Under the pieces are notes generated by a model, which was not told the DNA's origin, made no database searches, and was given only the letters and a program-made list of their open reading frames with translations. From assembly GCA_964019415.1 (NCBI GenBank), contig OZ025884.1:6100733-6164732 (forward strand): a DNA stretch of 64,000 bases, given 5' to 3'. The DNA comes from Ianthella basta (taxonomy: Eukaryota; Porifera; Demospongiae; Verongiida; Ianthellidae). A program made the position numbers and the translations under genes. Below, in pieces: positions 1 through 64,000 of the stretch; positions within the stretch are counted from its first letter, which is position 1; each line of letters begins with the position of its first letter.

Positions 1-528
1 AGCTCTTCTGAGTTATGCATGTCCATGGAAATTTACGAAACGGTTTAGCGGTGAAAATAAATTCGCCATGCATGTTCGCGGGGACCGTTACACCTCAACA
101 GTAATAGTCCGCGAAATGCGCAATACATGATACTCGCGATTGACTTCCAGCCAGTTCGTGCTTAGAGACGATTCACCAGACCCCAAGGGACGGCTCGCCT
201 AAGCAATCTCAAGACAGGTGGTCGTGGAACGACCCGACTAACTGGTGCAAGAAGCGGCAGTCACGCTGTCATCGAAGAAGTGGGGCAGTTAAGGGTGCTT
301 CGATGGGAAGCCTGCGATAGTCGTGTCTTCTGTAGCCTCAGCCACGCAAGGTCACATCTTGACTCGACACTATCACCCAACGTTCCACTGGAGTATCGAT
401 GCAGTGCTGCCACGAAGTGCAGTCATGCCCTCATTGCACATATTGGACGATTCCGTTCGAAAGAGTGCACTGCAATATATATATATAATATATCCACGCA
501 AAAAGGCTCTTCCGCGCGAAATTTATTA
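1..528 (+). repeat. 5' flank block of the secreted-protein family (upstream half, copy 1)
   Basis: This stretch matches the sequence upstream of the other short-subtype copies (3250-3660, 9120-9550 on the minus strand, 19990-20228). It begins with the shared AGCTCTTCTGAGTTATG segment. No gene is supported here. The block continues at 1286 after a MITE insertion and leads to the TATA box and ATG of the copy 1 relic. The homology was read by eye. Confidence 0.7.
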
Positions 529-1285
529 AGGTCACGTGGGGTAACTTCGCGAATGGGGCAACTTCGTAAACTTTGAATTCCAATGGCTGTAACTTCGCGA
601 TTGTACCGGCGATCTAGTTGTACTCTGGCACACAGCATGCTGACTTTATAGTGAATCATCCACCAGGGCTCTGAGCCGCTGCGATTCTTTCTTGCTGCGA
701 CAGGGGAGCAACTTGCGTTCCGGGTACTGCAAATTCAGCGAGAAAACTTTAGTTTTAGCTCTATCTCACTCAGCGCATGCAAAGCTGCAACAAAACGTAC
801 TCCATCAGTTACATATAACCTGTGTGTGGACTGCATTACCACTAGTAAGCCAGGTACGCACCAAAACGAGCAGTCTCAGGCTCGATCTTTCAAGTAGATG
901 GTACCGCATCAGGTATGCTGTCGAATGACGGCGTTATTAACCGTGTACAAGCTGATTTCGTATTGAATCCACACGAGAGATAGGCCACAGGCTCAGTTTC
1001 GTTGTCTAGTCCCATCTCCTCTACAATGAAGCCAATTCCTTCACCATTCCTCACACATTGCGGTATAGCCGCCATTTTCACGAAGTCACCCCACCTACTA
1101 TTTTACGATCGTGTCACATTTCTGCTGATATCTCAGGAAATATTAGCTCAATTCACTTCAGTTTTGGTGTACGCCTTGGCACTAGATGCCAGTAGCTGGA
1201 AAATAAGTCGGGCATTTGCCGCTTTTCAACTGTTGGAATTACGCGGCAATAGATTAAGTTTTCACGGAGTTACCCCATTTTACCT
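529..1285. mobile_element. Non-autonomous DNA transposon (MITE) with ~25-bp inverted ends
   Basis: Compared with the paralogous flanks (e.g. 3655-3672), 757 bp interrupt the segment between GAAATTTATTA and CCCGAGAAAA. The left end reads AGGTCACGTGGGGTAACTTC and the reverse complement of the right end reads AGGTAAAATGGGGTAACTCC, so the ends are imperfect inverted repeats. The flanks share TA (or TTA, depending on where the end is placed). That would suit a Tc1/mariner-type (TA) or PIF/Harbinger-type (TWA) element; the two cannot be separated here. There is no transposase ORF. Confidence 0.72.
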
Positions 1286-1359
1286 TACCCGAGAAAATAT
1301 TACGTCCACGGTAAACAGCCCAAATAAACAGGAACCTGTGAACACCTCCATTCCACCTC

Positions 1360-1367
1360 TATATAAG
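1360..1367 (+). promoter_or_regulatory. TATA box of relic copy 1
   Basis: TATATAAG lies 168 bp upstream of the relic ATG, at the same place as in the intact copies. The promoter therefore survives although the coding region is destroyed. Confidence 0.6.
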
Positions 1368-1527
1368 TAAGCAACACAAGAGCAACTTCACTCCCAGTTA
1401 CTTCAGAATACGAGAAAATCTCAAGAAGCGTCCTCCAGCAGTGCTTAGAGAGCAAAGCAGTTCTATTATTCACCACCAAGAAACAAAACATTACTGAGTG
1501 CTACCAAAGAGCAACCAGTCAATAGCC

Positions 1528-1685
1528 ATGAAGACAATTTCAGCTGCAGCCATCCTCGTCAGCTCACTCTGCCATGGTTCTGCAGAAAACTGCCGATAGA
1601 AGACATTGAGGTGCACCTGTGCCTCAACCAAGACCGAGGTGACGAAGACATCGGATTGGAGCTTCTCGAATTGATCATCCACTAA
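1528..1685 (+). pseudogene. Secreted Cys-rich family protein, copy 1: internally deleted relic
   Basis: The start is the family signal-peptide sequence [13 protein letters not shown]. After about 13 codons the sequence jumps to the region coding for the C-terminal PWFCR...DIEV segment, so about 550 bp are missing. The join is out of frame and a stop follows within about ten codons. The normal C-terminal codons (ending IIH and TAA) remain as a trace at 1683-1685. The 5' and 3' flanks match intact short-subtype copies closely, so this is a deletion derivative and not a processed copy. It is not expected to make a functional protein. Confidence 0.85.
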
Positions 1686-1913
1686 CCAATGAAGCTGTGA
1701 TAGTAAACACACATTGGTCATAACCTATTACTTCATTACTCTGAGCTGAACTGTAGTCACATTATGTCACACTCTAGTATGGCACGTTGATGTGTCATTA
1801 GTACAAACACATGTACATTGCTTTAGTTTGTATGGTGAATTTGATTGCAAGTGAACCGTTTCCTCTGCATGTCAGATAACCAAAGTGCTGAGGTGTATAT
1901 TATACAATGAAGC

Positions 1914-1949
1914 ATGCACATGCACATGCACATGCACATGCACATACGC

Positions 1950-2016
<67 letters not shown>

Positions 2017-2061
2017 TGCACATACACATACACACACATACACATACACGTACACATGCAC

Positions 2062-2116
<55 letters not shown>

Positions 2117-2124
2117 TACATATA
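1914..2124. repeat. (ACATAC/ACATGC)n hexanucleotide array
   Basis: About 210 bp of CACATA and CACATG hexamers lie about 230 bp 3' of relic copy 1. Long open frames here (HIHIHI, YTYTYT, CMCMCM) are artefacts of the repeat. Confidence 0.97.
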
Positions 2125-3115
<991 letters not shown>

Positions 3116-3737
3116 GCTGGTTGAAATATGTAGGAAAACAAATTTGGGCACGCATTTGAACACTTCCTGGGTCGACTACAGCACTGCAGTTAGGGAGGTG
3201 TTAGCGTGTGTGGGTCTGTGCATACAAATACACTTGAGTTTCTTTATAGCCAAGCTCTTCTGAGTTATGCATGTCCATGAAAATTAGTGAAACGTTTTCG
3301 CCGTATTCGCGGGGATCGTTACACCTCGATAATACGGTAGTCCACGAAATACACAACACATGAAACTCGCGATTCACCAGACCCCAAGGGACGGCTCGCC
3401 TAAGCAATCTCAAGACAGGCGATCGTGGAAATGGTGCAAGAAGCGGCAGTTGCGCAATCGTTGAAGAAGTTGGGCACTTATGAGGACGCTTCGATGCAAA
3501 GCCTGTGACGGTCGTGTTTCCTGTACGTCCTAGTATCTGCAGTGCTGCCACGAAGTGCAGTCAAGCCCACTCTCCACATAGTGGACGATTCCGTTTGAAA
3601 GTACTTTCGAGGAGCGTGCACCGAAAATATCCACGCAAAAAGGATCTTCCGCGCGAAATTTATTACCCGAGAAAATTTTACGTCCACGGTAAACAGCCTA
3701 AATAAACAGGAACCTGTGAACACCTCCATTCCACCTC

Positions 3738-3745
3738 TATATAAG
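3738..3745 (+). promoter_or_regulatory. TATA box, family copy 2
   Basis: TATATAAG lies 169 bp upstream of the ATG at 3907. It is conserved in sequence and spacing in every copy of the family in the window. Confidence 0.7.
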
Positions 3746-3906
3746 TAAGCAACACAAGAGCAACTTCACTCCCAGTTCCTCCGGAATACGGGAAAATCTC
3801 AAGAAGCGTCCTCCAGCTGTGCTTACAAGAGCGAAGCCGTTCTATTATTTACCACTAAGAAACAAAACGTTACTGAGTGCTACCAAAGAACAACCAGTCA
3901 ATAGCC

Positions 3907-4614
3907 ATGAAGACAATTTCAGCTGCAGCCATCCTCGTCAGCTCAGTCTTGCTGTGCTCCATCTGCTATGCCGAGGGAGGCTGGAAGAGAGTGGCCTATT
4001 GGAACATGGCAGATAAACACACACACTGTCCAGCTCAGCTAAAAGAAACAAACCCTGGAAAGCGATTGTGCATCAAATCTGTATCCCGTGGGTGCACTTC
4101 ATTGCTGTACAAGACTCACGGAAAATCCTATAGTCACATTTGTGGCAGAATCAAGGGATATGCATACTACTCACCAGATGCCTTTGGACAACATACAGGA
4201 CCAAAGAATATTGACAGTGCCTACACAGACGGTGTGTCCATCACATATGGGAGCCCTCGTAAACACGTGTGGACCTACGCAGCAGGGCTGCAGGAGGAAG
4301 CTCACTTCCATGGTGATGCCTGTCCTTGTGGGAAGGTCCCTGGTAACCTACCACCATCTTTTGTCGGTGACAACTACTATTGTGAGTCTGCCAATCAAGG
4401 GCCTTGGGAGAGAAGATGGTATCTCCATGATCCCCTGTGGGATGGGCACGGCTGTCCCCATGGCAACAACTGCTGCGCTAATGCAGGTCTGCCGTGGTTC
4501 TGCAGGACACTGCCAGCAGCATCAAAGGAGGACATTGAGGTGCGCCTGTGCTGCAATGAAGACAGAAGCAACGAAGACATCGGATTGGAGCTTCTTGAAT
4601 TGATCATCCACTAA
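3907..4614 (+). CDS. Secreted Cys-rich protein, short subtype (copy 2, intact)
   Basis: Single-exon gene for 235 aa. The first ~22 residues form a signal peptide (hydrophobic [11 protein letters not shown], then CSICYA), so the product is probably exported. The start is the conserved MKTIS Met; the open frame extends ten codons upstream, but all family members share MKTIS. The mature part begins with GGWKRVAYWNMAD, followed by evenly spaced cysteines, [37 protein letters not shown], a CC pair, PWFCR, and a C-terminal DIEVRLCC with an acidic/leucine tail. GGW and the CP spacing recall fibrinogen-related domains, but the 59-residue N-terminal part present in the long copies is missing. I recall similar uncharacterised proteins in sponges and cnidarians; the function is unknown. 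It is nearly identical to copy 3, which lies inverted 3.6 kb away. A hexamer array starts 40 bp after the stop. Confidence 0.88.
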   Translation: MKTISAAAILVSSVLLCSICYAEGGWKRVAYWNMADKHTHCPAQLKETNPGKRLCIKSVSRGCTSLLYKTHGKSYSHICGRIKGYAYYSPDAFGQHTGPKNIDSAYTDGVSITYGSPRKHVWTYAAGLQEEAHFHGDACPCGKVPGNLPPSFVGDNYYCESANQGPWERRWYLHDPLWDGHGCPHGNNCCANAGLPWFCRTLPAASKEDIEVRLCCNEDRSNEDIGLELLELIIH

Positions 4615-4654
4615 CCAATGAAGCTGTGATAGTAAACACACATTGGTCACAGTT

Positions 4655-4670
4655 GCACATACACATGCAC

Positions 4671-4701
<31 letters not shown>

Positions 4702-4790
4702 TGCACATACACATGCACATGCACATGCACATGCACATGCACATACACATGCACATGCACATGCACACACACATACACATACACATGCAC

Positions 4791-4833
<43 letters not shown>

Positions 4834-4880
4834 TGCACATGCACATGCACATGCACACACACATACACATACACATGCAC

Positions 4881-4911
<31 letters not shown>

Positions 4912-5028
4912 TGCACATACACATGCACATGCACATGCACATGCACATGCACATACACATACACATACACATGCACATGCACATACACATACACATACAC
5001 ACACATACACATACACATGCACATGCAC

Positions 5029-5126
<98 letters not shown>

Positions 5127-5132
5127 GTACAC

Positions 5133-5229
<97 letters not shown>

Positions 5230-5248
5230 TGCACATGCACATACACAC

Positions 5249-5327
<79 letters not shown>

Positions 5328-5339
5328 TGCACATACACA
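4655..5339. repeat. Long (ACATAC)n / (ACATGC)n hexamer array
   Basis: About 685 bp of CACATA hexamers with CACATG variants and one (AC)n stretch near 5101-5126. It begins 40 bp after the stop codon of copy 2. The very long open frames on both strands are repeat artefacts. Confidence 0.98.
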
Positions 5340-5631
5340 AGTCATGCATGTCCTGTGATTGTGTCTTTGCGCTCTACAGTCAAGAACATTGGCCATGGCC
5401 TAAAATGGGCACGGTAATAGGTACTATGCAGTCATTCTGTGCATGTATGTACAATTGTTGTGTGCTTATATAACAGCAGCTTCTAATGTATGCATGTATG
5501 CAATGCTGCAAGTGGGCATGCAGAGTTGTCAAGGGTTATCCTTCATTCCCTTGCCCTTCTTGTTGACACCGCTCCTCACCATTCTGGCCTTTTTGTTCAC
5601 TCATCCCACCACTCCTGTCTCCACCTTGCAG
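5340..5631 (+). repeat. Intron-27-like segment next to a CCDC146 exon copy
   Basis: The sequence matches, in reverse, 13025-13320 and 25101-25350. It holds only the intron-like lead-in (CCACCTTGCAG acceptor) to the exon relic at 5632. No other feature was seen. Confidence 0.6.
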
Positions 5632-5835
5632 ACTGCTGTACTAGAGGACCAGTTCACTCTCCCTGATGGGACTGTCACCTTGGCAGAGCCCCGCCCCAAT
5701 GCCTACATCCCTCAGTCTGACACAGAGCTCCTTCTACCAAAGCCCTACGGCTCACAAGCACCATTCAAGCCCTCACAACCAGGGGCCACCATGAGACACA
5801 TTAGGAAACCAGTCCCAAAACCCATTGACATTTGA
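5632..5835 (+). pseudogene. Isolated copy of CCDC146 last exon (exon 28)
   Basis: The 204 nt match exon 28 of the complete gene at 38019-38222, including the CTTGCAG acceptor and the TGA stop. The frame is open and one residue differs in the [11 protein letters not shown] motif (P to L). The neighbouring exons are absent upstream, so this is a duplicated fragment, not a functional gene. It lies on the plus strand, opposite to the parent. Confidence 0.85.
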
Positions 5836-7551
5836 CTTCAGTACACACTTGATGTTGTTATTAATACTGTGTATGTCACACACCATGAGGATACAAAAGA
5901 AGTGGTCACTCACAAAATCATTAATTTTGTCTCATATTTATTAATTGTGTACAGCTAGCTTATGTATTGCACACAGCACGCCTTAACTTTATTGACGAAA
6001 TGTATGTAGCTAATCTGCCTACACTAGAACTCATGCAACTCTCCACGTTACTTTACATGCAGTGACCTACACAGGCGTGCATTTGGATGCACAAGTAATT
6101 GTGGAATTCCATATCATCGGGTGTGCATGTTGGGTTCTGCTCTACGTACAACCACTCCATTAAACACATGATCTGTTACCATTGCTAAGCAGGGCAACCG
6201 GTGTATACACTATACAGGTACCATTACTGCATTACACTATTGCTATGTAAGTAGCCTATCAATTTTACATGTAAGTATATATATATATACACACAAATGT
6301 GCACACTTGCAAATGCACATGTATATATATATGAAGGTTGATGGAGTGAGTATGTGTTTGATGAAGTGCTTGTAGAGTAGCTGATAGAATGGTTGTAATG
6401 TGTGAGTATGTACATGGACTGCACATGTATAGTACTAATGCAGAGTGCAGTCATGATGCAGCTGTCACGTCTATCTCGGAACAGGTGAACACTGTTGTGC
6501 AGTGATGATGCAACCATGTATGGAGTTCACACTCAGGAGCTATTGGATTAACTGAGTAGGAATGGCATAAATTGTTAATATGTAATTGAGCAGTCCAACT
6601 GAACAGTCTTATAGCATTGTGGTCATGAAGAATATAAACAGCACAATGTCAGGAAAATTGTCGGGCGGTGCATTCATGAAATTGTGGGAAAACTGTACAC
6701 AAGTCTCTATTCACCGACTCTTTAAACTTGGTTAGGGTGCCCTCTTAATTTTGACTCAATGGGTATTATTATACACATACCACAATAAAGGTATGAATAT
6801 ATAGATTTAGCAAATAATACAATCGCAGCTATGAGCCTCTACCGAATCATGAATATATAGACATTGTTACAATGCATAATGCAGCTTACAATTGCACATG
6901 AACATGGTTCACATGCATGTGTGTGCCCATTGTGAAAATTACATGTAGTTGCTGCATTCTGCTTCAACTTGCTTCAGTTGATGCTGGTGCCTGTCCCCTT
7001 ACATGATGACCTTTTAACAACTGGTCGATTCACCTGCTATCAGCTAGTGCGAACACTCTAGGCAGTCAACAGTGCTAAGGTCAATGCTACTGCATAGGTA
7101 CCACTTTCCTGCTAATTGGTGTGGTATATAGCTTGACTTGTCATTTAAACCAATCCTGACCATTTAGTGGGCAGATGGGCCATCTGGTCATTTCCACCAA
7201 GTTTCATGACTACTGGGGGTACCCTGGTGTTTACTATACATGGTACCACTATGTATCAATATTAATGTTCCACACAGTAAGTATCAACCTGTACATTCAT
7301 ATTAGCACTTTGCGCACACCTTACACACAGACAAAGGCCTACTTAGCAATTCTGCTTCTATCAAAAACCAAATTTAGTATCGTGCTGAACAGTCTTCCTC
7401 CAGTGCCACAGCGAAGATGCTGTCATATGGCTTCACATGGGTATACGTTAACTTGCATTGTACGTAGTACACTGTATATGTTATACGCACTAACCTCCAA
7501 TCTGCACAAAGCTGCACTCCATATACGTACCATTAACTTGAGACGCCAAAA
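5836..7551 (+). repeat. Non-coding block duplicated downstream of CCDC146 exon 28
   Basis: The block recurs on the minus strand at about 11190-12800 and 23600-24880, and in part at 25500-26175. It is AT-rich and contains short TA microsatellites (6275-6290, 6322-6334). An open frame beginning MGHLVISTKF is shared by the copies, but its codons drift without conservation and I do not call it a gene. Confidence 0.65.
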
Positions 7552-7711
7552 GGTAGCTGCTATCTTATCCACCATTCAAGTTGGCTACAGAGGCTTGATT
7601 GACACCAAAACCTATAACATTATACAACCCTTCTTCTCCTTGACTTCAACTAGAAATCCCTCACTTGCCATGCAGATGATCAAGGCCATCATCCAAGCCC
7701 ACAGCATCTGA
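7552..7711 (+). pseudogene. Probable retrotransposon protein C-terminal fragment
   Basis: About 50 codons reading KVAAILSTIQVGYRGL, then SLAMQMIKAIIQ, resemble the C-terminal tail of invertebrate reverse transcriptases with a V/I-G-x-R-G-x-x-D block. The same fragment occurs on the minus strand at 23003-23165. The family assignment is from memory of similar tails and is tentative. Confidence 0.35.
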
Positions 7712-7717
7712 GATCTG

Positions 7718-7963
<246 letters not shown>

Positions 7964-8191
7964 CAGACAATGCTGCTGATATTTCAGTGTATAATATGCA
8001 CCTCAGTACACCTTGGTCATGTGACATGCAGAGGAAACGGTTCATTAGCAATCAAATTCTCCATACAAACTAAAGCACTGTACATGTGTTTGCACTAATG
8101 ACACATGTGACATAATGTGACTACAGTTCAGCTAAGAGTAATGAAGTAATAGGTTATGACCAATGTGTGTTTACTATCACAGCTTCATTGG

Positions 8192-8899
8192 TTAGTGGAT
8201 GATCAATTCGAGAAGCTCCAATCCGATGTCTTCGTTGCTTCTGTCTTCATTGCAGCACAGGCGCACCTCAATGTCTTCCTTTGATGCTATTGGCAGTTTT
8301 CTGCAGAACCACGGCAGACCTGCATTAGCACAGCAGTTGTTGCCATGGGGACAGCCGTGCCCATCCCACAGGGGATCATGGAGATACCATCTTTTCTCCC
8401 AATTCCCTTGATTGGCAGACTCACAATAGTAGTTGTTACCGACAAAAGATGGTGGTAGGTTACCAGGGACCTTCCCACAAGGACAGGCATCACCACGGTA
8501 GTTAGCTTCCTCCTGCAGCCCTGCTGCGTAGGTCCACACATGCTTGCGAGGGCTCCCATATGTGATGGACACACCGTCTGTGTAGGCACTGTCAATATTC
8601 TTTGGTCCTGTATGTTGTCCAAAGGCATCTGGTGAGTAGTATGCATATCCCTTGATTCTGCCACAAATTTGACTATAGGATTTTCCGTGAGTCTTGTACA
8701 GCAATGAAGTGCACCCACGGGATACAGATTTGATGCACAATCGCTTTCCAGGGTTTGTTTCTTTTAGCTGAGCTGGACAGCGTGTGTGTTTATCTGCCAT
8801 GTTCCAATAGGCCACTCTCTTCCAGCCTCCCTTGGCATAGCAGATGGAGCACAGCAAGAGTGAGCTGACGAGGATGGCTGCAGCTGAAATTGTCTTCAT
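8192..8899 (-). CDS. Secreted Cys-rich protein, short subtype (copy 3, intact)
   Basis: Single-exon gene for 235 aa, nearly identical to copy 2. It has the signal peptide [22 protein letters not shown] and then GGWKRVAYWNMAD, with the same cysteine pattern, [14 protein letters not shown] and DIEVRLCC. The start is the conserved MKTIS Met at 8899. Differences from copy 2 are scattered substitutions (e.g. NYRGD for HFHGD, KLPIAS for TLPAAS). The 5' and 3' flanks for more than 1.5 kb also match copy 2 in reverse, so copies 2 and 3 are arms of one inverted duplication with a loop of about 3.5 kb. The function is unknown; the reading frame is fully open and the TATA box is kept. Confidence 0.88.
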   Translation of the reverse strand: MKTISAAAILVSSLLLCSICYAKGGWKRVAYWNMADKHTRCPAQLKETNPGKRLCIKSVSRGCTSLLYKTHGKSYSQICGRIKGYAYYSPDAFGQHTGPKNIDSAYTDGVSITYGSPRKHVWTYAAGLQEEANYRGDACPCGKVPGNLPPSFVGNNYYCESANQGNWEKRWYLHDPLWDGHGCPHGNNCCANAGLPWFCRKLPIASKEDIEVRLCCNEDRSNEDIGLELLELIIH

Positions 8900-9061
8900 G
8901 GCTATTGACTGGTTGTTCTTTGGTAGCACTCAGTAACGTTTTGTTTCTTGGTGGGTAAATATTAGAACTGCTTCGCTCTTGTAAGCACAGCTGGAGGACG
9001 CTTCTTGAGATTTTCCCGTATTCCGAAGTAACTGGGAGTGAAGTTGCTCTTGTGTTGCTTA

Positions 9062-9069
9062 CTTATATA
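9062..9069 (-). promoter_or_regulatory. TATA box, family copy 3
   Basis: TATATAAG on the minus strand, about 165 bp upstream of the ATG at 8899, as in the other copies. Confidence 0.7.
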
Positions 9070-9691
9070 GAGGTGGAATGGAGGTGTTCACAGGTTCCTG
9101 TTTATTTGGGCTGTTTACCGTGGACGTAAAATTTTCTCGGGTAATAAATTTCGCGCGGAAGAGCCTTTTGCGGGGATATTTTCGGTGCATGCTCCTCGAA
9201 AGTACTTTCAAACGGAATCGTCTACTATGTGGAGAGTGGGCTTGACTGCACTTCGTGGCAGCACTGCAGATACTAGGACGTACAGGAAACACGACCGTCA
9301 CAGGCTTCGCATCGAAGCGTCCTCATAAGTGCCCAACTTCTTCAACGATTGCGCAACTGCCGCTTCTTGCACCAGTCCACGATCGCATGTCTTGAGATTG
9401 CTTAGGCGAGCCGTCCCTTGGGGTCTGGTGAATCGCGAGTTTCATGTGTTGTGTATTTCGTGGACTACCGTATTGTCGAGGTGTAACGATCCCCGCGAAT
9501 ACGGCGAAAACGTTTCGCAAATTTTCATGGACATGCATAACTCAGAAGAGCTTGGCTATAAAGAAACTCAAGTGTATTTGTATGCACAGACCCACACACA
9601 CACTAACTCCTCCCTAACTGCAGTGCTGTAGTCGACTCAGGAAGTGTTCAAATGCGTGCCCAAATTTGTTTTCCTATATTTTTCAACCAGC

Positions 9692-9834
<143 letters not shown>

Positions 9835-10528
9835 ACATGCGTGTGCATGTGTGTGTTCCTATTTTCATTATGATTTCTGCACAGGAGTTAGAATGGAAAT
9901 AGGGACTGAGCATGAGGCGGCATGCCTTGTGCATATGGCAACTTGCACTGTCTGGTGGTGGTGGTTATAATATATGAATTTAATCTACACTAAATACAAG
10001 AAAGTCTATTAATACCTTTCATTATGGTAGCTATGCATAAAATTATCTCTTGACTCAAAATGCTGAGGGCCCCCAATAGTTTAGAAGATTTAGTGAATAG
10101 AGACGTGTGTACAGTTTCCCAAAATTTTATGTACTTCCAACCGTTTTCCTGACATTGTGCTAACTTTATTACATGACCACAATGCACTCCAAATAATTTA
10201 GAAAGTTGGTGAATAGAGACTTGTGTACAGTGTTTCCCACAGTTTCATGCACTGTCGACAGTTTTCCTGACATTATATTCTGCATGTATGATCACAATAT
10301 AATAAGACTGTTGGTTTGTCAAATTGCATATAGATCATTCATGCCATGGCTGTTCAATAGTTCATGATCGAGTGTCACAGCACTGTGCATGTAAGGCAAG
10401 TATGTAACTTGCACTGTGTGGGGATTGAGTGCATGTGTGTGTGTGTGTGTGTGTGTGATAATGTATGTACAATTGCATGATTGTGGTTATTTCCATCATA
10501 TCCTGTCATACTGCTTCTGGCTGTCCAG

Positions 10529-10795
10529 CAATACACTTTGGAGAGACTAAAGAAAGATGGTGATGCAGAGAAGGAGAGGGAGGCTACACTACTTGAAGAG
10601 AGGTGGGGATCAGGGGTGACTCATGAGTGTGCATGCTGCATGTGTGTGGTGTGTTGCTTGTCTATACAGTGGACTAGGTGTACCACCGCTGCCACTACAG
10701 GGCCACTCATGAGCTGCAGCTGCGGCATCATGTGGGGGAGTGGACAACCCTGCATGAAACAGTCAGCAGCAAGTTGAAGGAGAAGAACAGGAGCA
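10529..10795 (+). pseudogene. CCDC146 exon 12 and 13 copies
   Basis: 10529-10602 is a 74-nt exon 12 copy (frame [15 protein letters not shown]) with intact AG and GT borders. From 10701 an exon 13 copy ([14 protein letters not shown]) runs until about 10795, where the match stops before the GTGAGA donor. Upstream and downstream exons are missing, so this is a relic, on the strand opposite to the parent gene. Confidence 0.82.
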
Positions 10796-12820
10796 TTGTG
10801 TTTTGTGCCAAATGCATAAATAGACTTCCTTATGATGTAAATTAAATTTGTATAATTATAACCACCACCACACGGTGCAAATTGCCACACATATGTCCAC
10901 GGCAGCCTTGTACCCAGTCCCTAATTCCATTTTAACTCCTGGTGCAAGTCGGAATGGAATTTGGGACTGGGTACGTGGCTATGTGCATGGCCATGCCCAC
11001 CAAGGTTCATGACTATCTGAGCCACGGTGTTTAATATGCATGATGCAGCTATGTATCAAAATAAATATACCATACAGTCAGTGTTAGCCTGAGCACTTAT
11101 ATTAGAACTTTGCATATGCACTCCTTACACAAGAGTAAAGGCCCAATTATAATTCTACCACTATTAAAAATCTTTAAAATTTCTCCAAATTTAATACCCT
11201 AGAGAGCACATTTCCTTCAGGGCGTCTCAAGTTAATGGTACGTATATGGAGTGCAGCTTTGCGCAGATTGGAGGTTAGTGCGTATAACATATACAGTGTA
11301 CTACGTACAATGCAAGTTAACATATACCCATGTGAAGCCATATGACAGCATCTTCGCTGTGGCACTGGAGGAAGACTGTTCAGCACGATACTAAATTTGG
11401 TTTTTGATAGAAGCAGAATTGCTAAGTAGGCCTTTGTCTGTGTGTAAGGTGTGCGCAAAGTGCTAATATGAATGTACAGGTTGATACTTACTGTGTGGAA
11501 CATTAATATTGATACATAGTGGTACCATGTATAGTAAACACCAGGGTACCCCCAGTAGTCATGAAACTTGGTGGAAATGACCAGATGGCCCATCTGCCCA
11601 CTAAATGGTCACGATTGATTTAAATGACAAGTCAAGCTATATACCACACCAATTAGCAGGAAAGTGGTACCTATGCAGTAGCATTGACCTTAGCACTGTT
11701 GACTGCCTAGAGTGTTCGCACTAGCTGATAGAAGGTAAATCGACCAGTTGTTAAAAGGTCATCATGCAGGGGAACAGGCACCAGCATCAACTGAAGCTAG
11801 TTGAAGCAGAATGCAGCAACTACATGTAATTTTCACAATGGACACACACATGCATGTGAACCATGTCCATGTGCAATTGCAAGCTGCATTATGCATTGTA
11901 ACAATGTCTATATATTCATACCTTTATTGTGGTATGTGTATAATATTACCCATTGAGTCAAAATTAAGAGGGCACCCTAACCAAGTTTAAAGAGTTGGTG
12001 AATAGAGACTTGTGTACAGTTTTCCCACAATTTCATGAATGCACCGCCCGACAATTTTCCTGACATTGTGCTGTTTATATTCATTATGACCACAATGCAA
12101 TAAGACTGTTCAGTTGGTCTGGCCAATTACATATTAACAATTTATGCCGTTCCTACTCAGTTAATCCAATAGTTCATGAGTGTGAACTCCGTACTTGGTT
12201 GCATCATCACTGCATGCACAACAGTGTTCACCTGTTCCGAAATAGACGTGACAGCTGCATCATAACTGCACTTTGCATTAGTACTATACATCTGCAGTCC
12301 ATGTACATACTCACACATTACAACCAACCTGTCAGCTACTCTACAATCACTTCATCAAACACATACTCACTCCACCAACCTTCATATATATATACATGTG
12401 CATGTGCGAGTGTGCTCATTTGTGTGTATATATACTTACATGTAAAATTGATAGGCTACTTACATAGCAATAGTGTAATGCAGTAATGGTACCTGTGTAG
12501 TGTATACACCGTAGAGCAGAACCCAACATGCACACCCGATGATATGGAAATCCACAATTACTTGTGCATCCAAATGCACACCTGTGTAGGTCACTGCATG
12601 TAAAGTAACGTGGAGAGTTGCATGAGTTCTAGTGTAGGCAGATTAGCTACATACATTTCGTCAATAAAGTTAAGGTGTGCTGTGTGCAATACATAAGCTA
12701 GCTGTACACAATTAATAAATATGAGACAAAATTAATGATTTTGTGAGTGACCACTTCTTTTGTATCCTCATGGTGCGTGACATACACAGTATTAATAACA
12801 ACATCAAGTGTGTACTGAAG
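10796..12820 (-). repeat. Duplicated non-coding block (inverse of 5836-7550)
   Basis: 10830-11593 is almost identical to 23225-23993, and 11190-12800 matches 5900-7550 in reverse. No gene, RNA or clear transposon end is visible. Confidence 0.65.
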
Positions 12821-13024
12821 TCAAATGTCAATGGGTTTTGGGACTGGTTTCCTAATGTGTCTCATGGTGGCCCCTGGTTGTGAGGGCTTGAATGGTGCTT
12901 GTGAGCCGTAGGGCTTTGGTAGAGGGAGCTCTGTGTCAGACTGAGGGATGTAGGCATTGGGGCGGGGCTCTGCCAAGGTGACAGTCCCATCAGGGAGAGT
13001 GAACTGGTCCTCTAGTACAGCAGT
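12821..13024 (-). pseudogene. CCDC146 exon 28 copy
   Basis: The 204 nt have an open frame, the acceptor and the TGA stop, and are nearly identical to 38019-38222. With the exon 26 relic at 14478 and exon 13 and 12 relics at 16523-16793 in the same orientation, it marks an eroded tandem copy of the CCDC146 locus. Confidence 0.85.
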
Positions 13025-13334
13025 CTGCAAGGTGGGGACAAGAGTGGTGGGATGAGTGAACACAAAGGCCAGAATGGTGAGGAGCGGTGTCAACAAGAAG
13101 GGCAAGTGTAGGGAATGAAGGATAACCCTTGACAACTCTGCATGCCCACATGCAGCATTGCATACATGCATACATTAGAAGCTGCTGTTATACAAGCACA
13201 CAACAATTGTACATACACGCACAGAATGACTGCATAGTACCTATTACCATGCCCATTTTAGCCCATGGCCAATGTCTGTTGATTGACTGTAGAGTGCAAA
13301 GACACAATGGTGTATGTGTATGTGTATGTGTATG

Positions 13335-14151
13335 TGGGGGATGGGGTCAGGGGGACAAGGGGGACAAGGGGGACAGGGGGACAGGCGAGGGGACAGGTAA
13401 GAAGGGAGACAGGGGGACTAGGTGAGGGGGACAGGTGGGTGGGAGACAGAGGGACAGGGGGACGGGGAGATAGGTAGAACGATGGGGGACAGTTGAGGGG
13501 GATTGGGGGTCAGGGAGGACAGGGAGACAGGTGAGGGGGACATGTGGGAGAAGAGGGAAGGTGGTGAACCAGTGGGAGACAGGGTGACAAAGGCACACGG
13601 GGGACAGTTGGGGGGACAGGTGGGGGGACAGGTGGAAAGGGGGACAGGTGGGGGGACAGGTGGGTGGGTCAGGTGGAAGGGGGACAGGTGGGGGGACAGG
13701 TGAGGGGACAGGTGGAAGGGGGGACAGGTGGGGGGGCAGGTGGAAGGGGGGACAGGTGGGGGGACAGGTGGGTGGGACAGGTGGGTGGGACAGGTGGAAG
13801 GGGGGACAGGTGAGGGGGACAGATGGAAGGGGGACAGGTGGGGGACAGGTGGGGGACAGGTGGAAGGGGGGCAGGGGGGAGTGGGACAGGTGAAGGGGAC
13901 AGGTGGAAGGGGGACAGGTGGGGGGACAGGTGGGGGGACAGGTGGGGGACAGGTGGGGGGACAGGTGGGGGTGGGTGGGACAGGTGAGGGGGACAGGTGG
14001 AAGGGGGACAGGTGGGAGGACAGGTGGGGGGACAGGTGGGGGACAGGTGGAAGGGGGACAGGTGGGGGTGGGTGAGACAGGTGAGGGGGACAGGTGGAAG
14101 AGGGACAGGTGGGTGGGACAGGTGGGTGGGACAGGTGGAAGGGGGGACAGC
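13335..14151 (+). repeat. G-rich minisatellite (GGGGACAGGTG-type)
   Basis: About 817 bp of variable 10-20 bp units built on GGGGACAGGTGG and GGAAGGGGGACAGG. Runs of three to six G recur every few bases, so G-quadruplex formation on this strand is likely. The reverse strand reads as proline-rich open frames (PPVPPPVP), which are repeat artefacts. The array lies in the position of CCDC146 intron 27/26 in this degenerate copy. Confidence 0.95.
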
Positions 14152-14327
14152 CACCACCACCACACAGTCTTATTGCATTGTAATCATACATGCAGAATAT
14201 AATTAGCACAATGTCAGGAAAACTGTCGGCAGTGCATGAAACTGTGGGTTGCTATATGTGCATGGCAGCCTCATACCCAGTTCCATTTCCATTCCAGCTA
14301 CTGTGCAGAAGTCATAATGGAAATAGG

Positions 14328-14474
<147 letters not shown>

Positions 14475-14477
14475 TAC

Positions 14478-14556
14478 CTGTTGCATTGGATAGTTCAGAC
14501 ACCAGTGCCATCATCTTGCGTGTAGTTTCATCAATCTTGCTCTTGTATGTTGAAAC
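14478..14556 (-). pseudogene. CCDC146 exon 26 copy, frameshifted
   Basis: Matches the 78-nt exon 26 at 38853-38930 (coding MMALVSELS) but has one extra T near 14486, giving 79 nt and breaking the frame. The splice borders remain. Confidence 0.82.
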
Positions 14557-15048
14557 CTACATACATAGACAGCAGCACCAGCAGAGGGAACCAAGTCACA
14601 CACACCAACCAAAAGGCAAGCCAATACCTGATCTACGCACAGAAACAGGTCAAGGAGTCATCCACCCACAGTCAAAGTGCACTAACAATTCTTCACCAAA
14701 ACCTTATCCACACTACAGTTGTACCATTTATTACTATTAGGAATGTGTCAGATCAAAAGGACTACCCCATGTTAACGCATTGCAGCAGTGTGCTTTGGTG
14801 AAACTGGTTGAAAAATATAGGAAAACAAATTTGGGCACGCATTTCTACACTTCCAAGGTCGACTACAGCACTGCAGTTAGGGAGGAGTTAGTGTGTGTGT
14901 CTGCATGTGCATACAAATACACTTGAGTTTCTTTATTGCCAAGCTCTTCTGAGTTATGCACGTCCATGAAAATTAGCGAAACGGTTTAGCGGTGAAAATA
15001 AATTCGCCGTATTCACGGGGATCGTTACACCTCGACAATACGGTAGTC
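14557..15048 (+). repeat. Rearranged duplicated flank
   Basis: A patchwork: 14560-14720 matches the sequence beside exon 26 at 38931-39100, and 14800-15048 matches the far 5' flank of family genes (AGCTCTTCTGAGTTATG). No gene is seen. The homology ends abruptly at 15048, where a deletion joins the flank to the coding relic. Confidence 0.6.
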
Positions 15049-15200
15049 CAACAACTGGCTGCGCTAATGCAGGTCTGCCGTGGTTCTGCAGAAAGCTGCC
15101 AACTGAATCAAAGGAAGACATTTAGGTGCGCCTGTGCCTCAACCAAGACCGAGGTGACGAAGACATCGGATTGGAGCTTCTCGAATTGATCATCCACTAA
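15049..15200 (+). pseudogene. Secreted Cys-rich family, copy 4: C-terminal fragment
   Basis: Only the last ~50 codons survive, from the [12 protein letters not shown] region to the IIH stop at 15198-15200. A deletion joins distant 5' flank directly to this point, removing promoter and N-terminus. GAG has become TAG at 15123-15125, inside the DIEV motif. It is a dead relic. Its 3' flank is interrupted by a Helitron at 15415. Confidence 0.87.
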
Positions 15201-15414
15201 CCAATGAAGCTGTGATAGTAAACACACATTGGTCATAACCTATTACTTCATTACTCTTAGCTGAACTGTAGTCACATTATGTCACACTCTAGTATGGCAC
15301 GTTGATGTGTCATTAGTACAAACACATGTACATTGCTTTAGTTTGTATGGAGAATTTGATTGCAAGTGAACCGTTTCCTCTGCATGTCACATGACCAAGG
15401 TGTACTGAGGTGCA

Positions 15415-16378
15415 TCTTATTATAATGGAGCTAGGCCGATTTTTTGTCCGCACTAATCTCGGGAACCGTGCGGAAGGTTCGCAAAAAACGCGGTACGAAT
15501 GTCGAAGCGCTATCCGGAGGGTGTCTTCGGCTGGGTTTCCCTGCGAAAGCTTGCGAAATGAAGGTTTTGCGCCAACTCGCCATACGTTACTATAGGACGC
15601 CATTTTCGTTTTACGGAGGAAAGCGAAGTAGATTACGGAATTCGCAGCTAATTTCTTTGTTACACAACTCCTCCTGGGAAGATGGTGCGACGGCTTCTTT
15701 GCTATAGTTTTAGCACAATGTAGAAGTGTGTGGGTGATATAAGCTATATAGCGGAAAGCACCGTCTTACGCGAGTGAAAGCGGCTCGATGGCGAAAGGAT
15801 GGGCACAAGTTATGCGGGGTTTAGGCTTGCGCAATGATTTCATGACGTCATCGTAATGCGTTTCTACCAAACAATGCATGCAATTTGCAACCGTTGCAGT
15901 GCGCATATGCCGAACATTAAGGGCAACACCGGACTAACCAAGAAGTCAAGACATTCAGGGTTGATGAGAGCTCTTAGGAATCGACGACAACTGTCAGAAC
16001 TCCAAGACCATCACTCAACCTTCACTCACACGAGTCAGCTCCAGGGAAAAGCAGGAGCCAGCTCGAGGGGAGTCATCTCAAAGGACCAACCAGGAGTCAA
16101 CTCAATAGAACAACCAAGAATCAGCTCAAAGGGGCCATCATGAGTCAGTTCTGTTTAATATGGAGGGCAATACAAGACGCTTGACCTTGCAGAAGGTGAT
16201 TTGTGGTGGAAGAGGAGTCAGCTGCATGCAACTCTATAGCTAACTGCAACTGCAGCATCTATAGCTATCATTCAGTAGCCAGATTTGGAAGTGCTTTGCA
16301 TCAGAAGCACTGGCATCGGAAGCACCTGCGTTGGGCGCCGGAGCAGAGGAGGGCGCCAAAGGCGCCCTTCTCTGCTAG
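15415..16378 (+). mobile_element. Non-autonomous Helitron (964 bp)
   Basis: The 5' end is TCTTATTATAATGG. The 3' end has a perfect 7-bp hairpin (GGGCGCC AAA GGCGCCC, 16351-16367), then 11 bases ending in CTAG at 16375-16378. It is inserted between A and T: the flanks GAGGTGCA and TATAATACAATGAAGC rejoin to the uninterrupted sequence seen at 1892-1912. These are the standard Helitron hallmarks. No Rep/helicase ORF is present. Its start matches the element at 41054-41537 (minus strand), so both may be mobilised by one helicase. Confidence 0.9.
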
Positions 16379-16522
16379 TATAATACAATGAAGCATGCAC
16401 ATGCACATGACAGACAGAATATATAGACAGACAGAATGTATAGACAGACAGAATATATAGACAGACAGACAGACAGGTGAACAGACAGGTAGACAGAGTA
16501 TATGACAGCCAGGAGGTCTCAC

Positions 16523-16793
16523 TTCATGCTCCTGTTCTTCTCCTTCAACCTGATGCTGACTGTTTCATGCAGGGACTTCCACTCCCCCACACGATGCCGC
16601 AGCTGCAGCTCATGAGTGGCCCTGTAGTGGCAGTGGTGGTACACCTAGTCCACTGTATAGACAAGCAACACACCACACACATGCAGCATGCACACTCATG
16701 AATCACCCCTGATCCCCACCTCTCCTCAAGTAGTGTAGTTTCCCTCTCCTTCTCTGCATCACCATCTTTCTTTAGTCTCTCCAAAGTGTATTG
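16523..16793 (-). pseudogene. CCDC146 exon 13 and 12 copies
   Basis: 16523-16621 (99 nt, [14 protein letters not shown] frame) and 16720-16793 (74 nt) correspond to exons 13 and 12 of the complete gene, with splice borders kept. The parent's nested family gene corresponds here to relic copy 4. It is part of the eroded locus copy at 12.8-16.8 kb. Confidence 0.83.
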
Positions 16794-16879
16794 CTGGACA
16801 GCCAGAAGCAGTATGACAGGATATGATGGAAATAACCACAATCATGCAATTGTACAGAGAAGAGAAGAGCTACAGTATA

Positions 16880-17268
16880 CACATGTGCATACATTATCAC
16901 ACACACACACACACACACACACACATGCACTCAATCCCCACACAGTGCAAGTTACATACTTGCCTTACATGCACAGTGCTGCAACACTCGATCATGAACT
17001 ATTGAACAGCCATGGCATGAATGGTCTATATGCAATTTGACAAACCAACAGTCTTATTATATTGTGATCATACATGCAGAATATAATGTCAGGAAAACTG
17101 TCGACAGTGCATGAAACTGTGGGAAACACTGTACACAAGTCTCTATTCACCAACCTTTCTAAATTATTTGGAGTGCATTGTGGTCATATAATAAAGTTAG
17201 CACAATGTCAGGAAAACGGTTGGAAGTACATAAAATTTTGGGAAACTGTACACACATCTCTATTCACT
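16880..17268 (+). repeat. Duplicated block, left half of the interrupted site
   Basis: Matches 2370-2690 (and the inverse 10090-10460). It is cut at TTCACTAAAT and resumes at 19571 after nested insertions. There is no gene. Confidence 0.75.
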
Positions 17269-17408
17269 AAATTGAAATTGTTGCTTGAAGGATCACTGGG
17301 TTTACGCCACCAACCAACTACACCAGTATTGGTGTTACAGTTGGTTGGGAGGCCCAAAAGGCCCTATTAAGTTGGTAAGTTGGCAACCAGTGATTCCCTT
17401 CCCCCTAA

Positions 17409-17493
17409 CATCCTACAAAGATGGAAGAGCCACAGACAGCTGTTTCGCCCTAATTGGGGCTCATCAGTGTGGCGTACTGATGGTAATAGGATG
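17409..17493 (-). ncRNA. Hammerhead ribozyme, array unit 1
   Basis: Read on the minus strand. Outer stem I is CATCCTA/TAGGATG and inner stem I is GCCACA/TGTGGC, separated by an internal loop. Core CTGATGA is followed by stem II GCCC/GGGC with loop CAATTA, then core GAAA, a very short stem III (AC/GT) and the cleavage triplet GTC. Every invariant core base of the hammerhead is present. Confidence 0.9.
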
Positions 17494-17782
17494 AATGCCA
17501 CCTCCATATGTATCCACCACAAGCTAAAACACTTGTGGTTTCAACACATAGAAGCAGCATAAAATTAGGGGGAAGCCTCAGCCAAAAAGACGGCTGGAGT
17601 CAGGGTTGTTCAAAAGTGACTCTTGCAGTTAGGCCCCTGCAAAGGCTAGGTTTGTTGCTTGAAGGATCACTGGGTTTACGCCACCAACCAACTACACCAG
17701 TATTGGTGTTACAGTTGGTTGGGAGGCCCAAAAGGCCCTATTAAGTTGGTAAGTTGGCAACCAGTGATTCCCTTCCCCCTAA

Positions 17783-17867
17783 CATCCTACAAAGATGGAA
17801 GAGCCACAGACAGCTGTTTCGCCCTAATTGGGGCTCATCAGTGTGGCGTACTGATGGTAATAGGATG
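17783..17867 (-). ncRNA. Hammerhead ribozyme, array unit 2
   Basis: Identical structure to the copy at 17409-17493, exactly 374 bp downstream. Confidence 0.9.
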
Positions 17868-18156
17868 AATGCCACCTCCATATGTATCCACCACAAGCTA
17901 AAACACTTGTGGTTTCAACACATAGAAGCAGCATAAAATTAGGGGGAAGCCTCAGCCAAAAAGACGGCTGGAGTCAGGGTTGTTCAAAAGTGACTCTTGC
18001 AGTTAGGCCCCTGCAAAGGCTAGGTTTGTTGCTTGAAGGATCACTGGGTTTACGCCACCAACCAACTACACCAGTATTGGTGTTACAGTTGGTTGGGAGG
18101 CCCAAAAGGCCCTATTAAGTTGGTAAGTTGGCAACCAGTGATTCCCTTCCCCCTAA

Positions 18157-18241
18157 CATCCTACAAAGATGGAAGAGCCACAGACAGCTGTTTCGCCCTA
18201 ATTGGGGCTCATCAGTGTGGCGTACTGATGGTAATAGGATG
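18157..18241 (-). ncRNA. Hammerhead ribozyme, array unit 3
   Basis: Third direct copy, again 374 bp on. It lies in the spacer between the two pairing arms. Confidence 0.9.
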
Positions 18242-18547
18242 AATGCCACCTCCATATGTATCCACCACAAGCTAAAACACTTGCCAACTTACCAACTTAA
18301 TAGGGCCTTTTGGGCCTCCCAACCAACTGTAACACCAATACTGGTGTAGTTGGTTGGTGGCGTAAACCCAGTGATCCTTCAAGCAACAAACCTAGCCTTT
18401 GCAGGGGCCTAACTGCAAGAGTCACTTTTGAACAACCCTGACTCCAGCCGTCTTTTTGGCTGAGGCTTCCCCCTAATTTTATGCTGCTTCTATGTGTTGA
18501 AACCACAAGTGTTTTAGCTTGTGGTGGATACATATGGAGGTGGCATT

Positions 18548-18632
18548 CATCCTATTACCATCAGTACGCCACACTGATGAGCCCCAATTAGGGCGAAACA
18601 GCTGTCTGTGGCTCTTCCATCTTTGTAGGATG
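18548..18632 (+). ncRNA. Hammerhead ribozyme, inverted unit 1
   Basis: Plus-strand copy: CATCCTA 18548-18554, GCCACA 18568-18573, CTGATGA 18574-18580, stem II 18581-18594, GAAA 18595-18598, GTC 18604-18606 (predicted cut after 18606), TGTGGC 18607-18612, TAGGATG 18626-18632. Confidence 0.92.
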
Positions 18633-18921
18633 TTAGGGGGAAGGGAATCACTGGTTGCCAACTTACCAACTTAATAGGGCCTTTTGGGCCTCCCAACCAA
18701 CTGTAACACCAATACTGGTGTAGTTGGTTGGTGGCGTAAACCCAGTGATCCTTCAAGCAACAAACCTAGCCTTTGCAGGGGCCTAACTGCAAGAGTCACT
18801 TTTGAACAACCCTGACTCCAGCCGTCTTTTTGGCTGAGGCTTCCCCCTAATTTTATGCTGCTTCTATGTGTTGAAACCACAAGTGTTTTAACTTGTGGTG
18901 GATACATATGGAGGTGGCATT

Positions 18922-19006
18922 CATCCTATTACCATCAGTACGCCACACTGATGAGCCCCAATTAGGGCGAAACAGCTGTCTGTGGCTCTTCCATCTTTGT
19001 AGGATG
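18922..19006 (+). ncRNA. Hammerhead ribozyme, inverted unit 2
   Basis: Second plus-strand copy, 374 bp after the first, with all stems and the core unchanged. Confidence 0.9.
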
Positions 19007-19188
19007 TTAGGGGGAAGGGAATCACTGGTTGCCAACTTACCAACTTAATAGGGCCTTTTGGGCCTCCCAACCAACTGTAACACCAATACTGGTGTAGTTG
19101 GTTGGTGGCGTAAACCCAGTGATCCTTCAAGCAACAAACCTAGCCTTTGCAGGGGCCTAACTGCAAGAGTCACTTTTAAATTGAAATT

Positions 19189-19570
19189 GAAATGATTTTA
19201 TCCCCGTAGGGAAAGGGTTGCACGAGAGGCAAATTGCCTATGATTGTGCTCCCCTAAGACGTACATTTACAATACAGGACAATAATACAACAGGGGGTGT
19301 AGGGAATGATGGAGCAAAGGTGATAGTAAATAAAACAGAGAGAATTTAACTAAGTGGGCAAGTAAGTAAATAGATTGACAGTTAAGATTCATTCAGCAAA
19401 AATTTGGTGAGGCAGAGTTTAAAAGTGGGTAAGGATGAGAATTGAATCAGATTTGGTGGCAGTTCATTCCAGGTAAAGGGGGCATTTACAAAATAGGAAA
19501 AGCGAAATGCATTGATGCGGGATTGTGGAATTGACAGAGAGTAAGGGTGAGATCTAAGGGGCCTAAATCT
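19189..19570 (-). mobile_element. LINE 3' fragment (CR1/L2-like)
   Basis: On the minus strand the frame ending at 19382 reads FTWNELPPNLIQ, then FKLCLTKFLLNES and stop. This is the WN-x-LP ... FK-x-x-L tail typical of CR1/L2-type LINE reverse transcriptases. It is followed by about 190 bp of 3' UTR and a tail of TTTCAA units. The 5' part is missing, as usual for LINE copies. The retrozyme array lies within its TTTCAA tail. The host site is intact at about 2695 and 10090 (inverse). Confidence 0.8.
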
Positions 19571-20229
19571 AAATCTTCTAAACTATTGGGGGCTCTCAGC
19601 ATTTTGAGTCAAGAGATAATTATATGCATAGCTACCATAATGAAGGGTATTAATAGACTTTCTTGTATTTAGTGTAGATTAAATTCATATATTATAACCA
19701 CCACCACCACACAGTGCAAGTTGCCATATGCACAAGACATGCCGCCTCATGCTCAGTCCCTATTTCCATTCTAACTCCTGTGCAGAAATCATAATGAAAA
19801 TAGGAACACACACACGCACACGCATGTACACACACACACACACGCACGCACGCACACACACACAAAGCTGGTTGAAAAATATAGGAAAACAAATTTGGGC
19901 ACGCATTTGAACACTTCCTGAGTCGACTACAGCACTGCAGTTAGGGAGGAGTTAGTGTGTGGGGGGGGGGGTCTGTGCATACAAATACACTTGAGTTTCT
20001 TTATAGCCAAGCTCTTCTGAGTTATGCATGTCCATGAAAATTTGCGAAACGTTTTCGCTGTATTCGTGGGGATCGTTACACCTGACAATACGGTAGTCCA
20101 CGAAATACACAACACATGAAACTTGCGATTCACCAGACCCCAAGGGACGGCTCGCCTAAGCAATCTCAAGACATGCGATCGTGGACTGGTGCAAGAAGCG
20201 GCAGTTGCGCAATCGTTGAAGAAGTTGGG
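19571..20229 (+). repeat. Right half of interrupted block plus 5' flank of family copy 5
   Basis: Resumes the block matching 2697-3476: short (AC)n at 19805-19863, the G run at 19959-19968 and the family 5' flank. It stops at GAAGTTGGG, where a Ginger-like element begins. About 165 bp of flank present at 3477-3640 are missing here. Confidence 0.7.
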
Positions 20230-20423
20230 TGTCACGTGAAATTTGGACCCTCATAATATACGTTCCCCCCGGTCCAAATATTTCGAAATATTTGGACCAC
20301 TACTGAAATATAAGTTCCGTACATTCCACACAACGAACGAAATGGCGGTTCACACAACGAACGAAATGGCGGGCACTAGCGCCTATAAAGAGAGTGGAGA
20401 ATTAGTAGAGAATAACGATTGAG

Positions 20424-20771
20424 ATGGAGCAGAAGGAAGAACCTGGTACCGAAGAAGACGTTATATTGGAGCCTGCTATTGAGTACGTGCTGGGTAATGG
20501 CTACCCCTCTGACCTAGTCAAGGATCGAAAGCGTGCAGTGCGGAAGAGAGCGGCGACGCTAACAGCAGAACAGGGTGAAGTTTTCGTTCAGAGGAAAGGG
20601 AGAAGGGTCAAAGTAGTGACCTTTGCAGAGGAGCAGCGATTTATCCTCAAAGCCTGCCATTCGGACCCAACATCAAGCCACTTTGGCGTAACGAAGACCT
20701 GGCAAAGGGTATCCGAACGCTTCTACTGGAAAGGTCTAGCCAGTGATGTCAGGGAGCTGGTAAGTTCATAG
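20424..20771 (+). pseudogene. Integrase N-terminal (H2C2 zinc) fragment
   Basis: The open frame of 115 codons starts MEQKEEPG. Residues ~70-112 (FILKACHSDPTSSHFGVTKT, then FYWKG and VRELV) match the first half of the H2C2 zinc domain of gypsy-like integrases. The expected C-x-x-C pair should follow VRELV but the frame ends; a GTAAGT at 20761 could be a splice donor, though no in-frame acceptor was found nearby. A start region with two copies of CACACAACGAACGAAATGGC (about 20320-20365) precedes it. The catalytic DDE domain is absent. Confidence 0.6.
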
Positions 20772-20932
20772 CTATATCCAGTGGCTAGCTAGCTAGCTAT
20801 GTACATGCGCATGTGTAACTGATTTCACGTGCATGTAGCTAGTAGATGTTTCTGCTAGATACGTAGCTGCATGTATTATCATGGAATCATGGTCACATCT
20901 TGTTACTCATTTGTCTTGATCACTGCTTTGTA

Positions 20933-21302
20933 GAATTAAAATTCGCTATTTTGGGGGAAGGATGCAACCACGTGGAGCCACAGCTGACAGTCAAAGTTCC
21001 AACTATACCACAACAGGAGGGGAGCAAAGATTGTGGTGTGTATGCCATTGCCTATGCATACCATGTAACCCAATTACGGGACAGGAAAAATGAGAAGTCG
21101 CTTGGCAAAGTGCTTTCGCAAAGGAAAGATGCTCCCTTTCCCAAGGGATAGGCATAGGCCCAAGTTCTTGCACCCACGAAAGCCAAAGAACATCCGTCTG
21201 TATTGCAATTGTCTCATGCCAGAGACCTGGAGCGACATGGTCTTGTGTGATTCATGTGATCAATGGTTCCACATGCAGTTTAGAGGAACAGTGGATTTGT
21301 AA
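20933..21302 (+). pseudogene. Ulp1-like protease and PHD finger fragments
   Basis: The first frame contains VPTIPQQEGSKDCGVYAIAYA, the Q...DCG active-site end of C48 (Ulp1-like) cysteine peptidases. After about 21090 the homology moves to another frame (CFRKGKMLPFPRD), then YCNCLMPETWSDMVLCDSC with QWFHMQ, a truncated PHD finger, and stops. The frame change and truncation mean no intact product. Both domains belong to the enclosing Ginger-like element. Confidence 0.6.
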
Positions 21303-21764
21303 TGACTGTGCATGACATTGTGCTATGTAAGCTACAACTTCATTTTTGCAACATTATAGCTGCATTTGTATTTATTCACATTCTGCTTAAATCATGTACT
21401 TTTATGAAGTTCAAATCCCCATGCATGTATTGTGTTGATGGTGAAAATGAAATGCATATCAAGTAGCTATTAGGCCTGGAAAGCCCAGAATCTAAACATA
21501 GATGAGGGGGTCCACATATTTCAGGGTAGGTCCAAAGATTTCAGTCCATTTCTGAAATATTAGTTCCGGGGAGTCCAAATATTTTGAAATATTGAGACCG
21601 GGGGTCCAAATATTTTGAAATATTTGGACTGGGGGGAACCTTTTCAGGGGGTCCAATTATTCATGACAGGCTCTTCCGCACGAAATTTATTACCCGAGAA
21701 AATTTTACGTCCACGGTAAACAGCCCAAATAAACAGGAACCTGTGAACACCTCCATTCCACCTC

Positions 21765-21772
21765 TATATAAG
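21765..21772 (+). promoter_or_regulatory. TATA box, family copy 5
   Basis: TATATAAG, 169 bp upstream of the ATG. The Ginger-like insertion ends about 97 bp upstream of this box, so the distal promoter is replaced but the core promoter is kept. Confidence 0.68.
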
Positions 21773-21933
21773 TGAGCAACACAAGAGCAACTTAACTCCC
21801 AGTTACTTCGGAATACGGGAAAATCTCAAGAAGCGTCCTCCAGCTGTGCTTACAAGAGCGAAGCCGTTCTATTATTTACCACCAAGAAACAAAACGTTAC
21901 TGAGTGCTACCAAAGAACAACCAGTCAATAGCC

Positions 21934-22641
21934 ATGAAGACAATTTCAGCTGCAGCCATCCTCGTCAGCTCACTCTTGCTGTGCTCCATCTGCTATGCCG
22001 AGGGAGGCTGGAAGAGACTGGCCTATTGGAACATGGCAGATAAAAACACACGCTGTCCACCTCAGCTAATAGAAACAAACCCTGGAAAGCGATTGTGCAT
22101 CAAATCTGTATCCCGTGGGTGCACTTCATTGCTGTACAAGACTTACGGAACGTCCTATAGTCAAATTTGTGGCAGAATCAAGGGTTATGCATACTTCTCA
22201 CCAGATGCCTTTGGACAACATACAGGACCAAAGAATATTGACAGTGCCTACACAGACGGTGTGTCCATCACATATGGGAGCCCTCGTAAACACGTGTGGA
22301 CCTACGCAGCAGGGCTGCAGGAGGACGCTAACTTCCATGGTGATTCCTGTCCTTGTGGGAAGGTCCCTGGTAACCTACCACCATCTTTTGTCGGTGCCAA
22401 CTACTATTGTGAGTCTGCCAATCGAGGAGGCTGGGAGAGAAGATGGTATCTCCATGATCCCCTGTGGGATGGGCATGGCTGTCCCCATGGCAACAACTGC
22501 TGTGCTAATGAAGATCAGCCGTGGTTCTGCAGAAATCTGCCAATAGGATCAAAGGGAGACATTGAGGTGCGCCTGTGCCTCAACCAAGACCGAAGCGATG
22601 AAGACATCGGATTGGAGCTTCTAGAATTGCTCATCTACTAA
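21934..22641 (+). CDS. Secreted Cys-rich protein, short subtype (copy 5, intact)
   Basis: Single-exon gene for 235 aa with the family signal peptide, GGWKRLAYWNMAD, the full cysteine scaffold, [17 protein letters not shown] and DIEVRLCLNQDR. The second cysteine of the C-terminal CC pair is Leu here. It is the most diverged short copy (RGGWERR, ANEDQPWFCR, LPIGSKGD). The start is the conserved MKTIS Met. The upstream region is interrupted by a Ginger-like element and, further out, by the retrozyme/LINE insertion. A hexamer array follows 230 bp after the stop. Function unknown; export is inferred from the signal peptide. Confidence 0.88.
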   Translation: MKTISAAAILVSSLLLCSICYAEGGWKRLAYWNMADKNTRCPPQLIETNPGKRLCIKSVSRGCTSLLYKTYGTSYSQICGRIKGYAYFSPDAFGQHTGPKNIDSAYTDGVSITYGSPRKHVWTYAAGLQEDANFHGDSCPCGKVPGNLPPSFVGANYYCESANRGGWERRWYLHDPLWDGHGCPHGNNCCANEDQPWFCRNLPIGSKGDIEVRLCLNQDRSDEDIGLELLELLIY

Positions 22642-22867
22642 CCAACAATGCTGTGATAGTAAACACACATTGGTCATAACCTATTACTTCATTACTCTTA
22701 GCTGAACTGTAGTCACATTATGTCACATGTGTCATTAGTGCAAACACATGTACAGTGCTTTAGTTTGTATTGAGAATTTGATTGCTAATGAACCGTTTCC
22801 TCTGCATGTCACATGACCAAGGTGTACTGAGGTGTATATTATACACTGAAATATCAACAGCATTGTC

Positions 22868-22870
22868 TGC

Positions 22871-22901
<31 letters not shown>

Positions 22902-22912
22902 TTCACATTCAC

Positions 22913-22985
<73 letters not shown>

Positions 22986-22993
22986 TACACGTG
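22868..22993. repeat. (ACATAC)n hexamer array
   Basis: About 126 bp of CACATA hexamers 3' of copy 5; a smaller piece lies at 23181-23231. Confidence 0.95.
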
Positions 22994-23002
22994 CACAGAT
23001 CT

Positions 23003-23165
23003 CAGATGCTGTGGGCTTGGATGATGGCCTTGATCATCTGCATGGCAAGTGAGGGCTTTCTAGTTGAAGTCAAGGAGAAGAAGGGTTGTATAATGTCATA
23101 GGTTCTGGTGTCAATCAAGCCTCTGTAGTCAACTTGAATGGTGGATAAGATAGCAGCTACCTTTC
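23003..23165 (-). pseudogene. Probable retrotransposon C-terminal fragment (second copy)
   Basis: Inverse copy of 7552-7711 (VGYRGL, then SLAMQMIKAIIQ on the minus strand). It is not extended by other domains. Confidence 0.33.
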
Positions 23166-23191
23166 ACTGTGGGGAACAGGTACACATTCAC

Positions 23192-23224
<33 letters not shown>

Positions 23225-23228
<4 letters not shown>

Positions 23229-24896
23229 TACATGATGTAAATTAAATTTGTATAATTATAACCACCACCACACGGTGCAAATTGCCACAGATATGTCCAC
23301 GACAGCCTTGTACCCAGTCCCTAATTCCATTTTAACTCCTGGTGCAAGTCGGAATGGAATTTGGGACTGGGTACGTGGCTATGTGCATGGCCATGCCCAC
23401 CAAGGTTCATGACTATCTGAGCCACGGTGTTTAATATGCATGATGCAGCTATGTATCAAAATAAATATACCATACAGTCAGTGTTAGCCTGAGCACTTAT
23501 ATTAGAACTTTGCATATGCACTCCTTACACAAGAGTAAAGGCCCAATTATAATTCTACCACTATTAAAAATCTTTAAAATTTCTCCAAATTTAATACCCT
23601 AGAGAGCACATTTCCTTCAGGGCGTCTCAAGTTAATGGTACGTATATGGAGTGCAGCTTTGCGCAGATTGGAGGTTAGTGCGTATAACATATACAGTGTA
23701 CTACGTACAATGCAAGTTAACATATACCCATGTGAAGCCATATGACAGCATCTTCGCTGTGGCACTGGAGGAAGACTGTTCAGCACAATACTAAATTTGG
23801 TTTTTGATAGAAGCAGAATTGCTAAGTAGGCCTTTGTCCGTGTGTAAGGTGTGCGCAAAGTGCTAATATGAATGTACAGGTTGATACTTACTGTGTGGAA
23901 CATTAATATTGATACATAGTGGTACCATGTATAGTAAACACCAGGGTACCCCCAGTAGTCATGAAACTTGGTGGAAATGACCAGATGGCCCATCTGCCCA
24001 CTAAATGGTCAGGATTGGTTTAAATGACAAGTCAAGCTATATACCACACCAATTAGCAGGAAAGTGGTACCTATGCAGTAGCATTGACCTTAGCACTGTT
24101 GACTGCCTAGAGTGTTCGCGCTAGCTGATAGAAGGTAAATCGACCAGTTGCTAAAGATCATCATGTAAGGGGAACAGGCACCAGCATCAACTGAAGCAAG
24201 TTGAAGCAGAATGCAGCAACTACATGTAAGTTTCACAATGGACATGTGAACCATGTCCATGTGCAATTGTAAGCTGCATTATGCACTGTAAGAATGTCTA
24301 TATATTCATACCTTTATTGTGGTATGTGTAATAATACCCATTGAGTCAAAATTAAGAGGGCACCCTAACCAATTTAAAGAGTCGGTGAATGGAGACTTGT
24401 GTACAGTTTTCCCACAATTTCATGAATGCACCGCCCGACAATTTTCCTGACATTGTGCTGTTTATATTCATTATGACCACAATGCAACAAGACTGTTCAG
24501 TTGGTCTGGCCAATTACATATTAACACTTTATGCCGTTCCTACTCAGTTAATCCAATAGTTCCTGAATGTGAACTCCATCCATGGTTGCATCATCACTGC
24601 ATGCACAACAGCAATTAATGGTAACAGATCATGTGTTTGATGGAGTGGTTGTACGTAGAGCAGTACCCATGCAACATGCACACCCGCATACAACAGCATG
24701 AGTTCTAGTGTAGGCAGATTAGCTACATACATTTCGTCAATAAGGTTAAGGCATGCTGTGTGCAATACATAAGCTAGCTGTACACAATTAATAAATATGA
24801 GACAAAATTAATGATTTTGTGAGTGACCACTTCTTTTGTATCCTCATGGTGTGTGACATACACAGTATTAATAACAACATCAAGTGTGTACTGAAA
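23225..24896 (-). repeat. Duplicated non-coding block, third copy
   Basis: Nearly identical to 10840-11640 at its left end, then parallels 11640-12820 with small deletions (e.g. near 24600-24700). No gene was seen. Confidence 0.65.
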
Positions 24897-25100
24897 TCAA
24901 ATGTCAATGGGTTTGGGGACTGGTTTCCTAATGTGTCTCATGGTGGCCCCTGGTTGTGAGGGCTTGAATGGTGCTTGTGAGCCGTAGGGCTTTGGTAGAG
25001 GGAGCTCTGTGTCAGACTGAGGGATGTAGGCATTGGGGCGGGGCTCTGCCAAGGTGACAGTCCCATCAAGGAGAGTGAACTGGTCCTCTAGTACAGCAGT
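24897..25100 (-). pseudogene. CCDC146 exon 28 copy of the tandem paralogue
   Basis: 204 nt, open frame with the C-terminal [17 protein letters not shown] and TGA; one substitution (LLDGT for LPDGT). It is the 3' end of the degenerate CCDC146 copy that extends to 37.6 kb. Confidence 0.85.
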
Positions 25101-26461
25101 CTGCAAGGCAGGTGAGGAGCGGTGTCAACAAGAAGGGTAAGTGTAGGGAATGAAGGATAACCCCTGACAACACTGCATGCCCACATGCAGCACTGCATAC
25201 ATGCATACATTAGAAGCTGCTGTTATATAAGCACACAACAATTGTACATACATGCACAGAATGACTGCATAGTACCTATTACCGTGCCCATTTTAGCCCA
25301 TGGCCAATGTCTGTTGATTGACTGTAGAGCACAATGATACAATCACAGGACATGCATGACTTGTTGCATTCCAATGTACAGATTGAGCTAAATACGTAAA
25401 GGTGAGGAGTTGACACCTCATGTTTAGACACCACCTCACTCAGCATTAAGCCTCTACAACACATTGTGCACAGTTCGCTGACCAGTTGGACCAGTTGTAC
25501 TGTGAACTATAGCTGATAGAAGGTAAATCGACCACTTGTTAAAGGTCATCATGTAAAGGGAACAGGCACCAGCATCAACTGGAGCAAGTTGGAGCATAAT
25601 GCAGCAACTACATGTAATTTTCACAATGGACATGTGAACCATGTCCATGTGCAATTGCAAGCTGCATTATGCATTGTAACAATGTCTATATATTCATACC
25701 TTTATTGTGGTATGTGTATAATATTACCCATTGAGTCAAAATTAAGAGGGCACCCTAACCAATTAAAAGAGTCGGTGAATGGAGACTTGTGTACAGTTTT
25801 CCCACAATTTCATGAATGCACCGCCCGACAATTTTCCTGACATTGTGCTGTTTATATTCATTATGACCACAATGCAATAAGACTGTTCAGTTGGTCTGGC
25901 CAATTACATATTAACAATTTATGCCCTTCCTACTCAGTTAATCCAATAGTTCACAAGTGTGAACTCCGTACATGGTTGCATCATCACTGCATGCACAACA
26001 GTGTTCACCCGCTCCGAGATAGACATGACAGCTGCATCATGACTGCACTCTACATTAGTACCATACATGTGCAGCCCATGTACATACTCACACATTACAA
26101 CCATTCTATCAGCTACTCTACAAGCACTTCATCAAACACATACTCACTCCACCAACCTTCATATATATATACATCGTGTTTAGACACCACCTCACTCAGC
26201 ATTAAGCCTCTACAACACATTGTGCACATTTCACTGACCAGTTGGACCAGTTGTACTGTGAACTATACACATAGTTTAAGAAGGGTGTGCTGGACTGCTA
26301 GTCATGTGAGGACTGGCTAGTGGACGGTGGAGTGTGGGAGAGGGTGTCAAGTTCCTTTGCACAGCACAGTAGGGAGGATGCATGGAAAGCTCATAATGCA
26401 TGCAAGTTCGCTGACCAGTTGGACCAGTTATACTGCATGCAAGCCTATGACACGGGACTAG
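25101..26461 (-). repeat. Intron-like region of the degenerate CCDC146 copy with duplicated segment
   Basis: 25101-25350 matches the intron flank at 13025-13270. 25500-26175 is a displaced second copy of the block at 11727-12395 (minus strand). The segment around GACCAGTTGGACCAGTTGTACTG occurs near 25480, 26235 and 26410. No gene is supported. Confidence 0.6.
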
Positions 26462-28086
26462 TGTGGGGGCAGATGGGGAACAGGTGGGTGGGACAGGGGG
26501 CAGGGGACAGGGGGGAATGTGGTGAACCAGTGGGAGGACAGGGTGACAAGGGGACGAGGGGAATAGGTGGGGGGACAGGTGAGTAGGACAGGTGGAAGGG
26601 GGACAGGTGGGTGGAACAGTGGGGGATGGGGGACAGGGGGACAAGGGGGACAGGCGAAGGGTCAGGTAAGAAGGGAGACGGAGTACTAGGTGAGGGGGAC
26701 AGGTGGGGGACAGGTGGGTAGGAGACAGGGGTACAGGGGGACAGGGGGAAGGGGAGATAGGTAGAAGGATGGGGGACAGGGGGACAGGTGAGGGAGAATT
26801 GGGGGTCAGGGAGGACAGGGAGACAGGTGATGTGGGAGAAGGGGGGAAGGTGGTGAACCAGTGGGGGGACAGGTGGAAGGGGTACAGGTGGGTGGGACAG
26901 TGGGGGATGGGGTCAGGGGGACAAGGGGGACAAGGGGGACAGGGGGACAGGCGAGGGGACAGGTAAGAAGGGAGACAGGGGGACTAAGTGAGGGGGACAG
27001 GTGGGTGGGAGACAGGGGTACAGGGGGACAGGGGGAAAGGGAGATAGGTGGAAGGACGGGGACAGGGGGACAGGTGAGGGGGAATTGGGGGTCAGGGAGG
27101 ACAGGGAGACAGGTGAGGGGGACATGTGGGAGAAGGGAGGAAGGTGGTGAATCAGTGGGGGGACAGGGTGACAAGGGAACGAAGGGGACAGGTGGGGGGA
27201 CAGGTGGAAGGGGGGCAGGTGGAAGGGGGGACAGGTGAGTGGGACAGTGGGGGATGGGGTCAGGGGGACAAGGGGGACAAGGGGGACAGGGGGACAGGCG
27301 AGGGGACAGGTAAGAAGGGAGACAAGGGGGACTAGGTGAGGGGGACAGGTGGGTGGGAGACAGAGGGACAGGGGGACAGGGGGACGGGGAGATAGGTAGA
27401 AGGATGGGGGACAGTTGAGGGGGGATTGGGGGTCAGGGAGGACAGGGAGACAGGTGAGGGGGACATGTGGGAGAAGAGGGAAGGTGGTGAACCAGTGGGG
27501 GACAGGGTGACAAGGGCACACGGGGGACAGTTGGGGGGACAGGTGGGGGGACAGGTGGAAGGGGGGCAGGTGGGGGGACAGGTGAGGGGACAGGTGGAAG
27601 GGGGGACAGGTGGGGGGTCAGATGGAAGGGGGACAGGTGGGTGGGACAGGTGGGTGGGACAGGTGGGTGGGACAGGTGGAAGGGGGGACAGGTGGGTGGG
27701 ACAGGTGAGGGGGACAGGTGGAAGGGGGGACAGGTGGGTGGGACAGGTTGAAGGGGGGACAGGTGGGTGGGACAGGTGAGGGGGACAGGTGGAAGGGGGA
27801 CAGGTGGGTGGGACAGTGGAGGGACAGGGGGACGGGTAGTCTAGCATTCTAGACCGCCTCCAGGGCACTTGTGGGACAGGGGGACAGGTGGGGGGGACAG
27901 GTGGGGGGACAGGGGACAGGTGGGTGGGGGGAAAGGGGACAGGGGACAGGTGGGTGGGGCAGTGGGGGGACAGGGGGACAGGTAAGGACAGGTGGGGTGG
28001 ACAGTTGGGGGAACAGATGAGGTGACAGGTGGGCGGGACAGGGGGGGCCACAAGGGGGGCAGGAGGACATGGGGACAGGTGAGGGG
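26462..28086 (+). repeat. Large G-rich minisatellite (GGGGACAGGTG-type)
   Basis: About 1.6 kb of GGGGACAGG-based units, the same family as 13335-14151. It shows higher-order repetition: a ~300-bp pattern containing GGTGGTGAACCAGTGGG recurs about four to five times between 26515 and 27500. It lies between exon 28 and exon 27 copies of CCDC146, i.e. inside intron 27 of the degenerate paralogue; the parent intron 27 (38223-38536) lacks it. Long proline-rich open frames on the minus strand are artefacts. Confidence 0.95.
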
Positions 28087-28094
28087 ATACTGAC

Positions 28095-28265
28095 CTGTTT
28101 CCTGAACATGTCCTCCTTCTGCCTTGTCTCCTGCAGCCAAACCATTCTCTTCCACTCCTGGTCAATATCATCAGTTGGTGCATCTCCTGCCTGCATCCTG
28201 GTGTAGGCCCCCTCCAGCTGTGCTTCATACTCAGACACAGACTGCTGCAACTGGCGAGCAGTGGC
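28095..28265 (-). pseudogene. CCDC146 exon 27 copy
   Basis: 171 nt with an open frame ([20 protein letters not shown]) and correct AG/GT borders, almost identical to 38537-38707 (e.g. WLQE for RLQE). It begins nine bases after the minisatellite. Confidence 0.85.
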
Positions 28266-28422
28266 CTGTGACAAACCAAGGGAGGGGAGGGAAGGGAAGG
28301 GGAGAGGGAAAGGGAGGGAAGACTGTGGTACAGTGCCTTGTTGAAGGTAGAGTGTTTTAAAATTATTCCAGTCACATGCATGCATGCACACATACTTGCA
28401 TACACATACGTACACAAACTAT

Positions 28423-29280
<858 letters not shown>

Positions 29281-32200
29281 GCAGCAGCACCAGCAGAGGG
29301 AACCAAGTCACACACTCCAACCAAAAGGCAAGCCCATACGTCATCCGGCCGCCATTTATTTAGGAATGTCTCAGGTAAAGTTTGCTACCCCATGTTAATG
29401 TATTACTTAGTGTGCTGTGGTAATGCTGGCTGAAAAGCAATGGAAAACAAATTTGGGCGTGGATGAACACTTTCTTGGTCAGGTACAGTATACTGCAGTT
29501 AGGAAGAAGTTTGTGTCTGTGCACATGCACTTGAGTTTCCTTATAGCTAAGCTCTTCTGAATTATATATAGGCACGTAAATACCCACAGAACACACTCAG
29601 TGCTGGACTGCTACTGTGATGTCCTGGTGGCTTCTAAAACAACATTACTAAAGACAAGGTTGTTCGTGGCCAAACAAGCCACACAAAACCACTGCTATAA
29701 CAGTTTGTACATGCAGGCATGAACCCTATACATGAATATGCAGAACAGGTCTGGTGGTGTCCCCACTGAACCATCTGCGATGGTGAGAAGGCACTTACAT
29801 CATAGTTCCTAATCATGGGAACACAGTACTGTGACTTATGCTGACTATACAGTCCCCAGAAAATCAAATTCAGGCCTTCATCCAGTCAGCACCTTGTAAA
29901 CAGGATGTTGACTAGTAGCTCATACTCTATCCCAGATATTGCTGAGGATGTTCATGAGAGGGTGGTCTAGCAAGTTAGACTTACACACAGGTTCATTAAT
30001 ATATTGTCACTCGGTACATCACATGAGGTGTACCATGTGGATACAGATATTTGCAACTTGTCATGAAAAGTCTTAGGCATGGCGGAGTTCATAGTTGAGT
30101 GATATTCTTAATGAAAGCACACTGGCAAAGTATGTAACTCCTTGATTAACAATTCATTGCACTATTTGCCCATCGCGCGCGGGCTTCATCGGGCATACAT
30201 GTGCCATTCAACACTTGCAACTTGCTGGATTCACACAACATGGGGGCGTTTGCTGGACAGAGTGTTGCTTACAGAAACCTCTTCCAAACCATGGTTGACC
30301 CCAACATGCATATGCAAAGGATGTGGTGATGGTTGTTTACATAGGGTTTCCTACTGTATTGGACCCTGTTTCCTCCACTAGTGTTTGTACACTAATCTAC
30401 AAAACCTTTTACTGCCAGTGCTTAAAATGGTTGAACCTTACATACATGTGTATGGTGCAGGTCACAGGGTAGCACTGAGCTCATCCACCAGGTCAGACAG
30501 GGTTGGTACCATAGTTCCAGTCCCTGAATATCACATTCTGCTACACTAGGTATTGAAAACATGTTATTGAAGGCAAGTCATCTTGTTCAAAGTGGGAGTG
30601 GTCACTGTGTAGTCATCCTATATATACACGTAGCAACCTTGAGATGCACATACGCACACAGCTCTGCCAGTTGGGCTGTACCAAGTATTACAGTTTTGGG
30701 AAAAATAATCCCATTCTGCCATTGCAACTATGACGTGCACTCGTACTGTACTAAACCAGTCCTGGAATACCAAAAGATCTCTACAGAAATGAGGTGAGTC
30801 AAACCTTCAGTTGCTATCACTATATTTCTATACACTGTTGGCCAGTCTTGAAAGTCCCTTGTAATATTTAAGGTAAGTCTAATGTAGTATTGTTTATGGT
30901 GTTACCCCAGCTCACCTTCTCAGCCACACTCAAACTGGAAGGCTTGAGGGTCCTGGCCTTGCCCTCCAGCCTGTCAGTGATCTGCCTGACCTGGTCATGA
31001 AGCAGCTCCTTCTCCAGCAGCCACTCCTCCACATCAGCCACTCGGCCCTCCAACTACACGTACACACAGCAGCAGGACAATAAGAGGACATAAGCAAATT
31101 AAACATGTGAGTCTATGCCAACACTCAGACAAACACACATAATTTTGTACCACTCACTGACCAACAACACTGACACACTTGGTACTAGCATATGCAGTAT
31201 GTATTCACCTAAGGATCAAATTCTGGAGATGTGCGGAGTCTCCACCTTCTTCTCTAGAGCACCCAAGACCTCAGGAACCTCCAACAACTGGTAAGGAGAC
31301 AAGTTGGAGGAGGGAAGGTGGGTAACAGAAGTGGTAACATAGACAGCAGCACCAGCAGAAAGAGCTGAGGCACACACACCAATCAAAATCAAGCCGAGTA
31401 TACACACCGAAGCAGGTCAAGGAGTCATCCACCCCCAGTCAATGTTAAACATTAAAATTCTAAACCAAAATCTTGTCCTACATCACAGTTGTGCCATTTA
31501 TTTAGGAATGTGTTGAACAAAAATGGCTACCCTATGTTATAATGTATTACATAGCGTACTGTGGCAGTGCTGGCTGAAAAGTAAATGAAACCAATTTTGG
31601 GCATTTGGGCGCAAATGAACACCTTCTGAATCGAGTACAGCACTGCAGTTAGAGAGAAGTTTGTCTTCGTCTGCTCATGCAAATGCTCTTGGGTTCCTTT
31701 ATAGCTAAGCTCTTCTGAGTTATGGGCATGTACATACACACAGTACACACTCAGTGCTGGACTGCTACTGTGACATCCTGGTGGCTTCTAAGACAACATC
31801 ACTAAAGACAAGGTTGTCTATGGCCAAAGCAAGCCACACAAAACCACTGCTATAACAGTTTGTACATGCAGGCATGAACCTTATACACGAATATGCAGAA
31901 CAGGTCTGGTGGAGTCCCCACTGAACCATCTGTGATGGTGAGAAGGCACTTACATCATAGTTCCTAATCATGGGAACACAGTACTGTGACTTATGCTGAC
32001 TATACAGTCCCCAGAAAATCAAATTCAGGCCTTCATCCAGTCAGCACCTTGTAAACAGGATGTTGACTAGTAGCTCATACTCTATCCCAGATATTGCTGA
32101 GGATGTTCATGAGAGGGTGGTCTAGCAAGTTAGACTTACACACAGGTTCATTAATATATTGTCACTCAGTACATCACATGAGGTTACCGTGTGCATACAG

Positions 32201-33490
32201 ATATTTGCAACTTGTCATGAAAAGTCTTAGGCATGGCGGAGTTCATAGTTGAGTGATATTCTTAATGAAAGCACACTGGCAAAGTATGTAACTCCTTGAT
32301 TAACAATTCATTGCACTGTTTTGCCCATCGCGCGCAGGCTTCATCGGGCATACATGTGCCATTATACACTTGCAACTTGCTGGATTCACACAACATGGGG
32401 GCGTTTGCTGGACAGAGTGTTGCTCACAGAAACCTCTTCCAAACCATGGTTGACCCCAACATGCATATGCAAAGGATGTGGTGATGGTTGTTTACATAGG
32501 GTTTCCTACTGTATTGGACCCTGTTTCCTCCACTAGTGTTTGTACACTAATCTGCAAAACCTTTTACTGCCAGTGCTGAAAATGGTTGAACCTTACATAC
32601 ATGTGTATGGTGCAGGTCACAGGGTAGCACTGAGCTCATCCTCCAGGTCAGACAGGGTTGGTACCATAGTTCCAGTACCTGAATATCACATTCTGCTACA
32701 CTAGGTGCTGAAAACATGTTATTGAAGGCAAGTCATTTTGTTCGAAGTGGGAGTGGTCACTGTGTAGTCATCCTATATATACGTAGCAACCTTGAGATGC
32801 ACATACGCACACAGCTCTGCCAGTTGAGCTGTACCAAGTATTACAGTTTTGGGAAAAATAATCCCATTCTGTCATTGCAGCTATGACATGCGCTCATGCT
32901 GTACTAAACCAGTCCTGGAATACCAAAAGATCTCTACAGAAATGAGGTGAGTCAAACCTTCAGTTGCTATCACTTATTTCTATACACTGTTGGCCAGTCT
33001 TGAAAGTCCCTTGTAATATTTAAGGAAAGTCTAATGCAGTATTGTTTATGGTGTTACCCCTACCTCACCTTCTCAGCCACACTCAAACTGGAAGGCTTGA
33101 GGGTCCTGGCCTTGCCCTCCAGCCTGTCCGTGATCTGCCTGACCTGGTCATGAAGCAGCTCCTTCTCCAGCAGCCACTCCTCCACATCAACCACACGGCC
33201 CTCCAACTACGTACACACAGCAGCAGTGCAAATAGGATGACATAAGCACACATGTACTGTAAGTCCATGACACTCTGACAAACATACATCGCACTTCACA
33301 TAATTCACTGACTGACAATACACACTGACACATTGGTACGTACTATATAGCAGAATACACAAAGTCATAAGATAGACACAACATAAGGCACTGGGCACAA
33401 TGAGAAGACACACACAAAGCATACACACAATATACATCCATCACACAATGCCTACTATGCATACACTTGCACTGCACTGTTATACTCACG
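29281..33490 (-). repeat. Tandem duplication (~2.15 kb unit) of CCDC146 intron 25 with exon 25
   Basis: Unit A (about 29281-31340) and unit B (about 31341-33490) are highly similar, offset by about 2150 bp. Both match the ends of intron 25 of the complete gene (38940-40900 and 43500-44030) and each carries an exon 25 copy. Unit A and B lack the Helitron found at 41054 in intron 25 and so provide its empty site (about 30727 and 32882). No other genes are seen. Confidence 0.78.
30916..31287 (-). pseudogene. CCDC146 exon 25 copy and partial exon 24 (unit A)
   Basis: 30916-31053 (138 nt) is open and codes [20 protein letters not shown]; Arg is replaced by Trp relative to the parent. About 31228-31287 keeps the first part of exon 24 ([16 protein letters not shown]) but its second half (GADMSHTQF) and donor are lost. 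Confidence 0.8.
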
Positions 33491-33610
33491 TCTTCAATCT
33501 TCAGCTGAAATTGTGTGTGGCTCATGTCAGCTCCACTTAAATTCTCGAATTCTGGAGTTGCACGGAGTCTCCACCTTCTTCTCCAGATCACCCAAGACCT
33601 CATGAACCTC
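33069..33610 (-). pseudogene. CCDC146 exon 25 and frameshifted exon 24 (unit B)
   Basis: 33069-33206 is an open exon 25 copy. 33490-33610 is exon 24 with its GTGAGT donor but with a 1-nt gain near 33540 that breaks the frame after NSRI. A functional transcript is unlikely. Confidence 0.8.
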
Positions 33611-34018
33611 TGAGATGGAGGAGAGAAGGTGGGTAACAGATGTGATAAGGAAAGGCATTCTTTGGAGAAACAGGGAGAAGATGAACGAGATGGGGTGAAA
33701 ACAGAGGATACTGGTAAGGGTGACATGGAGAGAACAGAGAGAGAAATGGATACAGATATGTACAGTATATGTACGTTTGAACAGCAGTTTGGTCTGTTGG
33801 CTTGGACGTGTTCCTCTGCTCAATGTACGTACATAGTAAACAAAGGGATAGCAGCCTATGAGTGGAAGACAGCAGTATTCATAATACATGTATTGTCCTT
33901 GGCATTGAGTGAGTTTATGTTTGAGTGTAATAAACAAATGACTTTTGGTTTATTGTGCTGCAAGCAGAGTAACATGTATCATAGCCTCCCCTTCCCCTTG
34001 TTGTCAAATACGTATGTA

Positions 34019-34452
34019 CCAGTGCCTGATCTGGTCCAGGTCACCCCTCACTTCCTCCAGCTGTGCCCCATTCTCACCCACCAGGGTAACAGACATCTCA
34101 CGCTGCACAACACATCACATGAACCAACAACACCTTGAGGTGATACACAGTATATATGTACTATACTACATATAATCATATACGCACATTATTCTGTCTT
34201 ACACCAACTACGCAACTGGTCCACTGTGTGTTGGTGTGTAGGTAGGTTACATACGTACGTACGTAGGTGGTGTGATGTGTTCATACGAAGACACTCGACG
34301 AGTATCTATGGTTCATGTGGTGGGAGGTGTGGTGGGAGTTGTATGTGGGGAGTTTGAGGCAGTTTGGTGTGGGTAGGGAAGTGTACTGGATTGTGCAAGA
34401 TATGATGCACTGTCTACCTTTTCCTGTAGGGAGCTCACCCGCCTTGGCTAGC
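34019..34452 (-). pseudogene. CCDC146 exon 15 copy and exon 14 remnant
   Basis: 34019-34102 keeps most of exon 15 ([20 protein letters not shown]) and ends about nine bases early. 34418-34452 is exon 14 with its centre deleted; only the borders (LAKAGEL and the TTCCTGTAG/ACCTTTTC end) remain. Exons 16-23 are absent from this copy of the locus. Confidence 0.75.
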
Positions 34453-34534
34453 CTGGACAGAGGAGAGAGACAGAGAAGAAGAAGAAGGGTGGAGAATGAA
34501 GGACAACGGTCAAATGCAACAAACGTATACAGAA

Positions 34535-34868
34535 CTAGCAGGGCGCCCGCTTTCGGCAGGCTTCTGCTACGGCGAGTCGCACGACAGCGAGTCGGCCCCA
34601 GGCTGATTCAAAGTATCTGCACTGTTAGTAACGAAGGGTAGCTGCTATAACAACAACCGAGTTTAAATTCAATAGCTGGACAGCAGTGAATCAAACTGCC
34701 CAATAACCAGAAGTCAGGGGAGCCTACATCCTTTTACAAGGAGCCTGGAAACTTGTAATACAAATGCACATAGAATAATACTTTAAATCTGGCAAATTTA
34801 TATTGCTATATAGCAGTGCTTGGCATATTAAAGCAGCCAGACTCGCTTCACCATGTTATATATATAGA
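34535..34868 (-). mobile_element. Non-autonomous Helitron (334 bp)
   Basis: On the minus strand it starts TCTATATATATAACATGG and ends with a 5-bp hairpin (CCTGC CGAAA GCGGG), then 11 bases ending in CTAG. It lies between A (34534) and T (34869), the Helitron target. The paralogous stretch near 47720-47745 lacks it, although that region is too diverged to fix the empty site base by base. A related 3' end occurs at 36429. Confidence 0.75.
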
Positions 34869-35123
34869 TGTATACTAGTAGATGTATATGTGGGTGGTTG
34901 TCTTCAATAAGCAACAGAGTACAGCCTTCATTGAAGGAATAAGGTATCAGGAGTGGGGAACACAGAGGAATCAGTCAAATGTAAGGGCAAGTATCAAAAT
35001 CTTGTGCACCTGGCAGAGTCAGACAGGCAGAGGTTAAGTGATAAGGTGCCTGGATGGGTACAGGTAGGGTACAAAGGAAGTGACTAAATAAACAAGAATA
35101 TGTAAACACCTCCACTGCACCCT

Positions 35124-35131
35124 TATATAAG
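35124..35131 (+). promoter_or_regulatory. TATA box, family copy 6
   Basis: TATATAAG, 164 bp upstream of the ATG. Confidence 0.7.
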
Positions 35132-35287
35132 AAAGCTGAATCAGAGCAACTTCGGTCTAGTTACTTACAAGAGAATCTCAAGAATCGCCTTCCAACACTA
35201 CTTAGAAGAGTGAAACAGTTCGGCTGTCTTCAGCACCAAGAAACAAAACACTATTGAACGCTACCAAAGAACAGCCAGACAAGAGCC

Positions 35288-36172
35288 ATGAAGACAATTT
35301 CAGCTGCAGCCATCCTCGTCAGCTCAGTCCTTCTGTGGCAGTGTTCCATCTGCTACGGAGAGACACCTTGTCCGGGCCTCAGCTTCACCACCCCAGCCAC
35401 CTCCTGCAGAGCGATACATGAGTGCAATCCAAATGCTGAATCAGGGTATTACTGGCTGATCACTGGAATTCCTCCGGCAGTGGCTGTGTCAAGGCAGTAT
35501 TGTGACATGGAAACAAGTCACGGTGGTATCAAGGGAGGCTGGATGAGAGTGGCCTATTGGAACATGGCAGATAGTCAAACAACGTGCCCAATTCAGCTGA
35601 CAGAAACAAACCCTGGAAAGCGATTGTGCATCAAATCTGTATCCAGTGATTGCACTTCACTGCTGTACAGTACCCACGGAAAGTCCTATAGTCGCATTTG
35701 TGGCAGAGTCAAGGGATATGCATACAACTCACCAGATGCTTTTGGCTACCATACAGGACCAAAGAATATTGACAGTGCCTACACAGACGGTGTGTCCATC
35801 ACATATGGGAGCCCTCGTAAACACGTGTGGACCTACGCAGCAGGGCTGCAGGAGGACGCTAACTTCCATGGTGATTCCTGTCCTTGCGGGATAGTCCCTG
35901 GTAACCTACCGCCATCTTTTGTTGGTGACAACTACTATTGTGAGTCCGCCAATCAAGGGCCTTGGGAGAGAAGATGGTATCTCCATGATCCCTTGTGGGA
36001 TGGACATGGCTGTCCCCGTGGCAACAACTGCTGCGCTAATGCAGGTCTGCCATGGTTCTGCAGGACACTGCCAGCAGCATCAAAGGAAGACATTGAGGTG
36101 CGCCTGTGCTGCAACCAAGACCGAGGTGACGAAGACATCGGATTGGAGCTTCTAGAATTGCTCATCCAGTAA
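35288..36172 (+). CDS. Secreted Cys-rich protein with fibrinogen-like N-terminus, long subtype (copy 6)
   Basis: Single-exon gene for 294 aa. Residues 1-24 are a signal peptide. Residues 39-95 ([35 protein letters not shown]) follow the order seen at the start of fibrinogen-related and collagen C-propeptide-like domains: SC-x-x-I, a GYYW block, CDM, GGW. The rest (C100 to C275) is a lineage-specific part with DGVSITYG (167-174), [10 protein letters not shown] (177-186), CPC (198-200), DPLWDGHGC (234-242), CC (248-249), PWFC (255-258) and C274/C275. Seventeen cysteines lie in the predicted mature chain, so an extracellular disulfide-bonded protein is likely. It lies between relics of CCDC146 exons 14 and 13 on the opposite strand, the same position as copy 7 in the intact gene. 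Ligand and role are unknown. Confidence 0.9.
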   Translation: MKTISAAAILVSSVLLWQCSICYGETPCPGLSFTTPATSCRAIHECNPNAESGYYWLITGIPPAVAVSRQYCDMETSHGGIKGGWMRVAYWNMADSQTTCPIQLTETNPGKRLCIKSVSSDCTSLLYSTHGKSYSRICGRVKGYAYNSPDAFGYHTGPKNIDSAYTDGVSITYGSPRKHVWTYAAGLQEDANFHGDSCPCGIVPGNLPPSFVGDNYYCESANQGPWERRWYLHDPLWDGHGCPRGNNCCANAGLPWFCRTLPAASKEDIEVRLCCNQDRGDEDIGLELLELLIQ

Positions 36173-36428
36173 ACAATGCAGCTGTGATAACAAAAACACA
36201 TTGGTCATAACCTTCACTATCACTCCATTAAGCTGTAGTCACATTGTGTCTCACTCTAGTATGGCACATTGACATGGCATTTTGCTAGTGCAAACACACT
36301 GTTTGAGTGTATGTATGCTGAGATAATTGCAAGTGAACCACCACCTGCTGCATGTCACATGACCAAGGTACAGTATGCATACACTGATGTACACATACAC
36401 ACATATGTACATACATTATTATAAATAA

Positions 36429-36790
36429 CTAGCAGGTCTGATACGGCACAACAGCGAGTCAGGCCCAGGCTGATTCGAAGAATCTATGCTGTTAGCAATG
36501 GAGGGTAGCTGCTATAATGACGGCCGAGTTTAAATTCGATCGTTGGACGACAGCGAATCAAACCGCCTGATACCCAGAAATCAAGGGAGCGATAATTATT
36601 AAAATTGTCGTCAGCTGCTAAGGAAAACCGGAAATTGAAGGATACCTCTTCAAGAACTGCAAAACGGGTGCTTTCAACCCATGGAGGACACTTCTGGAGC
36701 CCCACTTTATAATCCCCGAGAGTTTGGTGGCGTTCTGTGAAGCAGTTTTGCCCGAATCGCAAACAAACAAACAAACATACTGAATTGGAT
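36429..36790 (-). mobile_element. Helitron-related 3' end fused to another repeat with (AAAC)n tail
   Basis: 36429-36600 is homologous to 34535-34700 (CTAG end, then the CAGCGAGTC and GAGTTTAAATTC blocks). From about 36600 the sequence differs and ends in CAAACAAACAAACAAAC (36757-36776), a tail common in RTE-type retroelements. The paralogous region near 49330-49370 lacks the insertion. Exact borders are unresolved. Confidence 0.5.
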
Positions 36791-36959
36791 AAGGAAACCC
36801 ATCTGTTTTGAACTCATAACTGCCTCGAGCTCCTTGCACACATGGGCTAGATTTGCATGAAACACTTGTGAGGACAGATAAGTTGAATATTGACAGATGG
36901 GCAGACAGGTATTGTAGACAGACAGGTATGTATAGTATATGACAGCCAGGAGGTCTAAC

Positions 36960-37602
36960 TTCATGCTCCTGTTCGTCTCCTTCAACCGGCTGCTGACTGT
37001 TTCATGCAGGGACTTCCACTCCCCCACACGATGCCGCAGCTGCAGCTCATGAGTGGCCCTGTAGTGACAGTGGTGGTACACCTAGTCCACTGTATAGACA
37101 AGCAACACACCACACACATGCAAGCAGCATGCACACTCATGAGTCACCTCTGATCCCCACCTCTCTTCACGTAGTGTAGCCTCCCTCTCCTTCTCTGCAT
37201 CACCATCTTTCTTTAGTCTCTCCATATCGTATTGCTGGACAGCCAGAAGCAGCATTGCAGTGTGGTGAAAGTAACCACATGCAATTGTACAGAGAGAGAA
37301 GAGCTAGCTGTGTACATTAGTACACACATGCAGAGACTCACACAGACATACACACCATCTTCTCTGAAGACTTCTTTGCTTCCACACTTTCCTTCTCATG
37401 TCTGGTTTTACATTGCCATCTGCACCAGCTCATGCAGAGATCTACATACATATGATGTTAGTAGGAGCAAGCAGCAATAAGCAGTTACAGCAACAGTGTG
37501 GTGGTGCAAGGACATTGTGTCTGCTGATCCAAAGACACACTTCACAAAGACACAGCTGCTCTGTTTCTTTCAACTGATTCTCATTTTCAGATTCAGTGCT
37601 CA
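36960..37602 (-). pseudogene. CCDC146 exons 13, 12, 11 and 10 copies
   Basis: 36960-37058 (exon 13) and 37161-37234 (exon 12) are intact in frame. The exon 11 copy (about 37348-37441) has lost about 20 nt around the LVMSKT codons and carries stops. Exon 10 (about 37545-37602) is diverged. With the relics at 24.9-34.5 kb this defines a second, non-functional CCDC146 copy in the same orientation as the first. Confidence 0.8.
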
Positions 37603-38018
37603 CAATACCACACTGTAGAGAATGGAGGGAAAAAGCTGTAAGACTGAACAAGATTGTAAAAGTAGGCACGGCATTCAGTACTAGCTAGTGTCCACAACCC
37701 AGTATATGCATAATATGCACACCTGATGAAAACCCACAATCATATTAGTGCATGCATGGAAATGACTTGCATAAGACAGTAACTGTACTGTAGTACAACA
37801 TGGAGAGTTGAGTTACTGTACATACATGGACTGTATGTGTGGATTAGCTACATACGTATTTCAACCAAGCTTAAGGTCAAGGTGTACTGGGTGTAATACG
37901 TAGGCCATACACAATAAACAAATATGAGACAAAATGATTTCTGAGTGACCACTTCTTCTGTATCCTCATGGTGTGTGACCTACACAGTATTAATAACAAC
38001 ACCAAGTGTGTACTGAAA
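37603..38018 (-). other. Spacer downstream of CCDC146
   Basis: 3' flank of CCDC146. It shares segments with 24700-24896 and 12640-12820 (the sequence just downstream of each exon 28). AATAAACAAAT on the plus strand near 37914 and TTATTAATAC near 37990 are the only notable features. No clear polyadenylation signal was identified on the minus strand. Confidence 0.45.
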
Positions 38019-41000
38019 TCAAATGTCAATCGGTTTTGGGACTGGTTTCCTAATGTGTCTCATGGTGGCCCCTGGTTGTGAGGGCTTGAATGGTGCTTGT
38101 GAGCCGTAGGGCTTTGGTAGAGGGAGCTCTGTGTCAGACTGAGGGATGTAGGCATTGGGGCGGGGCTCTGCCAAGGTGACAGTCCCATCAGGGAGAGTGA
38201 ACTGGTCCTCTAGTACAGCAGTCTGCAAGGTGGAGACAGGAGTGGTGGGATGAGTGGACGAAAAGGCCAGAATAGGGAACTTAAGGCACTGCATAGCAGT
38301 TATGGAGTGCATGTTACACAATAACTCCACAGATACAAAATGTACCATGGCCCAATGTTCCAGACTGTGGAGCACAGCATGAGAAACAAGCACAGGACAT
38401 AAATTGGCTGTACATTCAGCAGTAAGGATTACCCCTACGTAAATACATCTGTGAGAAGCTGACACTCTGTAAAGTACTCCAGCACTACTTCATTCAGCAT
38501 TGAGCCTCTACACACATTGTGCACTGGATCACTGACCTGTTTCCTGAACATGTCCTCCTTTTGCCTCGTCTCCTGCAGCCGAACCATTCTCTTCCACTCC
38601 TGGTCAATATCATCAGTTGGTGCATCTCCAGCCTGCATCCTGGTGTAGGCCCCCTCCAGCTGTGCTTCATACTCAGACACAGACTGCTGCAACTGGCGAG
38701 CAGTGGCCTGTGACAAACCAAGGGAGGAGAGGGAAGGGAAGGGGAGGGAAGATGGCGAGGTAACATTTGTTGGTAGAGTATAGTAGCTAATGAACTATGC
38801 AATCAAATCCTAGTCAAACGCACGCACACAGGCAAGCACGCACACACACTACCTGTTGCATGGATAGTTCAGACACCAGTGCCATCATCTTGCGTGTAGT
38901 TTCATCAATCTTGCTCTTGTATGTTGAAACCTACATACATAGACAGCAGCACCAGCAGAGGGAACCAAGTCACACACACTAACCAAAAGGCAAGCCAATA
39001 CATGGTATACACACTGAAGAGGGTCAAGGAGTCATCCACCCACAGTCAATGTGCAGTATTAAAACTCTCAACCAAAATCTTGTCCTACATCACAGTTGTG
39101 CCAATTATTAGGAATGTGTCGGGTAAACATGGCTACCCCATGTTCATGTATTACAAATGCTGGCAGAAAAGCAAAGGAAACCAATTTTGGGCACAGATGA
39201 ACACCTTCTGGATTGAGTACAGCACTGCAGTTAGGGAAAAGTTGCACAGATAGAGATTGCACTTGGGTTTCTTCATAATTAGGCTCCTTTGAGTTGTGGA
39301 TATGTACATACACACAGTACACACTCAGTGCTTCAATGTTACTGTGGTGTCCTAGTGGCTTCTAACACATCATCCCTAAAAAGACAAGGTTGTCCTTCTC
39401 TAAACAAACCATATACAACCACTGCAATAACAGTTGGTATAGACAGCCAATGGGTGAACCCTACACATGAATATGCAGAGCAATTCTGGTGGTGTCCCCT
39501 TTGCACTATCTGCATGGTCAGAAGATGATGGCATCGTAGTTCCTAACAGAATAGTCTCAAGAAAATCAATTTCTGCCCTAAGTCTGTACCCTGTAAACAC
39601 GTTGTTGACTAGTACGTAGTCCATGTCTCCACATGAGAGGATGGTCTAGCAAGCTAGACTCATGTATAAGCTTCACTAACTACTGTACATCACTTGGTGC
39701 ATCACATGAGGTGATTGTGAGCATCAGACATACTCAATTATTCATGTATGCACGTCAATGTGCATGTAGTTAAATGTCCTATTGGACAATCAAACACAAC
39801 AGCAAAGTCACTCCTTGATCTACAATTTGATGCCAGGTTTCACCTGTCACGGGCTACATCTGCCATACAAATGCCATTGAACACTTGCAACTTGTTTGGC
39901 TCACACAACATGGGAGTGTTTCTTGGACAGAGGGTTGTTGACAGTAACCCCTATCGTAAATGCAGAGCAGCTCATGACATTTGTTTACACACAGCACACA
40001 CTGTCTAACTACTGATGTGCTGGTATAATATAGGTTCTCTGCAAGCTCCACAGGGCAGATTGCAGTCATCGGTGAGCCGTCTGTGAAACTGTAGCAGATT
40101 AGCTCAGAACATCACAGAGCACTGCAAAACATTCATCAGGTACCTATAGAATGATCTGCACAAGGTTTGCCATGAAACATTCTGAAGAGTATTTCGTACA
40201 TACGTAGGCAAGTTGGTAGTGACACAGACAGAAGATTAAAAGAGGAGCCTCCAAATTTCATATTATGACGCTCTAGATTAGGCTTCCAAGCATAACATCA
40301 AGACGTCGTAACACAAAAATGGCTACCTCATGCAAGGCGCACATTGGGAAGCTAAAATCATACAGGGAAACAACATAAAGTGAGCTGAGAGTATCCTCTA
40401 TACGTGTAGTGCAGCAACAATAGAGAAGACCACAAGTACCAGTACCTCCTCCTCTACCACAACACTGCAGTGCTTGCAATATGTACGTACATTGACAATT
40501 TGTTGCCATTATTTCTGAAAGGGGGTTTCTTGTAACTCTTGGAATCTCCCCTCCTATGCCCCTACAAAGTTGTTTTCAATAACAATTGAGAGTGTGAGTG
40601 CCTGTACTGTAACCTCTATGGTTGACCCCAACATCCATATGCAGAGCAAGTGGTGATGGTGTTTTAGTACACAGGGTACCTACATATGTATAAAATTATA
40701 CAGGACTACTGTTTTCCTCCACTAGTGTTTGCGCTCCAATTTCTGCCAGTGCTGAAAATGGTTGAACCTTACATACATGTGTATGGTGCAGGTCACAGGG
40801 TAGCACTGAGCTCATCCACCAGGTCAGACAGGGTCTACCACACAGTTTCAATGCCTGAAAGCCAAATTCTGCCAGTGACACACTGTAAACATGTTATTGC
40901 AGGCTGGTCATCTTGTTCAAGATGGGAGTGACCACTGTGTGTCACCTTATGTACGTATAGCAACCTTGAAATGTACATATGTAGCTATCCCAGTTTGGGC

Positions 41001-44000
41001 TGCACTGAGTATTACAGTTTTGGACAAATAACCCCATTCTGTCATTGCAACTACTAGCTGAATGCCCGCCCTTCGGGTGAGCACAGGATAACGTTGAAAT
41101 TTGAGCATTTAACCAATCAGAACCGTCCATTTAATTGGGAGCATTCCATAGACTCGTTGCGTAAAACTCCGTACGTACTAAATTTACTTTTGTTAATCCA
41201 TTTCGTTTAAAGGAGTTCAGCGTCAAAGGCACTAACCACCTTAGGTCACCCCCATATTGCCGTGATGTACTCTTCCAAGTTTGGTGAAGATTGGTGAAAA
41301 ATTGAAGGAGGAGTTTGTGCACAACAAAACGCAATCTTTTCCTTATCTCTTAGATATGGCGGCGACCGTAAAAGTGACAAGAACTCGGACGGAACGACCT
41401 TAAACCAAAATTAGGCTCGGCAAGGTTACCCACAGCACACCTCTTTGTAATCCTACCAAGTTTCGTGACGTTTCGTCCAGAATAGAAGGAGATTATCCTG
41501 AACAACGAAAATGTGTGTTACGTTTATTATAATAAGATGACATGCACTCATGCTGTACTAAACCAGTCCTGGAACACCAAAAGATCTCCACAGAAATGAG
41601 GTGAGTTAAACCTTGAGTTGCTATCACATATTCTATACACTATGTTGGCCATTCCTGAGAGTCCTTTGAAATTTTTGGGGCGCTATTGTTTTCAGATTTA
41701 GGTATTCGTATGGCTTCATGTTCGATAGTTTAGATTGTTATTAGATTGATATATTTCTGTCATTTTGCAAATGGCGGCACTCACGTCAATCTTTACAAAG
41801 CTTAAAATCATCTCCAATGGCGTTTCGCCATATCTCAATCGAACAAAATGTGTTCAAGAAGATGTGTTGATAGAGTGATACTCGTAAAAAGCCTAACGAA
41901 GGACTCTTCTGCGAGATACAGCTCCAATTATCACTGACGGACATTGTAAAATGGCCGTACTCGACACTCTCTATTTGCTAGGCTCATAATCATCTTTCTT
42001 CGTATTTCGCCGTGTACCCAAGGAACACAAAGTCTTTCTAGAACATGTTCAAGTAATAGTATTGTAGTAGAAAGCTTATCTAACTATTCTCCTGTGAGGT
42101 ACAGCCCCAAATATAACAGAGGTCGAATGACCCATTGGCCAAAGAGAGACAAATCGAATCATGGCATTACCACTTAGGGTAGCGGTTTTAGCCACCACAC
42201 TCCTCCACCAGGCACAAAGTAACATGTACATCCACATTCAGAATGTTATGTAGATCAAAAAGCATCAGCAAAGCATTTTGACAGTTTGGTAGGGGTGCTT
42301 TCACTGGATGACTTCCTGGTCTGGAGACTTGGAAACTCTTGCAACCCCAGTCTATGGCTTCATGATGTATCTTTCACACCAACAGCAATGCTGCATACCC
42401 AACAATCTAAACTATCAAACATACACAGGGAAGTTGTTAGCAAGTAGTTCGAGTTCAGGGGCGCCCCGGCGCCCCACGAGTTTTTTTAACTCGAAATACT
42501 TGTTCCATATCAGCCTCTTTTATTTATGTTTAGGTCTAATGGTTGACCCCAACGTGCATGTGCAGAACAGGTTGTGATGGCTGTTACATAGTGTTCCTAT
42601 ACACAGGGCCCTTGTTTTTGAGGCGCATTGTTTCATGTTTAGGTATTCGTATGGCTTCATGTTCGTATGTATGTATGTATGTATATTTCTGTCATTGCAA
42701 ATGGCGGCGTTCATGTCATTCTTTACAAAGCTTTTAATCGTCTGTATTGGCGTTTCGCCGTCCTTGAATCGAACGAAATGTGGTCATGAACATGTGCTAA
42801 TAGAGTGATACTAATAAAAAGCCTAAGGAGTGCCTCTTCTGCGAGATACAGCTCCAATTATCACTGACGGACATTGTAACATGGCCGCGCGCTCGACGCT
42901 TACTGTTTGCTAGGCTCAAAATAATCTTTCTTTATATTTCGCCGTGTATCCAAAGAACGCAAAGTGTTTCTAGAGCATATTTAAGTATTAGTATTGTAGT
43001 AGGAAGCTTACCTAACTGTTCTCCTGCGAGCTACAGCCCCAAATACAACAGAAGTCTAATGACCCGTTGACCAGCGAATCATGGCATACATATACAGTAG
43101 CTAGCCATGATTCACTCATAGGGTCACCATAGGGTAGCCTTTCAGCCAGCACACTCCTCCTCCTGGCACAAAGTAACAATTACATACATTTAGTATGTCA
43201 TATAGATGAAAAAGCAGTTAGCAAACATTTGACAGTTTGGTAGGGGTGCTTTCACTGGATGACTGGCGGCTCTGGAGACTTGAAACTCTTGCAAACCCAA
43301 CGGTCTAGTGTATCTTGATGTATCTTTCAGGCCAACAACAATGCTGTATCCACAGCTATCTGATTTACTGAACATACATGGGGAAGTTGCTAGCAAGTAG
43401 TTCGAGTTCAGGGGCACCCCGGTGCCCCACGAGTTTTTAACTCGAAATACTTGTTCCCCCTCTAATGTTTGCACTCTAATAATTATGCAAATGTGAATTT
43501 CTGCAAGTGATGAAAATGGTTGAACTTTACATACATGTGTATGGTGCAGGTCATAGGGTAGCACTGAGCTCATCCACCAGGTCAGACAGGGTTGGCACCA
43601 TAGTTCCAGTACTTCAAAATCAAATTCTGTTAGTCCCCATGCTATAAACATGTTGTTCAAGGCTAGTCATCTTGATCAAAGTGGGAGTGGTGATGTACAC
43701 TCATGCTGCATTAAACATATTCTCATATCCTCAGAATAGAAGAATCTCCAGACATGAGGTGAATCATAGCATTGAATACATACGTATGTAGCTATCATTT
43801 GCTCCTACGCATACTTGGCCATTCTTGAGAGTTCCTTGTAATTTTTAAGGAAATTTACGTAATTCTCGAATATTTATGGTGTCACCCCAGCTCACCTTCT
43901 CAGCCACACTCAAACTGGAAGGCTTGAGGGTCCTGGCCTTGCCCTCCAGCCTGTCAGTGATCTGCCTGACCTGGTCATGAAGCAGCTCCTTCTCCAGCAG

Positions 44001-45633
44001 CCGCTCCTCCACATCAGCCACTCGGCCCTCCAACTACACGTACACATACAACAGCAGTGCAGCAATATGACATAAGCACACATGCACACAAGTCTACACT
44101 ATGAAACAGTCTGACAACACATACATATGTACACACTTCACACACAACTCACTGACTGATCATACACACTGACACACTTGGTACTATGTATACAGCAGAA
44201 TACACATAAGACAGACACAACATAAGGCACTAGCCTAAGTAGAAGACACACGCAAAGCTTGCATACACACGATATACATTCAACACAGAATGCATTCATA
44301 CAGTAGGTACATGTACATACTGTACAATATGCACTGTACAACTTGCACTGCACTGTTATACTCACGTCTTCAATCTTCAGCTGGAATTGTGTGTGGCTCA
44401 TGTCAGCTCCACTTAAGGGTCGAATTCTGGAGTTGTGCGGAGTCTCCACCTTCTTCTCCAGAGCACCCAAGACCTCATGAACCTCCAACAACTGGAGAGG
44501 ATACAAGATGGAGGAGAGAAGGTGGGTAACATGCAGGATCGATTTGGGGAAACAGAAAGAAGATGAATGAGAGAGGTGGAAACAGAGGGTACTTGTGAGG
44601 GTGACATGGAGGGGAGATTGGAGAAGAGGGGGAAGAGAGAGGAATGGATACAGGTGTGTACATGTACGTTTGAACAGCAGTTTGGTCTATTGGCTTGAAT
44701 TTGTTTCTCTGCTCAATGTACGTACGTACATAGTAAACAAAGGGATGGCAGCTTGTGAGTGGAAGACAGCAGTATTCATAATACGTATATTGTCCTTGGC
44801 ATTGAGTGAGTTGATGCTTGAATGTAATAAACAAATGATTTTTGGCTTATTGTGCTGCAAGCAAAGTAACACATACTCCTCTCCCCCCTCCTCCATGTTG
44901 TCAAATACGTATGTACCTCAATCTGCTTCTGAACGAGTTGCTCTTCAACTGCCCTCCTCTCCTTCACTTTCTTCCTCCCAACAGCTATGGCACGCTTCAG
45001 CTCAGCAATCTGCAACACACACAAAACACACATGTACACAAATACATACACACGTAGAGAGGGAGTCTTGTCCAAACCCACTGTCTGGTAATGAAGCTTG
45101 TCATGTGCCTCAAAACATACCTCCATTTTCAAAAAGTGCATGTCGTCTTCTCGACAATTCAGTTCCAAATTTGCCTTCTGAATAATTGTGTCTACACAGA
45201 CACGCAGACACACAGAGGTACATAAGTTGCGAACAATAATCAAGTACAATAGTACTGCAGCACAACATGACAGACATACACCTGCAAACAATGGACTACA
45301 TACGTACACGTACATGCACACAACAGCACACGTTCCCTGTAGATCTGCCAAGTTGCATACGTACTGTAGCATCCTAGCCTACTGTACACATTACACAGCA
45401 TAGATACAAACATACCTTGAAGGTTCAGTTTCTCATAAAATATGCTCAGTTCTTCATTCCTCTCAATCAGACTGAGCCCATGGCTGTTCCTGTCCTCCAC
45501 AGCACTCTCATAACGCTTCCTCAACTGACAGAGGGGAACACACACACACACGTTGTACTACACATGGCATCATGCCACAAGTACTGTAGGGTACTGGACA
45601 CCACATGCACACACAGACACACACACACACACA

Positions 45634-45710
<77 letters not shown>

Positions 45711-48700
45711 GATGCATCATAGCCTCTGCCTCATTGATCTTTGTCAGCAGTCTGGAGATGGCCCCACGCTGCACACAGTACAAGGCAATACTAGAACATG
45801 ATACAAAGCATACATGCGTAAGTGCATGCATACCCTCCCCAAAGAAGGGACCACTCAAGTGCCCTAGGATGACTAGTCCCTGTACACGACTACCAAGGCA
45901 CTGCCACTACCTGCTGTTCCAGTTCTGCAGATAGGCCTGCTTGTTGGTTGACTTGCTTCCCAAAATCCTGTCGAAGGGTGTCCCTCTCCATCACCTTGTG
46001 ACTCTGTACCAGCGCACACTTCTGCAGGAGACGTTCCTTGTTGTCCACAGCTGTACGGAGGATCTCTATCTCATTGTCTAACACTCGCACCTTCTCCTGC
46101 AGCTCTGCTGCAAGCTGGGCTCATGGAGGGGGAGGAGGGAAGTCAAAGGCAGGGTAGTGAGGTGGGGAGGGAGAGGAGGAGGGGAGGGAGAGGAGGAGGG
46201 GGCGGAGAGTGAAGTGGGGAGGGAGGTATGGAAGGAAAGGGGAGTTAACAGTGTGGAAAGGAGTAGTACAGGGAACACAGTAGAATTGAGAGAGAAAATA
46301 CTGTAGCTAGCAAGCATCATGGTTGCTGATTACCTGAGAGGCATGTTGGATCAATGTAATTGTCTTGTTCCTCTCACTCTTGACCAACTCATATGCCGAA
46401 GAGAAATCCTTCAACCTTCACACAACACGACAGGGTGAGACAGCAATGTGAACTGTCTGTTGCACACATACTGTACACACAGTGTGTATCCTGTATCATA
46501 CGATCATATAAAGACACTGATACAAGCACAGGTGACCAGCAGAGCACTCACTTTGCTTCCAAGTGGCTCAGGGTCTTTGCATTCTCTTCTAACAAGTTCT
46601 GTTTTGACTTGAGGGTGTCCATCATACGCCACTTAGAGGACTGAGGAGAGAGGCAGCAAACAAGAACACAACAGAACCTAGTGCAACAGATATAGCTACG
46701 TACGTAAATGCCTGAATGAAGCAGTTCAGAGTGTTCTGATGTAAAGTACAATAGCAGAGGAACTCAGACAGTCTCAAGAGGTCTAACAGAGAGTATTACC
46801 TCTGCCTTCTGCAGTTCTTTGGCCTCCTTATCCCTCTCCTTGGTGCGACTGACCATCTCCTTCTTGATGTCAGCCAGCTTGCCCTGCCACGACTTCACCT
46901 GGGCCTTCAAACGGTGTTCTGCCTCCACCTGACGCTCCACCTTGCTTCGCTCAGCATCCTCCAGGCCAGCCTGTGTGTGGGTGTTGCATGTGGAATTGTA
47001 CAGTTGAGTGTGGGTCGATGAAGGTGAAGTGGAAGCCATGGCATCATGCAGCAGAAACAGAGAAAGCAGCTAGACAAAGACATACGTACTACAACATGTC
47101 ATGGCATGCACTACAGCTGGGCAGGCAACAAGTCAATGAATATACCATTCTACAATACCAGCTGACCCACCCACTCACCTGTGTAGCTACCCAGTGCCTG
47201 ATCTGGTCCAGGTCACCCCTCACTTCCTCCAACCGTGCCCCATTCTCACCCACTAGGGTAACAGACATCTCACGCTGCACAACACATCACATAAACCAAC
47301 AACACCTCAAGATGGTACACAGTATGTAGTATTTATACACATAATTGCATATGTGCACGTCATACTGTCTTACACCAACTACGTATACAACTCGCTCACT
47401 GTGTGTTGGCGAGGTGGTATGATGGGTTTGTGTGGTACGTAGGTGTGTTGGGGGTGGTGTGTGGGGAGTTTGGGGTAGTTTGGTGAGGGTAGGGAAGTGT
47501 GCTGAGTTGTGTGAGATATGGAGCACTGCCTACCTTTTCCTGTAGTCCAGCAAGTACAGTTGTCTGTTGTTCCACCGCCTCTTGCAGCACTCGCAACTGG
47601 AGCTCACCTGCCTTGGCCAGCCTATAGAGAGAAGAGAGAGATGGAGAGATGAAGAGATGAAGAAGGATGGAGAAAGAGAAACAATGCTCAAAGATGTATA
47701 AAATCTTGCTTTATTCAACAAACATATACACTACAGAGTGAATGTGCAACATTGGGGCAACTCGAACATGTGTGGCTGACTTCAGTAAGCAAGAGACAAG
47801 AGTGCTTTCATTGAAGGAATAAGGCATCAAGGGTGGGAGCACACAGAGGATTCAGTCAAATGTAAGGGCAAGTATCTAACCTTGTGCACCTGGCAGAGTC
47901 ACATAAGTTGGAGTAAGTGATAGGGTGCATAGCAGGGGCTGGTTGGGCACAGAAGGGTTGCACAGGAAGTGTTTACAGTAAACAGCCTCAATACACAGAG
48001 AATCTGTAAACACTTTACCTCTATATAAGTAGCTGTGTGAGAGCAACTTCAGTCCAAGCTACTTCAGAAGAATCTCAAGAAGTGCCTACAGCATTGCTTA
48101 GAAGAGTGGAATAGTTGTCTTCACCGTCCAGATACAAAACACTACTGAGCGCTACCAAAGAACAACCAGACAAGAGCCATGAAGACAATTTCGGCTGCAG
48201 CCATCCTCGTCAGCTCAGTCCTTCTGTGGCAGTGTTCGGTCTGCTATGGAGAGACACCCTGTCCGGGCCTCAGCTTCACCACCCCAGCCACCTCCTGCCG
48301 AGCGATATATGAGTGCAATTCAAAAGCTGCATCAGGGTATTACTGGCTGATCACTGGAATTCCTCCGGCAGTGGCTTTGTCAAGGCGGTATTGTGACATG
48401 GAAAGAACTTACGATGGGATAAAGGGAGGCTGGATGAGAGTGGCCTTTTGGAACATGGCAGACAGATACACACACTGTCCAGCTCGGCTGACAGAAACAA
48501 ACCCTGGAAAGCGATTGTGCATCAAATCTGTATCCACTGGGTGCACTTCACTGCTGTACAGTACCCACGGAATGTACTATAGTCGCATTTGTGGCAGAGT
48601 CAAGGGATACGCATACTGCTCACCAGATGCCTTTGGACAAGATACAGGACCAAAGAATATTGACAGTGCCTACACAGATGGTGTATCCATCACATATGGG

Positions 48701-51063
48701 AGGTCTCGTAAACACGTGTGGACCTACGCAGCAGGGCTGCAGGAGGACGCTAACCACCATGGTGATGCCTGTCCTTGCGGGAAAGTTCCTGGTAACCTAC
48801 CACCTTACTTTGTTGGTGACAACTACTATTGTGAGTCTGCCAATCAAGGGCCTTGGGAGCCAAGGTGGTATCTCCATGATCCCTTGTGGGATGGACACGG
48901 CTGTCCCCGTGGCAACAACTGCTGCGCTAATGCAGGTCTGCCGTGGTTCTGCAGGACACTGCCAACCGAAACAAAAGAAGACATTGAGGTGCGACTGTGC
49001 TGCAACCAAGACCGAGGTGACGAAGACATTGGACTGGAGCTTCTAGAATTGCTCATCTACTAACCAATAAAACTGTGATAGTACACACACATTGGTCATA
49101 ACATTCACTATTACTTCATTACTCTGAGCTTAACTGTAGTCACATTATGTCACACTCTAGTATGGCACATCGATGATTTGTTAGTGCAAACATTTTGCTT
49201 TAACTTGTATGGTGAGTTTGATTGTGAATTAACCACCTCTTTCGCATGTCATATGGCCAAGCTGCACTGAAGTGTGCACAGCAGTATCAACATCATCGCC
49301 TACATACCCATACACATACACCCCATGTGGTATGATTTCAACACAGATTCATACATGGAAACCCAACTAAACTGAACTCATGACTACCTCCTTGTACACA
49401 TAGACTACATTTACATGAAGCACTTGTGAGGACAAAACAGGCAGGCTCACAGACAAATTATAGATAGATGGGGAGACAGACAGACAGGTACGTAGAGAGA
49501 TAGGTAGACAGACGGGTAGACAGACTGGTAGACAGACTGGCAGACACAGTGCATGACAGCCAGGAGGTCTCACTTCATACTCCTGTTCTTCTCCTTCAAC
49601 CTGCTGCTGACTGTTTCGTGCAGGGTTTTCCACTCCCCCACACGATGCCGCAGCTGCAGCTCATGAGTGGCCCTGTAGTGGCAGTGGTGGTACACCTAGT
49701 CCACTGTATAGACAAGCAACACACCACACACACATGCAAGCAGCATGCACACTCATGAGTCACCCCTGATCCCCACCTCTCTTCAAGTAGTGTAGCCTCC
49801 CTCTCCTTCTCTGCATCACCATCTTTCTTTAGCCTCTCTAAATCATATTGCTGGACAGCCAGAAGCAGTATGACAGGATATGATGGAAATAACCACATAA
49901 TATGTAAATTTATTGCACACATGTGCCATACACACCATCTTCTCTGAAGACTTCTTTGCTTCCACCTTTTCCTTCTCATGTCTGGTTTTACTCATGACCA
50001 GGTCATTGACAGTCTGCACCAGCTCAGAGATCTACATACGTACATATAAAGATAGTAGGAGCAAGTGGCAATAAGAAAACACAGCAGTGTGATGCAGTAA
50101 GTGCATTGTGCCTGCTGATACAAAGACACACCTCCTGCTCTGTTTCATTCAACTGCTTTTCCTTTTCAGATTTAGCGTTCTCAATACCACTGTAGAGAAT
50201 GGAAGGAAGAAGCTGCAATACTGAGCAAGGTCATACAGTAGACAGCATTCACCTGCATGTTTGGAACAGGCAATGGGTCCACACAGCACTCCATGTCACC
50301 AGCTACTGATGAACGCATGCACTCACATCATCTCCTTCTTCATGGCTTCAATCTCCTTGGCGAGCGCTTGAGGCCCACTGCGCACCTTCACCAAGTCATC
50401 CTGCAAGGCCAGAACAGAAGTGATTGAGGGAGAAGGAAACACACAGCCACATAGCACCCTCCTCCTATAACCAAACGGCTGTGAAATCATGGACTCCAAC
50501 TGCTCACACCTTCAGGCTATTCTCTGCCTGCTCCAAGTCTGTCAGTTCTGCCTTTAGCTGGTCCATCTTCTTCTGCTGGGTAACCATCTCATCCTTCAGG
50601 TGCGTCACATCCTCCCAGCCCTGTGCGTCACATATGCACATACATACACACATCACATACGTACAAGCACAAACACCATCAGAGTACTGTACCTAATCTA
50701 TACCATGTGTAATCACATACTGGCTGTCTTTCCCAACAAAGACCACACCATCCACTGCACATACCTTCTTGACACTGAATTGAAGCTCTTCCACCTCATT
50801 AGTCAGCTCTCTCATCTTCTGCTCTGCATCCTACCAAAACCACCACGGGACAGACAACAGATGGCAGAGGAGAGCATTGCTCCATAATGTCACATGTATT
50901 AGACAGAGTTGTGAAAGAGCAACCTCTTGTAGTGTTTACCTCTGGCTTGGGTTGCCGCTGGATCTCACTCTCCACTTCTTTCTTCTCCTCCATCAACCTA
51001 GGCAGGGGAAGTACGTATGTATGCATATTATGCATTATATTGCATTATACTACTCAGAGCTGC

Positions 51064-51158
<95 letters not shown>

Positions 51159-53062
51159 ATATTGTGTCCACTTACAATCTCATCTCATATTCCAATTGCT
51201 CTATTCGCTCTGTGCTCTGAGCCAGGTCATTTTGACACTATGCAATACACACACAGGACAAGAGGTGGCAAGGTATATACGTGTAATGTGTAGTACAAGG
51301 GACAAGAGTGGAGGTACACATCCACTCACCCCCAACATACAACCTACGTATAGCGACATTCATACATGTATAGTACGTACATGTAATATACGCTGTCCAT
51401 AAACACACAGTGGGTATCCCTCAGCATGAATGCACAGCATATATGTATGTACGTATGTACGGTGGAAGACAACCGCCTGTGGCACAGTTCTAACTGATCC
51501 TTACAGAGATGTACGTAGCTGCTCTACAGAGGTAGATTGCATTTTTTTAGTGATACGCACCTGTGGCCAGGGAGGCTGGTTGTTTTAGAGAGGTGGCTGC
51601 CTAACACAGTGGCCATTTTAGACAGGCTCCACTGCACGTATGCACTCACATACGTGTGTATTACACACACACAGTCCAACTAGCTGCCTAGTCTAGCCGC
51701 TAGCCCCTACTTTGTCATCACACTTTTCTTCCGCCCCCGTGCAAAGACAAAGTAGGGGCTAGCGGCTAGACTAACTAGCTGCCATGCCATTACCTTACAC
51801 ATACATACGCACATACCTGTAGCAGTTGCTTCCTGAGACGCCCTGCCTCAGTGTTGGCATTGTCTGGAAACTCATCTGCATGCTCCAACACCTTACGCTG
51901 CTCATTCAATTTCTGCAATGTAGACAGACAGACAGACAGACAGACAGACAACTCAACAGACAGGCGCAAAGACATATACGTGGACACCAAATGCCGCATG
52001 CAGTGTATCTGGAAGGGCTGAAGAGAAAGAAGGCCCACCTTTGACAGCTCTCTGGCATCCACAAGGAGATCCCTCTCTTCCTTTTGTGACCTGCACACCA
52101 AGGTGGAGGAGAGGGGGTATGTGTGATTGCAAGTGAGAGGCACACACTACCCAGACATGGATGGTACCAGCTAAACTACATACGCACATGCGTACACAGA
52201 TATAGCGGGCACCTCACAAACACCTGAAGTGAGGAGGGGACCTTACAACAGATGTTGCACACAAGGCAATACCTAGTGCAGCTACGCACACCATATTCTG
52301 TACATACGTACTAAAGTAGCTGCACCAGGCCAAAATCTGAGAGCAGTGTACTTACATACATGTACATACCTTTGTAGAGCATCCATTAGGGAGAAGAACT
52401 TCCTCTGCAGCCGTGCAGCCTTCTCTGCACTGACCTTATCCGCAGGCAACAGCTACAACAGGGCACAAGACATGAGTGTCATACTCCATAACTATCAACT
52501 TTAAAGTATGCAGGTCAAGTAAAAAGAACAGACCAGCCCACACCCAAACATTGTATGTAACCATATCGTTGTACACTGCCTTGAGCTCACAGCTAGGGAA
52601 TGGGTGGCACGATTCACATGGTCAGGAGTTGCCATGTGAGGTTAGCATGAATTTCCATAATTCTGTATGTATGCAACACGTACACACATACGTACTTACG
52701 CACAGACGCACACATACCATTGCTACATTGAACGACTCCACCATCCCCGCATCTCCCTCAATCACGTGCTGCTGAACAGGAGGCGCAGCAATCAACAAGT
52801 CCTCTTCTTCATCCTCCTCCTCTCCACCTTCCCGCTCCTCCTCCTCCTCCTCCCCCTCCCTCTCTTCTAGCTGTTCTGCAGCCGTTCTGCACTCCGACTC
52901 GTTCTCCCGGGTAGTTCCAGTGCGCTCAGATTCCCCTTGTCCCGCAATACTGCTCCTGTCCGATACATCCTGGCTGAAAGGCTGACTCGATGGTTGAGAG
53001 AAATGCTCTGAGTCCAGAGGAGTGGAAGGGCGACTAGGACTGAGGGAATGCTCGGAAGACAT
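38019..53062 (-). CDS. CCDC146: CCDC146-like coiled-coil protein, 28 exons, 1017 aa
   Basis: Role known from relatives: a centriole/axoneme-associated coiled-coil protein needed for flagella (Chlamydomonas MBO2, mammalian CCDC146). Exons, 3' to 5': 38019-38222, 38537-38707, 38853-38930, 43896-44033, 44366-44491, 44917-45009, 45121-45191, 45416-45524, 45709-45768, 45911-46114, 46334-46415, 46552-46640, 46800-46970, 47179-47274, 47534-47621, 49574-49672, 49777-49850, 49936-50031, 50132-50189, 50327-50400, 50510-50620, 50765-50830, 50940-50997, 51176-51237, 51817-51912, 52039-52090, 52370-52452, 52718-53062. All junctions are AG/GT and phases close to 3054 nt. The N-terminus (1-115) is Ser-rich then Glu-rich; the middle is coiled coil; diagnostic pieces are [13 protein letters not shown] with IFYEKLNLQ (exon 21), [13 protein letters not shown] (exon 26) and the last exon [24 protein letters not shown]. 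Most introns are 80-300 bp; introns 13 and 25 are large. Splicing is predicted, not observed. Confidence 0.93.
41054..41537 (-). mobile_element. Non-autonomous Helitron (484 bp) with precise empty site
   Basis: On the minus strand it begins TCTTATTATAATAAACG and ends with hairpin CCCG AAGGG CGGG plus 11 bases to CTAG. It sits between A (41053) and T (41538). The uninterrupted target TTGCAACTATGACGTGCAC is at about 30721-30740 and a second copy at about 32876-32895. No protein is encoded. The start matches the Helitron at 15415. Confidence 0.9.
42442..42501. repeat. 60-bp GC-rich foldback
   Basis: AAGTAGTTCGAGTT and AACTCGAAATACTT are 14-base inverted ends (one mismatch) around GGGGCGCCCCGGCGCCCC. 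The companion copy in the other tandem unit is 43395-43452. Confidence 0.7.
43395..43452. repeat. 58-bp GC-rich foldback, second copy
   Basis: Same inverted ends as 42442-42501; the core is GGGGCACCCCGGTGCCCC. Its G to A and C to T changes keep the pairing. Confidence 0.68.
45614..45709. repeat. (AC)n microsatellite in CCDC146 intron 20
   Basis: About 95 bp of CA abutting the exon 20 donor (GTGTGTG on the minus strand), so the splice donor lies at the edge of the repeat. Confidence 0.93.
48022..48029 (+). promoter_or_regulatory. TATA box, family copy 7
   Basis: TATATAAG, 157 bp upstream of the ATG, inside CCDC146 intron 13. Confidence 0.7.
48179..49063 (+). CDS. Secreted Cys-rich protein, long subtype, nested in CCDC146 intron 13 (copy 7)
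   Basis: Single-exon gene for 294 aa, colinear with copy 6. It has the signal peptide [82 protein letters not shown] and DIEVRLCC. It lies wholly inside intron 13 of CCDC146 (47622-49573) on the other strand. Because this host gene is intact, this is the best candidate for the founding arrangement from which the other copies, all next to CCDC146 exon relics, were duplicated. AATAAA at about 49067-49072 just after the stop may be too close to act as the polyadenylation signal. Function unknown; extracellular location inferred. Confidence 0.9.
   Translation: MKTISAAAILVSSVLLWQCSVCYGETPCPGLSFTTPATSCRAIYECNSKAASGYYWLITGIPPAVALSRRYCDMERTYDGIKGGWMRVAFWNMADRYTHCPARLTETNPGKRLCIKSVSTGCTSLLYSTHGMYYSRICGRVKGYAYCSPDAFGQDTGPKNIDSAYTDGVSITYGRSRKHVWTYAAGLQEDANHHGDACPCGKVPGNLPPYFVGDNYYCESANQGPWEPRWYLHDPLWDGHGCPRGNNCCANAGLPWFCRTLPTETKEDIEVRLCCNQDRGDEDIGLELLELLIY
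51066..51157. repeat. (AC)n microsatellite in CCDC146 intron 5
   Basis: About 92 bp of CA, ending 19 bp before the exon 5 donor. Confidence 0.95.
51678..51783. mobile_element. Foldback (MITE-like) element with 28-bp perfect arms
   Basis: Arms 51689-51716 and 51746-51773 are exact inverted complements (TAGTCTAGCCGCTAGCCCCT... and reverse), with a 29-base loop. AACTAGCTGCC flanks both sides (51678-51688 and 51773-51783), like a target duplication. It lies in CCDC146 intron 4. Superfamily unknown. Confidence 0.75.
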
Positions 53063-53206
53063 TTTACTCTAGTTTCTATAGAAACGTCAACTTCCTGTCA
53101 CTATAGTGGAAGTCCACATAATTAATTGCAAACATAGAGCACAGTTTATATTGACATTACGAGCCAGAAATGGTATTAATATTGCTTTGATGACGAAATA
53201 GACAAA
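53063..53206. promoter_or_regulatory. Probable bidirectional promoter, CCDC146 / NDUFS7
   Basis: Only 144 bp separate the two start codons. The interval has ETS-like cores in both directions (ACTTCCTG near 53090, GGAAGT near 53109) and no TATA box, as is common in divergent housekeeping promoters. Transcription starts are not visible from sequence. Confidence 0.55.
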
Positions 53207-54649
<1,443 letters not shown>

Positions 54650-55271
54650 CTGCGCAAATGTCATTGTGGAACAGTGTTTTGACGCGTATTTGGTTGTATT
54701 TGTGTCTGCTTAGTACCACTACTTGTGTGTTCATCTCATAGCATATTCATTCTTGTACGTACCTTGGTACTATTCCAAGGCCCTTGTCAGCATGAAAACA
54801 TATTTAATTGCATATCATTAGTGTAAGATGCAAGTATTATTGTGAATGGTAACTGGCTTTATGTTTATGTACGTATGTATATGTGAAGTGATTCATTACA
54901 ATTGGAATCATATTCTATAATACATAGCTGAATAGTCTCATCTTCACCAGTGATGCATACACCTTTGTCCTGAAATGTTAAACTTACATTATTGTTCGCT
55001 AGTAGGCTGTGCTAGCCTCATATCCGACCCTGTTCGCCAGCTGTCATTTCGCTCACCGCCTCCTGTCGCTGGCGGACAGGGTCGGGTATCAGACTAGAGC
55101 CGTGCAGTGTTACCGTACACATGTTTTGAGCAGTTCCGCTTGCCAGATGCTGCATGAAACCTGATCAGAGTGTGGCTGTGCGTACATGTACTGTACATAC
55201 TGCTACTCAGATTGTGCGCTAATGGTATTGCCACTTGCTCCAGCTAACATCATATGTGCATAATTATGTAG
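54650..55271 (+). repeat. NDUFS7 3' flank, duplicated at 62.93 kb
   Basis: Contains the presumed NDUFS7 3' UTR. 54667-55270 is paralogous to about 62925-63600 (GAACAGTGTTTTGA, CCTTGTCAG, GTGATGCATACACC segments). It includes the foldback at 55012-55097. No gene. Confidence 0.6.
55012..55097. mobile_element. Foldback element with ~29-bp arms
   Basis: Left arm 55012-55040 and right arm 55069-55097 are imperfect inverted complements (CTAGCCTCATATCCGACCCT and CTAGTCTGATACCCGACCCT read inward). A degraded relative is at about 58437-58505. Confidence 0.65.
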
Positions 55272-55741
55272 ATTTCTGAGCTGCTTAAGGTTGTCAGTGA
55301 TTTGGTCTCCAGTAAGACCAGACATGAGAAGGAAAGTGTGGAAGCAAAAAAATCTTCAGAGAAGATGGTGTGTGTGTGTGTGCATGCGTGCATGCGCGCA
55401 TGTGCAAATATACATGTAGCTCTTCCATTTCCATCATATCCTGTCATACTGCTTCTGGCTGTCCAGCAATACGATTTGGAGAGACTAAAGAAAGATGGTG
55501 ATGCAGAAAAGGAGAGGGAAGCTACACTACTTGAAGAGAGGTGGACCAGGGGTGACTCATGAGTGTGCATGCTGCTTGCATGTGTGTGTGGTGTGTTGCT
55601 TGTCTATACAGTGGACTAGGTGTACCACCACTGTCACTACAGGGCCACTCATGAGCTGCAGCTGCGGCATCGTGTGGGGGAGTGGACTACCCTGCATGAA
55701 ACAGTCAGCAGCCGGTTGAAGGAGAAGAACAGGAGCATGAA
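55272..55741 (+). pseudogene. CCDC146 exons 11, 12 and 13 copies, plus strand
   Basis: 55272-55367 (96 nt), 55467-55540 (74 nt) and 55643-55741 (99 nt) match exons 11-13 in size, frame and splice borders ([41 protein letters not shown]). No other CCDC146 exons flank them. They are followed after 445 bp by family copy 8 in the same relative orientation as exons 11-13 and copy 7 in the parent gene, so the block is an inverted duplicate. Confidence 0.85.
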
Positions 55742-56185
55742 GTGAGACCTCCTGGCTGGCTGTCTACCTTACCGTGATGTGTCTACTTATCTGTGTACAG
55801 TACTTGTCTGCCTGTCTGTCTACATTCTGCCTGTCTTCATGAGTGTGTTTCATGAAGTTACATGTAGCCCATGTGCAAAAGAATGCAGTCATAAGTTCAA
55901 TATAGTTGGGTTTCCATATATGGAGCTGTGGTGAAAATGGCCTGCATGTGTATGTATGTGTATGCAGGCAATAATTTAGTCCACCTTGGTCATGTGACAT
56001 GCAGAGGAAGAAAATTTGCTTGCAATCAAATTTAGCATACAAGCTAAAGCAATGTGTTTGCACTAACAAAATGCCATGTCAGTGTGCCATACTAGAATGT
56101 GATGTAATACCACAGTCTAACTCAGAGTAATGAAGTAATAGTGAAAGTTACAACCAAGGTGTGTTTGGTATCACAGCTTCACTGG

Positions 56186-57091
56186 TTAGTAGATGAGCAA
56201 TTCTAGAAGCTCCACTCCAATGTCTTCGTCACGTCGGTCTTGGTTGCAGCACAAGCGCACCTCAATGTCTTCCTTTGATGCTGCTGGCAGTGTCCTGCAG
56301 AACCACGGCAGACCTGCATTAGCACAGCAGTTGTTGCCATGGGGACAGCCATGCCCATCCCACAGGGGATCATGGAGATACCACCTTGGCTCCCAAGGTC
56401 CTTGATTGGCAGACTCGCAATAGTAGTTGTCACCAACAAAGGATGGTGGTAGGTCACCAGGGACTTTCCCACAAGGACAGGAAAGACCACGGTAGTTAGC
56501 TTCCTCCTGCAGCCCTGCTGCATACGTCCACACGTGCTTACGAGAGCTCCCATATGTGATGGACACACCATCTGTGTAGGCACTGTCAATATTCTTTGGT
56601 CCGGTAGCAATAGCACCAAAGGCATCTGGTGAGTAGTATGCATATCCCTTGATTCTGCCACAAATGCGACTATAGGACATTCCGTGGGTACTGTACAACA
56701 GTGAAGTGCAACCACTAGATGTAGATTTGGTGCACAATCGCTTTCCAGGGTTTGTATATCTCAGCCGAGTTGGGCACCTTGTTTGACTATCTGCCATGTT
56801 CCAATAGGCCACTCTCATCCAGCCTCCCTGGATACCGCAGTGACTTGTTTCCATATCACAATACTGCCTTGACAAGGACACCGCCGGAGGACTTCCAGTG
56901 ATCAGCCAGTAATACCCTGATGTAGCCTTTGGATTGCACTCATATATCGCTCGGCAGGAAGTGGCTGGGTTGGTGTAGCTGAGGCCCAGCCACTGACAGA
57001 CAGACTGGCAAGGTGTGTGTCCGTAGCAGACAGAACACTGCCACAAAAGGACTGAGCTGATGAGAATAGCTGCAGCTGAGAATGTCTTCAT
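56186..57091 (-). CDS. Secreted Cys-rich protein, long subtype with 7-residue insert (copy 8)
   Basis: Single-exon gene for 301 aa. After the signal peptide ([24 protein letters not shown]) it has HTPCQSVCQWLGLSYTN, seven residues longer than the other long copies and adding a cysteine. Then come [58 protein letters not shown] and DIEVRLCC as in the family. The frame is fully open. It follows CCDC146 exon 11-13 relics. Function unknown; probably secreted. Confidence 0.9.
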   Translation of the reverse strand: MKTFSAAAILISSVLLWQCSVCYGHTPCQSVCQWLGLSYTNPATSCRAIYECNPKATSGYYWLITGSPPAVSLSRQYCDMETSHCGIQGGWMRVAYWNMADSQTRCPTRLRYTNPGKRLCTKSTSSGCTSLLYSTHGMSYSRICGRIKGYAYYSPDAFGAIATGPKNIDSAYTDGVSITYGSSRKHVWTYAAGLQEEANYRGLSCPCGKVPGDLPPSFVGDNYYCESANQGPWEPRWYLHDPLWDGHGCPHGNNCCANAGLPWFCRTLPAASKEDIEVRLCCNQDRRDEDIGVELLELLIY

Positions 57092-57255
57092 GGCTTTTGT
57101 CTGGTTGTTCTTTGGTAGCGCTCAATAGTGTTTTGTTGCTTGGCAGTGAAGACAGCAGAACTGTTCCACTCTTCTAAGCACTGCTGGAGGATGCTTCTTG
57201 AAGATTCTCTTGTATTCTGAAGTAACTTGGACTGAAGTTGCTCTTACGTGGCTTT

Positions 57256-57263
57256 CTTATATA
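57256..57263 (-). promoter_or_regulatory. TATA box, family copy 8
   Basis: TATATAAG on the minus strand, about 165 bp upstream of the ATG at 57091. Confidence 0.68.
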
Positions 57264-57299
57264 GAAGTAGAGTGAGGGTGTTTACAGATTCCTGAATGT

Positions 57300-58667
57300 T
57301 CAGGTATGCACTTCACATGCACCCATCTTGTACCTCTGCTGTACACCCCACCCCTTCTGCCCTCCTATCTGACTCTGCATACCGGGCACCTAATTTCTTT
57401 TTACGTTGGTATTTACCCTACCATGTAGCTATAGAGTAATCAATTAATTTCATGAAGGGTTTAATTGTAGAATGGTACATATATTCATTGACCTGTTCCC
57501 CACTCTGCTGCAGTGTAGTCTCATATAGCCCAGATTGCTTCTCCCCTCCTTTTTACATTTTAACATCATCAGTTTTGTGCAATAGCAGAAATGAAGGAAG
57601 GGTCTTTGGCTACACGAGACTAGCTGCATTGAAGGCCCTGCCTTCACATGATGTTCGGGGTATGCTTTGTCTAGCTCTTTCCTCTGATCTGTACATGTGA
57701 CTCCATGGCTTCCACTCTTGCATGCTTCACCACCCCACACTCACCTATACAACACCCCACACCCATGCACCCACACATGTACGAGCACACTCAGGCTGGC
57801 CTGGTGGATGCTGAGTGAAGTAATGTGTGGTGCATCGAGTGGAGGAACAACACCATTTGTAGGCTTGAGATGAAAGCAACCTGGCTGACATCAAGGACAT
57901 GGTCAGTCACCTTGACAACTGCATCTGACAACAAATGACTATCCCCCCACTTTGAGCAAGATGCCTAGCCTTCAATAACAAGTTTACAGCCTGTAAATGA
58001 GTAGAATTTGATTTTGAGGCACTGGAACTATGGTGCCAACCCTGTCTGACCTGGTGGATGAGCTCAGTGCTACCCTATGACCTGCACCATACACATGTAT
58101 GTAAGGTTCAACCATTTTCAGCACTAGCGGAAATTCCTTTCTAAGTAGCAGAGTGCAAACATGCACTAATGAGGACAGTAGGGGGCCCTATGAGACCCTA
58201 TGTAAACAGCTATCATCTGCTCCACCTCTCCTGCATACTGGGTTCAATCATTTTACAAAGAGGGTGCATGTACAGAAGTCCAACTTGCTCTAATTTCTTT
58301 GAACCTACTGTTTGTATGTGTGTGATCACCTGCACCAGGCACATTCTTGTGGTTGCCAAAGCACACAGGATCGAATGAGACTGGTCATTGCACAATGTGT
58401 GTACATACACATGAGTGCCTAATGAATGGAACTTGACCCTGTCTGCTGGACATCATTAATTCGCTGCCTCCAGTGGCTGGCGAACAGGGTCCGATATGAG
58501 ACTAGGACTGTGCAGTGTTTTTAAGCCCTTGCCAGATGATCATGTACTGCTGTACACGTGTGAGACTGTGGCTGTACATGCAATGAACATTCAGTACAGT
58601 ACAGTACAGTACAGTACAGTACTACTGCTCAGACTCCAACTAACAGCATACGTACGTACGTATGTAG
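57300..58667. other. Spacer between family copies 8 and 9
   Basis: Mostly without recognisable features. 58005-58140 carries a fifth copy of the [12 protein letters not shown] segment (minus strand). 58437-58505 is a degraded foldback. 58592-58621 is a short GTACA tandem repeat. No gene is supported. Confidence 0.5.
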
Positions 58668-58777
58668 ATTTCCAAGCTGGTTCTGATTGCATGTCATTGC
58701 AATTGACCTAGTCTGGAGTGAAATCAGACACAAGAAGGAAAGTGACTGTGGAAGTGAAGAAGTCTTCAGAGAAGATG
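58668..58777 (+). pseudogene. Degraded CCDC146 exon 11 copy
   Basis: Homologous to 55272-55367 but with extra bases and lost frame (110 nt). It precedes family copy 9 as exon 11 precedes copy 8. A (GT)n tract follows at 58787-58816. Confidence 0.68.
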
Positions 58778-58778
58778 A

Positions 58779-58820
<42 letters not shown>

Positions 58821-59064
58821 CATTGATGCTTCAGTGTACGTATGTGCAATATACACCTCAGTACTTTGGTCATGTGACATGCAAAGGATCGAAGTGGTTC
58901 ACTTGCAATCAAATTATCCATACAAGCTAAATCAGTGTGTTTGCACTACTAACAAAATGGCAATGTGCCATACTAGAGTGTGATATAATGTGACTACAGT
59001 TCAGCTCAGAGTAATGAAGTAATAGGTTATGACCAGTGTGTGTTTACTATCACAGCATTGTTGG

Positions 59065-59959
59065 TTAGTAGATGAGCAATTCTAGAAGCTCCAATCCGAT
59101 GTCTTCATCCCCTCGGTCTTGGTTGCAGCACAGGCGCACCTCAATGTCTGCCTTTGTTACGGTTGGCAGTGTCCTGCAGAACCACGGTAGACCTGCACTA
59201 GCGCAGCAGTTGTTGCCACGGGGACAGCCGTGTCCATCCCACAGGGGATCGTGGAGATACCATCTTGGCTCCCAAGGCCCTTGATTGGCAGACTCACAAT
59301 AGTAGTTGTTACCGACAAAGGAAGGTGGTAGCCTACCAGGGCTCATTGTGCAAGAACAGGAATTACCTCCACCATTACCGTCCTCCTGCACACCTGCTGC
59401 ATACGTCCACACATGTTTGCGAGGCCTCCCATAGGTGATGGACACACCATCCATGTATCCATTGTCAATATTGTTTGGTCCTGTAACTGGCCCAAAGGCA
59501 TCTGTAGAGGCGTATTGGTATCCCTTTACTCTGCCACAAATGCGACTATAGGACATTCTATGCTATATGGGTACTGTACAGCAGTGAAGTGCAACCACTG
59601 GATACAGATTTGGTGCACAATCGCTTTCCAGGGTTTGTTTCTGTCAGCCAAGTTGGGCACCTTGTTTGCCTATCTGCCATGTTCCAATAGGCCACTCTCA
59701 TCCAGCCTCCCTTGATACCGCAGTGACTTCTTTCCATGTCGCAATACCGCCTCGACAAGGATGTTGCTGGAGGATTTCCAGTGATCAGCCAGTAATACCC
59801 TGATGCAGCATTTGGATTGCACTCATGTATCTCTCGGCATGAAGTGGCTGCAGTGCTTGAGCGCAGACCCAGCTGACAGGGCGTCTCTCCATAGCAGATG
59901 GAACACTGCCACAGCAGGACTGAGCTGACAAGGATGGCTGCAGCTGAAATTGTCTTCAT
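59065..59959 (-). pseudogene. Secreted Cys-rich protein, long subtype, frameshifted (copy 9)
   Basis: From the ATG at 59959 the frame has signal peptide, [28 protein letters not shown] and GGWMRVAYWNMAD. It breaks at about 59560-59570, where CAT-ATA-GCA-TAG replaces the CAC-GGA found in relatives: a net gain of 7 nt gives an immediate stop. The downstream part resumes in another frame at MSYSRICG and stays open to the normal stop (59065). Apart from this lesion the scaffold is intact, so inactivation is recent or a sequencing error. The TATA box (60123-60130, minus) is kept. The central region is the most diverged of the long copies (NGGGNSCSCTMSPGR). Confidence 0.82.
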
Positions 59960-60122
59960 GGTCTTGATTGGTTGTTCCTTGGTAGCGCTCAGTATAGTGT
60001 TTAGTCTCTTGGAGGTGAAGACAGCAGAACTGTTCCACTCATCTAAGCAGTGCTGAAAGTGCTTCTTGAGAATCTCTTGTATTCTGAAGTAGTTTGGAAT
60101 GAAGTTGCTCTTGCACGGCCTA

Positions 60123-60130
60123 CTTATATA
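60123..60130 (-). promoter_or_regulatory. TATA box, family copy 9
   Basis: TATATAAG on the minus strand, about 164 bp upstream of the ATG at 59959. Confidence 0.6.
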
Positions 60131-60504
60131 GGAGTAGAGTTGAGGCGTTTACAGATTCTCTGTGGTCAGAACCTTCCCATGCATCTTCTTGGTCATAGCC
60201 AATCAGCCATCTCTCCTGTGCACCTCACCCTTTGCTCCAGCCTGTATGACTCTGCCACACCACCTAATTTCATTTAAACAGTTTGATATCTTTGGTGATG
60301 TACTTACTCCAACTTCTCTCCTCTGTGTACTTCCTCTCCTGATGCCCTGGACAGTGGTCCGTCAAAGAAAGTTTGTTGTGTACTGAAGTCAGCTACATGC
60401 TTTTGAGTTGATCCAGCATTGCATCGGCAGTCTGTACCTATCATGGTTTGATAGGCTACTTCCTGTATCATTATTTATGTGCACCTGATGAAAACTGGTG
60501 AAGC

Positions 60505-60780
60505 AGGCTGGTGGACCTGTACCCAGTGATTAAATACCTTCAACCCAGTTTGGCCTGTCCAGTGCAGCCGCTAACTGCCAATAACTGACATTTCAACAAC
60601 CTCATGCCTCAAGTTAGGCTCATGGCCTGCCTCCCCCTTATCAACAGTACCTGTTAAAACCACAAGTGTTTCACTGGTGGCGGATACAAGAGAAAGCTTG
60701 TCATTCTCTCATTCATCAGTACCGTATACATCACACATGAGATGAGCCCTAATCAGATGTTCCTGTCTACCTGGTACCTG
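60505..60780 (+). mobile_element. Degenerate solo copy of the 374-bp retrozyme unit
   Basis: In order it shares with the inverted units at 18355-18610: ACCCAGTGAT, GCCTCAAGTTAGGCTC, CTCCCCCTTA, AAACCACAAGTGTTT, GGTGG(A/C)GGATACA, ATCAGTAC and GATGAGCCC(C)TAAT. The ribozyme core is destroyed (ATGAGATGAGCCC instead of CTGATGAGCCC, no GAAAC). It is a single old copy of the same element. Confidence 0.6.
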
Positions 60781-60955
60781 TGATGTATCCATCTGTCTAC
60801 AATATACCTGTCTACCCATCTGTCTTCCCATCTGTCTGTGTTCCTTCTGTATGCCAGGCTGTGTGTCCTCACAAGCCCTTGTGTGTGACGAGGCAGCCAC
60901 AAATTCAGGACAGTTGGGGTTCTGTACAAATTATATTAGCTAGCTAGCTATTAGC

Positions 60956-61650
60956 CAACAGTCGTAGTCCTTCCCAGCATGCTATTTGCTGTCACTACAT
61001 TGCTGGGATGCTGGGCTGAAAGATACAGTTATAATTCTATGTAGCGGGCAAGATAATACTGTCTAATCTCATGATGGATTGTTTGATTGATTGTGTGTGG
61101 GGGGTGGGGGTGGGGGGGTGGGTGTGGGGGTGTGGGTTGTATGGGTCATACATAGGTTCGTGACCTTATTTAAGTCATTATTAGGTCATTAATGGTTAAT
61201 TAGTACTACGTAGGTCAGTGTTACATCATCTTCCTTTCCTTGTAAGTATTCAGTATAGAACAACAGTCTAGAAAATGGACTCAATCCATATATACGTACC
61301 CTGATGTACCAATGCCCTATATGCCGTATAGACACATACATACACACACAAGCACACACTGTGGTATCTTTGCACTGCTACGAATCATGCATTGTGAAGT
61401 GATGATCTTCAATTCAAGATAGGCAAGTAATAAATGCAACTACGTACAGCAGAGCATGTTAAGCCGTACATGGTTACTTAGCTTGGTATTGTAGAGGCTC
61501 GTTGCCACGCTGTAGGATCTTCAAATGGGAACTGATGAGCAAATCCACGTGGCACAAATAATTAACAACAGAACGTTTCGGCCTATGGAAGGCAAGCTCC
61601 CAGCAATGTAGTGACAGCAAATAGCATGCTGGGAAGGACTACGACTGTTG
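60956..61650. mobile_element. Element or rearrangement bounded by 53-bp perfect inverted repeats
   Basis: 60956-61008 and 61598-61650 are exact reverse complements (starting CAACAGTCGTAGTCCTTCCC). The 590 bp between them contain a G-rich tract (61099-61137), a TAGGTCATT direct repeat (about 61170-61215) and, near 61560-61595 on the minus strand, GGCCGAAACGTTC, which resembles the GAAAC half of a Penelope-type hammerhead end. No protein is encoded. Confidence 0.6.
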
Positions 61651-61842
61651 TTAGTTGTTAGTTGTTAGACTGAAGAGTTACAGAGAGGTGTGGCTTATAT
61701 ATATAGAATGATTATTAGAGTGACCGCAGCATGAGAACCAGAGGCTGCTCAGCCAAGGTTAGCTTACTGGTCACTGAAAAAATTTTACAAAAATTAACTT
61801 GCAGGTGAAAGCGGATAGGTGAGTATACATAGTGACTATACA

Positions 61843-62242
61843 CTAATTGATGCATAAAGGTGATTGCCTTAAATGGTACATTTGAAGAATAAGGGATATG
61901 GTTGTATTATCAGTATCCGTTAAGAGGAACTTACATTTGTCATAAGAAAGATTTGCAAATGAGTTTGATAGAGTTAGGCAATGAAAAAATAATTTTTGTC
62001 TAACAGAGCTAAGGGTGTGGCAGATGATTAAAAAGTGATGCTGATCCTCCACCTCCCCACAATTACACAGTCTACACACCCTATCACTACAGGGTGTCCC
62101 AGTGTACCTCCCACCTCCACCGCCAGAGCCAGGCATCCCGCTTGGAGGCCCGCCATAACTCTCCTACCCCCAGTGATCTCATAGTGAATAGATAGTTCTC
62201 TGTACCTGGACTATGTTTAATTTGCCTATATAAAACTAGTCT
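61843..62242 (-). pseudogene. LINE C-terminal fragment, 3' part
   Basis: On the minus strand the frame ending at 61843 reads RYTGTP, VCRLCNCGEVEDQHHFLIIC: the C-x2-C...H-x4-C zinc knuckle near the end of many LINE ORF2 proteins. Upstream the homology continues in another frame (LVLYRQIKHSPGTENYL), so a frameshift lies near 62110-62150. It is interrupted at 62243 by a Penelope-like element and resumes at 62677. Confidence 0.72.
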
Positions 62243-62314
62243 GAAAAGTCCTGAGTGGCTAGGTAAGTCTGACATCATCCAAGTTCGTTCGCACTAGCCA
62301 AAATTTCACAAGTT

Positions 62315-62357
62315 ATCCAGACGTTTCGGCAGCTTCTAGCCACCTTCATCAGTGAAT
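62315..62357 (-). ncRNA. Minimal hammerhead ribozyme, left arm
   Basis: Minus strand: ATTCA/TGGAT stem I, CTGATGA, stem II GGTGGC/GCTGCC with loop TAGAA, GAAAC and then GTC. Stem III is only ACGT, the very short form typical of Penelope-like elements, which are thought to act as dimers. Confidence 0.78.
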
Positions 62358-62594
62358 GACAAAATACAGCACTCCTATAGTTTATATATAAATGTTAGTG
62401 ACAGGTGATGAAATGTGTACACTGCCCTCCTAGAGTAGATTACTATTGGATCTCTACTGTTACTGCCTAACAAAATTCATTGACTGTTAAATTGTTACTT
62501 TAACGTTATTCATGGTCACATCATCAACTGTCACCACATTTCATCACCTGTCACTAACATTTATATATAAACTATTGGAGTGCTGTATTTTGTC

Positions 62595-62637
62595 ATTCAC
62601 TGATGAAGGTGGCTGAAAGCTGCCGAAACGTCTGGAT
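62595..62637 (+). ncRNA. Minimal hammerhead ribozyme, right arm
   Basis: ATTCA 62595-62599, CTGATGA 62600-62606, stem II GGTGGCT/AGCTGCC with loop GAA, GAAAC 62625-62629, GTC ending 62632 (predicted cut site), TGGAT 62633-62637. The loop differs from the left arm while pairing is kept. Confidence 0.8.
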
Positions 62638-62676
62638 AACTTGTGAAATTTTGGCTAGTGCGAACGAACTTGGATG

Positions 62677-62900
62677 ATAAAACTAGTCTACCACCTGAAT
62701 CAGAGCCTACTGGAATTTCGCTAACTTCTGACTTCCATTTATCTATTGAGCATCTGATTAGATATTCCTTATAGTATTGTAGACTTTGATTGATGCATAA
62801 TGTTGGTGCTGAATATTGATTGGAGTGGTCATTTTTAAAAATGTCATGGATATGGGCAATCCAATTCTTATACCCTTTATCAGATGCTAGATTACTACAA
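62677..62900 (-). pseudogene. LINE fragment, 5' part of the split ORF
   Basis: Minus-strand frame reads NWIAHIHDIF, YYKEYLIRCSIDKWKSEV and DSGGRLVL, then meets the target duplication; it continues on the other side of the insertion as LYRQIKHSPG. It shows no other domain before the homology fades near 62900. Confidence 0.68.
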
Positions 62901-62924
62901 AAGGGACTTACACAAGTGTCCCTT

Positions 62925-63600
62925 GGAACAGTGTTTTGATGTGCATTTGGTTGTATTCATTGTATGTATCCAACTATATAGTACATATCACTGTGTGTGT
63001 GTTTCATGTCATAGCGTGTGCATTCTTACTTTTTGGTAGCATTCCATTGCCCTTGTCAGGAACAGTGTGGCAACATATTTTAAGAACACTATGACGTAAG
63101 ATACAAGTATTACTGAGAAATGCTGACTGGTTCCCATAATATATGTGTACGTATCTGTATGACGTTTATGTGTGAGCAGTGTGAAGTGATTGGAAGTATA
63201 TTCTATAACACAGTACATCACTGAATGGCTTCATCTCCACCAGTGATGTGTATACTCCTGTGTTGAAAGGTTGTTCATACACTTGTACAAGGTTATGGAC
63301 TGTTTAGCAGTCAGATGATGGTAGCTATGCTGATGGAATGTGATCAGAGTGTGGCTTTATGTTTACATACTGCTGTATTGAAAGGTTATAAATGATTATT
63401 CACTGGTGGGTTGCGCAGTGTGTGTTTTAAGCAGTTGCCAGATGTCCACACGTGCTGCTGTGTGCAGTGAGGCATGATACAAATGTAACTGTACAGTGCA
63501 AGTACTCAAAAATGTACATACTGCCACTCAGACCGTGTGCTGTAACTGCTATTGCTGCTTGCTCCTATTAACATCGTACAATACTGTACACAGGTATTTC
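62925..63600 (+). repeat. Duplicate of the NDUFS7 3' flank
   Basis: Matches 54667-55270 in the same order (GAACAGTGTTTTGA, GTGCATTCTTAC, CCTTGTCAG, GTGATGTGTATAC, TGATCAGAGTGTGGC, TGCCACTCAGA). The NDUFS7 coding exons are absent. The duplicated unit therefore ran from the NDUFS7 3' UTR through the CCDC146 exon relics to a family gene. Confidence 0.65.
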
Positions 63601-63665
63601 AATGACCTAGTCTTGGGTACCAGACATGAGAAGGGAAGTATGGAAGCAAAGAGGTCTTCAGAGAA

Positions 63666-63672
<7 letters not shown>
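63600..63672 (+). pseudogene. Degraded CCDC146 exon 11 copy
   Basis: AATGACCTAGTCTTGG, CCAGACATGAGAAGG and TCTTCAGAGAAG match the 3' two thirds of exon 11; the frame is lost. A (GT)n tract follows, then the flank of family copy 10. Confidence 0.6.
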
Positions 63673-63698
<26 letters not shown>

Positions 63699-63967
63699 TG
63701 TATGTAGGCAATGCCATTGATGCTTCAGTGTACGTATGTATGTACATACATCAGTGCACCTTGGTCATGTGACATGCAAAGGAAGTGATTTGTTTGCAAT
63801 CAAATTCACCATACAAGCTAAAGCAGTGTACAGTATTTGCACAAACAAAATGACACATCAATGTGCCATACTAAAGTGTGGCATAATGTGACTACAGTTC
63901 AGCTCAGAGTAATGAAGTAATAGTGAAGGTTATGACCAATGTGTATTTGGATTCACAGCTTCATTGG

Positions 63968-64000
63968 TTAGTAGATGAGCAGTTCTAGAAGCTCCAGTCC
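63968..64000 (-). CDS. Secreted Cys-rich family protein, C-terminal end only (copy 10, cut by window end)
   Basis: The last ten codons ([10 protein letters not shown]) and TAA of another family gene on the minus strand. The preceding 3' flank (63740-63967) matches that of copies 8 and 9. The rest lies beyond the window, so completeness cannot be judged. Confidence 0.75.
   Translation of the reverse strand, partial: GLELLELLIY

What the first reader, a model, noticed from the sequence alone, without database searches (positions are those of the whole stretch)
17269..19188. 374-bp tandem array with five complete type I hammerhead ribozymes: a retrozyme-like element
Seen: each full unit has core CTGATGA and GAAA, stem II GCCC/GGGC, inner stem I GCCACA/TGTGGC, outer stem I CATCCTA/TAGGATG across an internal loop, and a GTC cleavage triplet. 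Spacing is exactly 374 bp. Known: animal retrozymes are tandem repeats of a few hundred bases with type I hammerheads and short stem III, copied through circular RNA. Inferred: transcripts should self-cleave into 374-nt monomers that may circularise.
Basis: partly seen in the sequence, partly recalled or inferred. Interest (0 to 1): 0.92.

Follow-up and report, generated by a model that had tools for sequence, protein, structure and literature searches.

The report
Inverted ribozyme array inserted Penelope-style
A tiny jumping element that carries a self-cutting RNA was copied into this chromosome several times over in both directions, and the marks it left suggest that a Penelope-type reverse transcriptase did the copying, probably from an RNA circle.

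Summary
The five type I hammerheads are real (Rfam, 40.1 bits each), but this is not one direct tandem. It is a head-to-head inverted array: 2.7 units on the minus strand (17278-18283, three ribozymes) meet 2.4 units on the plus strand (18281-19180, two ribozymes). A 13-bp target-site duplication flanks it at 17268-17280 and 19177-19189. The 374-bp spacing holds only within each arm.

I analysed 36 independent loci of this genome, the window included; 24 are two-armed. In 23 of 24, one outer end lies at unit ~101-119 (site A) and the other at ~152-164 (site B). None is A/A or B/B. Resident Penelope-like elements show the same rule in 11 of 12 inverted pairs read by eye. A purified lizard Penelope enzyme extends both target strands and starts at two adjacent internal RNA sites (PMC11167929).

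Cleavage, circularity and the helper enzyme are inferred. In the texts I saw, Penelope help for retrozymes is only proposed.

The parts
17268..17280 (.). Left copy of the 13-bp target-site duplication TAAATTGAAATTG; its last 3 bases also match the element end
   Evidence: the sequence occurs only twice in the window
17278..18283 (-). Left arm: about 2.7 units of 374 bp, sense on the minus strand; outer end at unit position 109 (site A), inner end at unit 226
18281..19180 (+). Right arm: about 2.4 units, sense on the plus strand; outer end at unit position about 149-152 (site B), inner end at unit 1
18281..18283 (.). Inner junction, 3-bp overlap where the two arms meet head to head
17429..17473 (-). 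Type I hammerhead 1
   Evidence: RF00163, 40.1 bits
17803..17847 (-). Type I hammerhead 2
   Evidence: RF00163, 40.1 bits
18177..18221 (-). Type I hammerhead 3
   Evidence: RF00163, 40.1 bits
18568..18612 (+). Type I hammerhead 4; predicted cut after 18606 (unit position 326)
   Evidence: RF00163, 40.1 bits; cut position from the GTC triplet
18942..18986 (+). Type I hammerhead 5; predicted cut after 18980
   Evidence: RF00163, 40.1 bits
18380..18393 (+). Predicted single-stranded stretch holding start site A (unit 100-113) in one full unit
   Evidence: circular fold: mean unpaired probability 0.99 at unit 104-111
18425..18438 (+). Predicted hairpin loop holding start site B (unit 145-158) in one full unit
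   Evidence: circular fold: mean unpaired probability 0.90 at unit 153-157
19177..19189 (.). Right copy of the 13-bp target-site duplication; the right flank is the end of a dispersed repeat

Best explanation
The array is one insertion of a non-autonomous, non-LTR retrozyme made by Penelope-type retrotransposition. Inferred: transcripts cut themselves with the hammerhead and are closed into a 374-nt circle; a Penelope-type reverse transcriptase with GIY-YIG endonuclease opens an AT-rich target with a stagger; both exposed 3' ends then prime cDNA on the same RNA, one in loop A and the other in loop B about 45 nt away, helped by a short match to the target; each copies from part of a lap to about three laps, often stopping at a strong stem, and the two cDNAs are joined in the middle. 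Shown by sequence: inverted arms, fixed and always different outer ends, target-site duplications, variable inner junctions, the cut site crossed but not used as an end, and the same end rule in resident Penelope-like elements.
For: 23 of 24 independent two-armed loci have one A and one B end, 0 have two alike. Target-site duplications of 9 bp or more: 25 of 35 loci, against 4 of 1190 mispaired-flank controls; AT content 0.72 in the duplications, 0.58 in flanks. Resident Penelope-like elements with RVT_1 and GIY-YIG show the same rule in 11 of 12 pairs. A purified lizard Penelope enzyme cleaves and extends both strands and starts at two internal sites that bound the tail (PMC11167929). A and B are both in predicted loops; 37 of 56 arms exceed one unit, 48 of 56 exceed what a cut linear monomer allows; 70 cut-site crossings, 0 of 56 ends within 3 nt of it; 20 of 56 inner ends fall in unit 76-108, 4.9 expected. 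The two arms agree at 147 of 156 subfamily-informative comparisons, shuffled partners at 59% on average, at most 81% in 1000 shuffles.
Against: No RNA or enzyme data. 12 of 36 loci are one-armed and L045 has an end outside A and B; 10 of 35 loci have no duplication of 9 bp. The A-B stretch of the retrozyme was found only in retrozymes, not in Penelope-like elements, although only 40 of 158 candidates were scored. Whole-unit comparison of the two arms was inconclusive: own partner closest in 2 of 23, tied in 7, another locus closer in 14; L047 disagrees at 3 of 3 informative sites. An uncleaved multimer could replace the circle. The lizard study found no homology between start site and target, whereas I see short matches, and its hammerhead was not needed for insertion in vitro. 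The hammerhead of the resident Penelope-like elements is a motif match only; Rfam did not report it at E 0.05.
Confidence: 0.77

Rival explanations
1. A LINE mobilises the retrozyme by target-primed reverse transcription, and the inverted arms are ordinary twin priming.
For: LINEs are also proposed helpers (PMC7229834 Discussion); duplications of 9-16 bp and microhomology at the ends would fit LINE insertion too. 12 of 36 loci are one-armed.
Against: 24 of 36 loci are two-armed, and 23 of those use two fixed internal start sites, one each. That matches the Penelope tail structure and the resident Penelope-like elements. LINE insertions of this genome were not examined.
Confidence: 0.12
2. Satellite DNA or a foldback DNA transposon: tandem units multiplied and inverted by recombination, with no RNA step.
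For: A much larger array of the same unit lies on C22, and L046 is a large palindrome including flank.
Against: Target-site duplications at dispersed loci, two outer ends that differ in each array, variable inner junctions and part-unit arms.
Confidence: 0.05
3. Assembly artefact: a chimeric read made a false inversion.
For: Palindromes can be artefacts; L046 may be one.
Against: In the window the arms are unequal (1006 and 900 bp), end at different unit positions, differ by one base and are enclosed by a duplication. The same layout recurs at 23 other loci.
Confidence: 0.03
4. Penelope-type insertion, but from a linear uncleaved multimer and not from a circle.
For: Cut-site crossings alone do not show a circle; axolotl retrozyme RNAs include dimers and trimers (PMC7229834); the lizard study favoured unprocessed RNA as the dominant substrate.
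Against: Circles of retrozyme RNA are abundant in the animals tested (PMC7229834), and ends at the cut site, expected if cut multimers were copied, are absent (0 of 56).
Confidence: 0.25

Closest known systems
Metazoan non-LTR retrozymes (Cervera and de la Pena 2020, PMC7229834)
   Same: Type I hammerhead, unit within 170-400 nt, GC under 50% (0.479), multimeric copies, duplications longer than 4 bp, highly folded RNA, co-occurrence with Penelope-like elements carrying minimal hammerheads.
   Different: That paper describes tandem copies; the word inverted does not occur in its main text. Here the two-armed inverted form is the commoner one among the loci analysed (24 of 36), with fixed mixed outer ends.
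Penelope-like elements of the Penelope/Poseidon type (PMC11167929; PMC3846280; resident L086, L088-L098)
   Same: Head-to-head inverted copies, target-site duplications, a tail present on one of the two inverted ends, two adjacent start sites, AT-rich targets, hammerheads; sequences can be moved in trans.
   Different: The retrozyme encodes no protein; its A-B stretch is about 45 nt against about 34 nt in L088, with no sequence match found; the hammerhead is a full type I and not the minimal form.
Plant LTR retrozymes (PMC4918200, passages)
   Same: Hammerhead retroelement without coding capacity, thought to pass through a circular RNA.
   Different: Plant ones have LTRs, 4-bp duplications and type III hammerheads.

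Membership tests
Metazoan non-LTR retrozyme | Type I hammerhead in each unit | tested here: met
   Five RF00163 matches above gathering score; exact core in 19 of 36 independent loci
Metazoan non-LTR retrozyme | Non-coding unit of about 170-400 bp in multimeric copies | tested here: met
   374 bp; no stop-to-stop frame of 150 aa or more overlaps the array
Metazoan non-LTR retrozyme | Target-site duplications longer than 4 bp | tested here: met
   13 bp in the window; 9 bp or more in 25 of 35 loci
Metazoan non-LTR retrozyme | No LTR, primer binding site or polypurine tract | not tested
   No search was made for a primer binding site or polypurine tract
Metazoan non-LTR retrozyme | Self-cleavage and circular RNA of unit length | not testable with these tools
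   No RNA data; 70 cut-site crossings and 0 of 56 ends at the cut are only indirect
Penelope-type insertion (mode of mobilisation, not membership) | Priming from both target strands, giving inverted head-to-head arms | tested here: met
   24 of 36 independent loci two-armed, minus arm left and plus arm right
Penelope-type insertion (mode of mobilisation, not membership) | Two adjacent internal start sites, the tail on one of the inverted ends | tested here: met
   23 of 24 two-armed loci have one A and one B end; resident elements 11 of 12 pairs
Penelope-type insertion (mode of mobilisation, not membership) | Start region related to that of a resident Penelope-like element | tested here: inconclusive
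   All 42 matches to the A-B stretch are retrozymes, but 40 of 158 candidates were scored and not all GIY-YIG loci were fetched
Penelope-like element (as a member) | Open frame with reverse transcriptase and GIY-YIG endonuclease | tested here: not met
   No such frame in the array; so it is not itself a Penelope-like element

The most novel reading that the evidence does not exclude
Each insertion is made by a two-headed machine: the two protomers of one Penelope-type enzyme sit on one and the same ribozyme-made RNA circle, each on its own start loop, and run round it from opposite sides of the target break. The result is an inverted rolling-circle array with exactly one A end and one B end.
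Probability: 0.42. Interest if true: 0.78.

Novelty: new variant of a known kind. Interest (0 to 1): 0.65.

Why it matters
In the texts I saw, what moves animal retrozymes is a proposal: LINEs or Penelope-like elements, the latter favoured because both carry hammerheads and occur together. Here the insertions themselves carry a Penelope-like footprint, in a genome whose resident Penelope-like elements obey the same one-of-each end rule. That makes the proposal directly testable, names the two start sites, and gives a record of how far each arm was copied and where it stopped. The strict pairing of the two sites also bears on how Penelope enzymes work: the lizard study, looking at start sites as a whole, reported no apparent difference between top and bottom strands.

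Tried and rejected
Direct tandem satellite: does not fit the strand switch and the duplications. Foldback transposon: the two outer ends differ and the inner junctions vary. A shared start region with resident Penelope-like elements: not found, search not exhaustive. Whole-unit comparison of the two arms: inconclusive; only subfamily-informative sites gave a clear answer. Relatives in viral contigs: one pattern, 0 matches. Rfam on Penelope-like loci at E 0.05: no hammerhead reported, so those ribozymes rest on a motif. Whole-genome RF00163 search: 18 matches, 13 over the cut-off, the window's own five not among them, since only 73 candidates were scored.

Literature: seven searches of the held library. 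None of the listed titles or abstract openings, and none of the passages I opened, reports inverted arrays of animal retrozymes; the search for hammerhead ribozyme with sponge and Porifera gave 0 papers. Seven papers were opened. PMC8490949 mentions inverted repeats inside Schistosoma W-elements, some of which carry type I hammerheads, flanking small-RNA parts. Subscription papers and preprints are not held; (two papers on hammerheads in Penelope-like elements, known to me from reference lists) were not held, so those were not read.

Rows dropped: L060 and L061 as duplicates of L059 and L058; the second half of the L046 palindrome, and L046 altogether from the duplication counts; L072, L074, L075 and the 45-nt arm of L045 from the arm-end counts; L060, L061, L072, L074, L075 and arms under 70 nt; L054, L058, L069 and L071 (4 of the 25 loci with a duplication) from the end-match test. 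Of the C22 array only L037 was fetched, and it was not analysed. The limits of sites A and B and the 76-108 bin were set after seeing the ends. The 12 Penelope-like pairs were my choice (six short ones, the rest already at hand) and were read by eye. Loci come from the listed, stronger part, so weak copies are under-sampled.

Full report
WHAT IS THERE. The window holds five type I hammerheads at 40.1 bits each, three on the minus strand and two on the plus strand. The array is two arms of one 374-bp unit meeting head to head: 17278-18283 (minus) and 18281-19180 (plus), overlapping by 3 bp at the turn. Compared with themselves 374 bp away, the left arm has 0 mismatches and the right arm 1. A 13-bp direct repeat, found only twice in the window, encloses the array at 17268-17280 and 19177-19189. 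No stop-to-stop frame of 150 aa or more overlaps it.

THE UNIT. Counting from window 18281, the predicted cut is after unit position 326. Stem III is ACAG/CUGU in the Rfam alignment; I read it as two pairs capped by a palindromic AGCU, which resembles what PMC7229834 describes for invertebrates. The 374-nt RNA folds far better than its shuffles (z -7.5, 100 shuffles); the ribozyme stretch on its own does not (z -0.93).

THE FAMILY. The unit has 207 matches in this genome of 209 Mb and 96 contigs, of which only part is listed. I took 37 stretches (20, 17) and analysed them with the window copy, 38 in all. Two are duplicates, leaving 36: 24 two-armed, always with the minus arm left and the plus arm right, and 12 one-armed. 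An exact ribozyme core occurs 39 times, in 19 of these 36 loci.

FIXED OUTER ENDS. Outer ends lie at two places: site A near ...CCTTCAAGCAACAAA and site B near ...CACTTTTGAACAAC. Of the 24 two-armed loci, 23 have one end of each kind, none has two alike, and L045 has one end elsewhere; A is on the left in 13 and B in 10. If each arm chose independently and evenly, 23 of 23 would have a chance of about 1e-7 (my arithmetic). Both sites lie in predicted single-stranded loops (mean unpaired probability 0.99 and 0.90, against 0.37 overall).

TARGET SITES. Exact duplications of 9 bp or more occur in 25 of 35 loci, against 4 of 1190 pairings of flanks from different loci; 19 of 22 two-armed loci have one. 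In 21 loci with a clear duplication, 32 of 42 ends share 2 or more bases with the target, against 22% when targets are swapped. In L056, L059 and L071 the target is a 35-bp minisatellite; for L056 and L059, joining the flanks on one duplication copy looks in phase by eye. In the window the right flank belongs to a dispersed repeat, and most of its other listed copies begin within a few bases of the duplication. No intact empty site was found in that search.

INNER ENDS. Of 56 arms, 37 are longer than one unit, 48 are longer than a cut linear monomer would allow, and 9 exceed two units. The cut site is crossed 70 times, and 0 of 56 ends lie within 3 nt of it. 20 of 56 inner ends fall in unit 76-108, where 4.9 are expected; this is just before a strong predicted stem that ends at unit 82, as if the enzyme paused there. 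Of 24 inner junctions, 12 overlap by 1-15 bp, 5 abut and 7 carry 1-16 extra bases.

ONE TEMPLATE? At nine subfamily-informative sites the two arms agree in 147 of 156 comparisons and successive units in 261 of 272; shuffled partners agree in 59% on average and at most 81% in 1000 shuffles. Against this, L047 disagrees at 3 of 3 sites, and a comparison over whole units was inconclusive: own partner closest in 2 of 23, tied in 7, another locus closer in 14. So the arms come from the same subfamily; that they come from one molecule is likely but not shown.

RESIDENT PENELOPE-LIKE ELEMENTS. A GIY-YIG search gave 55 matches, a number of them as minus/plus pairs. L088 holds an 844-aa frame with RVT_1 and GIY-YIG. 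A minimal hammerhead-like motif of these elements occurs 97 times, with 0 in the reversed control; Rfam did not report it in the loci tested at E 0.05. Of 12 inverted pairs read by eye (L078 with L079, L086, L088, L089, L090, L091, L093-L098), 11 have one long and one short end and L094 has one end outside both sites. The tail is 34 nt in L088.

OTHER RETROZYMES. Two loci of related but distinct retrozymes, L002 and L006, show by eye the same layout: mixed ends, a 14-bp duplication each, and a hairpin-forming stretch between the two sites.

LITERATURE. PMC11167929 (parts 1 and 2 of 4 of the text): a purified lizard Penelope enzyme cleaves and extends both strands, prefers AT-rich targets and starts at two internal sites that bound the tail; its hammerhead was not needed for insertion in vitro. 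PMC3846280 (passages): inverted pseudo-LTRs, short duplications, a 31-bp tail on one of them, mobilisation in trans. PMC7229834 (abstract, parts 1 and 2 of Results, Discussion, passages): animal retrozymes and their circles, Penelope-like elements proposed as helpers. PMC7761336, PMC8490949, PMC4918200 and PMC11722881: passages only.

VERDICT. A genuine retrozyme carrying a clear footprint of Penelope-type, double-primed insertion. Cleavage, the circle and the identity of the helper remain inferred.

Noticed in passing
G000:C22:2908410-2932669; L037 covers part: A far larger, satellite-like set of copies of the same unit, mostly minus-strand on the left and plus-strand on the right, with units of differing length (about 366, 335 and 281 bp).
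   Followed up: no
L046 (G000:C4:3405700-3410300), 1172-3415: A two-armed retrozyme and its flank repeated as a large palindrome; a real duplication or an assembly artefact.
   Followed up: partly
L056, L059, L071 flanks: Several retrozyme insertions sit in a 35-bp minisatellite (CTTACCTTGTCATATCTTGCC...), perhaps a favoured target.
   Followed up: partly
L002, L006; also L001, L003, L005, L007: Other retrozymes of the genome share the hammerhead region with this one but differ elsewhere; L002 and L006 show the same mixed-end layout.
   Followed up: partly
window 3877-4614, 8192-8929, 21904-22641, 35258-36172, 48149-49063, 56186-57121, 59065-60148: A cluster of similar secreted-looking proteins of about 245-311 aa in tandem and inverted copies; one gave only a weak, sub-cut-off match to the fibrillar collagen C-terminal domain.
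   Followed up: no
window 13343-14138 and 26570-28083: GGGGGACAGGTG-type minisatellites, long and G-rich on the plus strand.
   Followed up: no
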